This document shows, piece after piece, positions 1 through 64,000 of a stretch of DNA of 64,000 bases. The position numbers were made by a program, and so were the translations under genes. The stretch covers positions 868,001 to 932,000 of the forward strand of contig CP073218.1 in NCBI GenBank assembly GCA_020342235.1. Reading direction: 5' to 3'. The stretch's first letter is position 1, and the number at the start of each line of letters is the position of its first letter. This DNA is from Saccharomycopsis phalli (lineage: Eukaryota > Ascomycota > Saccharomycetes > Ascoideales > Saccharomycopsidaceae). Under the pieces are notes generated by a model that saw only the letters and a list, made by a program, of their open reading frames with translations, did not search any database and had not been told where the DNA came from.

Positions 1-190
1 ATTGAATTGTCAAAAGAATATTAGCCATGCATCATCTTACCAGGCCATGCTTACAAACTAGGAATATCACATCATGTCCAAGCACAATGATCAACCAACT
101 ACACTTGATAAATAACAATTGATAAACTGTTATAATGCTGCTAATTTATAATGTCGTCCTCCCCATGCCTCGTCCCATCACATGACAAAC

Positions 191-2608
191 CTATCCATTC
201 CATCCCAATTTAGCTGCAGTGAGTGCTGCCTCGGTTTTTGTCGTCATTCCGCTTCCTGCTGGTGGGTCGTTTTCTATAATTCGCTTCAACTTGTAGTCCT
301 GGCCACTTAGTCGGGCCTCTGTAATCAACTCTGTCCAATCGTTCAAGCTGGTCTTGTCCACTTGGAACATTGTCGTGGTGGAGTATGTCATGATTGCAAA
401 CACCCCTAGAAACCCGCTGTTTGTCCGAGAAGAACCGACGCTTGTCGGCGAGGTTGGAGTGTTGAGTCTGTGTATGCCGCCTTGCTCAAGAATGACCTCC
501 TTGATGCGGATGGACGGATGTGTCAAGTCAATCTCGGTCATCAATTCGTACTTTAGGAAATTGTCAGTCTCCGATGGTAAGCAGCCTGGTCTTTTCCCCA
601 AAAGAAGAAGCCGCCCCAAGTTTGTGACGATGACCATCCGTGACGAAGTGAAGTCAATAGTCGGGGTGCTGCTCATCACCGAGCTGCCGATGGATCTGGT
701 GTTGCTCACAAACTTTTTGAACATGCCTCTTCCAATATTCCCATTGGCAAACACCCCCGGGTTGGCACTCTCCAACTCCGACTCGATTTCAGTGACGTCG
801 CTGGTCCTGATGTGATGCACGATTCCCGAACTGTCGTCCTGGTCTAGACTGGTTGCTTCTGGTGAGACGGCGCCCCGCAACCCGGATTTGCCATTGCCAT
901 GTACCATTTGCGTCAAAAGACTATAGTTGATGCTTCCATTGGTGCTGCGCTTCCCTTTGAAGTAGAGCGGCGAGTTGGCTAGCCGGCCTCTGAACTTCTT
1001 TTCAAACGCCTCGGTGGTTGCGTATTTGATATACAATGCGCCTACCTTGATTACTCTCTCGTTTGAGTTGCTGAAGAATTTATACCACTGTAGGTCGGTT
1101 GGGCTGAACAGCGCGCGGTTTGTGGTGATCTTTGTCAATCCTGTCTTGGTCAGACTGGTCTTGGTCAGAGTTGTTCTTGTCAGAGTTGTCTTTTGGTCGG
1201 TGGTTTTGGTTTTTTGCCCCACTGGACTTGCCACTGGACTCGCCTTTTGGGCTACTGGACTCGCCTTTTGGGTCACTGGACTCGCCTTTTGGGTCACTGG
1301 ACTCGCCAATGGGCTAAACGTCGGACTCGAGCCCAACAAAGGACTCGCCAACGGGCTGCCTAGCCCACTCGGCTTTGTGCCGGTCTTTGTGCCCGAGGAC
1401 TCTCCGTTTTTGCTCTTAGAGCCCATCTTCGGCCCCTTGGAGCCCTTTTTGGGCGGGTCACGCGACGTGCGCCGCGGCTCCACCTGGGCGGGTCCTTTTG
1501 TCAAGGCCAAAGCGGCGGCATTTGCGCTTACCGAGCGACCGGGAATCAGGCCCTTGAGCGAGTTTTCGGGTGTCGGCGAGTTTCTGCGGCTCTTGACCCG
1601 GATCTTGGGCGCGGTTCCGAGCTCCGGCATGGGTTTCATGGCCTGGGCTGAGACCTTGTATGGGGAAAACTCTGGCGGAGGCGTGTACCACACGGAAGTA
1701 GGGGTATCCTTCCAGTCGATATTCTGGAACAACAAGTGCCGCTCGAGGTCTCTGATGGTGGCTCGGTCGTCGGGACTGGGGACCAATGCCCGGTTCACCA
1801 AGTCGCGGAAGATCGTAGGGAACCCGGCACTGAAGGCAAACTGGCCCTTCATGACCTGCTGGAACGTCAAATACTCGTTTGACGCCTTGAACGGCGGCTT
1901 GCCTGCGATCATCTGGTACACAATGCAGCCAAGGGCCCATATGTCGCACGGCTTTCCCACGGCCTTGTCGTTCAAAAGCTCGGGCGACACGTACTCTGCG
2001 GTTCCGACAAAGGACTTTGCGGTTCCCTCGTCGACAAACCTGCCGTTTTCCTTCTTGAGCATCTTCGCGGTGCCAAAGTCCGTGATCTGAACCTTCCACG
2101 ACTCGTCCAACAAGATGTTTTCCGGCTTGAGGTCCCGGTGGATGATGCCCTTGCTGTGGATGTACTTCAAGGCGTCAAGAATCTGCGCAGTATAGTACTT
2201 GGTGACGTCACAGTTGAGCGTGCCGTACTTCTTGATCAAGCTGAGCAACTCGCCGTTGGACGCATAGTCCAACACATAGTACAACGACCGTTCGTCCTGG
2301 AAGGTGAAAAACAAGTGCACAATGCCGTGGTGCCGCCCCAAGAGATTCAATGCATCCTTCTCGATGCCCACATACTTGATCTTCTTCTCCTTCACAATGT
2401 GCCGCTTGTCTAGCACCTTGATCGCGTACATCTTCTCAGTGTGCTTGTCCTTCGCCAACATCACCGTCGAGTACGACCCTTCGCCCAACTCTCTTTGGAA
2501 ATCAAAGTCCGCAGTCCCCCGCTGAATAATCCGCGTCACCTCTCTGCCATCGTCAGTCGTCTCAGTGACCTTGAGCTTAGCCGCCCACTCGTCGTTCGGT
2601 TGTACCAT
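191..2608 (-). CDS. PKH1: PDK1-type AGC protein kinase (Pkh1/2 family)
   Basis: This 805-aa protein looks like the yeast Pkh1/2 orthologue of PDK1, which phosphorylates the activation loop of AGC kinases (Ypk, Pkc1, Sch9) and links sphingolipid signals and eisosomes to growth. The kinase domain covers about residues 34-300. It has a glycine loop GEGSYSTV (42-49), lysine in YAIK (64), HRDLKPEN (157-164), DFG (177-179) and a PDK1-like activation loop SFVGTAEYVSPELL. Between the kinase and the C-terminal part lies a low-complexity basic and Ser/Pro-rich linker with repeats of the type SPVTQKA and KTSLTKTGLTK. The last 300 residues hold a PH-like region, with strands such as RVIKVGALYIKYA and a final stretch ending at a WTELI helix. 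The ATG is at 2608. The gene shares a 167-bp divergent promoter with the next gene. Assignment within PKH1/2/3 is not possible from sequence alone. Confidence 0.9.
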   Translation of the reverse strand: MVQPNDEWAAKLKVTETTDDGREVTRIIQRGTADFDFQRELGEGSYSTVMLAKDKHTEKMYAIKVLDKRHIVKEKKIKYVGIEKDALNLLGRHHGIVHLFFTFQDERSLYYVLDYASNGELLSLIKKYGTLNCDVTKYYTAQILDALKYIHSKGIIHRDLKPENILLDESWKVQITDFGTAKMLKKENGRFVDEGTAKSFVGTAEYVSPELLNDKAVGKPCDIWALGCIVYQMIAGKPPFKASNEYLTFQQVMKGQFAFSAGFPTIFRDLVNRALVPSPDDRATIRDLERHLLFQNIDWKDTPTSVWYTPPPEFSPYKVSAQAMKPMPELGTAPKIRVKSRRNSPTPENSLKGLIPGRSVSANAAALALTKGPAQVEPRRTSRDPPKKGSKGPKMGSKSKNGESSGTKTGTKPSGLGSPLASPLLGSSPTFSPLASPVTQKASPVTQKASPVAQKASPVASPVGQKTKTTDQKTTLTRTTLTKTSLTKTGLTKITTNRALFSPTDLQWYKFFSNSNERVIKVGALYIKYATTEAFEKKFRGRLANSPLYFKGKRSTNGSINYSLLTQMVHGNGKSGLRGAVSPEATSLDQDDSSGIVHHIRTSDVTEIESELESANPGVFANGNIGRGMFKKFVSNTRSIGSSVMSSTPTIDFTSSRMVIVTNLGRLLLLGKRPGCLPSETDNFLKYELMTEIDLTHPSIRIKEVILEQGGIHRLNTPTSPTSVGSSRTNSGFLGVFAIMTYSTTTMFQVDKTSLNDWTELITEARLSGQDYKLKRIIENDPPAGSGMTTKTEAALTAAKLGWNG

Positions 2609-2775
2609 GGCTAGAGATGATTACCATTGCTCTTATTCATCGTTACCCGGTATAACATTACCCGGGGTATATATGTACGCAAGGCGTGTTCTTCAACATC
2701 AAATAGTCACGTGATATTCTTATCTACCCGGGTAACGCGCGCGGGGATACACATTTCTCCAACCAACTTGTTGCA
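2609..2775. promoter_or_regulatory. Divergent promoter with Reb1-like and TCACGTGA sites
   Basis: The 167 bp between two divergent ATGs hold three GTTACCCG-type sites (2642-2650, 2658-2665, and inverted at 2729-2736) and one TCACGTGA palindrome (2707-2714). TTACCCG is the core of the yeast Reb1 site and CACGTG that of Cbf1. Which factors bind here is inference. Confidence 0.5.
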
Positions 2776-4017
2776 ATGAGTGTAGGCGAGCTCACTTCTC
2801 GAGATGCCAAGCGCGAATTCACGTTACCGTTTGTGCTCCTTGCCGTTGGATCGCGCGGCCATGGTAACCGCAAAAAGTATTTTGCGATCGTCACCGACTT
2901 CTCCACCTTATCAGGCTCAAACATCCCACCGGAATTCAACCACGACCATGGCTTGGGGTCACAGTCGGTTCCTGCGAATATGTTGTTTCTCGTCTATTTC
3001 TGGGCAGACGGATTCCCTTGGAAGCAATTCGCCCAGCAATTCCACCAGATATCCTCTCAAGACATTCTTTTGTACCTGACCAGTTCCCGCTGTTACTTGT
3101 GCAAGCTCACATTCAAGTTCAGCAGCGGCGCCTTTGGGTTTGAGGGCCAGGGATTAAAGTCCATCATCTGCCACGAAAATTCATTCGGTGCCCATTGTGA
3201 GGATTTCATGGCGCTCATGCGTCGCCTAGGACGGTTTAATAAGAGCCTCATTACTTCCGGGCCCATGCACGAGTATATCTTGATTCTCGAGCATTATATA
3301 CGAGAAAAGCGAGAGAAAAAGACCCTAAATATGGGAAATTCAGCCGTTGCAAATGCGACAAATTCAAGTACCCTGCCGAGACAACATGTACCGAAACAAA
3401 ATGCACCGAGAAAAAATGCACTGAGACGTGATGCGCTGAGACAAAATGCACCGAGACAAAATGTATCGAGTCCAAATCTGTCATCAAGACCATTGCCAAA
3501 ATTGTCCAATGCAGAACTCGCTAAGCAGGCCATGTACCATTACGAAGATATTCCATCCCCGATCGATCGAGAACCTTCGCCTGTGAATCTAGTCAATGAC
3601 CTAAGAACGCTTATTTTGAACCCCATGGCAAAGGGATCCCATTTCCTCATACAAGGGAAAGTCACCTACATTGACAAGGAAGTATTGGTAGTTTACAAGT
3701 CGCTTAAGCGGAACTCACAGGGCCAATTGAACGACTATTTTACGCTACCTTTTTCTCTCACCATTGAAGAAAAAAATGATGCCAACCAGAGCTTAATGGT
3801 GGAATTTCCACGGGAAACTGCATTGAGGTTTTTTCGCTTTGACCCTGATCAATTTCTTCAAGAGACGGATGTGGAAAAAATTAACCAGCGGTTTGAGAAG
3901 TTTGTGTGTCACGTGTCAGATGTCAGTATGCGAGTCCGGCGAGACATGACCCAGGGTTTTGGTACCAAAGTGGTCAAGTGGGTTTACGATGATGATAAAA
4001 ATGATTGTGATTTCTAA
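2776..4017 (+). CDS. Putative telomere single-strand binding protein (Cdc13/Pot1-like, two OB folds)
   Basis: This 413-aa protein is not securely recognised. Residues about 15-165 have the strand pattern of a Pot1/Cdc13-type OB fold: YFAIVTDFS, then NMLFLVYFWADGFPWKQF, then a late strand pair CYLCKLTFKF and GLKSIICHENSF. In Cdc13 the equivalent parts are a SDFT-like strand and a strand running into IVRE. A low-complexity linker (about 190-250) carries decapeptide-like repeats of Arg-Gln-Asn-Ala-Pro type. Residues about 275-405 suggest a second OB-like domain (HFLIQGKVTYIDKEVLVVY, DYFTLPFSLTIEE, KFVCHVSDVSMRV). A short Cdc13 with a DNA-binding OB and a C-terminal OB is known from Candida species. 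It could equally be an unrelated OB protein or a fungal orphan. The ATG at 2776 faces PKH across a short shared promoter. Confidence 0.35.
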   Translation: MSVGELTSRDAKREFTLPFVLLAVGSRGHGNRKKYFAIVTDFSTLSGSNIPPEFNHDHGLGSQSVPANMLFLVYFWADGFPWKQFAQQFHQISSQDILLYLTSSRCYLCKLTFKFSSGAFGFEGQGLKSIICHENSFGAHCEDFMALMRRLGRFNKSLITSGPMHEYILILEHYIREKREKKTLNMGNSAVANATNSSTLPRQHVPKQNAPRKNALRRDALRQNAPRQNVSSPNLSSRPLPKLSNAELAKQAMYHYEDIPSPIDREPSPVNLVNDLRTLILNPMAKGSHFLIQGKVTYIDKEVLVVYKSLKRNSQGQLNDYFTLPFSLTIEEKNDANQSLMVEFPRETALRFFRFDPDQFLQETDVEKINQRFEKFVCHVSDVSMRVRRDMTQGFGTKVVKWVYDDDKNDCDF

Positions 4018-4237
4018 TAGCCAATGCATTGTTCTATATTGATTGTTTATTATTCGCTGCTGATATTGAATATGGAGGTTCGCTCAAAAAATGGTTGGCC
4101 TGGAGCTCGACAAAAATTGAACATCATCTGTTGATGTATAGTGTGGTGGTTATGCGGGGGTATCTAACAAAATAACATAACAAACCATCAATTTGACATG
4201 TGTTGAACCGTATCACTACACATTTCCCTGAAGGACC

Positions 4238-5722
4238 TCAAAAGTCGTCCAGACAAAAACACTGCTTGTCCTTCATCTCCTTGCACTTATCAAACCACAT
4301 CTTCATTGTCCTTATACTCTCTTGGTTGTGCAAGTTTACTGTCGGGATGATATCGTCCACATTGAGAATCAAAAGAAACAAGCACAACTCTCGAAAGGAC
4401 GAATGTTCGCTATAAGGTATCAGGTATATCTGCAAGATCCGGTTAGCATTAAACTGCCGGGTGAAATGATCCAAGGTAAATGGCATTTCATGCTCAACCG
4501 ACCGACGCACAATATCCTCTTTGCTCAAATCTCGCAATTCGGCTGCACTGAAACTCGGCTGCGATCTCAAATTCCAACCCGTAGGACTGATGCCAATGAC
4601 ATTGGTGAACATATCCTTGTATTGCTGGTAGTATTTATCCAAGGTGACAATCGAACTTAAACTCCGCATGGGCACAAGATGGACGTTGGTGGAAAAAGGA
4701 TCGTCGGTGACAAGACTAGAATCCAAAAAATCGGCATCATACGTTGCTAGAATCAGTCGTTTACTGAAATTGGCATAGATCTTGACATTTAATTGCCGTG
4801 CAAGCTCTATAGCAACCTTTTCCTTCCCTATTGTATAAGTGCCAACACAGAAAAGGTACCCTAATGAAATTTTTTGTTTTTTGTCTCTAATTATCAAGTC
4901 CATGATTCTTTGCTGAGCTTTACCTCCGGCACCAGGCCGTAGTTGCTTAACAAATTGCCCTGCGACTTCTACTACCAACTCTTGTTTAGGAAAAGAATAT
5001 CGTGGATCCAAATACGTGGTATCCAAATACACCTTGTCCAACCTGTGGCAAGATATCACCGGGTTCATGATCATGTCACGTGACACACGAAAGTCGCCAG
5101 TATGTAATACTCTATATATACGGGTGCCTGCGTTCTCACAAGATCTGATATATTTTCTGTGTCGTTCATGGTCTGGCGAAACTTCCATTTCTATTAGAGC
5201 TGCTTTTCCTCGCACCATCTCAAATAAAATAATCACCGATCCAGGGCAATGGTTAGCATCCAAGAATGTGCAAAACAAGTCCTTGTATATCTCATAAGTC
5301 GTATTCATTTCAAGGCTCAACACATTTTGTTTCTTGAATTTTAATTTCACCAATTTGGCTGTCACTGGACTACAAATTATTCTTCCGTTGTTCCATTTCT
5401 GGGTCATGCCAAAATAATGATCCGAGTGGAAATGTGTCAAAAAATAGTCGCAGATATTCTTGTTATGTGCATAATTGAATGCATCTACTGCGACCTGAAC
5501 CTTACTGTCATTGAGTGAAAATGAGAGAATTTTTACCCAGGGGATGGGTTTCTTTTCACGCTTTTTTGGTGTCGCCTTCTTGGTCTGACCCGTGCGCATT
5601 TCTATCAGTTTAATTTTGGAAGGGTCATCTTTTATAGACAATTCACAATCATCTTTTATGGGCAATTCACGCTCATCTTCAATGGACAAATCATGTTCAT
5701 CTTCAATGGTGATGATATCCAT
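4238..5722 (-). CDS. PSO2: DNA interstrand cross-link repair nuclease Pso2/Snm1
   Basis: This 494-aa protein is a metallo-beta-lactamase/beta-CASP nuclease of the SNM1 family, which acts 5'-3' in repair of DNA interstrand cross-links in the nucleus. The metal-binding motif HFHSDH is at 97-102. It is followed by LDANHCPGS (motif 3 region), LHTGDFR, the family-typical VYLDTTYLDPRY, and a C-terminal PYSEHSSF beta-CASP motif. The N-terminus is short and acidic, built of four degenerate copies of an IEDE/IKDD unit. The UBZ-type zinc finger found in S. cerevisiae Pso2 (661 aa) is not visible. ATG at 5722; divergent from RPP0 with about 350 bp between them. Confidence 0.9.
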   Translation of the reverse strand: MDIITIEDEHDLSIEDERELPIKDDCELSIKDDPSKIKLIEMRTGQTKKATPKKREKKPIPWVKILSFSLNDSKVQVAVDAFNYAHNKNICDYFLTHFHSDHYFGMTQKWNNGRIICSPVTAKLVKLKFKKQNVLSLEMNTTYEIYKDLFCTFLDANHCPGSVIILFEMVRGKAALIEMEVSPDHERHRKYIRSCENAGTRIYRVLHTGDFRVSRDMIMNPVISCHRLDKVYLDTTYLDPRYSFPKQELVVEVAGQFVKQLRPGAGGKAQQRIMDLIIRDKKQKISLGYLFCVGTYTIGKEKVAIELARQLNVKIYANFSKRLILATYDADFLDSSLVTDDPFSTNVHLVPMRSLSSIVTLDKYYQQYKDMFTNVIGISPTGWNLRSQPSFSAAELRDLSKEDIVRRSVEHEMPFTLDHFTRQFNANRILQIYLIPYSEHSSFRELCLFLLILNVDDIIPTVNLHNQESIRTMKMWFDKCKEMKDKQCFCLDDF

Positions 5723-6075
5723 ACCTGATGGGATGCTGCAGAAACGTAATGTGCACGTGCATACACACGTGCCACATCATCACGTGCATATATCAATTAG
5801 CTCTGTAGTAAGCTGCTGCTTCAGTAAAGTCAAGGACATAATTATCTGACAATTTATGCGTAGTTTTGATTGTATTGTCTTAGGTGCTGGGCGATTGATT
5901 CTGCAGAGACCTATAGACTATATTTACCACTGACCAGCGTACCAGCCATTGTGTAGCCCCGTGTGAGTGCACGTGATGTGACTGGCAAGTTTTGGGTATG
6001 AAATTTTTCGAGGCGGCCTTTTAGTTTGTATCTTTTGAGTAACTTTAAACAGCCTATCCTTATAATAAAGTCGAA
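5723..6075. promoter_or_regulatory. PSO2-RPP0 divergent promoter with four CACGTG boxes
   Basis: CACGTG occurs at 5754-5759, 5766-5771, 5781-5786 and 5970-5975. Cbf1 binds CACGTG, and in Candida albicans it helps control ribosomal protein genes; use for RPP0 here is inference. A T-rich stretch and a TATA-like segment precede the RPP0 ATG. Confidence 0.4.
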
Positions 6076-7011
6076 ATGGGAGGAACTCGTGAATCTAAAA
6101 CCGAATATTTTTCCAAGTTAAAGGAATTGTTGGAGACCTACAAGTCCATCTTCGTCGTTGGTGTTGACAATGTGTCTTCCCAACAAATGCACGAGGTGAG
6201 AAAGTCCTTGAGAGGTAAGGCCGTCATCTTGATGGGTAAGAACACCATGATCAGAAGAGCCATCAGAGGATTCTTGTCTGACTTGCCACAATTTGAGAAG
6301 CTCTTGCCATTCATCCGTGGAAACGTTGGATTTGTCTTCACCAACGAGGAGTTGCAAACCATCAGAGATGAGATTTTGGCCAACAAGGTCAAGGCTCCAG
6401 CCCGTGCCGGTGCCTTGTCTGATGTCGATGTTGTCATTCCAGCTCAACAAACCTCTTTTGAGCCAGGCAAGACCTCTTTCTTCCAGGCCATTGGTGTCCC
6501 AACCAAGATTACCAGAGGTAACATTGAAATTACTTCTGACATCAAGGTCGTTGAGGCTGGTAACAAGGTCGGTGCTTCTGAGGCCACCTTGTTGAACATG
6601 TTGAACATCTCTCCATTCACTTTTGGTTTGACCATTGCCCAGGTCTACGACGATGGACAGGTTTTCCCACCATCCATCTTGGACATCACCGACGACGAGT
6701 TGGTCAAGCACTTTGTGTCTGCCATCAACAACATCGCCGCCATTTCTTTGGCTGTTGGTTACCCAACCTTGCCATCTGTCTCTCACTCCATCATCAACCA
6801 CTACAAGAACGTCTTGGCCATCTCTGTTGCCACTGACTACACTTACGAGGGTTCTGAGGAGATCAAGGACAGAATCGCCAACCCAGATGCTTATGCTGCT
6901 GCTGCTCCAGCTGCTGCTGCTGCTTCCGAGGAAGCTGCTGCCGATGAGGCTCCAGCTGCTGAGGAGGAGGAGTCTGAGGATGACGACATGGGATTTGGAT
7001 TGTTTGACTAA
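6076..7011 (+). CDS. RPP0: 60S ribosomal stalk protein P0 (uL10)
   Basis: This 311-aa protein is ribosomal protein P0, which binds 25S rRNA at the GTPase centre and carries P1/P2 dimers to recruit elongation factors. The uL10 domain begins [19 protein letters not shown] and includes the [13 protein letters not shown] segment. The alanine-rich hinge (about 276-298) leads to the acidic tail shared by all P proteins, [13 protein letters not shown]. Length equals that of S. cerevisiae Rpp0 (312 aa). Codon use is strongly biased (Leu mainly TTG, Lys AAG, Arg AGA), as expected for a highly expressed gene, and this bias is why long open frames appear on the opposite strand. No intron. Confidence 0.98.
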
Positions 7012-7774
7012 TCGATATCTTAGATTTCTTGGAACTGTGTTGTAGATTTGCTTGTAGATTGTTGGACGTGTTGGGTCTGTGTATTGATGTAGGTATAGAT
7101 TTGTTGTGTGATTTGCAAGGTTGATTTTGGATATTGGTGATTTGTTTAGATGTCTCTTGTGATGATTGTAGGGGCCTTTATATAGGCAATGGGCGCTTAT
7201 ACCGAAGCATGATGCATGCAACAGATATACACAACATATATGCATACAACATGGAAGATATACAACATGGAGGATATACTAAGTGGAAGATATCGCTGGA
7301 TGGAACTTATTTAAATGTAATTGGATGGGACTCCATTGCTAAACGAGGCTGGTAAGTGCTTTACAAAACAGTTGTGGATCATTCCCCAGTATCGAGCCAG
7401 CATGGAAACAAATACTGATAACCCGGCAAGACAATGTAAAGTGAAAATGAAGAATATCAATTGGTAAATGCAACGGAGATTGGAAAACGTAGGGAAAATC
7501 TACCCATGACTTGGAAATCCAACTGTAGGTGAAATGCACATTGTGCTTCAGAAAATGCAACAACTGTAAAATTGTTTAAAAGACATTTCTGACCATTGAA
7601 TCATGTCCTGACAAAATAATACCAGTTGTATAGAAAGACAAGTTGCATCTGCGTGACCTCGAGGCCATGTCCACTCTACACCTTGACCATCCTTTACCAT
7701 CCTTTACCATCCTTTTCTCACCTTTTCATGTATCATCATGTATTAAAATCATCTCTGAATGGGAACTCTATACA
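7012..7774. other. Intergenic region between convergent RPP0 and SUA5
   Basis: About 760 bp of AT-rich DNA with a few imperfect repeats of a GGAAGATATAC/ATGGAGGATAT kind near 7250-7290 and a CATCCTTTAC triplet repeat near 7685-7715. No coding sequence or RNA gene is apparent. Confidence 0.5.
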
Positions 7775-8908
7775 CTAGATCCGCATCGTCTCACTGGCAG
7801 CCTTGGACAATCTATTCACCACTGCCAACCCGTCTTCACCGGCCAACGTGCTTTCCTCTATAACTATGAAAATCACCTCCACGCCCATCCCATCCATCTC
7901 TCTTAGTACTCGAAATATATTAAACTGGATATCCTTGATTCCCAGCCCTAAGTCACGCCATATTTCCAGCCCCTGGCCACACTCGCCAAGCTGTGTCTGA
8001 TGGGCAATAGCCAACTTCCGGCCGCGGTACTTTCCAACCAACTCACGGTACACCGGTGTATGATACACGTCACCTTGGGTGCCGAGAACTAAAATAACTT
8101 CGGCATTGGGACTGTAGTGCTTATACTTCATACCTGGAGTACGCACCACGGTTTTCTCGTCCTTGCTCAACTCGGTTTGCAACTTCTCAAACCCATACAC
8201 CTGCTTAATGTCCCGAATCGATAACCCACCAGGCCGAAGGAGCGCCGGAGGATCGACTAGGCCGTTGACAACTGTGCTCTCGAGCCCAATCAGGCAATTC
8301 CCACCGTCCAAGATCATGGGGATTTTCCCTTGCAAGTCATTGTACACATGCTGCGCCAGAGTAGGCGACGGCTTGGTCGATGTGTTCGCCGAAGGAGCAG
8401 CGATTGGAGTATCGGACAACGCAATCAAGGCACGTGCCGCTGGGTCCGACGGAAATCGCACTGCGACGGTGTCGAGGTTGTTGGTGACAAGCTTGGACAA
8501 TTTGTACCTGCTTGGTGGTGCATCGAGATCAATCGGAAGCAAAATGCTCAAGGGCCCGGGCCAGAACTTTTCAATAAGCGGCTTGTATATCTCCGGGACG
8601 TCCTGGTGCTTGGAGTTTGCCCTTACGAGCCGATGTAGCTGGTCGTACGAGGCAATGTGCACGATCAACGGGTTGTCAGAGGGCCGGTTCTTGGCCCGGA
8701 AAATGCCCGCAACCGCACCGTCGTCAAGCGCAGAGCCTCCTAGGCCATATACTGTTTCGGTAGGGAAGCCAACCAACTGGTTGTCCCTAATGAGATCTGC
8801 TGCCTTGCGGAGGTTTTCCTCGGTGGCTTTGTCGGAGATTTGAGGCGTGTGCAGTCGCGCACCGTTGAAGTGGATCGCCTGGACAGAAATTCGCGCAACC
8901 ACTGTCAT
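7775..8908 (-). CDS. SUA5: Threonylcarbamoyl-AMP synthase Sua5
   Basis: This 377-aa protein makes threonylcarbamoyl-AMP from threonine, bicarbonate and ATP, the first step of t6A37 modification of ANN-decoding tRNAs. The YrdC domain shows LVGFPTETVYGLGG near the N-terminus, the KNRPSDNPLIVHI nucleotide/lysine motif, and PIAAPSANTSTKPSPT. The C-terminal Sua5 domain starts after the RTPGMKYKHYSP linker, the usual linker motif, and ends with a short Rossmann-like segment. The frame is open a further 33 bases upstream only to a GTG; the first ATG is at 8908. The protein is slightly shorter than S. cerevisiae Sua5 (426 aa). Confidence 0.96.
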   Translation of the reverse strand: MTVVARISVQAIHFNGARLHTPQISDKATEENLRKAADLIRDNQLVGFPTETVYGLGGSALDDGAVAGIFRAKNRPSDNPLIVHIASYDQLHRLVRANSKHQDVPEIYKPLIEKFWPGPLSILLPIDLDAPPSRYKLSKLVTNNLDTVAVRFPSDPAARALIALSDTPIAAPSANTSTKPSPTLAQHVYNDLQGKIPMILDGGNCLIGLESTVVNGLVDPPALLRPGGLSIRDIKQVYGFEKLQTELSKDEKTVVRTPGMKYKHYSPNAEVILVLGTQGDVYHTPVYRELVGKYRGRKLAIAHQTQLGECGQGLEIWRDLGLGIKDIQFNIFRVLREMDGMGVEVIFIVIEESTLAGEDGLAVVNRLSKAASETMRI

Positions 8909-9008
8909 TTTTTTGAGTGCTGAATACCCCAGTCGTAGCACTTTGAACCGTGGCTCATGGCAAAAAAAAAATTGAAAATATCATGCACATGTATGCGGGC
9001 CTATGCGC

Positions 9009-11756
9009 CTAGTCCAACTGATAGTACTCAACCTGGTTGACAGCCCGGTACTTTTTGTCCTCCAGACCTCCAGCGACAATGTGCAAAATCTGAACGTCCT
9101 GGTCGTCGGAGTCGGAGTTTACGGCAAAGCTGGTGCTCTCTATGATGTCGTTTTCCGAGTCCGAGCTGCTGGACGGCTCAATGTTGAGGTTCAACTTGAT
9201 GCGCTTTGTTCTAAACACTGACGGGGCATCTATATTTTTGACTGGGTCGGGTTTGTTTAGCAGCCGTTTTTTCAGAAGTGGCTTTCGTGGCTTTTTGGCC
9301 TGTTGCTTTCTGAGCAGTCGTCTTTCCATCAGCCTTGGCATCGGCTTTTCCAGCTTTTCCAGTTTTTCCAGTTTTTCCATCCGCTTCTCTAATCGCTTCT
9401 CTAATCGCTTCTCCAACCGCTTCTCCAACCGTTTCTCAATCTTCTCCACCTTTTCCACCCTCTCCTTCTTGATCCGCAAAACTGGTTTGAGTTGCTGACT
9501 CGTCTGCTTCATCTTGACGTTCCTTGTCCGCCGCAAAACCCGTTTTGTCTGGTCCTCGTCCAACTCCTGCAGCTCGATTCTCTTACGCGGAGGCCGGCCC
9601 CTACGTTTCGGGGGATCTATCTTCTCGACTGTCTTTGGCTTAGCAAGGCTGTAGTACCTGTTAAGGAGCGACAAGTTGCTAGTGAGCAATAGCCGCATTT
9701 CGCTGGGCCGCTGGGCTGCAAAACGGAGCGGGATATGTGTGCCCTGGCTAAACAACAGCATGAGCAGAGACGAGTTTTGTGAGAGCAAGCTGCTGGGAAC
9801 CCCGCCATTGGCCAGCGGCCGGAGCTCCAACTTCAAGTTTGCAATGTCCGCCAACACAAACTTGACGTCACCGATTCGGGCCCGGACCTGTGCCTTGAAA
9901 TCGTCGGTAGCGGGCTGTGGCAGAACGGGAAGCTCGCCTATACTGGCACGTGCCGGTGTGTCGGTAAATGAGACAAACTGCCGGAGCGAGTGGCAATTTC
10001 CGTACAGCAACTCTACTTTAGTAAGCGGCCAGGCCAATTTGAACACCTTGTAGTGGCGAAGGCACCGTGGACAGTAGTTTTGCGCCGCCACGTCCAGGTT
10101 AGCATCGAGACCTAGTCGCAGCACAAAGGATGGGTCTGGCTTGAAGTAGTTGCCGCAAATGACGCAGTCGCGCACAGTGTTGTGTTTGACGTACTCGGGG
10201 TCGTAATATGTCTTGTTGTAGAGGCTCTGGAACGTGCGGAAGAGCGTTCTTTGTGCGAGCTCAATGCTGTTGGTGTGCTTCAACGTCTTGCGTTTTGGCC
10301 CTCTCACCATGAGCGAGTCGGGGGTGTCATTGAGCGGGTAGAAGTCGAGAATCGTGACCGACGCAGTGTCGTGGATCAACTGCTTGACTCTTCGCGAACG
10401 GCTGCGAGGTCCAGGGTACATTTTCTGTCCAAACGACTCGATCTCGCTGTCGCTCAGGTATCCGTCAAGGTAGTCGTCGAATTCGTCGATTTCTTTGTCA
10501 ATGGGGCCATTTCCGTTGGCAATATGTTTGGCTTTTGTGCTGTCGGCTTTGCTGTCGGCTTTTCTTGGTTCCACCTTTCCCTTGGCTTCCTCCTTGCCAT
10601 TTTCCCCCGCCTTTCCTTTGACTTCCTCCCCTTCTCTTGCTCCTGCTTCCTCCCCCTCTCTTGCTCCTGCTTCCTCCCCTTCTCTTGTTCCTGCTTCCTC
10701 CCCTTCTCTTGCTCCTTCCTTCCCATTTTCCTCCTTAGTCTGCCCCACTTCCTCCACCTCAGGCGTGTCCACGTGACCCTGCGGGCTGTCGGTCTCAGTC
10801 CCCAACTCCACGATATCAGGGTCGCTGTCCACCTCATAGATCGAGCGATCGTCGTCAGAAAACACAGGCGATATGCTCAGACTATACGCACCCAGACCGT
10901 CAATCACAATAATTTCCTCAATGTCGCTGTCACTGTCACTCTCGGCTACCGGGGTTACGGAGCCCTTGTCCGGTCTTTTCTTGTGGGTAGCACGTGCCGC
11001 GAAGCCGCCAACGCCGCGCAGCTCGCACGTCGCACAGAGGCACCCCCTGTTGTTCTTCCCAAAGTAGTTCGCCGCGTACGCCACCGTAATCTCCTCGCCC
11101 ACGAGAATCTTCCGGAGCGCAATGATCGACATGCCTTTGCGAGTGTTGGAAAACCGTGCGTTTCCGTTGCAATCGTGGTTCACAAACCGTGTCGGACCAA
11201 GCATAAGACACGACAGCGCACGGCTGCTGATGTTGATCACGCTGAAATCGTTCTTCTCCAAGCTCCACAACTCGTCCTCGTCCAAACTCGCCAACTGTCC
11301 GTTGAGAAACTTGACCTCCTCATTCCTCTGGTACACCTTCTTGGCAATCACACACGCCTCCAACTTGTTGGAGCGGCTCATGTACCGGTCGGTGCAGCAA
11401 ATATCAAAGCCACACTCCCGGGTGTAGAGCTGGAAGTACTTTTTGGCATGCTGCACAAACTCGTGTACTTTGCTTTCCCTGGAGTACCGCAGAAGAAACC
11501 GGCGCACCTTCTCGTGCCTTAGAAACACCACAATCAACAGATCCATCCGCTGCTTCTCAGAGATCCCGCTGTCGCGTGGGAAAATAAGGTGGTTCCGCAC
11601 CAACGCCAAACACTCGCCGGTACTAAGTGGCTCGTACGGAAGCAGACTCGGATACGCTTTCCGGATCGTCGCCCAGTAGAAAAGCGAGTCCACCACCGAC
11701 GCTGTGAGAAAATCATCGAACTCCGCTAGTTCAAACCACGCTAAACTGGTGACCAT
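9009..11756 (-). CDS. SET9: Histone H4-K20 methyltransferase Set9 (KMT5)
   Basis: This 915-aa protein belongs to the Set9/Suv4-20 family, which methylates histone H4 lysine 20 and in fission yeast supports the Crb2-dependent DNA damage checkpoint. The N-terminal helical part (1-120) precedes a SET domain. Its core motifs are RFVNHDCNGNARF (cofactor site), GEEITVAYAANYFG and a post-SET CLCATCELRG zinc-binding stretch near 240-250. The remaining 650 residues are family-variable. They include acidic repeats of the EEAGAREG type (about 355-390), a second Cys cluster (CVICGNY...CPRCLRHY), an AT-hook-like KRRGRPPRKR, and a run of RLEK/KLEK repeats near 800. The family is absent from Saccharomyces. 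ATG at 11756. Confidence 0.93.
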   Translation of the reverse strand: MVTSLAWFELAEFDDFLTASVVDSLFYWATIRKAYPSLLPYEPLSTGECLALVRNHLIFPRDSGISEKQRMDLLIVVFLRHEKVRRFLLRYSRESKVHEFVQHAKKYFQLYTRECGFDICCTDRYMSRSNKLEACVIAKKVYQRNEEVKFLNGQLASLDEDELWSLEKNDFSVINISSRALSCLMLGPTRFVNHDCNGNARFSNTRKGMSIIALRKILVGEEITVAYAANYFGKNNRGCLCATCELRGVGGFAARATHKKRPDKGSVTPVAESDSDSDIEEIIVIDGLGAYSLSISPVFSDDDRSIYEVDSDPDIVELGTETDSPQGHVDTPEVEEVGQTKEENGKEGAREGEEAGTREGEEAGAREGEEAGAREGEEVKGKAGENGKEEAKGKVEPRKADSKADSTKAKHIANGNGPIDKEIDEFDDYLDGYLSDSEIESFGQKMYPGPRSRSRRVKQLIHDTASVTILDFYPLNDTPDSLMVRGPKRKTLKHTNSIELAQRTLFRTFQSLYNKTYYDPEYVKHNTVRDCVICGNYFKPDPSFVLRLGLDANLDVAAQNYCPRCLRHYKVFKLAWPLTKVELLYGNCHSLRQFVSFTDTPARASIGELPVLPQPATDDFKAQVRARIGDVKFVLADIANLKLELRPLANGGVPSSLLSQNSSLLMLLFSQGTHIPLRFAAQRPSEMRLLLTSNLSLLNRYYSLAKPKTVEKIDPPKRRGRPPRKRIELQELDEDQTKRVLRRTRNVKMKQTSQQLKPVLRIKKERVEKVEKIEKRLEKRLEKRLEKRLEKRMEKLEKLEKLEKPMPRLMERRLLRKQQAKKPRKPLLKKRLLNKPDPVKNIDAPSVFRTKRIKLNLNIEPSSSSDSENDIIESTSFAVNSDSDDQDVQILHIVAGGLEDKKYRAVNQVEYYQLD

Positions 11757-13427
11757 GTTGCTTCATTATCGTGCAGCTCAAGTGTTTGGCGTGAAAAATA
11801 AGGAAGGGGGTGTAACAACCCCCGTGAATACAGTCACCGAAAGTGGTTGCTCCTAATAATAATACCATTGTTATTGGCAAGATTGGCCTCCTTTTGTAAA
11901 TTTTTTTTTTTGGTCTGTCCTATATATACACTGGGCCTTTGTTCATGGCAAAACAGGAATACGCAATGAAGTAAGGAGTTCTCTGTCCATTGGTGGATTT
12001 GTCCACTCAATTCATGGTGTGAGAAATGTAGTGCACTTGTTTGAACCATCATTTAATATTCATATTTTACAATTATGAGCTACAAGCAGTAATTTTGATA
12101 ATATTTCAACAGATTATTGTCATTGTGCCTATTTCAGTACAAGTGACTTGCTTTATTACTACACGTTTGTCCACGAGGTCTGCAATTTACGACTCCATAC
12201 TTGAGAAAATTATGCTTTTGAATAATGAAATAACCTCTCGTCTTGTAGTTGATTCAGTCAATTTGACAATTCATATATGTCAAATATACTTTGTATTTTT
12301 TTAGTATTAAAATAAAAAATGTACCAAGGCTGAATACCTGTATTCTGTTGAGCAAACTTTTCTGTATGCTGCTTTGAGCTACTGCTAGCATTTTCGCTCA
12401 TCTAGTCAACCCACTCTAGTCAACCCACTCTAGTCAACCCACTCTAGTCAATCCATTCTAATCAATCCATTCTAATCAATCCATTCTAATCAATCCATTC
12501 TAGTCGATGCAACAAATACATAGTCCTATTCCTAAATCAGAGCAACGTCTCACAGCTTTGTCCTCGCTGGTGATATTCAGCCATCATGACAAAGAGATGC
12601 CCTAAATCGTCAGCCACAAAGTTTCCAGAATATATTTCACCCTTTAACAGGTAATACAATCATATGACAAATGAAGATTCGCATAGCCAGCAGGTACATG
12701 CCGTGATTAGCGCAGTTCAGCCAACAAGTATTTGTATACAACCGTTTTTGACACTGTGCATTCTATTCTTCTATACTTCCGCTTCAGGTAATCATATTGA
12801 TAAATGCCCTGACTGAAATACTAACAAAGCTGAAGGTACATGACCTTCTCTAACTTTTCCATAGGATTGGCTCGGACAAATAAAGAAATAGTCAATTTTG
12901 CGGGCTCAAGAGCGTACGTGAGTGATACCTTCCGGGCCAAGCTACCATTGTACACTAATAATATCTATACACATTTGAACCGAGGATTATAATTTGTGAA
13001 TTATCATCTTTTACGAACATACTCTGTATGCTCTAAGCGACCATTGGTCATTTACAGGTCCGTAATAACTCGAAATTGAGACATGTTACAAAGAAATGCT
13101 CGTGACACGCATCAAAACAAAGAAGAAGACACATCGTGCTTTAGAGGCAAATGAACCGCAAAGTATGGGACCAGAATCTTGTATGGTGTAACATATATTA
13201 CGGTTGCAAGTAGAACATTGTATATCAACCATATCACCCACTGAAACTTTTGTCTCACTACAAATCTGACTGACCTTGAGTAGTAATATGTTGGTAAGAA
13301 TCAATCAAGTTACCTCATATACACATTATACGTTCATTTCATATCATTTAAATAGGTTTTCATGAAAGTCATAGCCAAAAATAATATCTCGGTCCATAGT
13401 GCGTGAAATCAAAAATCAAAATAAGTT
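11757..13427. other. Long AT-rich intergenic region
   Basis: About 1.7 kb between SET9 and a tRNA gene. Apart from the 14-bp minisatellite at 12401-12510, I see no gene. Open frames here are short, AT-biased and lack recognisable domains. Confidence 0.5.
12401..12510. repeat. 14-bp minisatellite
   Basis: Seven complete head-to-tail copies and one partial copy of a 14-bp unit, TCTAGTCAACCCAC changing by steps to TCTAATCAATCCAT. The ordered drift along the array fits unequal exchange or slippage. No spacers, so it is not a CRISPR array. Confidence 0.9.
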
Positions 13428-13501
13428 GCTTTCGTGGCCCAGTTGGCTAGGGCGTCAGTCTCATAATCTGAAGATCGCGAGTTCGAACCTCGCCGAGAGC
13501 A
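13428..13501 (+). tRNA. tRNA-Met (elongator, anticodon CAT)
   Basis: The sequence folds as a complete 74-nt tRNA including the discriminator A. Acceptor GCTTTCG (13428-13434) pairs with CGAGAGC (13494-13500) with one G-T pair. The D arm has GCCC/GGGC. The anticodon arm contains CTCATAA, very close to the yeast elongator tRNA-Met arm (GTCAGTCTCATAATCTGAAG). The T arm is GCGAG-TTCGAAC-CTCGC. There is no intron. A short T-run follows at about 13551. Confidence 0.95.
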
Positions 13502-14477
13502 TCAACCAGATCAGATAGATCTGCTTTCCTTTTTGGTCTGCCAGCAGAGTTTTTTCCGTCGCACTTATGCATGGAGTTTAGGCTCCAAGAAAAAATAAAA
13601 AACATTAAAGTTTTGCTGGCTGCTGCAACATGAGATTCGTCATCATCGTGATGCTCTTCTGCTTATGACAGATGTGGCGAGAGAAACATAACCTTTTTGA
13701 AATATTAAATAATAGTGAGCGAAGTTGGGTTTAAGACTTCAAGACTTGGAAATGCTCTGGCATCTGTCATTTTTAGGCATAATGTCGATAGCAGTTAGAC
13801 GAGACAAGTTTCTCAACACTTGTAGCTTTGCGCGTAATTCTGGAAAGTTACACTCTCAACACTCATATGCACCTTTCTCGCTAAACGTAAAAATTACTCG
13901 AGGTTCGTGCTGGTAATCACCCAAATTCGGTAAGCGAGAAGATTTGTAGTAAGAGTAGAGTTACACTAGAAGTGATGCTGGTTGATTGAAGAGAAAGTAC
14001 CGCGGAAAACTTACGGGTTCGGAATGTATTTTGCGTACTGATCGACGATGTCTCAAGTTGAGCAAACTGCTAGCAATTCTTACACAGATCTCGTTCGAGA
14101 TCAATTGTTCAGCGTATTGTTTGAGCTCATCGCCCATATGCAGCCATTAAGAACATGCATAGAGCCAGCCTCTCGTCTAACCAACTTGGATGTTGTCTTA
14201 TTCTTTTGAGAAGACTGCAGTTGCTCTTTAAGGGCTTCTTCTTGATCGGGATATAATGGCTTCCTCAAATTGGCCAGCTCTATGGTATGCGGAAACGGAT
14301 ATATAACTCGACCCATGACCTTTGAAATCCTAGCAAATCCAAGAACATTAGATATCGAGCATTGGATACAGGATCCTGGACAAATTTATAAGCCGTTTGA
14401 TTCAACACTCACTCTTCATTTTGATACCCTGATCTAGACTTTCTAGACACAATTGATACCCACCAATCCACAATACA
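13502..14477. other. Intergenic region after tRNA-Met
   Basis: About 975 bp with no supported gene. Short open frames on both strands lack domains. The last 150 bp are the likely promoter of the next gene. Confidence 0.4.
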
Positions 14478-15059
14478 ATGCTCTCTTTGTTGCTTCTATG
14501 CCTTATGGCCAGTGTTAACGGCCTTCCCGTGGCTAATACTGATGCTGGAAGTGATCCAGTCACCTCCACAATGACTTCCACAATAACCACCGTCAACCAG
14601 GGAGTAACGTCCACATACACTAGCTATTACACCACAATAATCGTCACTGAGACGATGCACATTGGTGGACAGACCCGATACATTACAAAATACGGTACTC
14701 CTCCAGACTCAACTGCTGCTTCCACTTCTACTCCATCGTCCTCACCATCCTCTACGTCTGCTGCTTCTTCTGACTCGCCTGCTTCGTCTTCGCCTTCGCC
14801 TTCTTCTTCTACTACTACTGATTCTTCTTCTTCTTCTTCTTCGCCTAGTGGAACCATTACGTTGACTTCAGGTCTGGGTTCCACTTACGACACCTTTGAA
14901 ACCATCACTTCAGTTGATCTGTCGGCCACGCCTTATAGCAGCACATCATCAGATAATACCTGCTACTTTTATTATGACTTTGGTGATGTCACCACTGATC
15001 CCCCAACTACCACAACGTCTACAATGACAGTATACCAGACTGTGTTGCAGAAAAACTAG
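14478..15059 (+). CDS. Small secreted Ser/Thr-rich protein
   Basis: This 193-aa protein starts with a clear signal peptide (MLSLLLLCLMASVNGLP; cleavage probably after VNG). The mature part is very rich in Thr and Ser. Two threonine-rich flanks, of TSTMTSTITTV and TTTTSTMTVY type, surround a Ser/Pro/Ala/Asp block (residues about 78-125) typical of O-mannosylated yeast surface proteins. There are two nearby cysteines at most and no hydrophobic C-terminal tail, so it should be secreted or held in the wall without a GPI anchor. No enzymatic domain is seen. The function is unknown. Confidence 0.7.
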   Translation: MLSLLLLCLMASVNGLPVANTDAGSDPVTSTMTSTITTVNQGVTSTYTSYYTTIIVTETMHIGGQTRYITKYGTPPDSTAASTSTPSSSPSSTSAASSDSPASSSPSPSSSTTTDSSSSSSSPSGTITLTSGLGSTYDTFETITSVDLSATPYSSTSSDNTCYFYYDFGDVTTDPPTTTTSTMTVYQTVLQKN

Positions 15060-17502
15060 CTATCATTATTCACGCCTTATTATACAATGTTTCACAAATG
15101 TAGTGACCAAAACGATGTAGTATGTGTCGTCATATCCAAAAAGACTCGACTGGTTTACGTGTTGCCCTCAGTTTTCCAAGTCACAGCCATCATATTTACC
15201 CATTAGTGTATTTTAACCAACTCAAAATTTCAGCCCACCTCATAGATGACTTCTCAAGCCACACCACTTGTACATTATTTACTCAAAGAAACAACGATAA
15301 GAACAGTGTCTCGACTAGAAATGGGCGAGATCTCACACATGGCTCGTCTCACGCTCAATCCCTGTTAATAATCATACAGCGTCACCAATAAGCCCCAGTT
15401 TACGATCAACTCTTGTAGTGATTATACGATCTCCCATGTCCTTTTAAAGCCTAATAGCAACATGGAATCACCATATCGCTAACTGCCTGCGGATATTACA
15501 CTGCCATTTCCAATTGACAGCCACCCTTGACCAGCACATTGGCATTATTAGTAATATGGCGTCTTGCTGCCTCTTTGTAAACAGAAACTGGTCACACAAT
15601 AAAGTTCCTTTCTCAATCAGACTTTTATGGCTGGCTCAGGCGGGGAGAATGTGTATTTACCACCCGGAACAATTTGCTTTTCACGCCCTCGATCGCTGCA
15701 TGCACTTGCTGAAATTGACAACGACAGATCTAACTAATGACCTAATAAGATATCATGTGATTTCCTCTGAGTTCAAGCCCTGTCAGATGTTTTTATTCTT
15801 GTAGTTTGAATTCGCCGCGGTTTTGGTTATTGATATAGTTGTATGCTATTTTTTTTTTTGGTGTGAAGTACGGAGCCGTGTTGCAATCACCAGTAACCTG
15901 AATACAATGGCAACTGACGTTCACAAGGTTTGTGCATCACGTGTAGCAACAATGAGATTCCAGCCTTTGTTGACATTACAACCGCTCATAGAACCCTGTG
16001 AATTTCCAGCCCATTGATGGGTAATTGAGAATTTTGATAATCTTTGTTACTACAAAGGACCATCACGAAATACGGGCAGGCAAATTATGTTCCCAGGCAT
16101 TTTCAATAAACAAGAAACAGCTATTGACCAGTTTCAGCATGCACCAAGGCTGACGACATGCGAATCACCTCGTGTAGAGTACACTAACTTTCATACCACC
16201 CAAACGGTTTCATACCACCCAAAGGGTTTCATTTGACATGCAGGTATGTCGCACTTGGACTGGAATAAGAATTTGCTTTATAGGAGTCTATAGCCATGGG
16301 GATTATGATCAAGGGAACATGGTGATGTTAATGGATTTTCATCAAGCGTAATTACGTTCCACAGGATGTGTAAAGCAAGAAAAGCCGTTGTTTTCAGGTG
16401 AAATTGTCATGCATTGCAGGTGCTGCACTAGCGGTATTCATTACACGTGACACGCGACAGGCAACGGGCTAGTGAGGTTGATTAGTGTGCAAATGATGCA
16501 ATTGGTTTAATGTATTGAATGTATTGAATGTGTGTATGTGTGGGTGTTGATGAAGTCGGTTTCTGATGGTATTGTGGAGGGATGCGTGGAAATGGAAGTG
16601 TAGGGTGTAGAAATGGAAGTTTAGGGTGTGGAAACGGAAGTTTAGGGTGTGGAAACGAAGTGTAGGGTGTGGGCAATTTGGAAGTTGGATAATATGAGTA
16701 GGACTGATTGACTGGTTTGTAGAGTGGGTATTAGATCCAATTGGATTGTCATGTTGAGTAGTGCATGGTGATGATCAATTGACAACAGAATGACAGATGG
16801 TCTTTTAACCAGTGTAGGTTAGGGATGATGTACAGGGTGGGGTGTGCGGATGGTGACGTGGAAATGTGTAAATGTGTAAATGTGGAAATGTGGAAGATGT
16901 GGAAGATGTGAATGGGGAATGTGAATGGGGAATGTGAATTGAGAATGTGGATGGATGATGTGGATCTGAGAGGAAATACGGAAAATGGCAAATACAATAA
17001 ATATGGTAAAACATGATAAATGCAAAATACGATAAATACGGTGTACGCTAACCAGTAGACTAGAGGGTTGTATCTGATTAAAAAACGGCAAGACTAGTTT
17101 ATTAGCAGGAAAATAGGTACCGAGTCTCGAGGAAATGCAGCAAATATGCAAGCATACTGTGTACCAAGGCATGCAATACATGAGAAGAGGCAAACAGCAA
17201 GATAAAAGAACAAACGATAAAAGAACAAACAATAAAAGAACAAACAATAAAAGAACAAACAATAAAAGAACAAACAATAAAAGAACAAACAATAAAAGAA
17301 CAAAAGATAAAAGGAATGAAATATACGTCAAGGCCCGTGGATAACGAAAACATTGACAAATCAGAGTTGATCTTGCCCACCAACGAGCACATTGGAGTAA
17401 CGTGGGGCATAGCCTGGCTGCGCCACTAGGGGCCACAGCCATGCAGCATAGAGAGAAGAGGGAGCGACAGGGCAATATAAACGTGCGATTGCCAAGGAAA
17501 TA
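15060..17502. other. Gene-poor intergenic region
   Basis: About 2.4 kb without a supported gene. It contains short direct repeats (GGAAGTTTAGGGTGTGGAAACG near 16605-16670, GGGGAATGTGAAT near 16910-16950) and the 15-bp minisatellite at 17201-17305. Open frames over these repeats encode only repeat products such as FVLLL or CSFIV runs. Confidence 0.5.
17201..17305. repeat. 15-bp minisatellite
   Basis: Seven tandem copies of a 15-bp unit, AATAAAAGAACAAAC, the first two with G in place of the first A. Because 15 is a multiple of three, all frames stay open across it, producing spurious repetitive ORFs on both strands. Confidence 0.9.
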
Positions 17503-20500
17503 ATGACAAGTGACGAAATGGCCACGATTGAAATGGCGAGGCCTGCCACGATCTGGGGCACGTTACCCGGCCGCGAGTCTGACTGGGGGAGGTCCGATAG
17601 TTCCATGTCGGGAGTGAAATTTTCGACTAGAGAATGCTCCACAACTGATTGTGCGATGCTGTTGACGATTACGAGCGTGTTACCGAGCCTTGAGAACGAG
17701 GACAAGCTCGGTCATTTCTACAGCCAGAAGGAGCTCCGCGACGAGTCCGAGGGCGAATCGCTAGCGAAGCTCAGCCGGCCATCGAGCGGATCCAGCAAGC
17801 CCGGGACGTCGTGTGAGAGCATGGGCCAGCCGCCGGAATACAGCGACGGGCTTCCGAGCTACGGGGCGTTGCTGCGGAACAAGCTTATTGACAAGTACAA
17901 GCACCTGTTGTTCTTCAAGACCCCCGAGGAGGTGGAGCGACACGTTGAGTCGAACCTCCGCAGGGACACGCACTTACCCGGCTACAGCCCCACGAAGTAC
18001 AAGTTGGCAGTGGTGATGGTCAAGTTTGAGCGGAGCCAGCTCAATGAGTTGGTGAACGATAGCGAGTCGAACGCGTTTCTTGCACTGCACCACCGCTGGC
18101 GGCCCGCGCTTCTTGAGTTGAATTCGACGCAGCTCAATATGTTTCTGCTCCCGCTCACTGGGTTCGCAACCAGCGACCTCAATGTGACGTCGGAGCAGCA
18201 CTGGGTGCAGCAGCTCCGTCAGGAGCGGCACGACCCACAGTTCCGCCGCGCCTTCTACGACGCGAGTTACCCGCACTTTTGCGGAGTCGACGTTTTTGAC
18301 GCCATTGACTTTGACGCCGGTGTGGTGCCGTTGGGCACAGGATCGCAGTACTGTGCGACCTATAACAAGAGCTACGGCCAGCAGGAGAAGCTGCGGCTCA
18401 AGCAGAAGCTCGACGACAAAAAGTCCAGCCTGCTCTTCAAGAACTTCTCCTTTGGCAAGTCGCCGGTTTTGTCGCTGGAAATCGCCAGCCTCGACATTTA
18501 TCACATTCTAAAAGCAGTGGTCCGCTGCCCCGGCCAGTTCTTGTGCGAGTCCCGCCTCTTGAAGTCGTTCTCCTTGCAGCACGGCCGCGTGGGTCTTGCC
18601 AACGACTGCGCCTTGTCGAAAAAGGACCAGACCGTGGTCAGCAGCTTCTTCGGAGTCCGCTGCCGGCCCCCAACCGACGGGCCGTCCACCTGCAACGCCC
18701 TCCGCTTGCGGCTCGAGCTGTTCCAGATCATCGTCGACTTCAAGTACCTCAACGAGTTGATCTCCTGGCACAGCGCCCTCATCACGGGGATCGACGTCTC
18801 CTTGGACTTGGCCTGCCGCGAATTGCCGAAATTCAACAACATCCCGACCCGCCGACGGCGGCGACGCCGCCACAAGAAGCACCGCTCCCAGCTCCGCGCA
18901 CGTGCACTCAGCTCCGCCAGCGGCTTACTTGCGCGGTCCCGCCGCGGTACCGCGTCCAGCACAGAAAGACACACCAGCATCGACTCCTTGGACAACCTCA
19001 AGGCAAAGAGCAGCCCGATATTCAACTTCTTTCTCAGCGAGTTTGAGCCTCGCAACAAGCGGAAAATCGAGCCCAGCCGCCAGACCAGTCCCCAGCCGGG
19101 ATCAGTCTCCCCTGCTAGCCCAAAGCTCAGCAACCAGTTTCTCAAGACCGTCAGCGGCATTGGCAACTCCAGAGAACGCTCAAACTCTTTAAACACATTG
19201 AACCGTGCCCGTTCAAACACCCTCGTCACTTCGCCCGTGTTTCTGCCGCTGCATCTAGCTCCCCTGGGGTTCCAGCGATCAAACTCAAACTCCTCCAACC
19301 AGTCTCTTGGCGATCCCTTTGACAGGATCCTTGAAAGACGGGGCCAAAAGAAGGACGACTCGGTGAAGAATTCTGCAATCTCAAAGCTCTTTGCAAAGAA
19401 GAGGTATTCGGAAAAGGGTTTTCAAGAAAAGGGTGTGGAAGAGGGTCTTCAAGAAAAGGGGTCTGTAGAAAAGGGCTCTCCAGAAAAGGGCTCTCCAGAA
19501 AAGGGCTCTCCAGAAAAGGGCTCTCCAGAAAAGGGCTCTCCAGAAAAGGGCTTTGCCGAAAAGGGCTCTCCAGAAAAGGGCTCTCCAGAAAAGGGCTTTG
19601 CCGAAAAGAGCTCTCTCGAAAATGTTTCTAAATCTGCATTTTCAAAGACCAATTCCCTGGACAGCATTTCAAAGGATGGGGAAATACTAAACTCCATTTC
19701 AAAGGATGGGGAAATATTAAACTCCATTTCAAAGGACAAACAGCCCGTTGAGGAAAAGTCCGTCGCTCGGAAAGATTCCACCTTTTCCCTCCTCACAAAG
19801 CAAGACAGTCCATCTGTAGAACACAATGTCCCTTTTGAAAAAAACGACTCGCTTTCAAATCTCTTTACAATGGACAAAGAGCTCTCCAAGGACACGACAC
19901 AAGAGTTGAATCCATTTTCTTTTTCAGAGGATCCTTCCATGGCAAAGAGCTCCGTGGAGGACTCCCCGGTGGAAAACTCGCCAATCGACGAACCCAACTT
20001 CTTCTCTGCCAAAGACCAAACATTCAACCTCTCAGATGACTTGTGCCCATACGACTCCGAATCCGTGGTTCTCCAGGACGTCAGTCAAACAGTCGAGGGA
20101 CTCGAGAGCTTGGCTGCAGAACTGATGTTTGACTTGCAACACGAGTCTAGCAGCAGCGGAGAACAAAGTGAAGAGCAGAGCGAGGGACAGAGCGGCGTCG
20201 AAAGCGAAGGAGGACGTGAATTTGAGCTTTCAGACGGGTATTATGAAAACTCCGAGAGCGAGTTTGAACGCGTGGTGGACGACTTTGATCTCGAGGAAAA
20301 CCAGTACAACAACGACCGACCATTAATTGCAAGCGTACCAGCCGAGTACAAGTGGAACCCGTTGGACAAAGAGCCAACTGCGCGGCGGATCATCAAGGAC
20401 TCGTTGAAGAGCATGTCAGTGTTGAAGGCAAATGACTCGTGGATAAACTGCAAAATCGTGCGCCCGTCAACGGTGCCGAACTTGCATTTTGTCAAGAACA

Positions 20501-20661
20501 ATTTCTTTGTTACGCGAAAAGTGCGCAGCCATTCAAGTGGAGAAACCGTGTACCGCAAGGACCCTGACCGGAAACAGAAACTCAGCAAGATGGTCAAGTA
20601 TTATAGATTTTATGTGGTGGGACCAGGGGGAATTATCCCGTTGAGTGATCCTATAAAATAG
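17503..20661 (+). CDS. PH-domain protein with PPxY/LPxY motifs (YHR131C/YNL144C-like)
   Basis: This 1052-aa protein resembles the yeast YHR131C/YNL144C family of PH-domain proteins. Residues about 105-125 carry adjacent PPEY and LPSY motifs, candidate sites for a Rsp5-type WW-domain ubiquitin ligase. A split PH-like domain spans about 150-440 and ends with a conserved helix (YLNELISWHSALITGIDVSLDL), the family-typical RELPKF, and a basic run of arginines (about 450-457). The C-terminal half is disordered and Ser-rich. It includes nine or more copies of a KGSPE/KGFAE pentapeptide unit (about 645-705) and three ISKDGEILN-like repeats, then acidic patches. The last 100 residues (RRIIKDSLKSMSVLKANDSW to the end) are again ordered and conserved-looking. 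Exact function is unknown. ATG at 17503. Confidence 0.7.
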   Translation: MTSDEMATIEMARPATIWGTLPGRESDWGRSDSSMSGVKFSTRECSTTDCAMLLTITSVLPSLENEDKLGHFYSQKELRDESEGESLAKLSRPSSGSSKPGTSCESMGQPPEYSDGLPSYGALLRNKLIDKYKHLLFFKTPEEVERHVESNLRRDTHLPGYSPTKYKLAVVMVKFERSQLNELVNDSESNAFLALHHRWRPALLELNSTQLNMFLLPLTGFATSDLNVTSEQHWVQQLRQERHDPQFRRAFYDASYPHFCGVDVFDAIDFDAGVVPLGTGSQYCATYNKSYGQQEKLRLKQKLDDKKSSLLFKNFSFGKSPVLSLEIASLDIYHILKAVVRCPGQFLCESRLLKSFSLQHGRVGLANDCALSKKDQTVVSSFFGVRCRPPTDGPSTCNALRLRLELFQIIVDFKYLNELISWHSALITGIDVSLDLACRELPKFNNIPTRRRRRRRHKKHRSQLRARALSSASGLLARSRRGTASSTERHTSIDSLDNLKAKSSPIFNFFLSEFEPRNKRKIEPSRQTSPQPGSVSPASPKLSNQFLKTVSGIGNSRERSNSLNTLNRARSNTLVTSPVFLPLHLAPLGFQRSNSNSSNQSLGDPFDRILERRGQKKDDSVKNSAISKLFAKKRYSEKGFQEKGVEEGLQEKGSVEKGSPEKGSPEKGSPEKGSPEKGSPEKGFAEKGSPEKGSPEKGFAEKSSLENVSKSAFSKTNSLDSISKDGEILNSISKDGEILNSISKDKQPVEEKSVARKDSTFSLLTKQDSPSVEHNVPFEKNDSLSNLFTMDKELSKDTTQELNPFSFSEDPSMAKSSVEDSPVENSPIDEPNFFSAKDQTFNLSDDLCPYDSESVVLQDVSQTVEGLESLAAELMFDLQHESSSSGEQSEEQSEGQSGVESEGGREFELSDGYYENSESEFERVVDDFDLEENQYNNDRPLIASVPAEYKWNPLDKEPTARRIIKDSLKSMSVLKANDSWINCKIVRPSTVPNLHFVKNNFFVTRKVRSHSSGETVYRKDPDRKQKLSKMVKYYRFYVVGPGGIIPLSDPIK

Positions 20662-22098
20662 TGGCATTAATGATTATGACTGGAACTGTAGAGGCTGTGT
20701 TGTGACGGTTTTTTGGTAACTTGGCGATGGTCGAATTGGATCATGACATTCTGTAGGCGGTTAGTGATGCTTTGCCATGGGCAATGTGGAGTTTATATAA
20801 TCAAATGGCTCATGGGTAATAGGATTAATCGAGTTCTGGCTGAGCAACGGTTTTAATAGGATTAATCGACTTCAGACTGTGTAATGTGTTTATTCAAAAC
20901 ACTCGAGTTTATGATGATTGAAACTACACCTTCAAGAGCGTGTATATTATATCTTCCATCATTGGAGTTTAACCAATTGTTGGTCTTGTTTGAATTTCAG
21001 AGTCTTGGCTCAAGTTGGGATTTGTTAGCCAGACTTTTGGAATGGTATTTCCAGGCACTACAAAGAATAAGATGCCACTATTTCAAAGCAATTGTATTAC
21101 ATTTTTTAGCCAAGTGAGTGGATTGTGAATTGAGATTTGTCAATTTGATTGAATGACCTTGTCTCATGACGTTTGTTGTACCAAGTGTTGAAGACTGCAT
21201 TGTCTCACCACTGAAAATCCATGATATTGACAACATGACTGTCATATTCGCAGCCATCTACATTGGTTCATATCCATTTTACACTGGTCTTATATCCATA
21301 TTACACCTACCTATTGCAGTGTCTCCTGTTGCAATGTCTCCTCCTGGCGGAACATAATTGAACATCAACTGGACCTGATTATGGAAATCACAGACACAGC
21401 CCTGAACATCACTTGAGTCAAAGACCTTGCCAGACTACAAACCCACTAGCTTCTTGACCCAAGAAACGCACACCTTCAAGATCAAATCTTGTCTGCAGGG
21501 ATTCTGCAGGATCAGTATGGGCAGATTGGTCAGGACAATTGGCGTACAAATGTCTAGGTGAAATGGGTAAACAATACAAAGTATTAGTGTGATTTTGCAT
21601 TTGATTGCTGGTATAGGGTGTGAATTGAGTTGGAAGTACTAGTTGATTGGAAACTGTGCCCGAGACAAGAGTGAGGGGGTGATTTTTGAAGCAGTAGGCA
21701 TTTCTTGGGAAGGACAATTTTTGGGAGGGTAGTTCTTGGAAAGGGCAGTTTTTGGGAATGAGCCAGTCCCTTGGGAATGGAGGGGACGTTTTCTGAAATT
21801 CTGAGATATGGTTCATGTATGATTCATGTATGATTCATGTATGCCTCATGTACAATGTACGTTGCTTGTATGACGGAAACGTATAAACAGGGACGAGTCT
21901 TGAGTTGATGATTGTGCCATTTCCCTTGTCTTCTATTTCCCTGTCTTTCATTCTTATCCTTCATCCACTTCATTTGCCATTATCCTTCATCCACTTCATT
22001 TGCCATTACCCTTCATCCACTTCATTTGCCATTATCTTTCATCCTCACCATCTTGCCTGGCCAGTACCTACATCAAACAACAATATCTATTAATCAGG
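20662..22098. other. Intergenic region
   Basis: About 1.4 kb with no supported gene. It holds a short repeat of TTCATGTATGA near 21805-21845 and three 26-bp repeats at 21955-22034 just beyond the 3' end of the next minus-strand gene. Confidence 0.4.
21955..22034. repeat. 26-bp tandem repeat, three copies
   Basis: Three copies of a 26-bp pyrimidine-rich unit containing CTTCATCCACTTCATTTGCC. The array lies in the 3' flank of the minus-strand gene ending at 22099. Confidence 0.8.
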
Positions 22099-22983
22099 CT
22101 ACTCGATTCTCCCGGAAAAAAAAGTAGTGACCTCCTCCCCGCCCGAATACACCACCTTGCGCGACAACTTGGAGAAGTTGATGCCGTTTTCGTACTTCTT
22201 CTTCTCCCAGAACTCCAACGACTTCTCCAACGTCTGCTTGGCAACAGTCAACTTCTTACGGGCCTGGAAGTCGTGGATGCAGGGGTTTGGAGGCAAGCTG
22301 TCCTCGATGAATGCAATCTCCACCTTGATTTTCTTGATTTTCTTGGCAATCTCGCGGTCAATCAACTGCAACTGCTTTAGCTCGTGGCACAGTTGCTCTT
22401 CGTCAAGCCGCGGCAGGCCGGGGGTATCTGGGGTCTTTTTCACCACTTTAAACTGGGGCACCGCATATGATTTCTTGCGGACAACCGGCTCCGACACCGC
22501 GTCGGAAAACACTTCTGGTTCCTTGGTCTTGGGCTCGGGCTCGGACTCCGTGTCCACCAGAGGTTTCTCCCTGGTCTTCTCTGCACTCTCCTGTTGCTCT
22601 TTTGTCCCCCTGACTGCATCCTCCTCTCCCCTAGAGTCCAGGTCCCACGAGCGATCCACATGAACCCCCAAGCCCCCCAAAACCGGCAGCTTCTTCTTGT
22701 CGGAGCGGAGCGGCTTGCGGAACGCCGGCAGCTCGGTGTCACGCAACCCCAAATCCTTCTTGATCTTGTCCTGGAGCGCCTTGATGCTGTTGCTCACGCC
22801 CTCCTTCTTGTAGCTGTGCAGAGGGTCTTCGTGCGGATGCTTCAGCACCGACGACGTGGCGTCGCTGTCGGGCGACTCGTCGTCCGAATCATGGTAAAGC
22901 GAGTCGATGTACTTCATCGAGTTGAACTTCTTGTTCCCTACAGCCTTGCCCGGCCCGCTATCAGTGACGCTCGTCATGATCAT
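22099..22983 (-). CDS. Unrecognised coiled-coil protein
   Basis: This 294-aa protein is not recognised. The N-terminal 60 residues are acidic with Asp-Ser runs (HDSDDESPDSD) suited to casein kinase 2 phosphorylation. The middle (about 100-185) is charged and probably disordered. The last 100 residues look ordered: a long helix rich in Lys/Glu/Ile (ELKQLQLIDREIAKKIKKIKV), a NPCIHDFQARKKL turn, a second helix (TLEKSLEFWEKKKYE) and a final conserved-looking NFSKLSRKVVYSGGEEVTTFF. This helix-turn-helix pattern suggests a protein-binding hairpin. There are two possible starts, ATGs at 22983 and 22977. It is divergent from YJU3 with under 100 bp between. Confidence 0.65.
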   Translation of the reverse strand: MIMTSVTDSGPGKAVGNKKFNSMKYIDSLYHDSDDESPDSDATSSVLKHPHEDPLHSYKKEGVSNSIKALQDKIKKDLGLRDTELPAFRKPLRSDKKKLPVLGGLGVHVDRSWDLDSRGEEDAVRGTKEQQESAEKTREKPLVDTESEPEPKTKEPEVFSDAVSEPVVRKKSYAVPQFKVVKKTPDTPGLPRLDEEQLCHELKQLQLIDREIAKKIKKIKVEIAFIEDSLPPNPCIHDFQARKKLTVAKQTLEKSLEFWEKKKYENGINFSKLSRKVVYSGGEEVTTFFSGRIE

Positions 22984-23068
22984 GATTTAATGCTGACGGT
23001 GACTTTTGTTTTTCTACGCTCGCGCATATAAATGCAGCGGCCCGCAGTGCTCACCAGCTTTCATCCCC

Positions 23069-23965
23069 ATGGCCACTCCTCACAAACCACAACTGGTGCT
23101 CCAACAACACGTCGAAAAAGTCGGACAGGTCCTGTTCCACACAGTGACAGTCGCACCGCCTCCGTCTGTATATCGCGGGTTTGCTTTCTTTGTCCATGGT
23201 TACGCCGAGTTCCTGGACCTCTATGTAAAGATCCTCGATGACTTGGCCCTAGAAGGATACGAGTGCTTCTTCTTTGATCAGCGTGGCTCGGGAGCAACAT
23301 CACCAGGCAATCTAAAGGGCCTCAGTAACGAGCACTACACGTTCAAGGACTTGGACCACTTTCTCCAGCAGAAGTTGGCCTACGTCCAGTCCAAGCCCAA
23401 CCAGAAGTTCTACTTGATTGGCCACTCCATGGGCGGCGGCATCGTCCTCAACTACCCGGTAATCGGCAAATACGCCAATCAAATCTCCGGAATCATCGCC
23501 TGTGGCCCGCTTATCCGCCTCCACTCAGTCACCGCACCAAACGTCTTGCTCCGCTCCCTACAACCATTATTGGTCCGCCTAGCCCCTCGCTACAGAATGG
23601 AGACCGCGTTCCGCCCGGATATCTACACCCACGACGAATCCTGGCAGAATTTCATGCACCAGCACCCGCTCTCCAAACCTGTTGGCAGTTTCATGTTGTT
23701 GAATGACATGATCAACCGCGGCTCGCGGCTTCTCGAGCCATCGTTCTTGGCCAGCCAGAACACCGACATCCCCATCTTGATTGTCCATGGTGTTGATGAT
23801 AAGGTCAACGACGTGCGCGGGTCACGTGCCTACAAGGAGGTGTCGCCGGCTCACGATCTTACTGTCAAGGAGTATCCTGAAGCACGGCACTGTTTGTTTT
23901 TTGAGCTGGCAGAGTATTACGACGTGGTGCTTGCAGATATTTTGGCCTGGTTGAGTGCTCATTAG
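23069..23965 (+). CDS. YJU3: Monoacylglycerol lipase Yju3
   Basis: This 298-aa alpha/beta hydrolase is the likely Yju3 monoglyceride lipase, which splits monoacylglycerol to glycerol and fatty acid on lipid droplets and ER. It shows the oxyanion-side FFVHGYAEF, the DQRGSGAT strand, the nucleophile elbow GHSMGGG (Ser in the middle), an aspartate in VHGVDDKVND and histidine in ARHCLF as the triad. The open frame runs on upstream to a TTG, but a TATA-like element lies there, so the ATG at 23069 is preferred. The CTG codon in FELAEYY falls at a position usually hydrophobic, which fits the standard code rather than CTG-Ser; this is weak evidence. Confidence 0.92.
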   Translation: MATPHKPQLVLQQHVEKVGQVLFHTVTVAPPPSVYRGFAFFVHGYAEFLDLYVKILDDLALEGYECFFFDQRGSGATSPGNLKGLSNEHYTFKDLDHFLQQKLAYVQSKPNQKFYLIGHSMGGGIVLNYPVIGKYANQISGIIACGPLIRLHSVTAPNVLLRSLQPLLVRLAPRYRMETAFRPDIYTHDESWQNFMHQHPLSKPVGSFMLLNDMINRGSRLLEPSFLASQNTDIPILIVHGVDDKVNDVRGSRAYKEVSPAHDLTVKEYPEARHCLFFELAEYYDVVLADILAWLSAH

Positions 23966-24910
23966 CGTGACGTATGGTATTGTAAGAAAAGGCTTGTTTA
24001 ATTTTTTATCCTTGTTTGTCAGTTTATTCTTTTGGAGCATCGGGACTTTTTCCCATTTGTTCCAAGTATAGTAGTCACTTTTTATGAATAGTCGAGTGAA
24101 TATATTTTGGCTACCAACTCAATCCTAGTTGATATGTTACAACTGTTGTGTACTAATGTAGTAACAACGTGTTGAATGAGAATGAATAGAATGGTGGATA
24201 ACTGGGTGGATATGGACAACAGAGGTACGTGTATATGGATAACTGATATAGGTGGGAATGGGCATGGGTGACAATTGACGATATAAATGGAGAATTGATG
24301 ATATGGACGAATAACTGATGATATGGACTGATATGGATGGACATTGACATGTGTAAATATGGATGGATATGGTAATGGTAAATATAGATGGATATAGTAA
24401 TGGTAAATATGGACATGGACATGGTAAATATAGACTTGGATACTCATTGGTGACGTCACTAGTCTCCACTGCTGACCTCTATGCAACGCCAATGATATCA
24501 CATTACAAATCCATATAAACACCTTACCATCGTAGTCTTTCCAAACAAGGCCCAAACTTGTAGTGCTGTACCGTATCCAGGTCGTATTCTAAGCACGTGC
24601 TTCCCTATATTGATATGCAAACCCAGCTAGCAAATAGCCAAGGAACTTGTCCAGGAAGTCAAAATCAAATCAGAATCAAATCAGAATCAGACAATTAATT
24701 TGGCAATCAATCAGCTGCAGATTGTCACGGTTTTTCGTGTATTTTCATGGATTCTCATACATTGCCATGATGTGCAGAAATTACGCTACACCCTTGTCCA
24801 GACATGTACCATTTTTAAATAGACCACTGGCCACATATTCCTTCATCTGGTCCCACACCACGTTCCTACACTCATTTCTTCATTCCTTCCTCTCAATTCT
24901 TCTCCTCCAT
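23966..24910. other. Intergenic region with simple repeats
   Basis: About 950 bp. A segment near 24085-24145 resembles the dispersed repeat seen at 40240-40300 (TGAATAGTCGAGTGAATATATTTTGGCTACCAACTC type). From about 24180 to 24430 runs a degenerate GATATGGATGG/GGTAAATATGGA repeat. No gene is supported. Confidence 0.4.
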
Positions 24911-24935
24911 CTACATGACAAATTGCAATTCTTCA

Positions 24936-25172
24936 TTAGCTAAGATATCTCGCATACGTATTTGGCGAGGCAGGACCCCTGAGAACAGGAATGACAACGT
25001 CCTCGTCCAATTTCTCCATTGGAATATCCAAACTGCTGTCACTAACCAGCAAGTGCTTGTATATGTTTGGTGAGTCGGCTCCTTTGACTGGGGCGTCAAC
25101 CAACGTAGTCAGACTGGATGAAGTACTCAAAGCCGCATTGGCATTATCTTGAGGGGCAGATTGCGCAAGCAT
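24936..25172 (-). CDS. Small hypothetical protein with a repeated SPNxY motif
   Basis: This 78-aa open frame begins at an ATG (25172) and stands apart from other genes. It is not recognised. The product is hydrophilic, with a Ser/Thr-rich N-terminal third. Two similar motifs sit 40 residues apart: ADSPNIYKHLL and PASPNTYARYL, each Ser-Pro-Asn-x-Tyr followed by a basic residue and hydrophobics. Between them lies SLDIPMEKLDEDVVIPVL. A TATA-like stretch is seen about 35-50 bp upstream. The internal repeat argues for a real gene, but a chance frame cannot be excluded. Confidence 0.45.
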   Translation of the reverse strand: MLAQSAPQDNANAALSTSSSLTTLVDAPVKGADSPNIYKHLLVSDSSLDIPMEKLDEDVVIPVLRGPASPNTYARYLS

Positions 25173-26469
25173 TTTTTCTTGGGCAGCAGGAGCAATCCAG
25201 GAGTTTTTATATTGGAATTCTCCGCTTATATTTTTGGAAACTGCGCTACATTAAAACCGCTCCACGTTGAGGACTCCGAAACAGGTGGGGAAACTTTAAA
25301 ATGAAAAGCAACAAACGCACGCCGTTTAAAAACCAGGGCATGCCCATGAAAAGGGAAACGCCAATGCCATTTAATTAAAGTATAATCGGCCTTGGACTGA
25401 ACATCTCCGTGATATTAATGTGGTTATATAGGCTACCTGGCTGCGAGTTTCGGCGTGCGATTATAGATTGACACTTGGGCCGGGTAAGTGTAAACAAAGG
25501 CGCATGCAGGCTAGGTAAGGGCAATGCCAACTAGCTTGGAACCAACAAAGATAAGCTGGGCAAAGGGATGGATACATGACTGATTGGTGGCGGGTTGTAT
25601 TGGGGTTTTGCAGTGATGTTTTGATGGAATCTGGGATATGGCTGTGTCTAGCGCATGCACCGTGCTAAGCAAATGCATGTTACCAGTCTAAAAGTGTAAA
25701 TCTGGTAAAGTAGATAAGGTAGTATGGACTGCTGGTACGGATGAAGTTGAATGTAGCTTGGTACGGATGAAATTGATTGTAGACTCCAGTAACGATGAAA
25801 TTGATTGTAGATTCCGCTAACTATGAAATTGACACTAGGCTCAGTATGGATATGGATATTCCACTGTCCAACCACCAAGCCGTTGGAGGCAAACGGCTTT
25901 GCTACTGTTGGAGGAATACTCTTGAACCTTTTGAATTTAAATGGCTGTAGGAATAATTCCAAGAGGCTATGATTTAAGGTACGATACAATGGAAGGTGGA
26001 AAATAAGATACAAGAGATGCGCAGAAATATGCAGACATGTCTAGAAAATTGGCAATGGATAGGAGTTTGCGTAGTGTATTACAGTATATGCTATGTATCT
26101 TCCGAATGAGTATTGACAGGAATGAGAAAGAAAAGAGAAGCAAAGTGTAACCGTGAGCAGTGAGAAGTGCACCATGTGTAGAAATATCAAGTGTAGAAAC
26201 AAATGTAGAACCAGGTGGAGAAGAAGATGGAGAAGACAACATGAAAATGTGAATTACACATCAATGCTTCTTGTGGATACACCAGACTTGGGAAACGTGC
26301 AAACCACCACTCGAAAAGTCAAACATCAATACCCATTGAGCTCAAGAAATGGTTCAATTGGGTAGACTGGCAAAGTCATTTGTAAGATGTATCCAGACTA
26401 GCAGAATATAGTATCAAATGATACAATCCAATAATATCATTGGCCCGACAATCACAATACCTCAGATTA
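25173..26469. other. Intergenic region
   Basis: About 1.3 kb. It has a short GATGAAATTGATTGTAGA repeat near 25740-25830. No coding sequence or RNA gene is apparent. Confidence 0.4.
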
Positions 26470-27786
26470 TCATTTTTCGCCCACCACCATCTTGGGAAAC
26501 TTACCTATTCGCCCATCATCACATCTCCCCACCCACCAGTCACCAGTCATCCCCTCGCCCACAAGTGCATTCTTCTCAAGCACAGTCAAGGAATCGTGCT
26601 CGCACAAACTCAATTCCCCCACCAGAGCACCATTATACTGACACTGGGCCACTGCGGTTTCCCCGCGGATCAGCTTGCCGTCACGTGATTTCAAGTAGCG
26701 GTAGTCGTACCTCCGGTCGTAGGAGTCAAAATCGCACTTGAGGTACACTTCTGCGGCCATTGAGCGGCGCACCGACACAATACGCTTGACGACGAGCTGC
26801 GGATCCTGCGTGGTCACCGGAGCCCCCAGCAGTGAGTCACGTGATGATACCGATGCGTCGTCACGTGAGAACAGTGGAGGTTCTTCCCACAGGAACGAGC
26901 GGGCCAGACGGCGTTGTTCGTCGGAGGCCAACAGCTTGAGGTCCATTCCCTTGGACCGCTGCGACATTGTGACGCTGCGTCGGAGCGAGGTCTTTGGGTC
27001 CAAGTTCATGGAGCGCATGCCCGAGGTCCGGGGCTTTTCCCGTGGACGAGCCGGTTCCTCGGGACTCGACTGGAGCTGGCTCGAGTTCTTGGTCAGGGTA
27101 ATTTGCCGGTAGACGTTGCGGAGTTCCTGGGCAGGTAGCTTTGCGGACTCGACGTCACGGCTCACGTGGTTGTATATTTCCATTTGGTCGTAGTAGATCA
27201 TGTCGGCGACGTTGGACATAAAGTCCTGGTACGTGTCAAAGACCACAGGGAACACGTCGGCGATTTGCGTCTCGATCCGCGCCAATTCGCCCTGGCACTC
27301 TGCCAAACGTGCCTTGAACCTCTCCAACTCGCTCCGCTCGTTTTCGGTGAACTGGAGCGCGGGATCTTCTTCCGACGCCGCAGCTTTGCTCGCATACAAA
27401 TGCCGGTAGTACTCGTACTTGGATATCTCGACCTTCTTGTCCTCACGACGCTTCAACACCTTCTGCTGCGTTTCAAGGTACCGCTTGATATCCTTGATCC
27501 GCCCATGGACCTTGCGGTCAAACTCCGTCAACCGCCGCTCCGCATCCGCTCGGATTCGCCCAGCGATCTCCCGCTGTTCCTCATGCTGTGCAAGGGTCTC
27601 AAAATATACCAGCCAGTACGTGGCCAAGATGCCCAGCTCCTTCTCGATGCCAGCCAACTTGTCGATTGCGTCCCTGAACCGCCCACCCCACTGTGCCGCG
27701 TCCTGTTCATCCATCGGCCGGGTTTCTCCGCCGCTCTGTGGCAAGATCTTGCTCGCCAATGTGTTTAACATGCTGTCTGTTTTCAT
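26470..27786 (-). CDS. BAR-SH3 protein (Rvs167/amphiphysin-like)
   Basis: This 438-aa protein appears to be a BAR-domain protein with a C-terminal SH3, as in Rvs167 and its Candida paralogues, which bend membranes at endocytic sites. The N-terminal 250 residues are helical and charged (for example REIAGRIRADAERRLTEFDRKV, then RREDKKVEISKYEYYRHLY), followed by an FDTYQDFMSNVADMIYYDQMEIYNHV helix. A basic Ser/Pro linker follows. The SH3 is at about 370-436: AVAQCQYNG in place of ALYDY, ELSLCEHDSLTVLEK, GDWWVGRCDDGRIGKFPKMVV. The missing ALYDY consensus marks it as a divergent paralogue, perhaps Rvs167-2/-3 type. The frame extends 6 bases upstream only to a TTG, so the start is the ATG at 27786. 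Confidence 0.75.
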   Translation of the reverse strand: MKTDSMLNTLASKILPQSGGETRPMDEQDAAQWGGRFRDAIDKLAGIEKELGILATYWLVYFETLAQHEEQREIAGRIRADAERRLTEFDRKVHGRIKDIKRYLETQQKVLKRREDKKVEISKYEYYRHLYASKAAASEEDPALQFTENERSELERFKARLAECQGELARIETQIADVFPVVFDTYQDFMSNVADMIYYDQMEIYNHVSRDVESAKLPAQELRNVYRQITLTKNSSQLQSSPEEPARPREKPRTSGMRSMNLDPKTSLRRSVTMSQRSKGMDLKLLASDEQRRLARSFLWEEPPLFSRDDASVSSRDSLLGAPVTTQDPQLVVKRIVSVRRSMAAEVYLKCDFDSYDRRYDYRYLKSRDGKLIRGETAVAQCQYNGALVGELSLCEHDSLTVLEKNALVGEGMTGDWWVGRCDDGRIGKFPKMVVGEK

Positions 27787-29131
27787 GAGCAAAACTGATT
27801 TTCATCGTGATCACGTGCGGACCGAGTCGCCCTGCGACTGGGCATATGCGCAAGGCATTACGGGCTCAGTTGGATTTCAATTGGATTCTAGGACATTTCA
27901 AAGATCTGAGATTCTTGTCTGTTGTTTTTCGTATTGCCGTATTGCCGTATTGCCGTATTGCCCTTTATTTCTGCTACTTGTCCTGGTTGAATATCCTTCT
28001 CGATTCAGTGGTAATGCCTCCCCACATGCATGGCCCTGCTGCCCACTTCTCAACTTGGAATGACAATCTTATTGTCATTTCGTGATCCACAGACTGTCGC
28101 GTTGCCTTGCAAAATACAATTGTACGCCAATGATGTTTATTCTTGGATCGAGTCATTGTCCAGTCGTAGGTAAAGTATAAATCTAGGTGCCTAGTAGCTG
28201 TATAAATCTCCATGAGCCTAGTATATCTGTATAAATCTCCATGAGCCTAATGCGTCGTTCACGTTTGACCACTGAATCTCCTAGGAGTCTAGTATATATT
28301 GTATAATCTCCCATGAGCCTACTATAACTTGTATAAATCTATCTTGGTACCTAGTATATCTGGTATAAATCTACATGTGCCTACTATAGCTGATATAAAT
28401 CTACATGTGCCAGAGATCATGTTCCAACACCTTCTACTGACTCCACAATCTTGCATTTTGGATCCTTGGAAAGTTTATGGGATATACATATTCAAAGACT
28501 GATTTCACTTCTCGGCTCGATTCTCACACAGTCTGTCACAAGGGCCTATCCATGTCCATATTTACAGAACATGTCTTCTTAACTATACTCAGACTTGAAT
28601 AGCAAATGTATTTTAACTTACCAACTTGATTATAATTACTATATTACAATATATAGATGGTTATGTTCGATGCCCAAAGCTCGGTCAATACTCAAGGGTT
28701 TTGCAATTGCCAATCCAGTCAGTGGGACTTTAATAGTATGCTCATGGTAATCACATAATGTGCCAAAATCTGGTACGCCATTGCCAAAGGCAGACCGTCA
28801 GAATATGGTATACTTGATGTATTCAATTCTCGTATCCTAGTTGCATTGTCCATTTTTCACTTTTCTAGTCTTTTACCTAGTTTTTCACTTGGCTTTCTCA
28901 TATCTAACCTTTATATCTAGCCTTTCATTTAACCTTCTCACATCTAGTCATTTTACATCGTACTACTCTTATCACCACGCCTTTATTCAGACTAAATCTT
29001 CATTGCGCTCTTGGTTTTTATACCTTCCAACATGACAAATTACACCGTAATCCAAAAGTACATATACCATCTCTTGGAAATAATCCACCCGCAACTCGTC
29101 ATAAAATTGACAATGTCTTTCGTCTCCACGC
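27787..29131. other. Intergenic region with degenerate repeats
   Basis: About 1.3 kb. From about 28165 to 28410 runs a degenerate repeat of roughly 30 bp, each unit carrying CCTAGTATATCTG and TATAAATCTCCATG. A CGTATTGC repeat sits at 27930-27965. No gene is supported. Confidence 0.4.
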
Positions 29132-30111
29132 CTAATCTTCATCCCACTCAATATCCACATCTTCATCTGTATCTCCCTCTCCACCTTTATCCCCCTCTCC
29201 ATCTGTATCTCCCTCTCCATCCTCCTGATAAAACTCCTTGTACAAATATTCCACCTCCTCCGCACTCAACCCTTGCAAATGCCCCCTTCCCTTGATCTTC
29301 TCCCCAACGTCCCCATCCTCCCATTTCAAATGATCCTCATTGAGCTTGTCAAAATCATCCTCGCTATACCACTCCTCCTCGTTCCCAATCACAATTCCCT
29401 TGTCGTCATCTTCATTTTCCGGATAATCGTTCCGGTAAAAATCCTCGGCATTGGAGTCCTCGTCGTCCGATCGTACGCCATAATCAGACAATTCGTCTTC
29501 CTCCTCATGCAACAAGTCCATATCTTCCTGCTCAAACCTAATCACACCCATGGTTTTATCCAACACAGGCACGGTCTCCGAGCTGTCTCGGTAATACGTA
29601 TCATACACAAATCCGCTTTCCACACGCTTCTCGCGCATTCTCTTGGGCCGCTTGATTCTCTTGCCGTCTCCCAGACCAATCTTCAAATATTCGTCAACCA
29701 TGGCCGACAATTCCTCGGGAAGATCCTCCTCCAACTTCCGCTTGGGAATCAAAAACGTACCCTGAAGTTAGCGTCTCCACTTTTGATTCAGCAACTTACC
29801 TTTGATGTGTTGCTCAACAACACTGCATCATCAGCCAGTGGCTTATTATCAACTGGTGACTTGGGACTCTCAAACTGGATCTCAGAGTCTGTTCTAGCCA
29901 ATTTAAAGACTGCGGTTAGTCGCTTCCTGGGGCCAGAATCTGTTTACTCACGATAAGTACTGCTCTTGCTTCTCTTGACCCGGTTCTCCAAGACTATTGG
30001 TTAGTGGATTTAAACAACACTGCACAACTTACTGAGTGCCTGGAGCGGATCTTCAGTGACTTTTCTCTTTACTCTGACTGATGTCGGTACTGATGTCGGT
30101 ACTTGATTCAT
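29132..30111 (-). CDS. IWR1: RNA polymerase II nuclear import factor Iwr1 (four exons)
   Basis: Iwr1 binds assembled RNA polymerase II and takes it into the nucleus. The gene has four exons: 30033-30111, 29952-29993, 29800-29909 and 29132-29761, giving 286 aa. Introns of 39, 42 and 38 nt start GTAAGT, GTGAGT and GTAAGT. They end CTAACCAATAG, CTAACCGCAG and CTAACTTCAG, so the branch A is under 10 nt from the 3' AG. All exons join in frame. The N-terminus (VRVKRKVTEDPLQAL, ENRVKRSKSSTYLFKLARTD) is the basic Iwr1 signature and NLS. The middle has GFVYDTYYRD, and the acidic C-terminal half carries IGNEEEWYSEDD and a Gly/Asp/Glu repeat (about 260-280). Confidence 0.93.
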
Positions 30112-30605
30112 TTGCGTTTATAAAAGTACCATGTGAAAAAACAAATGCAAGCCGCACCTGAGTGTGATTGTCGTGTATATGTTGTAAATTGCATGTTTTG
30201 ATATTGGGAGATGTAGATGGGTTGTATTAATGTAGTGGATAATCCCAGGATGGTACCAAGGACGTAAATAGGTGAAGATATTTTAATGGTGGAATGGGAG
30301 TACGATGTATGGCAGAACTGAGGATTGAGTTGCAATGTGATGACTAAAACTTTGTTTAATTGACTGACCATTACAACCATTAGAATGTCTGGTACAATAT
30401 CCATTACAATGTCCATTAGAATTTCTGTTAGAATGTCTGTTAGAATGTCTGTGTATGTATTTGTATATCTTTGTATATCTTTGTATGTCTTTGTATGTCT
30501 TTGTATGCCTTTTTGTATGCCTCCTTATATTCCTTTTTGTATGCCTTTTATATGTCCTTGTACATCCTTGTAAGCTAATCCATATCATCCATCCAGTCGT
30601 CAACC
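30112..30605. other. Divergent intergenic region, IWR1 and SDR gene
   Basis: 494 bp. Between about 30405 and 30570 is a simple repeat built on TGTCTTTGTA/TGTCTGTTAGAA, close upstream of the SDR ATG. No further gene is apparent. Confidence 0.5.
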
Positions 30606-31526
30606 ATGACCATCCCAGTAATCTGCCTCCAGGCTAACAAACTTCTACGAGACTTTGGAGACTCTCTCGTGGGAACGGTTCTTGATCCCAGAAACGACAT
30701 TGTGCTCATCACAGGAGTGTCTGCGGGACTCGGAAAGGAATTGGCCAAGGAATTCTTAAAGACCGGGGTCAAGGTGGTGGGAATTGACATTAACGATCTT
30801 CCCCAGGAGCAGGGCTTGGAGGGGATATGCTTTCTTCCGTGCGACGTTTCCAACAGAGAAGAGATCATCAACATCAAGAACATTGTTGAGCAGCAAATTG
30901 GCACGGTGACCATTCTTGTCAACAACGCTGGGCTCACTACTGGAGAGACCTTGTTGGGATTGAGCTACGAGGAAATCGAGCGGACCATCCAGGTGAATCT
31001 CGTGTCGCATTTCTACATGGATAAAATATTTCTTCCGGGAATGATCGACTGCAAACGGGGCTACATTGTCACCGTGGCATCCATTCTAGGGTACCTTTCA
31101 CCAGCACGACTAAGTGCGTATGGTGCGTCAAAAGCCGGGTTGATTGCGCTCCACGAGTCGCTCACCTACGAAATTGGGCCTCCTTCGCTCTCTCCCAGCG
31201 GGGTAAAGACGTTGCTTGTGGCTCCTGGTCAGCTTCGGACGTCGATGTTTGTTGGGGTTGATACTCCCTCGACGATTCTTGCACCGGTGTTGGATCCCGT
31301 GGACGTGGCACGGACTATAGTTGAGTCTGTGCAGTTGGGACGTCGTGGGGAGCTCAAGTTGCCGTTTTATGGCAATTTCTTGCCGCTTTTGCGGATGCTT
31401 CCTTGGCGGGTGGTCGAGGCGGCACGGTATCTTTCTGGGGTGGATACCAGTATGTTGGAGTACAAGGGGTCGATAAGCCGGTTGAGACAAAAGAGTATTT
31501 CCATCATGTCGCTCGGCAAGGAGTGA
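30606..31526 (+). CDS. Short-chain dehydrogenase (TDA5/SDR16C-like)
   Basis: This 306-aa protein is a classical short-chain dehydrogenase/reductase. The cofactor motif is TGVSAGLG (about 37-44). The acid-containing strand VVGIDIND suggests NAD preference. NNAG is present, and the catalytic Ser and YxxxK lie in SAYGASKAGL. A hydrophobic C-terminal segment (FLPLLRMLPWRVVEAARYL) may associate with membrane, as in the SDR16C/Tda5 group of lipid-droplet or ER dehydrogenases. The substrate is not known. It is convergent with the next gene with only 79 bp between stop codons. Confidence 0.85.
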   Translation: MTIPVICLQANKLLRDFGDSLVGTVLDPRNDIVLITGVSAGLGKELAKEFLKTGVKVVGIDINDLPQEQGLEGICFLPCDVSNREEIINIKNIVEQQIGTVTILVNNAGLTTGETLLGLSYEEIERTIQVNLVSHFYMDKIFLPGMIDCKRGYIVTVASILGYLSPARLSAYGASKAGLIALHESLTYEIGPPSLSPSGVKTLLVAPGQLRTSMFVGVDTPSTILAPVLDPVDVARTIVESVQLGRRGELKLPFYGNFLPLLRMLPWRVVEAARYLSGVDTSMLEYKGSISRLRQKSISIMSLGKE

Positions 31527-31605
31527 TGTGGAGATGTACGAGGAGCAATGTGGAGACGAACAAGGAGCAATGTAGAGACGTACGAAGATGACATGGGTAT
31601 GCGTA

Positions 31606-32910
31606 TTAGAACAAGAAAAGAGATATCGTAAACAAAACATATGTAAGGGTGCTGCTGCGGCAAAATTCTGGTGAGCCGTTGAGCGATTTCGTTAGGTTTG
31701 AAGTTGAGGTGGAGAGTAGGGTATTAAAGATGCCGGTGCCAACTGCACCAAAGGTATTGCCGGTGCCAACGGAATTTCCAGGGCCAGCCGAACTTCCAGC
31801 CAAACTTCCAGCCGCACCAAGGGTCCCGGAAACCGTAGTGAGACTAGCACCGGAGTCGGTTCCTGGTGCAAAAGTGTCGGTATTTGAAATCTGCAGTAGC
31901 GTCGACGCAACTAGCAGCGAATCACCAACAGTCGAGGTGATTATCGACACCAGCCCCGAGCTAATGACCGTCTGTGTGGCCTGCACCGTGGTTATTTGAA
32001 TAAACACCGTGTCGCACTCCGAGTCGGCACACGAGCTGATTGTCGATGTAGTTGCACTTTCGGTAACGGTGACAACCTGTGGAGAGATGGTGGACGTCAC
32101 TGTGACCACCTGGGGACCCTGATTGGGCACTGTGACGGTTGCTGTGTTATCTTCGGGCTGCACTATTACCGTGACGGTGGTGACTTGTCCGTTGCTGGTG
32201 AGGGTGCTTTCCATTGTCAGACTGATGTCGACAATGACAGTTTCCACTACGACGTCGGGCGAATCGGTTGAAGAAGGGCCTGTGGTGTCAGTGGCTTGGC
32301 CAAGGGTGATTCTCGAGCCAGTGGTTTGTCCAAATGAAAGTGTCGAACCAGTGGCTTGGCCAAGGGTAATTCTCGAACCAGTTCCCGTCAGAGTAGCGGG
32401 ATTTGGAGACAGACCTTGGCTGATGGACCCTGGCTGAAGTACAGGCGGAATGTAGGTATCAATCACAGCCGAGTCGTTGCCCACTGGCCGAAGATTGAGC
32501 AACACCCCATTGGAACAAACACTGGTGTTTGTAGTTGCAAACACGGTAAATGAGGACTTTCCATTGCCCTGCGGACACCCAACAAAAATATAGTCCAGGT
32601 TGTAGTGGAGGTGTCTTCCTGCAATATAAAAGATGGTGGTACCAGTGGTGTTTGCGGTCAACTGGCCGGTGCCATCTATGATCAACCGGTAGTTTGAGTT
32701 CTGCACTGACGCCATCCCGTTGTCATCTATGCTGAATTGCAACAGCGTCCCGTCATTGGAGAGTGCCAAGGTGCTGTTTTTCACCGTCAATGGGAAAAGC
32801 TGCACTGGAGAACCAATATTCTCGCCAATGGCCATCAAGGAAAACAAGCCAGAGTCAGCAAGAGCACTGGCCAAAAGACATAGAAACGGCGCCAAATACA
32901 AAATAATCAT
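31606..32910 (-). CDS. GPI-anchored cell-wall protein
   Basis: This 434-aa protein starts with a signal peptide (MIILYLAPFLCLLASALA). An ordered N-terminal domain of about 150 residues follows. It begins DSGLFSLMAIGENIGSPV and has two cysteines (FVGCPQG, SVCSNG); this fold type is common in yeast wall mannoproteins. Next are short repeats around GSRITLGQATGS, a Thr/Val-rich stretch (VVTVTSTISPQVVTV type) and a CADSEC pair. The C-terminus has a likely GPI signal: Asn-Gly-Ser omega region and the tail LTYVLFTISLFLF. The frame continues upstream only to a TTG, and the ATG at 32910 places the signal peptide exactly at the start. Ligand or enzymatic role unknown. Confidence 0.8.
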   Translation of the reverse strand: MIILYLAPFLCLLASALADSGLFSLMAIGENIGSPVQLFPLTVKNSTLALSNDGTLLQFSIDDNGMASVQNSNYRLIIDGTGQLTANTTGTTIFYIAGRHLHYNLDYIFVGCPQGNGKSSFTVFATTNTSVCSNGVLLNLRPVGNDSAVIDTYIPPVLQPGSISQGLSPNPATLTGTGSRITLGQATGSTLSFGQTTGSRITLGQATDTTGPSSTDSPDVVVETVIVDISLTMESTLTSNGQVTTVTVIVQPEDNTATVTVPNQGPQVVTVTSTISPQVVTVTESATTSTISSCADSECDTVFIQITTVQATQTVISSGLVSIITSTVGDSLLVASTLLQISNTDTFAPGTDSGASLTTVSGTLGAAGSLAGSSAGPGNSVGTGNTFGAVGTGIFNTLLSTSTSNLTKSLNGSPEFCRSSTLTYVLFTISLFLF

Positions 32911-34135
32911 TGGGCTTGCAAGCTTGGTAAACAAAACCCAAGCCGTCAAGGTGCATTATATAGGGTACGAAAAAATGGCTGGTCGTTAGACGAGGCAAAC
33001 TTAATCGGCCGACTGCAAAATCTGGTATCCTCGAAACAGAAGTGTCATTACTCAATTGGGAATTACATCCATGGTTTGCAATACCGGTCTATCTCACGGC
33101 CAACCGAGTCGCTATTCTGCAGCCACTGAGTCGTGGTTTGTCCAGGCAATTGTACGCTCTGTTTATATTTTATACTGGCCAAGTCGCTTAGCGGGGTGAT
33201 TTTGGTTCTTTTATTATATTTCAGCCATTGCCTGGTGTCTTTGGCTCAATGCAAGGTCCTGGTACCAAAGATTTCACTCCTGGCACAGCCGCATTGCCTT
33301 ATTACACGACATGAATAGATGAGACAATTTAGAGTAATGTGAATTTCAATGGATGGTGAATTTCAATGGAATGAAACTGATATTCTTGTCTGGTAATTGT
33401 GTTGACTTCTGTTGAAATTCTCTTGGAATTGAGGTGAAATTTTGTTGAAATTGTACTGAATTATACCAGCCTCTTCCAGCCTCTGCAGTTGCAACTCACA
33501 TCTGGCCAACATGACGTCATGAATATAATTTACTGGAACCCAGTCTCTAATATTATCAACGTTTACAAATTAGAAATATCAAAAAACCTGACAATCATCA
33601 ACGGCTACCTTGGTCCAAGAAACTGTCATTCTGATCCCGTCTCAGCTACATTTTATTAGTACCACTACATTTTATTAGTACCCCCTAGATTGAAAAACTA
33701 AGCATATCAAAGATGATAAATTCCAACTTGATAGAATCTCAGCCAAGAACCACTGCATTTTATTTAAAGAAATGGTTCTGGACGAAACTTCCACCATCAA
33801 GTCACGTGTGTATATATGCCAAACATACATTTGGTCAATCAGTTTGGGCGCACCTTGAGAATTAATGATTCTAGACTGCTACCACTACTAAATTACTATC
33901 ATCACTAGACTGCTACCACTACTAAATTACTATCATCACTAGACTGCTACCACTACTAAATTACTATCCATTACTTATACCTAAAGGTAAAATAATCAGA
34001 CCTTTGAAGTATACCTTAACCAATACATACTTCAAATTCACATTAACCATTCCACATCCAATCTCAATCCATACACACCATACTACAATCCCACCCTACA
34101 TGTCCTGTAAAATACATTCATTATGCTTAGCTAAT
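32911..34135. other. Intergenic region
   Basis: About 1.2 kb. It holds a 34-bp tandem repeat (33871-33968) and near 33350-33450 several TGGAATTGAGGTGAAATT-like repeats. No gene is supported. Confidence 0.4.
33871..33968. repeat. 34-bp tandem repeat, three copies
   Basis: Almost three perfect copies of a 34-bp unit beginning CTAGACTGCTACCACTACTA. The near-identity of the copies suggests recent expansion. Confidence 0.9.
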
Positions 34136-34459
34136 TTATTCAGCGATAGCTCTGGTGTAAATCAATTGGGAAGAGTGTCTAGAAACCTTCTTGATGATTC
34201 CCTCTCTCTCCAATTGGGCAATGGCAACTCTGGCCATGGATCCTCCAATCTTAAGACGGTCAACCAAGACAGAAACACTGACGTATCTGTAAGTTGGCAC
34301 CTCCTTCATGATACGGTCGTACTTCTCTTGGTCCAAGACAACCAAATGTTGGGCCTTGTCCTTGACAGACTTCTTGCTCCACTTCTTCTTGGACTTCTTA
34401 CCACCGGCCATGGCGGCAGCAGCTTTGGCAGCTTTGGACAATTGAACTTTTGGAGGCAT
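34136..34459 (-). CDS. RPS25: 40S ribosomal protein eS25
   Basis: This 107-aa protein is ribosomal protein S25, on the head of the small subunit near the E site. It has the conserved basic N-terminus [14 protein letters not shown]...[12 protein letters not shown] and the winged-helix part with [26 protein letters not shown] and [21 protein letters not shown]. The length matches S. cerevisiae Rps25 (108 aa). No intron is visible. The upstream region has an inverted AGGGTTTCAACCCT (34579-34592). Confidence 0.98.
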
Positions 34460-34578
34460 ACTGAAGTTAGTAATTGCTTGTGGTATAATTGACAGGCTGG
34501 AGATTGCAAGACATTGGGGGACAACAGGTTACTGTGCTGAAATGACAATAAATCAAACTGAAATCGGTGCCAAGTTTA

Positions 34579-34592
34579 AGGGTTTCAACCCT
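34579..34592. promoter_or_regulatory. Palindromic AGGGTT/AACCCT element upstream of RPS25
   Basis: AGGGTTTCAACCCT lies about 125 bp upstream of the RPS25 ATG. AACCCTA is the core bound by Tbf1-like factors, which control ribosomal protein genes in many yeasts other than S. cerevisiae. Binding here is inferred. Confidence 0.4.
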
Positions 34593-35479
34593 ACCGAGAT
34601 TTGCACTTTAGTTGGCGATAGAACCGGCTATATCATATCCATTACTTCGGTTTCCGATGCTTCTCGCCCATCTCACGTATTCTTCCATCCACAATCGGTA
34701 TTTTGTACTTACTTGTTATGACTTGTTCGTTCTACAAGATGTAAATTTTTCTGAGTGCCAGTTTGCACGCTCGAAAGCGTACCAGGGCTCATACACCGCC
34801 AATGAAAAATCGCCCGTGATCGCAGTGACAGTAAAATGACCTGGTATTGTGCACGTGGTAAACAGCATGTCAATTATCGTTTGTATGTATTTATCCTTGT
34901 TTAGTGACGACGTAATAGAATAGGTTTTAATAATAATACTTAATAAAGTATAGTTGGCATTTCGCAACGGGTTGTACTGGTCAAGCTCATGACCAGCAGA
35001 AGCATAATAGAACCATTGAGATAAATGGAGTGGGACTGGATTGTAGTTTTGAAATTATAGTATAAACATTGCTAATTCTGCTGTATGTTTTATGGTAGCA
35101 AAGACGCGATTACGGAGTAAAGTGTAATTGTGGTTCGTACAATTTTCCAAAAGATGTAAACTAATGGAGCTGGTCCATGGGTATAATTTAGGAGCATGAT
35201 TTGAATTTGTTTATTACAGTTGAAGATCAATGAGACAATGGGCACCTGTCACATTGGCCATGCATCAATATGTATATTTAGATCTAATGAATTGTATTTT
35301 GATCTTGTTGTATTTTGATCTTGTTGTATTTTGATCCCATGACCATTGCCGTTTATTCCGTATTTCCAATGGATTGTTGGATTATCTAGATATAAATTAT
35401 TCGACTGGATTTGGTTGATGGTTATTTACAGAACCACTGACAAATTACCGGAGCCAGATATGTAAGTTACTGGCGTGGG
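34593..35479. other. Intergenic region beyond the RPS25 promoter
   Basis: About 890 bp of AT-rich DNA with a TTGTATTTTGATC triple repeat near 35293-35336. No gene is supported. Confidence 0.4.
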
Positions 35480-36355
35480 ATTAATATTTAACATGCTACG
35501 TAGTATAGTAACTAGGATACGAGTTGGAAAAATATATCCACTTGACAATTCGGAGAAAGTAGGACGGTTTACTTGAAGATGAAATACCTTTTGTCAGAGA
35601 AGAACAAAGACCTATTGGGATTGGTTCTTTAAGATGGTGATTTATCCACCTTCCACGACTTTACCTGTGCAGCACTATTGGCCTCTTGAGCCCAAGAACA
35701 GAAATACAAAGGAGTCACCACTGCAATCAAGCCTGCCTTTTCTTCTCAGATAGCCGAAGCTTAAACTTGTAGATTCTACACGGCTGAGCTCGACTGGTGG
35801 TTTTCTTGTTGCTACGGCGCGTTGGGGGATAGCTTTAGAATGTACACTGGATCGGAGTGGCTCAAGTAACCTACGACCTGGAGAATGCTCATTGCTCCTC
35901 GAATACCAGATTCTCTATATTTATGTCATTACTTAGTGGGAAGTTTCATCCTGTTGTAGAGTTTTCTTCCAACTATATGGCCGTCATCAGTCGTAGACGG
36001 CAAAGTATCAATCTCTTCTGGGAGTCTAGTATGGTTATAGTCTTGTGTAAATATTTCAGTAGTTAAGGGATCAATAAGAACATCAATTCAATCATCACCG
36101 CCGTTCTGATTATTCAATTACAAAGGAACAAAACTCATCTATAATTAACTAAATAACTGAGTATAAGTTTGTAACGATGTCACACTCAATAGACAATGAA
36201 ATCGACATGGTCATTATAAGATTAGCAGAATTGACAAGACTAGCATAATTGCCGGAAAGCAGTGGAACGGGTGTGTAGCCAAGAAACATGTGAGCAACAA
36301 ACGGTGTATGTTCAGAAAGAAATGTATTCCTTTTTATTACAGTGTCTTTAATCCG
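35480..36355 (+). repeat. Dispersed repeat of unknown class, split by a LINE fragment
   Basis: Two parts, about 35480-35640 and 36215-36355, match parts of sequences at about 52255-52620 and 62540-62708. Shared landmarks are AACTAGGATACGAGTTGG, a TGTCAGAG-AGAAC...TTGGGATT block, and ACTAGCATAATTGCCGGAAAG near the end. Between the two parts lies a LINE 3' fragment, so the LINE landed in an older element. The class is not clear; solo-LTR-type remnants are possible. The copies are diverged and look old. Confidence 0.4.
35640..36063 (+). mobile_element. 5'-truncated LINE copy (3' end)
   Basis: This stretch matches the 3' end of the LINE at 54993-55760 in opposite orientation. It begins in the Cys/His region of ORF2 (CACGACTTTACCTGT resembles the HDFTC segment of the longer copy) and passes through GTCACCACTGCAATCAAGCC. 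It then runs into the non-coding tail: CTTCCAACTATATGGCCGTC, GTAGACGGCAAAGTATCAAT and CTGGGAGTCTAGTATGG. The tail ends at about 36063 without a clear microsatellite. The reading frame is decayed. Confidence 0.65.
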
Positions 36356-36529
36356 TTGCCATGTATGTATTACATTGGTGTATGGTAATTGCTACAGTGT
36401 ATTACAAGTACTATCGACTTCATTTACCAGATATCTACAGCAAGTTTATCTATCTGATCCACAGATATCTACACAAGGAATCCCATCTCCCACCTCACTC
36501 CCACCTACAATCAACAATTATATCATGCA

Positions 36530-38848
36530 TTAAAACTCCCAAGTCTCATCCACACTCTCAATGGCCCACTGAAACTTCTCCCGAAGCGTCTTGGTGAGCA
36601 CCTTCTCTATCGGCACGTGATACTTCTTGCTGAAGGTCACCAAGAGCCGCGGGTCGATATAGTTGACCTTTGAGGTGCTGAGCGACACCATGGAGTTGTC
36701 CTCTTTATCCTTCAACTGTAGCGACGTGTTGGCAATGCGCTCGTCTATCTTGGCCACCTCCTTTTCGAGCTTCTCAACGTCGTGCTTCATCTGCAGCTCG
36801 TCGATTCGCTTCGTCGTCACTTCCGCAAGGTACACGTCCCTCGTTGCGTCGACGTTCTCAAGTCTCACCCGGAGCTCTGCATCCTTGAGCTCATCCCCAC
36901 CTTCAAGCTTGATTTTCTCATTGTCGCGATTGAACTTTTTCGTGACCTTGTCGCGCTCTTTATCGGCCCAGCCCTGGATAATCGTGTCGAGCTCTTCGTT
37001 GGTCAAGTCGTCAATCTCGTCAAAGTACCCTGGCTTCTTCTTCTTCAAGGAGCCGTCCTCCTGGAGAAGCATGCGCTTCAACCGGTACTTTTTCCACACC
37101 ATCTCCTTGATGCGGTCGTTGATCCGCGCCACTGCTGCCGCATGGCCCTTGGTCACGCTCCGCTGATGGTTACACAAGATTGCAACTTCGCGGTTGGCAG
37201 CATTGAACTTCACAAGCTTCTCTGCCGGAGTACCCTCGTTTGGAATGAGCCGAATGAGATCCTGCATCGTCTTGGACGCGTTGTATGTCCGGAACACCTT
37301 GGCAGTGAGTCCCGGCATGTAGTTCTGGAAGTGTCGGTTCAACACCGATGGGTCGATCCGGTCAAAGAGCTGGTCGCCAATCTGCTTCGGGGCCTTTTTG
37401 AAGATCTTCAAGTTCTTAAACACCTGTGCATCCACCTCGACTTCCTGGTAGAACCGGATCGAGTCCTTTCCTAGAAAGTCAAACACCACGGTCCGAGGCG
37501 GCTTCAAAGTAATGTGCTCGTATCGTAACGAACAGCAGCCAACGGTATCTGCTTCCTCCTCGCCCTTTTCACCACCAGCTCGAAGCGCAAACACGTCAAT
37601 CAAGTACGTTGCGACTGCCATTTGTCGCTCCTGCATCAAGTTCGACTTCAAGTTCTTGCGGTAATCCTTGCGGATCGCCTCAATGTGCAGCTTGAGCTGT
37701 CGCGCCTTTTCAAACTTCTTAAAGTCGCTGATACCCTTGATGCTCGAGTTCGCCGCTAGCCGCACGTACTTGTGCTGCCCTTGGACATTTTCCTTCCACA
37801 TTGCAAGCCAACCTCCGGTGTTGTCATGCTTTACTTCGGCCCAATGATGGCCCGCTGGCGGCTCAGGGACCTTGGCATGCTCGTCGATGTTGATGGTGAT
37901 ATCCTCGGGCCGGAGCCGCTTCTTCAACTTGCCGGTCTTGGGATGTGCACCACGGCCTCGGAACAACGCCGGAGGCTCCAAACGAAAGTTCCCGACCTGC
38001 TCCTTGCGCCCGTTCATCATGCAGAACTTGAACGGCTCCTCCTCCGCATCTTTTGCTGCCTTGATCGCCTTCTTTTCGTCCTTGCTGAGCGCCTTCTTCA
38101 ACTCCCGCTTCTGCTCAAAGTACTCGTACATCGCCCGGAAATCGCACTTGTCAAACTGCCGGATCGCCACATTCGCGCCCCCAGCCGCTTTGAGCACCTC
38201 GAGGAAGTCGTGGAAGAAGTTCTTTTGGAAAATCGGGTTCTTGGCATGTTCGGTCTCCAACATCGCCCCATAGAACCCAGCCACTTCCTCGGCTTCTAGA
38301 GGCAAGTCCACGGGCTTTCCGTCATACAACATCTTGACGTTTCTTGGCAATGGCTCGTAGTCTGGCGGGAATAATACCCCATTATGTGAGAGTGTCTCCC
38401 ACTGGATTTCCCCGTCCAACTTCTCCTGTTCTTCCCACCACCTGTATGTGTCTTCGTTTTCCTCGCCCTCGCCCTCTTCCTTTATGCCTTTGTCCTCCTC
38501 CTTTATCCTTTTGTCCTCCTCCTTTATACCTGGCTTCCCACCTTTCTTCCCATTGCCCTTTCCAGCCTTTGGCTTCACCTCCTTCATAACAGTTGCCTTT
38601 GGCTTCACCTCCTTCGCCCCCTTTGCCTTCGCCACACGTGCCTTTTTCTGTGACGTTTCCTGCTTCACCTCACGAGCACGCTTCTGAACCCTCTTCTTGG
38701 CCCGAGGCTTCACGTCGTCCATTGAGGTGTCACTCGCCGAATCCTTCAAGCTGACTAGCGGCTTGTCCTCGTCACTCGAATCCAACTCAATCCGCTTCAC
38801 CTTTCGCGCAGCCCGCCGGCTCAAAGAAACGTCCTCGTCTGATGACAT
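36530..38848 (-). CDS. TOP1: DNA topoisomerase I (type IB)
   Basis: This 772-aa nuclear enzyme relaxes positive and negative supercoils through a 3'-phosphotyrosyl intermediate. The N-terminal 150 residues are charged with Lys-rich [12 protein letters not shown] repeats and casein kinase 2-like SSDEDKP sites. The core starts about [14 protein letters not shown]. Catalytic region motifs include [24 protein letters not shown] and [11 protein letters not shown] coiled-coil linker (about 600-700) leads to the C-terminal active-site segment [10 protein letters not shown], with catalytic Tyr about 730. Length agrees with S. cerevisiae Top1 (769 aa). A TCACGTGA site (38937-38944) lies 90 bp upstream of the ATG. 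Confidence 0.97.
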
Positions 38849-39085
38849 TATTGTTTAAACGGGAAATTTCATCGTTTGTGCATCTATACATTGGCTGCCG
38901 GGGCACATAATGTGCGGCTCGTAACCTAATCTTCAATCACGTGATCATGGTCAGGGCTCATTTATGGTTTACAGCTCCGCTTCCCCCAAGCAACATATTC
39001 ACATGCGCCTGTTACCCCATTTTTGAATTTCCCATATAAAGGCGCCTTTCCCGGGAACATTGTCTACTCTTGAAAAAAAAAGAAA

Positions 39086-39466
39086 ATGCCAGTTATTGTC
39101 GAAGGATTCAAATCGTCAGAGTTGTTGGACGGGATCAACAAGAAATTGTCGTCAGATGCCGACTTCAGAGCAAAGTCCCTCAAAGCCGTCAAGGGCACCA
39201 TTGTGTTTAACATCAAAAACAAACAGGGAACCACCCAGGCATGGCTCTTGGATTTGAAAAAGGACGGCGACATCAAGGCCGTTGATCAGTCAGAGGTAAA
39301 GGGCAAGGACGCTGTGATTGCCACTAGTGACGTCAATTTAAAGAAGCTCATCTCCGGTAAAGCAAGCGCCCAGACCTTGTTCTTGTCCGGCAGATTGAAG
39401 ATCAGAGGCGACGTCGCCAAGGCTACTAACATCGAATCGCTCTTTAAGGGTGTCTCGAAGCTCTAA
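39086..39466 (+). CDS. SCP2: Peroxisomal sterol carrier protein 2
   Basis: This 126-aa protein is a free-standing SCP2 domain like Candida tropicalis PXP-18/POX18 and Yarrowia SCP2. These bind acyl-CoA and other lipids and are abundant in peroxisomes of yeasts grown on alkanes or fatty acids. The fold is complete: FRAKSLKAVKGTIVFNIKNK, TTQAWLLDLKKDG, ATSDVNLKKLISGKASAQTLFLSGRLKIRGD. It ends in SKL, a canonical PTS1. The presence of a CYP52 gene in the same window fits a lineage able to use hydrocarbons. Confidence 0.95.
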   Translation: MPVIVEGFKSSELLDGINKKLSSDADFRAKSLKAVKGTIVFNIKNKQGTTQAWLLDLKKDGDIKAVDQSEVKGKDAVIATSDVNLKKLISGKASAQTLFLSGRLKIRGDVAKATNIESLFKGVSKL

Positions 39467-39671
39467 GTAGAATATATTTGCGACTTTCTTTGACGTAGTG
39501 CTGTACCCTGCTGGGTTGACGTAGAAGTGCAATCACGTGAGATGCACCAATTTGATCGGAATTCACAATGACTAGAACCTGGCTTGAGCTTCCTTATTTA
39601 GGTGGAATTTGACGAGGAATGCTGTTTTTTGTCATTTCCGAGTAGTGGCTGTGATGGATTAGTTTATGGTC

Positions 39672-39832
39672 ATGATTGAATATTATGATTGAATATTATG
39701 ATTGAATATTATGATTGAATATTATGATTGAATATTATGATTCAACATTATGATTCGACATTATGATTCGACATTATGATTCGACATTATAATTCAACAT
39801 TATAATTCAACATTATAATTCAACATTATGAT
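39672..39832. repeat. 13-bp minisatellite
   Basis: About twelve tandem copies of a 13-bp unit that drifts from ATGATTGAATATT to ATGATTCGACATT and then ATAATTCAACATT along the array. The blocks of identical variants suggest stepwise local expansion. Confidence 0.9.
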
Positions 39833-40239
39833 TATATCATGACTCCTTTTATTCACTACCAACGTTGAAAAGTTTTGCAAATGTTCTCAGTCATTCACAT
39901 CCTTTGACCTTGAATTTTGCTCCGCTCATTGCCGTGATCCGCATCCCAGGAAATGACACATGGTATAGATCCACATTTGAAAATATCCCATGATATTTAC
40001 ATTGCTTGTATTCTGCGTACCAAATCCCTCGGCATTTTATTATCATACAATGACAGTCCATTTGATCAATGTAAAGGTGTCACTTTTAACAAAGGAAATT
40101 CAACCATTGGTTATGTTTGTATCGCACATGTAATGAGAAAGAAGATCCACTCTAATATTTTTGTAACTCGGTTCGTCCTTTAATTCCATTTAGAGAATCA
40201 GGACTTGCCTTTCTAGAGCATCTTATTTGCTCTTCTCTG

Positions 40240-40662
40240 AATAGCCAAGCGAATATATTTTAGCTATTTTACCAACTCGTATCCTAGTTACTATATTTCA
40301 AATATAATAATGTGTCTCATTCTCCTTTCAGCAGCTATAGAAATTACTGTTGTTTTACAAATTACTCGTTACTTGTGCTTCATTCTCGCTGAAACCACAT
40401 TGCAAGATGAGAAATGACCAAACAAGGCTTGCCTCTTGTCAGTAAATGTTAGACATTTCATTTTAAAGTATAAATAGTCAGGATCTTTTCAGAGTTTCTT
40501 TAATCTTTTCTCATAACTTCTTGGTAGCTACACCAATTTCCATGTCTTTTCGGCAATTGTGCTTGTATTTATTATTGCACTCGTCTTTATTACTACACTC
40601 GTCTTTATTGCACTCATCTTATCCATTTTGCCAACTCGTATCCTAGCTATTACAGTAGCATG
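40240..40662 (+). repeat. Dispersed AT-rich repeat, possible LTR-type remnant
   Basis: The segment AAGCGAATATATTTTAGCTA...CCAACTCGTATCCTAG at 40240-40300 recurs at about 40630-40660. It is found inverted near 35498-35545 and 52040-52100, and more weakly at 24085-24140. A TATA-like TATAAATAG lies between the two local copies. The family is undetermined; an old solo LTR is one possibility. Confidence 0.3.
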
Positions 40663-40873
40663 ATTACATACAACATCTGGATATCACATAGTTCCATGGT
40701 ATTCCCGATGAAAATCTGTCAATTTGGTAAATAAGAAATACAGAAACTTCCAAAGCTTCAATTACAATATAATTCACGTATATTTTCCATGCCGTTTTAA
40801 CCGACATAGTTCACATAACCAGGCTACGCATGTTTCCGAATCAAGTTCATCTATTCACCAGCCACCTTCATAC

Positions 40874-41569
40874 TTACCCCTGCAACGCCTTCAATCTTTC
40901 CTTCATTGCATTCAACGTCTCATTATTCTCTTCAAGCTCTTCTTGCTCCTCCTCCTCCAAAGGCTCTTGCGGAACTTCGCCAACTTCTCCCAATTTCAGG
41001 TTAGTCACCTCGGTAATAATCTTGTCAATCTCCTCCTCGACCTCCTCCTCCTCCTCGAAATCTTCAGCAAACCCATCCACCGTGTCTTCGATCATCTCGT
41101 TTATTATCCCGCTCTTCATGAGTTCCTGCTGCAACTGGTTCATAGTCCCCGTCAATTCAGGCAACTTCACCAAGGTATTCACCTCCTTCATTATCCCAGT
41201 GGTCGAGCTGATCTTCCCTTGCAACTTTAACATGGTGAAACTCTCGTTTATTTGCAAGGTGATGGACTGCAAATGCGCCTTGGAGTTCACCAACCGGGTC
41301 TTTTGCTTCTTGATGCTAATCAACTCCTTGGCATATATCTTTGCAGACTTGACATCGTTCTTCTTCACAGACTGCCGAATAAGACTCTCGGTCTTTTTTA
41401 TCAAAGGATTCAAGTTGTTGATACTCCGCTCGAGCTGGTTCTTATTCCTCCGAAGCAACGAGTTGCACTTGCGCATCTGGAAATTAGCATGTGTCTAAAG
41501 TGAAATAATTAGTCGGCTTACCTGTTCCTTTGGGTCTGGACCCCATATTTTCTTTTTGATAAAGTCCAT
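40874..41569 (-). CDS. VPS24: ESCRT-III subunit Vps24 (two exons)
   Basis: Vps24 caps Snf7 filaments on endosomes during sorting into multivesicular bodies. The gene has two exons, 41522-41569 and 40874-41476, joined by a 45-nt intron (GTAAGC ... GCTAATTTCCAG), giving 216 aa. Exon 1 encodes the family-typical N-terminus MDFIKKKIWGPDPKEQ. Exon 2 continues with the basic Snf7 helices (RNKNQLERSINNL, VKKNDVKSAKIYAKEL), the MKEVNTLVKLPEL segment, ELMKSGIINEMIEDT and an acidic region. It ends with the MIM1-like C-terminal helix MKERLKALQG. The missing start in the long open frame is explained by the intron. Confidence 0.95.
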
Positions 41570-42541
41570 TGCTGCCACTAGTTATCGCTTCATCTGTGTT
41601 TGTCTGAGTAGACCGGGGCACATGTGCCGTGGCGCCTTTGGCTGGTTACAGGTTGTGAAGATATCTTTTGTAGTAATTATATAGGGCAATGGGAAGTATT
41701 CTGGGTGTGTTGATTTTCTGATTTTAATTTTTTTTTAATCTGATTTAATTGCGATTTTTAGCTTTTGATTCTTGTGTTTCTGATTTAACTTTTGATTTAG
41801 CTTTCGGCTTCTTTTGTCTCCAATTTAACTTTCGACTTTTTTTTGTTTATGATTTCATCATTTCTCGTCCTCTATACTTTCTTTGATTTCTCTTCTCATT
41901 TGTTTCTCTTTAATTTTGCCTCTGATTTGCTTCTCTTTAATTTCTCTTCTCTTCTCATTTGCTTCTCTTCCGTCCTCTTTTCGCTACTTCCCATTCCATC
42001 ACCGTATCCTACCCTTTACACCGTCTTTTCTTTGAAGGCAAATCCCATTGCTCACTTTCTGATAATCTCTTCTTTGGATTTCCATCTCTAGTCTCACTGT
42101 TGGGCTCGTTCTTCAACCGGATCATATACCCTTTAAGCATACCTGAGGACGAAATGCAGCCGCACGGATTCAAACCCTTGAGGCTAGACCCAGATGTATC
42201 CCAGATTTTCATGGATATACAAGAGAATTTGAAATTTGTACAATATATATACTACACAAACTGTGTATCTCAAACAGAATGCACATGATAAAGAGTGCCA
42301 ATTCTACCAGCCAATTGTAAAAACCACAATTGCATGCCAAACAGGCCAGGCACAGGAAACAGTTGAATTTACACTACACCAGTTGAAAATAATTCAACCT
42401 CACTATATCGCCAATGGAAAAAAGTACATGGCCAGCCAACTGACTAGGATGCCGTAATGCACCCATCTGCACCATCCGATGCGCATTACCCGCCCATAAA
42501 ATTTTTATTTTTTTCTCTTGCGTAAAACTTTTGTAGACAAG
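41570..42541. other. VPS24-NOG1 divergent region
   Basis: About 970 bp. From 41830 to 41990 the plus strand is a pyrimidine-rich TTTCTCTT/TTTGCTTC tract. A minus-strand frame of 67 codons at 42009-42212 contains a basic PSKKRRCKG end but has no recognisable domain. NOG1 is preceded by an A/T-rich stretch. Confidence 0.4.
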
Positions 42542-44449
42542 ATGCAACTCAGCTGGAAAGATATTGCTACTGTTCCAACGTCCAATGACTTGTTGGACAT
42601 TGTTCTCAACCGCACACAACGGAAGACGCCTACTGTGATCCGTCCTGGGTTCAAAATCACCCGTATCCGGGCGTTTTACATGCGGAAGGTCAAGTTCACC
42701 AGTGAGGGCTTCATTGAGAAGTTTGACGATATTTTGGCCGGATTCCCAAAGATCGACGAGGTGCACCCGTTCCACCGTGACTTGATGGACACGCTCTACG
42801 AGAAAAACCACTACAAGGTGTCGCTTGCCGCTATTTCCAGAGCAAAAACCTTGATTGAGCAGGTGTCACGTGATTACGTCCGGCTCCTCAAGTTTGGTCA
42901 GTCGCTTTTCCAGTGCAAGCAGTTGAAGCGGGCTGCTTTGGGACGGATGGCGACAATCGCAAAGAAGCTAAAGGATCCTTTGGTGTATTTGGAGCAGGTC
43001 CGTCAGCATTTGGGCCGGTTACCATCGATTGACCCAAACACCCGCACGATTGTCATTTGCGGGTATCCAAACGTGGGCAAGTCGTCCTTCTTGAAGGAGA
43101 TCACAAAGGCTGACGTCGAGGTCCAGCCGTATGCGTTTACCACCAAGTCTTTGTACGTGGGACACTTTGACTACAAGTATCTCCGGTTCCAGGCGATTGA
43201 CACTCCGGGGATCTTGGATCGTCCAGTGGAGGAGATGAACAACATCGAGATGCAGTCGATCTATGCAATTGCGCATTTGCGGTCCACAGTGATGTACTTT
43301 ATGGACTTGAGTGAGCAGTGTGGGTTCAGTGTGGAGGACCAGGTGAAGCTCTTCAAGTCGATCCGGCCGCTTTTTGCAAACAAGTCGGTGATGATTGTGT
43401 TCAACAAGTCGGACATTATCCGTCCTGAGCATTTGGAGGAGTCTCGGCAAGAATTGTTGCGCTCGATCACGAACCAATCTGGGGTCGACACCATGGAGAT
43501 TTCGTGTCAGGATACCGACAATGTCATGGCGACGCGCAACAAGGCGTGCGAGAAGTTGCTCAGCAGCCGAATCGAACACAAATTGAAGGGCGCTCGGACG
43601 TCAAACGTGTTGAATAAGATCCATGTGTCGCAGCCGCAGTCACGTGACGACATCAAGCGAGAGCCGTATATTCCTGAGGCGGTACAGTATTTGAAGAAGT
43701 TCGACTGGAGCGATCCAGAGCGCCGGAAGTTGGCCCGGGATGTTGAAGCGGAGAATGGGGGTGCGGGTGTGTTCAACATAAACTTGAAGGACAAGTACTT
43801 GTTGGACGACGATGAATGGAAGAACGACGTGATGCCAGAAGTCTTGAACGGGCGCAACGTGTACGATTTCTTGGACGAGGATATTACAAGCAAGTTAAAG
43901 GCCTTGGAAGAGGAGGAGGAGCGGCTTGAGAAGGAGGGATTCTACGATTCCGATTCTGAGATCGAGGACGAGGAGGCCGAGGATATCCGAGAGAAGGCCG
44001 AGTGGATCCGCAACAAGCAAAAGACCATGATCAACGCCGCTCGGAATAGAAAGGCTCTTAAAAACCGTGGTATCATGCCTCGTAGCAAGCAAACCAAGAA
44101 CTTTGGCGACATGGAGAAGCACATGGATTCGTTGGGTCACGACACGTCGGCCCTTGTTAACCGCAAGCGGAAACTGCGTGTTGATCCAGTCGAATCGGCT
44201 GCCGACGTCGTGTTACAGGAAGGAGCCGCGTCAAAGAAACGGAAGACCCCACTCAATAAGAGCGACAAGAGAAACGCCGGTGTCACAGACACGGTCCAGA
44301 GAAGTGCTGCTGAGAAGTTGGCCAAGGTCCAGCGTCGTGAGAGAAACAGAAATGCCAGAAGAGGAGAGGCAGACCGGCACCAGCCAGTATCCATGTCGAA
44401 GCACTTGGTCTCTGGAAAGCGGGGTATTGGTAAGACGGATTATAGATAG
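42542..44449 (+). CDS. NOG1: Nucleolar GTPase Nog1
   Basis: This 635-aa GTPase is needed for late 60S assembly; its C-terminal tail runs through the exit tunnel of the pre-60S particle. The N-terminal helical domain begins MQLSWKDIATVPTSNDLLDIV. The G domain shows GYPNVGKSSFL (G1), DTPGILDRP (G3) and FNKSDI (G4). The C-terminal half holds an acidic region (EEEERLEKEGFYDSDSEIEDEEAED) and a basic tail (KHLVSGKRGIGKTDYR) typical of the family. The frame continues upstream only to a TTG, and the ATG at 42542 matches the usual Nog1 start. Confidence 0.97.
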   Translation: MQLSWKDIATVPTSNDLLDIVLNRTQRKTPTVIRPGFKITRIRAFYMRKVKFTSEGFIEKFDDILAGFPKIDEVHPFHRDLMDTLYEKNHYKVSLAAISRAKTLIEQVSRDYVRLLKFGQSLFQCKQLKRAALGRMATIAKKLKDPLVYLEQVRQHLGRLPSIDPNTRTIVICGYPNVGKSSFLKEITKADVEVQPYAFTTKSLYVGHFDYKYLRFQAIDTPGILDRPVEEMNNIEMQSIYAIAHLRSTVMYFMDLSEQCGFSVEDQVKLFKSIRPLFANKSVMIVFNKSDIIRPEHLEESRQELLRSITNQSGVDTMEISCQDTDNVMATRNKACEKLLSSRIEHKLKGARTSNVLNKIHVSQPQSRDDIKREPYIPEAVQYLKKFDWSDPERRKLARDVEAENGGAGVFNINLKDKYLLDDDEWKNDVMPEVLNGRNVYDFLDEDITSKLKALEEEEERLEKEGFYDSDSEIEDEEAEDIREKAEWIRNKQKTMINAARNRKALKNRGIMPRSKQTKNFGDMEKHMDSLGHDTSALVNRKRKLRVDPVESAADVVLQEGAASKKRKTPLNKSDKRNAGVTDTVQRSAAEKLAKVQRRERNRNARRGEADRHQPVSMSKHLVSGKRGIGKTDYR

Positions 44450-45006
44450 GGAGTCGCATGCAACGTGTGGGGCTTTGGTAATTTTTATTGCACAGATTTT
44501 GATTCTCTGTATGTCTTTTTTTGTCCCATGCTTCGTGTCATTGGCCTCCCGACTGTAGGAGGTTTTGACGGGTAGTGTGTATCTTAATTTGGTGTATCCT
44601 AATTAGTGGTAATTTAGTGGTAATTTAGTGGTATCCTAATTTAGTGGGTATCTTAATTTAGAGGGCCTCGTGTTCTGTTGTTTGGTGTATTGTAGCCGTG
44701 CAAAGTGCATAATAATAGAAAGTGGTAGTCGACTTCAGTGGTCACCTGGCTATTTGATATAAAGGAGCCGATATAATTTGATGATTTTCTAAGCGGTGCT
44801 ACAATGCGTTTTAGAAATTCGACTCTTGTGCGAAATTGAGCATATAGTTAGCACTCTTGGAAAAGACAGTGGGGCTTGCCAATGAGTGCCAAGTAACGAC
44901 AATTATTGTTGGCTTTGATAATGCGGCTCAGAATATACCGTGGTAAGCTACTAATTGGCTAAGTATGACTAGATATGATATGAATGACGCCAGTGATGTT
45001 GTTGGT

Positions 45007-45065
45007 ACAAGGCTGGAAGTTACTACAAGGCTGGAAGTTACTACAAGGCTGGAAGTTACTACAAG
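45007..45065. repeat. 18-bp tandem repeat
   Basis: Three perfect copies of ACAAGGCTGGAAGTTACT and the start of a fourth. Confidence 0.9.
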
Positions 45066-45339
45066 AGGCTTGTATATCGTAAATAGTGGAGCTTCTTCCA
45101 ATGGCCGAGATTACCTATTTATCCGGTTATTTGACCCAAAGAAACAATTCTACCGGGATTTACCTATTTACACGGTTTATAATGGATGCTTTTGAAAGTT
45201 GCGTAAATCTTTAGTTGCAGGCCCAAGGCAATCCTCAGTGGAAAAGCCTTATAGATGGCTCGTTGCTCAAATTATTTGGCAATGGTGACCCAAAGTGAAA
45301 ACGATGTGGGATTCACTCCTCCATCATACATGACCTCCT

Positions 45340-45765
45340 ATGCCCAGAGCTCTTGGAAGGTGGAATTCCATCACGCATTGAGTAAATATTAGATTCCACT
45401 AATGAAATACGCAACACGCAAAAGTGTTTGCCAATCGGTTTACAAACTAGCGGAGTTTTACCAGGATGTATTGGAACATGATTCTCCAGCACATGGTGAG
45501 ATTCAGCTGTCAAACTTGAACAAGGTGACCAGCTTATACAATCAATACATGCACTAAGCACTACAATACGACTGCTCATGTTGAAGTTTTAATCCCAAGC
45601 AACCGAATGAGGGCTGACAGGGTTTTCTTTAATAATGGTGACAGGGTTTCTTCAGCAATGGTGACAGGGTTTCTTCAACAATGGTGCACGATGTTCCTGA
45701 ATAAAGATATATTTATTGAATAACTATAATGCCAGAGACAATATAGCTAAATACAAAGATACATA
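45340..45765 (+). mobile_element. Diverged SINE-like copy (family A)
   Basis: The copy aligns with 59330-59695 over most of its length: an ATTCCATC-CGCATT block, TACGCAACA, then AAAGTGTTTGCCAA. It shares its 3' part with the SINE at 58203-58676: GATGTTCCTGA, GAGACAATATAGCTAAATAC. A tRNA-like head is not obvious. Boundaries are approximate and no target duplication was identified. Confidence 0.5.
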
Positions 45766-46400
45766 TTATTCTTACTGAAAGATAATGGGCTGTAGTTCGC
45801 CTATGTATATCACGTGACAAGACTCAGGACATGCAACTGCTAACGTTGAGGCAGTTTACACGTGACGTAAGCATGATCACAGCTACAGCATCTGTATGGG
45901 ACCTGGCAAGACTTGAGAAGCTTGTCAGAGGAAACGGCAAAGTTTTTGAGCAAGAATATGACTCGATGGATGACGTGTGGTTATGGAATAGTCCATTATT
46001 GTTTCGGATTGTTCCGGGTTGCTCCCAATTTTCTAATTCTTCAATTTTCCAATTTCCAATTTCCAATTACTTCTAATTGTTAACCAACAAGTCCAACCGT
46101 ACTTGGCTAATTATTCAATATTACAGTCACAATACATATATCATTGTAAAAACATGCCTGAAAATACGCTTGCTAACAGTGACATACATCATCTCCACAT
46201 CCATTTGACCGAAGACGCCACAAAGTCCAACCAAATAGCGACAATAGTACCAGTAAAAACCCACCAAAAGCCCAGCTCTTACCATCACATCTCTTTAACC
46301 CCTCCACCAAACCAATTCCCAGCTGCATCAGACCCCCCAGGGCTGCTGGTTATGAGCCCGCCAATATTTGTAAATGTTTTCCAGTGGGCACCAGGCCATC

Positions 46401-47858
46401 ATGTTTCGAACCTTGACTTGCCGTTCGTTCAAACTCGCCAGGATGCTGAGATCATACTCTTCTGCGGACGAGGTGCTCTTCACTGCGGAAAACGCCTCGC
46501 GGATCATCACATTGAATCGGCCAGCCAAACTCAACTCGTTGACGGCCAGCATGGTCGACAAGATCACGCCGCGGTTGGTCGAGTATGCGAAAAGTGGCGT
46601 CGCAAACACCGTCATCATCAACAGCAGCAGCAGCAGAGCACTCTGTGCCGGCGGAGACGTCGCTCAGGCCGCGCGGGACATGCAAAACGGCGACGGACAT
46701 AAAGCCACCGACTTCTTCTACAAGGAGTACTCGTTGAACTTTCTCCTCCTGATGTATCCCAAACCGGTCGTCAGCTACATGGACGGCATCACCATGGGCG
46801 GTGGAGTCGGCTTATCGGTCCATGTTCCGTACCGAGTTGTCACGGAAAACACCCGAGTCGCCATGCCGGAAATGGACATTGGCTACTTCCCCGATGTCGG
46901 CACAAGCTTCTTCTTGCCCCGCATGGACGGCTCCTTGGGCAAGTTTCTTGCCTTGACCGGTGATTCTTTGTATGGCTTCGACGCCTTGATTGCCGGTTTC
47001 GGCACCCACTACGTCCCAAGTTCCAGACTCGACGATTTGACAAAACGTCTTGGCGGATTAAACGTGCCAAAGAACGAGCACTTGGCCGTCTCCGAGGGAG
47101 ACATCACTCTGATTACTCAGCAGCACTCTGAGTACTTTGCCATGGTCAATAGTGCCATTGAAGAGTTCACCGACCCGGTCCCACGTGACCACGAGTTCCA
47201 GTACACCAACCGTCAGCGGAACTTGATTGATTCGGTGTTCCAGCACGACTCGATCGACTCGATTGTTGCCCACTTGCAGTCTGAAGCCGCAGACTGCCAG
47301 TTTGCCAAGTCAGTTCTCGACAAGTTGCTTCGCAAGTCACCCATCTCCCTCAAACTTGCGTGCGAGTTGCTCAAGATCGGAGCACAGGCCTCAAACACAT
47401 CGGCATTCACCCAGGAATTGATTCTCGCAGAAAACATCGTCGCCAACCCTGAGGCATCCGACTTTGTCGAAGGCGTGTCGTCCAAGTTGATCACCAAGAC
47501 TAACAGCCCAAAATGGAAGTACGAGTCCTTGGCCGAAATCCCAGGTCAGCAAGTCCTTGGGTTGCTTGCACCAAGCCCAGGGTTGAAGTACTCATCAGTG
47601 GAGGACTTTGGCTTTGCCAGCGGATACAAGCAGTATCCATTCAACATGGGATTGCCGTCAGAGACCGAGATCCAGGACTATGTCACGGGGAATGACGGCT
47701 CGAACCGCGACTATGCTCCAACAAGAAAGCAGGTCGTGGCCAAGTTTGTGCAAAAGTACCCGCACAAGTCTGGAGTCGAGTGGAAGGTCAACAATGTCTT
47801 GGACCGTAAGACCCAGCCCCATGAAATGGACCTGCAGTACATCAGCTGGAACCAATAA
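46401..47858 (+). CDS. EHD3: 3-hydroxyisobutyryl-CoA hydrolase, mitochondrial
   Basis: This 485-aa protein matches yeast Ehd3 and the HIBCH family, which hydrolyse 3-hydroxyisobutyryl-CoA in valine breakdown. The crotonase fold shows the oxyanion loop ALCAGGDVA, the MDGITMGGGVGLS helix, the MPEMDIGYFPDVG motif with the catalytic Glu, and the SPISLKLACELL segment. The N-terminus (MFRTLTCRSFKLARMLRSYSS) is basic and hydroxylated without acids, typical of a mitochondrial presequence. An in-frame ATG at 46374 would add nine residues; both starts are possible. Confidence 0.93.
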   Translation: MFRTLTCRSFKLARMLRSYSSADEVLFTAENASRIITLNRPAKLNSLTASMVDKITPRLVEYAKSGVANTVIINSSSSRALCAGGDVAQAARDMQNGDGHKATDFFYKEYSLNFLLLMYPKPVVSYMDGITMGGGVGLSVHVPYRVVTENTRVAMPEMDIGYFPDVGTSFFLPRMDGSLGKFLALTGDSLYGFDALIAGFGTHYVPSSRLDDLTKRLGGLNVPKNEHLAVSEGDITLITQQHSEYFAMVNSAIEEFTDPVPRDHEFQYTNRQRNLIDSVFQHDSIDSIVAHLQSEAADCQFAKSVLDKLLRKSPISLKLACELLKIGAQASNTSAFTQELILAENIVANPEASDFVEGVSSKLITKTNSPKWKYESLAEIPGQQVLGLLAPSPGLKYSSVEDFGFASGYKQYPFNMGLPSETEIQDYVTGNDGSNRDYAPTRKQVVAKFVQKYPHKSGVEWKVNNVLDRKTQPHEMDLQYISWNQ

Positions 47859-47949
47859 GGCGGATGTCGTGGGTACTTGGGATGGCCAGTTTGTGCTGGT
47901 GGAATACTGTATATAGTCCATAGTTGCAACAATGTGACGGAGACAGCTT

Positions 47950-48235
47950 TTGACTAGTGCTTGTAAGTATACAAGGTAATGTGCATTGGACGACTGTGAT
48001 CTTCCTAGGTACTACAGCCTAACGTGCTGCACTGACGAGTAGAATCAATGAGTTAAGTTTCGTATCATCTGGAAATAAACGCAGGTTTGAGTAGCGTTGG
48101 TAATTCCTTTGTACATCTGCTGGGTTTGACAATCCAACAGAACCAAGACAAGTGCCAGTCTGGATAGCATACAATCCAATTGAAACAAATGTGATGACGT
48201 ACTTGGTGTAGTCTCTTCTCTGATGAGGACTTTGC
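47950..48235 (-). mobile_element. Decayed LINE fragment
   Basis: Matches the ORF2 end and part of the tail of the LINE at 54993-55760: GAATTACCAACGCTACTCAA, GATTCTACTCGTC-GTGC, a CACGTTAGG block and CATTACCTT-TATACTTACAAGC. The terminal tail with its microsatellite is missing, so both ends are lost or the copy was partly deleted. Confidence 0.5.
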
Positions 48236-48496
48236 ACTAGTAGTAATAAATAAGCAATGGTAGTGTCAGGCTATCTTACAGACGTAAACTATGTATATTT
48301 TAAACTAAAGACCCCAAGTCTAAACTACCATCTTTTATACCTGCATCTCTCATGTGTTTTACTTCAATCTGACTCAAGCTTCCACAGGAAATGGGTAGTG
48401 TAGCAGGTCCATATCATAGAGAAAGTCTCTTTACAAGTATAAATAATCTCTTTCCAAGTATAACACACCCAATAGCACAATGTAATCCAATAATAA

Positions 48497-48860
48497 TGCT
48501 TATTCAAGGCTATAGCTATACTAGACTCCCAGAGGAGATTTATACTGCCGTCTACGACTTATGACGGCCATGTAGTTGGAAGAAAACTCTGCAACAGATG
48601 AAACTCCACTATTAATGGTATAAATATAGAGAATTTGGCATTTGAGGAGCAATGTGCTTTCGCTAGGTAGGTGACTTGAGCCACTCCGACCCAGAGTACA
48701 TTCTACGGCTCTCCCAACATGCTGTAGCAAAAAGAAAACCACCAGTTCAACACAGATGAGTAGAATCTAAAAGTTTTTTAACCTTGGCCTTGTCTGAGAA
48801 GAGGTGTGCTTGGTTAGCCGTGGTAATTCCATTGTATATCTGATCTTGGCTGGAAAGATA
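48497..48860 (-). mobile_element. 5'-truncated LINE copy (3' end)
   Basis: On the minus strand it starts within ORF2 (predicted ITTANQAHLFSDKAKVKKLL, akin to ITNATQARVLFSDKARLKNLI in the longer copy). It then passes through the non-coding tail and ends at ATTATTATTGG. The tail keeps the GACGGC hairpin and TAGTATAGCTATAGCC. It is an independent insertion from 47950-48235. Confidence 0.65.
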
Positions 48861-48989
48861 TCCAATAGTAATGATATGTACAATAGCAAAATACAATCTA
48901 ATAGAAATACATACAATATCAAAATACAACTTAATAGTAGAATACAATTCAATGGCATAATGCATCCAATATCAGAACACAATCTAATA

Positions 48990-49056
48990 GCAAATATATC
49001 AATAACAAATACATCAATAACAAATACATCAATAACAAATACATCAATAACAAATA
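48990..49056. repeat. 15-bp tandem repeat
   Basis: Four copies of a 15-bp unit AACAAATACATCAAT in the 3' flank of FPR1. Confidence 0.85.
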
Positions 49057-49234
49057 CAACCTAATGACAGAATACAATCCAATAGCACATAGCAACTACA
49101 CAATAGTAGCAACTACACAATAGCAATCGCTAGCTCCTTGAACCCAAACCTACAATATCATACAACATAGCACATTCTCTGCATACCTATATACGCAAAC
49201 ACCACGCCATATCCTATAGGACCCACTTCACCAC

Positions 49235-49609
49235 TTAGGCCTTGTCAATTTGCAACAACTCAACCTCAAAGATCAAAGTGGCATTTGGTGGAATGGTCCC
49301 CGGGAAACCTCTCTCACCATAAGCCAAGTGCCCTGGAATGGTCAATTTGGCCTTCTCACCAAGCGACAATTGCGGAATCCCTTGGTCCCACCCCTTGATC
49401 ACCTGTCCGACACCAATGTAGCATTGGAACGGCTTGTTTCTGGTAATCGAGGAGTCAAAGACCTTGCCGTTGGTTAAAGTGCCATGGTAGTGGATGGTGA
49501 CAAAGTCTCCGTTTTTAGGGAAAGTCTTCCCGTCACCTAAATCGTTAGCCTCCTCCTCGCCGCTCAATTACGTACCTGGTGCGATTCTCTCAATTTTCAA
49601 GTCTGACAT
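49235..49609 (-). CDS. FPR1: FKBP12 peptidyl-prolyl isomerase Fpr1 (two exons)
   Basis: Fpr1 is the cytosolic FKBP12 prolyl isomerase that binds rapamycin and FK506. The gene has exons 49576-49609 and 49235-49536 with a 39-nt intron (GTACGT ... CTAACGATTTAG), giving 111 aa. Exon 1 encodes [12 protein letters not shown], and the second exon continues [20 protein letters not shown]. Drug-binding residues are present: Tyr in IHYHG, Asp/Phe in VFDSS, the VIKGWDQ motif and [23 protein letters not shown]. The promoter holds GTTACCCGG (49655-49663), CACGTG (49666-49671) and TCACGTGA (49709-49716). Confidence 0.97.
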
Positions 49610-49757
49610 TGTTGGTTTACAACCCTGTGGCGAGTTCCCAACAGCTGATACTACGTTACCCGGAACACGTGAGCGCGATTCCCCCATTTGATGGGATAAA
49701 TTTGGTTATCACGTGATCGAGGTACGTATGTAAAGCCACCTTTTTAGGTCATGTCAT

Positions 49758-50094
49758 TTATTTGTAGCCAAATAGCTTCTTGAGAAAGCCATAACTTTCG
49801 TCGGCTCTTTGTTTCTTTTCATACTCATCAAACAACCGAATCGAGCCGTCCGGCATGATTTCACCTTGCTGGACTCTTTGTTCGTGTCCCAAGTACACTA
49901 AATGTCAGTACTAATTTGCTACATAATCCAGGTTCATACTTCTTCGATACCCCAACTCATATGAGGTTATAAAGAGAATCGGCATACTGAAAAGAATCCA
50001 GTAGATGCTGCGGTTAGCCACAATTCAACTCATGCCAGACTTACGCTCTTTGTCTGCGTGCAAATTCCGCAGGGATCTTTGGTTGGTTCTTCAT
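49758..50094 (-). CDS. Small single-span membrane protein, three exons
   Basis: This gene is visible only after splicing. Exons are 50045-50094, 49940-50007 and 49758-49897, with introns of 37 nt (GTAAGT ... CTAACCGCAG) and 42 nt (GTATGA ... TACTGACATTTAG). All phases fit, giving 85 aa. The protein starts MKNQPKIPAEFARRQRA, then one membrane span IYWILFSMPILFITSYELGY. A charged tail follows (RRMYLGHEQRVQQGEIMPDG, ending FLKKLFGYK). The basic N-terminus, single span and size resemble small mitochondrial inner-membrane assembly factors, but I do not recognise the family. It sits head-to-tail with FPR1, whose promoter lies just past its stop codon. Confidence 0.7.
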
Positions 50095-51506
<1,412 letters not shown>

Positions 51507-53020
51507 GGCGTACTAAAATGGTGGCTGTGAAATGAATGGCCATTTTATTTCTGTCGTCGGTGCATCTATATGAATCTATGATTTGACTAATATTAATCGC
51601 ATGTAGAGTGCCATTGTAAATAGCCCAATGCTTTGTCAAGAGGAACCGGTTATTTACAGCATGGTAATAGAGCGAAATTATTGAAAGTGCCTAACTGGTT
51701 CTAGAATTGTCTCAGATCAAGTCAAATGTTTTGGCCCAATGGGTCTTTTCTCGACTCGAAAATTGGCGGCGTCGTCATTGGTTTTTGACATTTCAGAGTT
51801 TATTGGTCTACTCACGTCAGACTTGGTGTTAATGTACACTAAAGCTCTAGATTATTTGTCGTGATTGGATAACTGAAATTGTTTTGCTAGCTGATAATAA
51901 CTGGTTGAAGTAGTTGAAGGTTTTTATTTTGTTTTAGCGGAAATTGACCTTGTATAGAGAATGCCTAGTCTGTAGAGAGACAATTGTCGGTCATTATAAT
52001 ATAGAATACGATACAATTTAGTAAATCGCTAAATACATTTGCCTTGTAATATAGAACTAGTATATGATTTGGCAAAACAGCCAAAATACATTAACTTGAC
52101 CATTGCCTGTACAGAAGAACCAGAAAACAAGTTGAAAGAAACGACAAGAAACAAAAAAGTCATGAGACGACTGCTGTTGTGCAAAGGGAATGGAGTTGGC
52201 ATTTCCTTTGAGTCTGACAGGAAATGAACGAAAATATTAGAGTAAACCTTGTACGCTTGATGTAAGATAATAACTAGAATACCAGTTGGTGAAACAGCTA
52301 AGATGTATTTGCTGAAAGTCAGAGATAGTCGGTCTATATATACTTGAAAATGAATTGAATAACCTTTGTCAGAGGAGAACCAATACTTATTGGGATTAGT
52401 TCTTGTCTTCAAAATGGCGATTTCAGGAAGAAGCATAATTGAAAAGATTAGCAAATTCATAAGATTAGCAAAATTCATAAGATTAGCAAAATTCATAAGA
52501 TTAGCAAATTCACAAGACTAGCATAATTGCCGGAAAGAAGTGAAACTGGTGCGTAACCAATAAGAAACCAACAGATTAGCATAGCTTCAGAAATATAACC
52601 CTTTATTATTACACTTGACTATTTATACGTAAAGACTAGTTTTCTTTACAATACAACGTTGATCCAATATACTTGGCAAAGAGCTAAAACGATGCTACTA
52701 AATTGATAAATATGCCTGACTAAAATAAACTACATAAAACTCTCGACACATGTATCAAGGAAAATTAAAAATCAGGCCCGCTCTCCGCCAAGCCTGAAAT
52801 CTCCACATTTGCAATACACAAGCATCATTAACCACCATTGTCGATATACACATGCCTCGTCCAAAACCACTTGCCTATATTATCACCACTTGGCCTTTTC
52901 TTGTCCTCAATCACCACATATCTATAATTATCACCGCTGGTATTTTCTTGTTCTCAATCACCATTTGCCTATATTATCACCACTTGGCCTTTTCTTGTTC
53001 TCAATCACCACTTGCCTATA
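51507..53020. other. Intergenic region with dispersed repeats
   Basis: About 1.5 kb. It holds inverted copies of the CCAACTCGTATCCTAG-type segment (51985-52100), the dispersed repeat of 52255-52620, an AAATTCATAAGATTAGC tandem (52440-52510) and a 48-bp repeat from about 52860. No gene is supported. Confidence 0.45.
52255..52620 (+). repeat. Dispersed repeat of unknown class
   Basis: Uninterrupted copy of the repeat that is split at 35480-36355. It has AACTAGAATACCAGTTGG, TTTGTCAGAGGAGAACCAAT, TTATTGGGATTAGTTCTTG, a short tandem of GATTAGCAAAATTCATAA, and ACTAGCATAATTGCCGGAAAG. A solo-LTR-like origin is possible but unproven. Confidence 0.4.
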
Positions 53021-53056
53021 TTATCTCCGCTTGGTCTTTTCTTTGTTCTCAATCAC
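52860..53056. repeat. 48-bp tandem repeat derived from the KEL3 3' end
   Basis: Four copies of a unit of about 48 bp containing TTGGCCTTTTCTTGTTCTCA and CACTTGCCTATATTATC. The last copy overlaps the KEL3 stop codon and final codons (53021-53056), so the coding end has been amplified outward into the 3' flank. Confidence 0.75.
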
Positions 53057-54895
53057 AGTGCCCACACCCCCCAACTCCTCCAACCGGTCTTCGGAGATGC
53101 GCACCTGTTCTCTTCGCTCCCACCATCTGTCCTCACACAAATCAAATGCCTGCTTCTTCAAGTGCTTGAACCGGCTGTCTGTGTTGTTTGAGATCGACCA
53201 CTCCAAGAACTGTGCTCCAGTACGCAAGTAGAAGTTCCGGAGCGTCTCAAACGGCTTAGGATGTGGCAACCACGGACGTTCGTCGGGAACTTCCATTTCC
53301 TCAGCTTCAACCTCTTCTTCTTCTTCCTCCTCTTCTGCCACCAACACTTGGTCCTCTTCCTCTTCATCATCATCGTCTTCATCATCATCATCATCTTCAT
53401 CATCGTCTTCCTCCTCCTCCTTCATGGCAGCATCTACTTCGCTCAAATCCTCCCACAAGACCTTCACGCCGTCCAATTTGCCCAAGTCAATCGAGTAGAA
53501 ACTGTCAATGTTAATCTCCTTTTCACCATGCTCCCAGACACCCCCAAAGATAAAGAACGTGTCGTCGACAATACACGTGGTACTGTTGAACCGTACGTGT
53601 GGAAGCTGGTACGTCACAGGGTATTCGTGAGTGGCGACGTCTTCCAACTCAAGCTTGCTCAACTGCTGTTTCAACTGCTCATCGTCGTCATTATCGTTGG
53701 AAATTTGGTTCTTTTCCAAAATCAGGTTCAAGAAACTCTCCAACTCCGCCTCACGCGTGTCTCTGGTGCTCTCCTTTGTTTCCTTGACCTTCTTTTTCTG
53801 TGGCCGGATGCTCAAGTTGTACCACTTATTGTTCTCGCTCTGGTAGCAGAACAAGTTGTTGTAGAACACAGAGTCCAAGCTCTCCTCGGTTTCTTCGGTG
53901 TCATACACACCACCAAACAAGATGTTTCTTCCCTTTTGCCCATGGGCCACAAGACTACATCCTGCTCGAGGCGAAGGACTGAATCCCAGCTTCTTGCGGC
54001 GTTCCCAGCGAACCTGCTTGAGATCCGTCTTCATCTTGAGGATCCAGGTATCCGTCAAGTGCTTGCCCTTTTGCAATCCTTTGCCCGCCTTCACTTTGCA
54101 GTATCCACCCCACATCACAGCTCCGCTATCGGTTCCCGAACTATACGGCACAAACAGATGACCAGACCGTGCGTCTGGGATGGGATGATGCGGCGGGAAC
54201 TCGACCTGCAGCCATTTGTAGCTGGAAACGTCAAATACCCACAAGTCGTTGAGGTAAGTTGTGCTGGTGCCCAAGTCGCGGAAACCACCAAAGAGAAGAA
54301 TACAGCCCTTCCAAACACACACCCGCGCACCGGACCGTGGACTAGGACCCTTTTTGCTCTCGACCTTGGCCCATTTTTTCTCCTCGGCGTCCAAGATCCA
54401 GGTGTCACCATAGTGGTAGAACGTGTTCTGTTTTGGCGACGAGAACTCGCCTCCAAACACCAAAACTATGCCCGACGGGTGTGCGCACATGACATGCGAC
54501 GACCGCGGCAACGGGGAGTTCTGCGACACAATCTTCCGCCAGATATCGGCGTCGCTGTTGTAGGTGTACAAGTCGTTGAAAAACACCGTCAAGTCGTTGG
54601 AATTCACAGATTCGCCGCCAAACAAAAACAATTCCTTCAGACCGTGCATCGGGCTCGCCACCATCGTCGCATTGATCCGTTTCGACGGCCGCTTGCACTT
54701 GTCAATCGTCACTTCCTCAAATCGCTCTTGCTCCTGCTGGTACTGCTTCAAGATCTCGTCAATGTCCTGGTCTTCCTCATCTAGCCCCTGCTTCTTGGCC
54801 TTTTTCTTGGCCTTGGTTTCCGACTTGGCTTGTGCCTTGGAATTTTTTTCCGCAATCCTCGCTCTTCGAGCACTCTTGTCTTTCTTTTTGGCCAT
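53021..54895 (-). CDS. KEL3: Kelch-repeat protein Kel3 (KLHDC4 family)
   Basis: This 624-aa cytoplasmic protein belongs to the Kel3/KLHDC4 family, a six-bladed Kelch propeller of unknown biochemical role. The N-terminus is basic and coiled (MAKKKDKSARRARIAEK). Kelch motifs are seen as LFLFGGES, VLVFGGEF, ILLFGGFRD, VMWGGYCK, ILFGGVYD and FFIFGGVWE, spaced by about 50-60 residues. A very acidic Glu/Asp block (about 510-560) precedes a conserved C-terminal domain (ERPWLPHPKPFETLRNFYLR...LCEDRWWERREQVRISEDRL). The frame extends upstream only to a TTG; start is the ATG at 54895. A LINE copy begins about 100 bp upstream, next to a GTTACCCGG promoter site (54932-54940). Confidence 0.95.
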   Translation of the reverse strand: MAKKKDKSARRARIAEKNSKAQAKSETKAKKKAKKQGLDEEDQDIDEILKQYQQEQERFEEVTIDKCKRPSKRINATMVASPMHGLKELFLFGGESVNSNDLTVFFNDLYTYNSDADIWRKIVSQNSPLPRSSHVMCAHPSGIVLVFGGEFSSPKQNTFYHYGDTWILDAEEKKWAKVESKKGPSPRSGARVCVWKGCILLFGGFRDLGTSTTYLNDLWVFDVSSYKWLQVEFPPHHPIPDARSGHLFVPYSSGTDSGAVMWGGYCKVKAGKGLQKGKHLTDTWILKMKTDLKQVRWERRKKLGFSPSPRAGCSLVAHGQKGRNILFGGVYDTEETEESLDSVFYNNLFCYQSENNKWYNLSIRPQKKKVKETKESTRDTREAELESFLNLILEKNQISNDNDDDEQLKQQLSKLELEDVATHEYPVTYQLPHVRFNSTTCIVDDTFFIFGGVWEHGEKEINIDSFYSIDLGKLDGVKVLWEDLSEVDAAMKEEEEDDDEDDDDDEDDDDEEEEDQVLVAEEEEEEEEVEAEEMEVPDERPWLPHPKPFETLRNFYLRTGAQFLEWSISNNTDSRFKHLKKQAFDLCEDRWWERREQVRISEDRLEELGGVGTVIENKEKTKRR

Positions 54896-54990
54896 TGGTA
54901 CGTAGCTGTGGATTTTTTCATATATATACGTGTTACCCGGTGCGATACCGCATGGCAATGTATAATATTATCGAACTGTAGCTTTCCAGA

Positions 54991-54992
<2 letters not shown>

Positions 54993-55024
<32 letters not shown>

Positions 55025-55760
55025 TTTATTTAAGGCTATAGCTATACTAGGCTCCCAGGGGAGATTTATACTTCGCCGTCTATGACTAAGGACGGTGCTG
55101 CTATATAGTCGTCTAAAGAAAACTCTGCAACAGAGATAAAAAACTTTCGACCAGAGCTTGTAAATATGTAAGGTAATGAGCATTGAAGGGGCAATGAGTT
55201 TTTCGCCTGGATCTTTGGAGGTAACGTTAGCCACCCCCTCCCCAAGGCACTAACTCGGTAGCCCTCCTAACGTGCTGTAACAAAAAAAAGGGAAAACTAC
55301 CGGTCCAGCACCGACGAGTAGAATCCTATAAGATTTTTAAGCCTCGCCTTATCTGAGAAGAGGACGCGAGCTTGAGTAGCGTTGGTAATTCCTTCAGGAA
55401 TCTGTGCTTGGGCTCGAGAGTCCAATAGTATCGGGCATGTGAAGTCGTGAAAACTAGATAGTGTAGCATTTTCACATCGGCTGCATGATGGACTCGCTTC
55501 GGCATTGAATAAAGTCTTAGTTTTATGTGAGACTAGGCTTTGGCCGCTAAGGAGTTGACTGATTTTGCTTAGTGCTCGTTTGGGCCCAACTAGTGCTTCT
55601 GAAAGTAGTAATGTTGACTTTTCAGTGGTAACTTGAATTGGACCTCGGCGTAGCGTCATGTAATGAGTCGGTAGTCGGATTTCATTGGAGTCAATGAGTT
55701 CTTGCCATTCCTTGGTGACCTTTTTCCTTGTTAGGTGACCTTTTTCCTTGTTTTCCAGAA
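54993..55760 (-). mobile_element. 5'-truncated LINE (non-LTR retrotransposon)
   Basis: The longest LINE copy, 768 bp. On the minus strand a 121-codon frame (55297-55659) keeps an ORF2 C-terminus with a Cys/His motif, CSRCENATLSSFHDFTC (C-x2-C-x8-H-x3-C), followed by ITNATQARVLFSDKARLKNLI. Similar Cys/His motifs end many fungal LINE ORF2 proteins. A non-coding tail of about 300 nt follows and ends in (ATT)n at 54993-55023. It is flanked by an imperfect duplication of 32-35 bp (54958-54992 and 55761-55792), probably the target site. Clade (L1/Ylli/Zorro-like or Tad-like) cannot be fixed from this fragment. It lies in the promoter side of KEL3. Confidence 0.8.
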
Positions 55761-55792
55761 ATGTATATTATCGAGTTGTAGCTGTCCAGAAA

Positions 55793-56083
55793 TGTATACT
55801 TACCATCTCCGTCTTGGGACGCTATCGTTATATTTTTGCTAGAGAAAACCCTTTGCCAACCTTAATCGGCAGAGACCTTGGAGTCGCAAGTAGGATTGAA
55901 TTGTGCCCTGAGGTACTTGTTGCTAAGCTCTTAGCACCAAGCAGTTACTAGGCTTGTAATTATTTGACCAACTAAATCTTCAGTGAGTAACTTATCTTTG
56001 ACAATAACCTGTGGTGAATCAGTTTTGCACATGGTCCTATAGTGTAAGAATAGTCTCTTTGGTTACCACTAATCTCCATCATT
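55793..56083. other. Spacer between LINE and SINE
   Basis: About 290 bp. The stretch CGCTATCGTTATATTTTTGCTAGAGAAAACCCTTTGCC (about 55820-55860, quoted in part as AGAGAAAACCCTT) resembles the tail of the next element and may be a further small fragment. Nothing else is recognised. Confidence 0.35.
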
Positions 56084-56098
56084 CCTCAGTTTCTATTT

Positions 56099-56427
56099 AT
56101 AATAATAATAATGTTTATTTACTTCTATAGCTATACTAGGCTCCCCAGAAGGGTGAGATTGATATTTCACCGTCTACAAAACTAAGGACGGCGCCGCTAT
56201 GTTGAGTGTTGAGAGAAAACCCTTCAAATGGGTAGAAGGACTTTCAACGAGGTCTTAAGTGTGGTCTTTCATGGTTTTGACTCTGGTCGCCTATGGGGTC
56301 TCCCTCCATTACAGAAGTACCTGCCCGGCTGGCTAACCAAAGGGGGGCAGCAGAGGGAGTCGAACTTCGGACATTCCCCGTTTCAGTCGTGGATGGAACG
56401 TGCTCCAATTCGGCCATCCTCCAGCCC
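56099..56427 (-). mobile_element. tRNA-derived SINE sharing its tail with the LINE (family B)
   Basis: This 329-bp element reads on the minus strand. The head is tRNA-like: A box TGGCCGAATTGG (56405-56416) and B box AAGTTCGACTCC (56356-56367). The last 120 bp match the LINE 3' tail: GGGTTTTCTCT, CGCCGTCCTTAG, TAGACGGTGAA, GGGAGCCTAGTATAGCTATAG, TAAATAAACATTATTATT. The element is bracketed by an exact 15-bp direct repeat, CCTCAGTTTCTATTT (56084-56098 and 56428-56442), taken as the target-site duplication. A tRNA head with a LINE-related tail is the classic SINE arrangement. Confidence 0.8.
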
Positions 56428-56442
56428 CCTCAGTTTCTATTT

Positions 56443-56937
56443 GGTCTTGCGGATCCATATTTTGCATCCAGCAAACCAGATTACGGTGCAAATGGTTTCA
56501 ATTTGTAGATGGCACCTCGTGGCTATTATTATAAGGTATTGTATTGTGGTTACTGAAATGTAGGGTTGTTTGGCAAATTTATTGACAGGTAGTTCAATGG
56601 TAGCAATTGTCATTATAAAGGTTGCTAGATGGAATAGTGACTGGGTAAATTTACACTGTAGAGATTATATCATACCACCATTCAACCAGTGGACATCAAA
56701 CCACTCAACTAGTAAAAATCCAATTAAGCTACTCAATCATGGAAACCCAGTTTAGGAATATCAGGTCACAAACGAAAAGTCCAATTATTACTATAACGTC
56801 ATTTAATACCTACAATGCAAACACATTTGAATAATTATAGAAATACAAACACAAGCTGCCAGAAGCGCAATCCAGCTAGAACCACCATCATGTCATCAAT
56901 TTACACACTTCCATCTCCCAACTTCCATCTCCCAACT
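56443..56937. other. Intergenic region before CYP52 3' end
   Basis: About 495 bp, AT-rich. Nothing recognised. Confidence 0.4.
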
Positions 56938-58189
56938 TCACGTCATCGATACTAGAACCCCCTTGAAAAGCCGCATAGTCAACTGGCTCTCCTTCTTACA
57001 AGGATCCGGGGAATCGTCGCGAGATTCCAAGCTTGAAAACAACTGCGCCATTCTCACAATCGTATACCCTGCCTCAGTCAAGGCATACTGCTGCCCCAAA
57101 CAGATTCTTGGCCCACCATTAAAGGGCAAAAACTCCCACTGGGAACCCAACTTCGGATCCTCGGCCCACCGTTCAGGCCGGAACTCAAGTGCATCGTCAC
57201 TATAAAATCTCTTGAGACGGTGTGTCGCGTATACGTTGTATGCGACCTTGGTTCCCTTGGCGACAAACGTCTTTTTCTTGCCGTCAGGACCACCGCCAAA
57301 CGGAAGCGTGGTGTCGCGGTTTGCAACCCTGAAATTCATTGGCACCGCAGGATACAACCGTAGCACTTCGTTGAGCAAGTTTTGCAAGTACTTGCAGCGT
57401 TTCAAGGTTTCAAACGAGATTGTGTCGGTAGAGTCGCCGAAATGTTCGCGGACGACGGCCTTGAGCTTTTTCCAGACATCTGGCCGGCGGGCCAACTCGT
57501 AAAATGTAAAGGACATCAAGCCCGCAGTGGTGTCTCTTCCGGCTAGTAGCACGTTCAACAACTGGTCCTGGAGCACCTTTGGGTCTCTTGTTTCCTTGAT
57601 CAACTCGTGCAAAAACACATATTTCCCGCCCGACTGCTTTTCGATTTCGTCTGGCGACGCGGCGAGAGCCTTGTCGACATAATACCGCGGGAACTTCTGC
57701 ACCTGTTTGCACGACTCGTGGAACTCCTTGCCATTGACAAGGAAATCCAAGTTGTTGAGCCATGTCCGGGTGGAAACGTACGCCTGGGACACTTCAAAAG
57801 CCTTGGGGAACTCCTCACGGCCGTCGAAATTCAGGGTAGAATCTGTCCCCACTGAAGTATCCTGTAGCGACGCCACGCTCTCGCCAATCAAGAACTCGGT
57901 GGCTGTATCCACGGTCAACTTGAAGAAGAGCTCCTGGAGATCGATGGTGGCTCCCTTGGAGTTGCGCACGTGCTGCACAAGGAACTGCAAGTGGTGCTCC
58001 AAGCTCTGCAACTGGGAAACCTGCTGACGGGAGAACTGGGGACGCAACATTGCTCGAGAGTGTTTCCAGCCGTCGCCCTCCAAGGTGAAGATGCCGTCGC
58101 CTAGCAACGGCTCGAAATGCCGGTGCCGTGTTCCAAAGCCAAAGTCGTCAAACTGGGTCGCCAAAATCGCCTTGATGTTGGCCGGGTCT

Positions 58190-58202
58190 CTTGTCAAGTA
58201 CA
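58190..58202. repeat. 13-bp target-site duplication, left copy
   Basis: CTTGTCAAGTACA occurs here and again at 58677-58689, exactly flanking the SINE. Confidence 0.9.
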
Positions 58203-58676
58203 GGGGCAGGAGGTTTGGCCGAATGGAAAACACCTCATGCCTTATGGAGGGCGCATCATGAGGTAGTTACCGGGTTCGAGCCCCACCAAACCGCCCCAAT
58301 ACTCAAGAAAGTCTCCAGAAAGAGCACACTACGCCTCAGAAGGGCAATACAAGGAAGTCTCGCAAACGAGCAATGAACGACCCCGACGAGTCGTGCGCCC
58401 ATCGTCACGAGATTCAGCGGCCGGATAGCGCCGGCATTTAGCCGAAGGATGGCCAGGCTTCTCGCATAACCAATAGCCAGTCACGTTAAACCACTAACAA
58501 CACTGCTCCCATTGAAGTTTTTCAGCCCATATAACCGTTTAGGGTTATAAAGGGTTTTCTTCAATAGAATGCTGCCTCAGGATGTTCCTGAGTGAAAATA
58601 TATCTGTCGAATCACCGTGTTTCCGGAGACAATATATAGCTAAATACAGAACTAAATATACTTACTTACTTACTTA
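58203..58676 (+). mobile_element. tRNA-derived SINE (family A), young copy
   Basis: A 474-bp insertion within CYP52. The 5' end folds as a tRNA-like domain: GGTTTGG (58212-58218) pairs with CCAAACC (58286-58292), extended by GGGGC (58203-58207) with GCCCC (58293-58297). A box TGGCCGAATGG (58216-58226) and B box GGTTCGAGCCC (58273-58283) form a type 2 pol III promoter; the A box resembles that of tRNA-Ser/Leu. A body with GC-rich hairpins (for example GCCGGATAGCGCCGGC) follows, then an AT-rich 3' part. The tail is (ACTT)n at about 58660-58676. Exact 13-bp target duplications flank it. No open frame of note. The element is on the strand opposite the host gene. Confidence 0.85.
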
Positions 58677-58689
58677 CTTGTCAAGTACA
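58677..58689. repeat. 13-bp target-site duplication, right copy
   Basis: Second copy of CTTGTCAAGTACA, right side of the SINE in CYP52. Confidence 0.9.
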
Positions 58690-59201
58690 CTGGGGCTCCA
58701 AGAAGCAGAAACCAAAGGGTATCGCGGTCGTACTGCTCATACCGGGCCACGTTCCAGTCAATATGATCGCCGGTTTTCTTCAACTTGATGCCCTTGAAAG
58801 GCTCCGAAGAGGTGATCCACCAGCTTTGGTTGATGTTGGTGGGCATAGCGCAATGGTTGCGGTACATGAAAAGCTGCACCTGGATGTAGCGAGCAAGCTT
58901 ATAAATCACAGCTAGCACTAAAAACACAAGTGCCCAGCGCACGGTTTTGTCGGTATATTCCATGGTCGAGAATATTCAGGAGTCGGCGACGAGGGGAGTG
59001 TTTATAAGTCATTCCGGCTAGCTCATGCATGCAGTGGGGATATCTGCAAACACTCCGCCTGTGATCCTGGTACGGGAAATTTGGGTTTCCAAAGTATGGT
59101 GAGGTATGGCTAAGCATTGGCTGACAATTTTAAATCAGTACGCATGACGCTTGGAATATTTGAGCCGAGGAGGTTTAAAGCCAAGGGCAATGGAAGGGTG
59201 C

Positions 59202-59286
59202 TAATATTAAATGGATATTGATATTAAATGGATATTGATATTAAATGGATATTGATATTAAATGAATATTGATATTAAATGAATAT
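59202..59286. repeat. 17-bp tandem repeat
   Basis: About five copies of ATATTAAATGGATATTG, the last two with A in place of G at one position. Confidence 0.9.
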
Positions 59287-59329
59287 AACATTGATTTTAT
59301 TATCAACCTCAACCAATACCCAACTGGGA

Positions 59330-59695
59330 ACTCAAATTCCATCGTGCATTATCAAACACTAGACCCCACCGCAATACGCAACAAGTTGAAAAGTGTTTGC
59401 CAACCACAAATCAGACCACACTTGTAGAGTTTGCCAAAACGTCTTGACACATGATGAGATTCAGCAACCAAACGTGACAACCTCGGCAACCAGGCTCATA
59501 CACAACAAACACTACGTATCAACAATACAACTGCTCAAATGAAAGCCTAATCCTGGACAGCTACTTGAGAGCCAAAGGGTCTTGTTCAACAATGGTGCCT
59601 CGGGATGTTCCTGTGTGAATTATCTTTGCCAAATAACCGTGATTCCAGAGATGTTATATAACTACATACAAAAATATTATTATTATTAATATTAT
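59330..59695 (+). mobile_element. Diverged SINE-like copy (family A)
   Basis: Shares with the young SINE the GATGTTCCTG...GTGATTCCAGAGA...ATATA-CTA-ATAC 3' part and a GAGATTCAGC motif in the body. It shares longer stretches with the copy at 45340-45765. It ends in an (ATT)n-like tail at about 59670-59695 rather than (ACTT)n. The tRNA head is lost or unrecognisable. Confidence 0.5.
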
Positions 59696-60395
59696 TAATA
59701 TCCAAACTATAATACTCCAGCTAATACTCACAGCGAATACCTTGCCTCGCAACGGACAATGAATGGTATTATTTACAAGCATTAGCAGAGCCAGATTATC
59801 ATCGACAATACAATAGGCCAATGTACTACCCAAAGAACAATGGGCATGTCCAAAAACACCAAGCAGATCTAGAACTGAAACAATCTACGCATTCCAAAGC
59901 TTAAATGGGTACCTGGTTTCATCTGCCATGTTGCCTGTAACTTTGGGATGAAGCGGTGCACCATGACGTGTGGGTTTAGACGTTGGATTCATGATACAAT
60001 GAGGTGTATGAGAGGGTAGGATGTATAGGAGAGGTGTATGAGAGGGTAGGATGTGTAGGATGTATAGGAGAGGTGTATGATATATAGGAGGCGTAGGATA
60101 TATAGGAGGTGTAGGATATATAGGAGAGGTGTATGAGAGGTATATGAGAGGTGTAGTATGTGTAGAAGGTATAGAAGGTATGGCATACATTGAGTAATAT
60201 TGGCACAGGCTAATTGGCAACATTGCATTGCTTGAAACAGACATTCATAAAGGTATATATTTGATATTAGTAGATGGATCAATGGGATTATGGACAGTAT
60301 ATATTAATAAACAAGTAAACCAGAACCAGCAACCAGAACCAGAAGCCAGCCCAACCCAACCCAACAAAACCAATCAAACCAACTCATACAACACC

Positions 60396-62010
60396 TCAAC
60401 AAGTCTCCAGCACAACACGACTCTCCATCTTACCGGTCTTGACATTATAAGTGTGAATCACCTGTTCAGGCAACGGATTCTCCTTATACTCACTGTCATC
60501 ACCATCACTCTCAAGCACATAGACGTTCAACGCAGTGGTTTGACTGGTGAATATCTGCGACTGCAAACTGTCGGAACCCAAATAAACCTCTCCCTCATGG
60601 CTCTGGTCAATGCTGATCATCGGAACAAACCCCAAGGTCTGGAGCTGGAACTTGGTCGTCTTGATGATATCGACCCCGGAAATAAGCGAATCAAGCACAA
60701 GCCCCACGTTACTGCACTCGGACACCGTCACTGCGTTCACTTTGCCATTGATCTTCACGGTCGAGTTCAGGCACTTGCCAATAAACACAGAATGGCCCAT
60801 CTCGCCATCAATGACAATCTCGTGGTTGTCCTCAAAATTCGACACAGTCCACTTCGAGTCGTTCAACTCCTTCTTTGGCGGCAATCGCTTCACCTTGGAA
60901 AGCGCAGTAGGCTTCTTCCGCGGCTTTGGAACTGGTTTCTTGTCCGACGCCCTCAACTCGGGATTCTTGTGGGTCTGTTGCGACCGATCGACCTTCCGCA
61001 ACCCCTTGGTGATATCTGTGCCCTTGTTAATCTCAGAAAACACCGCAGTGAACCCCCCAGCTTCTTCCTTTGGCTCGTCATACAAGTCGGCCGGTGGCGG
61101 TGGTGGCGGTGGTGGTGGCGCCGCCCCGGCCAGTGTGGCTGGTGCGGGTGGAGCCGATGGGGCTGGTGCCAGTGTGGCTGGTGCAGATTTGGCAGCCTCG
61201 GCGATGGGTAACCCGTCCTTGGCCCATGCTAGACCAGCCGGGTGGTACTCATCAAGGTACTCTGACAAACCCACGACAATGCTCTTCAACAGATTCACCC
61301 ACTCAATTTGTTTTGCGTCCTTCTCCTTGGCGATCCGGTCGGACCAGTAGCGTGACGAGTCGCTGAACGTGTTGAGATGCTCCTTGATTGGCCGGTTATT
61401 TCCTCCTCCACATTCTACCACTACCCAGCCCAAAATTGGCACAAGCTCGTTGATACTCTTGACGTGGTTGGGGAATTTCCCACGGTACTGGTCCGCGGCC
61501 TCGACGACCCGGCCAATCAGCTCCTGGATCGGTTTGAGAAACGGGACAATTTCTTCCTGCGAGGCACGTTTCGACGCCGCAACTAACCCAAGGAACTCCT
61601 GTTCCGATTGGAACCCCTTGGAAAGATGCGCCGCCAATTTGCCAACGTCCTCGTCGACGGACTTGCTCAATTTCTCAAACGGTGCCACATAGCTCTTGAT
61701 AAACGTCTCAAACCCAGTGACCAATGGCGCTGGTCCCAGAGGCAATACGGGTTCCGGCTTGTCGGAAACCCGCTCATGGACCGCTTCAGAGGCGGTTGGG
61801 CCTTTTTGTGGCTCGACCACGTCTCTAGAGGAGCCTCTGGAGCTGTTTTCTTGGAAAACAGTAACGTCCTCGAGTCTCGAGGTGGCAGCCTCCAAACTTT
61901 GGTTAGAACAAACTAAAACGGGGCTGAGTAGTGAGTGGGATTACTTACCGTTTTAAAAGTGTTACAAAATTGTATCCCTGGATACTATAACTCGATGATT
62001 TCTCGGTCAT
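60396..62010 (-). CDS. SRV2: Adenylyl cyclase-associated protein Srv2/CAP (two exons)
   Basis: CAP recycles cofilin-bound ADP-actin and, in yeast, links adenylyl cyclase to Ras. The gene has exons 61949-62010 and 60396-61896 with a 52-nt intron (GTAAGT ... TCTAACCAAAG), giving 520 aa. Exon 1 encodes MTEKSSSYSIQGYNFVTLLK. The junction forms the cyclase-binding RLEAATSRLEDVTVFQ heptad region. The helical folded domain (about 70-240), a poly-Pro segment (PPPPPPPPP), the WH2-like part with INKGTDITKGLRKVDRSQQTHKNPELR, a second Pro/Lys region and the beta-helix CARP domain follow in normal order. A TCACGTGA site lies at 62074-62081. Confidence 0.97.
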
Positions 62011-62144
62011 GATTGTTGCAAGTACCAAATAGGAGTTGACAAATATCCGCAGCGTGCGCATAGGGGTGCCCTGTCACGTGACACATCACATGGTCAGCCA
62101 ATGGACGGCAACCAATGGACAACCAATGGATAACCAATGGACAT

Positions 62145-62320
62145 GGTCATAATAATAATATTTACATAAGGCTATAGATATAGTAGGTTCATAGAAGAGA
62201 TTTATACTTTGCCGTCTAACCAAGGACGGTGCTGTTATGTAGTTGTCGAAAGAAACTCTGCGACAGATTACTTTGACGATGCTTATGAATAGGTTAATGG
62301 GCATTGGAGGGCAATTATTG
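62145..62320 (-). mobile_element. Short LINE tail fragment
   Basis: Only the last 175 bp of the LINE: CCAATGCCCATTAACC, CTCTGTCGCAGAGTTTC on the minus strand, AACTACATAACAGCACCGTCC, TATAGCCTTATGTAAATATTATTATT. It ends in the short ATT tail at 62145. The 5' truncation is severe. Confidence 0.6.
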
Positions 62321-62539
62321 TAGAGTTGATGATCAACTGATATAATGTTGTGTAGAAATAGTCAACTGACATGACGTTGTATAGAAATGGTCAAGATGGT
62401 CAACTGACATAATGTTTATAGAAATGGTCAAGATAGGATGCCATATAACGTTATATAGTTATATGGCCAACTCACATGTTATACAGAAATGATCCCCTTA
62501 AACATTATTTACCATTTGTTTAGTTTTTAGAAAATAAAA

Positions 62540-62708
62540 AGGAGATGAAATAACCTTTCGTCAAAGAACTAATCCCAAAAGAATAAGCGACGTGCCAAGT
62601 TTAGCATAATCGTCTGAAAGAGTGCAATGGGTGCGTTTGTCAAGGGAATTATGTCGTCATAACTCGGTTTAGTGTAGCCTTAAAAAATAAGAACCCCTCT
62701 TTTATTGC
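62540..62708 (+). repeat. Partial copy of the dispersed repeat
   Basis: Carries AACCTTTCGTCAAAGAACTAAT, then TTTAGCATAATCGTCTGAAAG, GGGTGCGT and a final CTTTTATTGCAC, in the same order as 52360-52620 but with the middle missing. Confidence 0.4.
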
Positions 62709-62804
62709 ACATGTTATATAGAATAATCAATATAGACTTGCCATATAGCTATATGGTCAACTGGATGGGGTGGCACGTGACTACAACTTGATATATACAT
62801 GATA

Positions 62805-64000
62805 TTAGGCATTTCGCGCATAAAACATATACGCCTTTTCATGGACCAGCGGCCCATATGGACTAATGACTTCCGAGGCATCTGGACGGGCAACTGGATC
62901 TCTTAAATACACGGCGTGACACGTAGGAAAGGAAATCTCCAAGTGGTGAGGCAAGACTGCAACTGGCCCGAGGAAAGGACGAGGTGTCCATGGAGTAAAG
63001 TACTTTTTCAGGAGATCCTGGCGGCCAAAGAGATGCCGTTGGAACGGGAGTTTGACCTTGATGTCCTTTTCGTCTTCAATTTCCTTGATGGAGGCATGCT
63101 TGCTCTTGACAAGTTTGCTGAGAATGCTGTTTCTGAGTCCCTTTGGCACGGTCAGAGAGCTCTTAGAGACTAAGTCCGGGTCCGAGAGCGAGCGGTGGAT
63201 CTCGAGCGACAACTGGCGGATGGATTTCGCCGCGTGGGACTGTTTGGCGAGAATGTCGGCGACAAGACGATGAACGTCCTCCGAGGACTTGCCAAACAAC
63301 AAAGATGCGTCGTCCTTGTAAAACTCCTTCACCACCAACTTGTAGATGCCCAACAACTTGCTGCAAATCTCCAGACTGCCTGCGTACTTCACCTGGAACA
63401 CTTCTGGCGAAATCGGCTCGTCAGGGTTTTTCTGCTGAGCAGAAGACGCAACAAGCACAGCATCAGCGACAATCGCCTCCTTGGAGTCCACCTCGCGCTT
63501 ACGGAACTTTTCTACCAACTCCTTGCGCTGTTTTTCGTGCATTCGGTCAAGGTACTTGGCGACATATTCGTCCTGTTTCCGAGGCTCTGCAAGCACACGG
63601 TTCACGTAATTGTTCCAGCGGTGGATCTGCTGCTCAGTGACCCGCGCACTCGTCTTAAAATCCGGCTTTTCCCGCGCCAACGCCTCAAGCACCTTTTCCG
63701 GGTTGCACGAAAACACGTCTCCTGGCCGCAATTCGTACCCAGGGTCGCTGATCCGCACCCCATTCACTTTCACGTGGCCATGCAACACATACTGCCGCGC
63801 CTGTCTTGCTGACGACGCAAAAAGCGCCCGGAAAAGCGCCACGTCAAGCCGCTTCTCGAGAACCGCATACGTTTGCAACGAAACTGGGGTGTCTCCGATG
63901 GTCTCGCCGCTCTCGATCTTCTCAATCGAGTCCAACTGTGCCACGGCCGTCAACTGCGGCGTGAAAATCGTCTTCCACCGCGACTCGGTCAAGTGTTCTC
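62805..64000 (-). CDS. NAM9: Mitochondrial ribosomal protein uS4m (Nam9), 5' end outside window
   Basis: Nam9 is the small-subunit protein S4 of the mitochondrial ribosome; suppressor mutations in it affect translational fidelity. At least 397 codons are visible, and the frame stays open to the window edge (EHLTESRWKTIF, as in the yeast protein), so the start codon lies beyond 64000. The S4 RNA-binding domain is clear: VLEKRLDVALFRALFASSARQARQYVLHGHVKVNGVRISDPGYELRPGD. The fungal C-terminus LLKKYFTPWTPRPFLGPVAVLPHHLEISFPTCHAVYLRDPVARP is also complete. Codon TTG at 63990-63992 is internal leucine, not a start. Confidence 0.96.
   Translation of the reverse strand, partial: EHLTESRWKTIFTPQLTAVAQLDSIEKIESGETIGDTPVSLQTYAVLEKRLDVALFRALFASSARQARQYVLHGHVKVNGVRISDPGYELRPGDVFSCNPEKVLEALAREKPDFKTSARVTEQQIHRWNNYVNRVLAEPRKQDEYVAKYLDRMHEKQRKELVEKFRKREVDSKEAIVADAVLVASSAQQKNPDEPISPEVFQVKYAGSLEICSKLLGIYKLVVKEFYKDDASLLFGKSSEDVHRLVADILAKQSHAAKSIRQLSLEIHRSLSDPDLVSKSSLTVPKGLRNSILSKLVKSKHASIKEIEDEKDIKVKLPFQRHLFGRQDLLKKYFTPWTPRPFLGPVAVLPHHLEISFPTCHAVYLRDPVARPDASEVISPYGPLVHEKAYMFYARNA

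Follow-up and report, generated by a model that had tools for sequence, protein, structure and literature searches.

The window analysed here, which comprises 64,000 nucleotides of the Saccharomycopsis phalli contig CP073218.1 and has a GC content of about 46%, carries a SINE insertion with a perfect 13-bp target site duplication (TSD) that splits a CYP52-type cytochrome P450 frame, both halves of which are still open (Table 1). An insert of 474 bp with such a duplication had been described in an earlier note on this DNA, and both its coordinates and the presence of CTTGTCAAGTACA on either side are confirmed. The claim that a CYP52 frame is broken, with both sides open and P450 motifs preserved, also stands. 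Indeed, when the empty site is rebuilt from the flanks by removing the insert, a stop-free frame of 516 codons is obtained, 512 of them from the ATG, which includes AGRDTT, EVLR and FNGGPRICLG, sequences that we take to be P450 motifs. The top named relative of the 3' part of the gene is cytochrome P450 52A13, at 63% (among the best 120 of 1245 matches). The insert is antisense to the gene, for which the genome (14,148,124 bases searched, in 8 contigs) holds one paralogue, which is 70% identical and lies within an open frame of 522 codons on the same contig, and, besides it, two distant P450 matches (four of four candidates scored, the first being the query locus). Elsewhere, the window encodes NOG1, whose best named match is the S. 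crataegensis protein with 84% identity. In the genus Saccharomycopsis, the codon CTG is likely translated as serine, as one paper indicates for S. schoenii.

Table 1. Features at the insertion site (positions in the window)
Feature	Position	Strand	Evidence
Broken CYP52-type gene, 3' part with P450 motifs	56938..58189	-	Pfam PF00067 E=1.7e-53, this part alone
Target site duplication, 5' copy CTTGTCAAGTACA	58190..58202	.	13-bp perfect match to 3' copy
SINE copy, 474 bp	58203..58676	+	at least 42 genome matches; 35 young copies
tRNA-like head, SINE bases 1-94	58203..58296	+	bases 1-98 fold; tRNA-Leu(UAA) match
Predicted Pol III A box TGGCCGAATGG	58216..58226	+	pattern match, 0 in 100 window shuffles
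Predicted Pol III B box GGTTCGAGCCC	58273..58283	+	pattern match
SINE-specific body, bases 95-200, without LINE match	58297..58402	+	blastn and alignment
3' part, LINE-derived	58403..58659	+	blastn for bases 248-457; multiple alignment to about base 201
SINE bases 365-457, 89/93 identical to young LINE	58567..58659	+	alignment
Predicted 7-bp hairpin common to LINE 3' end	58576..58592	+	both minimum-energy folds
Short-unit tail ACTTACTTACTTACTTA, then target site duplication	58660..58676	+	sequence
Target site duplication, 3' copy CTTGTCAAGTACA	58677..58689	.	13-bp perfect match to 5' copy
Broken CYP52-type gene, 5' part from ATG	58690..58963	-	open frame

The insert is classified as a SINE by its predicted RNA polymerase III (Pol III) A and B boxes, by the lack of a long reading frame (the longest stop-to-stop frame among the six frames has 74 codons) and by its 35 young copies. 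The earlier note had proposed a fold-back, tRNA-like head, and this can be retained for the fold and the boxes but not as a recognizable tRNA. Indeed, bases 1-98 fold at -42.7 kcal/mol (z -3.25), with 1 of 200 shuffles being equally good, and the composite A-box/B-box pattern, whose boxes are 57 bases apart from start to start, has a single match in the window, at the SINE; in contrast, ARAGORN does not call the head as a tRNA and Rfam returns 0 matches for it up to E=1. Among the class-II tRNA stretches compared, the best local match to the head lies at the start of a tRNA-Leu(UAA) gene, which agrees with SINE bases 5-24 at 18 of 20 positions, a figure whose weight is limited by the A box being common to all of these stretches. 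The comparison drew on 20 stretches that cover 21 of the 36 genome positions matching a motif for the start of class-II tRNAs; ARAGORN recognized tRNA genes in 18 of the 20. The head can be regarded as tRNA-like on the basis of the predicted Pol III boxes together with this short tRNA-Leu match, and the 20 matching bases offer a hint at its parentage, short of proof. Pol III transcription could terminate early at the TTTTT stretch found at base 316 of the SINE, to an extent that depends on the species.

The segment is multi-copy and not single-copy, as at least 42 blastn matches of the insert are present in the genome (40 of 319 candidates scored), two of which, the window itself included, are identical across all 474 bases. 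In particular, a genome scan that allowed up to 3 mismatches located the 28-base head at 34 sites, all with 0 mismatches, and the 30-base 3' end at 41 sites, 34 of them exact. The union of the exact head and exact end sets amounts to the 35 young copies, among which L091 has the head with an altered end and L092 the end with a cut head. Forty of the at least 42 matches were extracted with their flanks. Over the 457-bp core, 30 of the 31 gap-free young copies are identical and the remaining one, L089, has one difference, corresponding to 1 in 14,167 bases; the count excludes L090, with an altered start, L091, altered at head and end, L092, which is truncated, and L093, which has indels and is 96% identical across its match. 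The young copies stem from a very recent burst, because the cores are nearly identical while older relatives stand at 72-95% identity (L094-L098; a further one, L112, is at 89% over part of its length), and the very young age that the earlier note had assigned to the element is thereby upheld. The yeast mutation rate is around 3e-10 per base per generation, and 7e-5 differences per base translate into at most a few 100,000 generations, as an order of magnitude only; near-identity of the copies could also be maintained by gene conversion. The same note had placed the insert in a second family, which finds no support in the window, where the A/B-box pattern matches once and the other SINE similarity consists of two LINE 3' fragments. 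No second SINE family was found there with this pattern, which an unrelated or decayed one would escape.

Perfect TSDs of at least 8 bp are present at 31 of the 40 loci examined, that is, at 31 of the 35 young copies, with a length of 8-18 bp (mean 12.5) and with 29 of the 31 at 11 bp or more. The script did not find a TSD of at least 8 bp at L067 and L070, and a separate scan gave 7 bp in L067. The head motif is missing in L092, L094 and L098, and L091, L095, L096 and L097, being without the exact end motif, were unscored; by eye, L092 is truncated at base 25 at its 5' side and has a 13-bp TSD. At the target, A is found at -3 in 15 of 31 copies, T at -2 in 18 and C at -1 in 14. Position +1 is A or T in 30 of 31, and both this value, inflated by overlap with the G-free tail, and the microhomology with the tail are overstated because the start of the TSD is partly set by overlap with the A/C/T tail. 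At the other end, the full head of L081, L085 and L091 is preceded by an additional, partial one of about 16-25 bases, which looks like the product of template jumping. The TSD of L081 and L085 lies outside the extra piece, which was therefore inserted along with the SINE. Jumping and truncation at the 5' end of the RNA are habits of non-LTR reverse transcriptases.

Other copies have also landed in genes. Of the 31 sites scanned (L059-L089), all but one have a TSD of at least 7 bp, and at 5 of these 30 both flanks are open in a single consistent frame for 85 codons or more; a sixth follows with 62 codons. The CYP52-type P450, hit in antisense, is one of the five long-frame sites. At L064 (G000:C1:1562354-1564029), the same SINE core breaks an aspartyl protease frame, again in antisense, with PF00026 recognized in both pieces. 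The SINE lies in sense within an ORF without a Pfam match in L060, within an open frame in L075 and within a LINE ORF2 in L081, while at the 62-codon site, L071, it is antisense within a LINE ORF2 (both ORF2 assignments by eye from the translation). Gene hits are therefore not limited to one orientation.

As to the machinery of transposition, an RVT_1 search of the genome gave 91 matches and, among the matches listed, the domain falls within frames of exactly 1124 codons at 5 places. One group among the matches is a LINE that begins with AAAATG, where the 5' ends of 5 copies coincide, and that measures 5054 bp before the tail; its 1124-codon ORF2 frame contains Exo_endo_phos_2 (PF14529) and RVT_1 (PF00078), the endonuclease and reverse transcriptase domains expected of a Tad/I-type LINE. 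The best relatives of this ORF2 are 24-27% identical and have the same domains, several of them also with RNase H; the domain search reported no RNase H domain in the LINE ORF2 itself. The genome holds LINE copies with full open frames and with TSDs of the same length class as those of the SINE, since 3 of the 5 copies have TSDs of 13-14 bp, none being found for the other 2. Among the 12 LINE 3' ends examined, 9 are identical over 246 bp, the reference copy counted, and L103 has 5 differences over the same length, L107 (older, with indels) and L110 (5'-truncated) being without a gap-free alignment. With 3' ends so nearly identical, LINE and SINE look similarly young. ATT repeats close all 12 of the 3' ends examined in this SINE-related group and are also found at the end of a second LINE lineage (2 of 2 copies examined).

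Further LINE remnants are scattered in the genome and in the window. In L110 (G000:C1:658400-659000), a LINE copy is reduced to its last ~150 bases and has an apparent 12-bp TSD, as judged by eye, and a short LINE 3' end can therefore insert alone. Older LINE 3' fragments, at 69-75% to the young LINE, occur in the window at 59331-59696 (+) and 45234-45774 (+), and an older fragment at 55000-55716 (-) combines an ORF2 match of 40% with the last bases of the LINE and has ATT repeats at its end. The repeats at 35643-36055, 48489-48870 and 55010-55460 of the window are 68-81% alike and resemble, by eye, the 3' ends of the second (ATT)n lineage.

The source of the SINE's 3' part is the 3' end of the (ATT)n LINE found in the same genome. 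SINE bases 248-457 are 82% identical to the best LINE copies by blastn, and the relation up to about base 201 rests on a multiple alignment and a 12-base exact match; the last ~17 bases of the SINE and its tail unit are unlike those of the LINE. A consensus-structure argument for the shared end was tried and rejected: the same hairpin helix occurs in both folds, yet the z-scores of the whole segments are near zero, at only -0.35 and -0.74. Similarity to the young LINE is not uniform along the SINE, as 107 of 152 positions agree in bases 201-364 and 85 of 115 in bases 248-364, as compared to 89 of 93 in bases 365-457 (p=3.7e-7 and p=1.8e-5, respectively). An identity of 96% in the last 93 core bases, against 70-74% just upstream, suggests that the SINE may have re-captured the end of the LINE. 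With regard to this re-capture only, a serious competitor, credited with a little less than an even chance, is that the 3' identity reflects purifying constraint on the site recognized by the reverse transcriptase, with no exchange between the elements. A shared recognition end is expected in stringent LINE/SINE pairs, according to the available text of PMC5135761, and the boundary at base 365 was set after the alignment had been viewed; for this reason, and with the copies being related, the segment p values serve as a guide only. Constraint of this kind, however, should also slow the last segment within the SINE lineage, whereas the two segments are alike when the young SINE is compared with four older SINEs (p=0.31, 1.0, 0.50 and 0.28) and when the young LINE is compared with three other LINE copies (p=0.63, 0.13 and 0.35). 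In contrast, the SINE differs by segment not only from the young LINE but also from each of three further LINE copies (248-364 versus 365-457, p=2.0e-4, 3.2e-5 and 0.0135). We therefore lean towards re-capture of the LINE end, with modest confidence, the old copies being decayed and the segment short.

A different partner LINE had been suggested in the earlier note from the contrast between the (ACTT)n tail of the insert and an (ATT)n LINE. The tails turned out to be variable, in that identical cores carry ACTT, AACTT or ATCTT units. Of 37 SINE-type 3' ends, among them those of the old copies L094 and L098 and of a stray piece lying in the L084 flank, 16 have AACTT as the sole unit after the first, 6 have ACTT alone and 3 ATCTT alone, while 3 show mixtures and 9 have no further unit; some of the units scanned belong to the TSD, and ATCTT stays outside the TSD in L064, L065, L071 and L075. 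Often the tail unit runs on into the first bases of the TSD, which is what annealing of the nicked target to the tail of the RNA would predict. The best single case for a tail set by the target is the suggestive L091, in which ATACTT is absent, the 12-base unit CTAAATACAGAA is iterated and the flank continues with CTA, the tandem array making the boundary ambiguous. Permutations for a target-dictated tail gave p=5e-5 (18 copies) and p=0.001 (21 copies), values that are partly circular because the TSD was extended leftwards into any matching tail end; as a claim, the target-dictated unit was thus rejected, and it is retained as a lead only. The (ACTT)n tail is no family hallmark, the units apparently being made at insertion. 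Given the variation of the unit and its continuity with the TSD, (ACTT)n therefore says little about which LINE acted.

Mobilization by another LINE, one that itself ends in (ACTT)n, is unlikely. It would fit the tail unit and the last ~17 bases, which depart from the (ATT)n LINE, and the old SINE relatives L094, L095 and L098 also end in ACTT, so that this end is not brand new. However, no LINE ending in (ACTT)n was found within 3 mismatches of the last 30 core-and-tail bases of the SINE, a threshold beyond which a LINE end would escape the search: the 41 sites near this end comprise the 34 exact young copies, 4 old SINE relatives (L094, L095, L098 and L112) and 3 ATT-ended LINEs (L113, L114 and L115). 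Moreover, the second LINE lineage ends in ATT too, the unit varies among identical cores, and the tail of L096, an old SINE relative, is of the ATT type. With a 3' part that comes from the (ATT)n LINE and with tail units that vary, the suggestion of a different partner is not sustained.

It is very improbable that the SINE acts as a removable intron that leaves CYP52 intact. The antisense (ACTT)n tail does make tandem GTAAGT donors where the insert starts in the sense of the gene, but the antisense insert is without a CTRAY branch-site motif (a motif not taken from this yeast) and other SINE copies lie within ORFs in both orientations; with donors found but no branch motif, the intron was rejected. 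An assembly or sequencing artefact has a negligible chance of explaining the insert, as 31 copies each have their own TSD and the assembly was obtained from long, single-molecule reads at 600x, as stated in the available text of PMC8468998.

Very probably, therefore, the insert is a new copy of a LINE-tailed SINE with a tRNA-related head. The SINE shares its 3' end with the resident (ATT)n LINE and probably relies on it for mobilization. Dispersal of the copies, their near-zero divergence, their TSDs, the LINE-related 3' end and the broken CYP52-type frame are all observed, as are LINE copies with full open frames and TSDs of a similar length. As for the steps, Pol III would transcribe the SINE from the A and B boxes in the head, and the endonuclease-reverse transcriptase encoded by ORF2 of the (ATT)n LINE would recognize the SINE RNA via the shared ~93-nt 3' end. 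The endonuclease would then nick a target that loosely follows ATC|(A/T), and the freed target end, after pairing at a few bases with the tail of the RNA, would prime cDNA synthesis. Slippage during this priming may build the short-unit tail, and cutting of the second strand would generate the TSD of ~12 bp. A more extended scheme, in which LINE and SINE form an amplifying pair, slippage from target microhomology sets each tail and the SINE re-captures the end of the active LINE, is tentative and rather doubtful as a whole; if true, the tail of the SINE would record how each copy was primed and would not mark a family.

SINEs are well known in animals, plants and filamentous fungi. The arrangement described here is like that of UnaSINE1 and UnaL2 of the eel, in which SINE and LINE share a 3' end that is followed by a short tandem repeat; according to the available text of PMC5135761, stringent LINE/SINE pairs of fish share the 3' end and the short repeat, and a shared 3' stem-loop end has been reported for Tad1 in fungi. 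The UnaL2 reverse transcriptase reportedly recognizes the end of UnaSINE1 (PMC5135761), whereas recognition in this yeast is proposed from the sequence. In addition, the eel pair has one pentanucleotide repeat (PMC5135761), in contrast to ATT for the LINE and ACTT, AACTT or ATCTT for the SINE in the present case. Fungal SINEs, as far as the available text of PMC5063351 goes, are described in filamentous species, one with a Tad/I-type LINE-like end. Indeed, AfuSINE2-1a of Aspergillus fumigatus is, by its description, tRNA-related like the present SINE, with a 3' part similar to the 3' UTR of Tad/I-type LINEs; it differs in that its copies are reported to be very few and diverged and the LINEs mostly not intact (PMC5063351), as opposed to the 35 near-identical copies and the LINE copies with full open frames found here. 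Two other SINEs of filamentous fungi, both cited in PMC5063351, are similar by description: MgSINE in size (472 bp, ca. 100 copies) and Foxy in copy-number class (ca. 160 copies).

Within budding yeasts, Ylli of Yarrowia (PMC5014426) and Zorro3 of Candida albicans (PMC7175516) are LINEs described as L1-type. Zorro3, which is active in S. cerevisiae, has a very short 5' UTR (PMC7175516), as does the LINE found here, whereas no TSDs were identified for Ylli (PMC5014426), in contrast to those seen in 3 of the 5 LINE copies here. The available text of these accounts describes no SINE partner for either element (PMC5014426, PMC7175516), LINE-driven spread of tRNA genes in Yarrowia is mentioned as speculation only (PMC5014426), and the word SINE is absent from the main text of a review of transposable elements in four yeasts, in its available form (PMC7175516). 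The S. phalluae genome paper lists 0.06% SINE and 3.91% LINE, with no family described in its available text (PMC8468998). No described SINE family of a budding yeast was found in the literature searched, subscription papers lying mostly outside the search.

Collectively, the sequences point to a very young, LINE-tailed SINE family that, judging from the literature, would be new for budding yeast and whose likely partner LINE keeps its full reading frames open. The mechanism is an ordinary one in an unusual place, a budding yeast. A 14-Mb yeast in which ~35 near-identical copies coexist with a candidate partner LINE that has open frames may represent a simple test system, in which the choice of SINE RNA by the LINE protein, the origin of short-unit tails and gene breakage by bursts could be tested.
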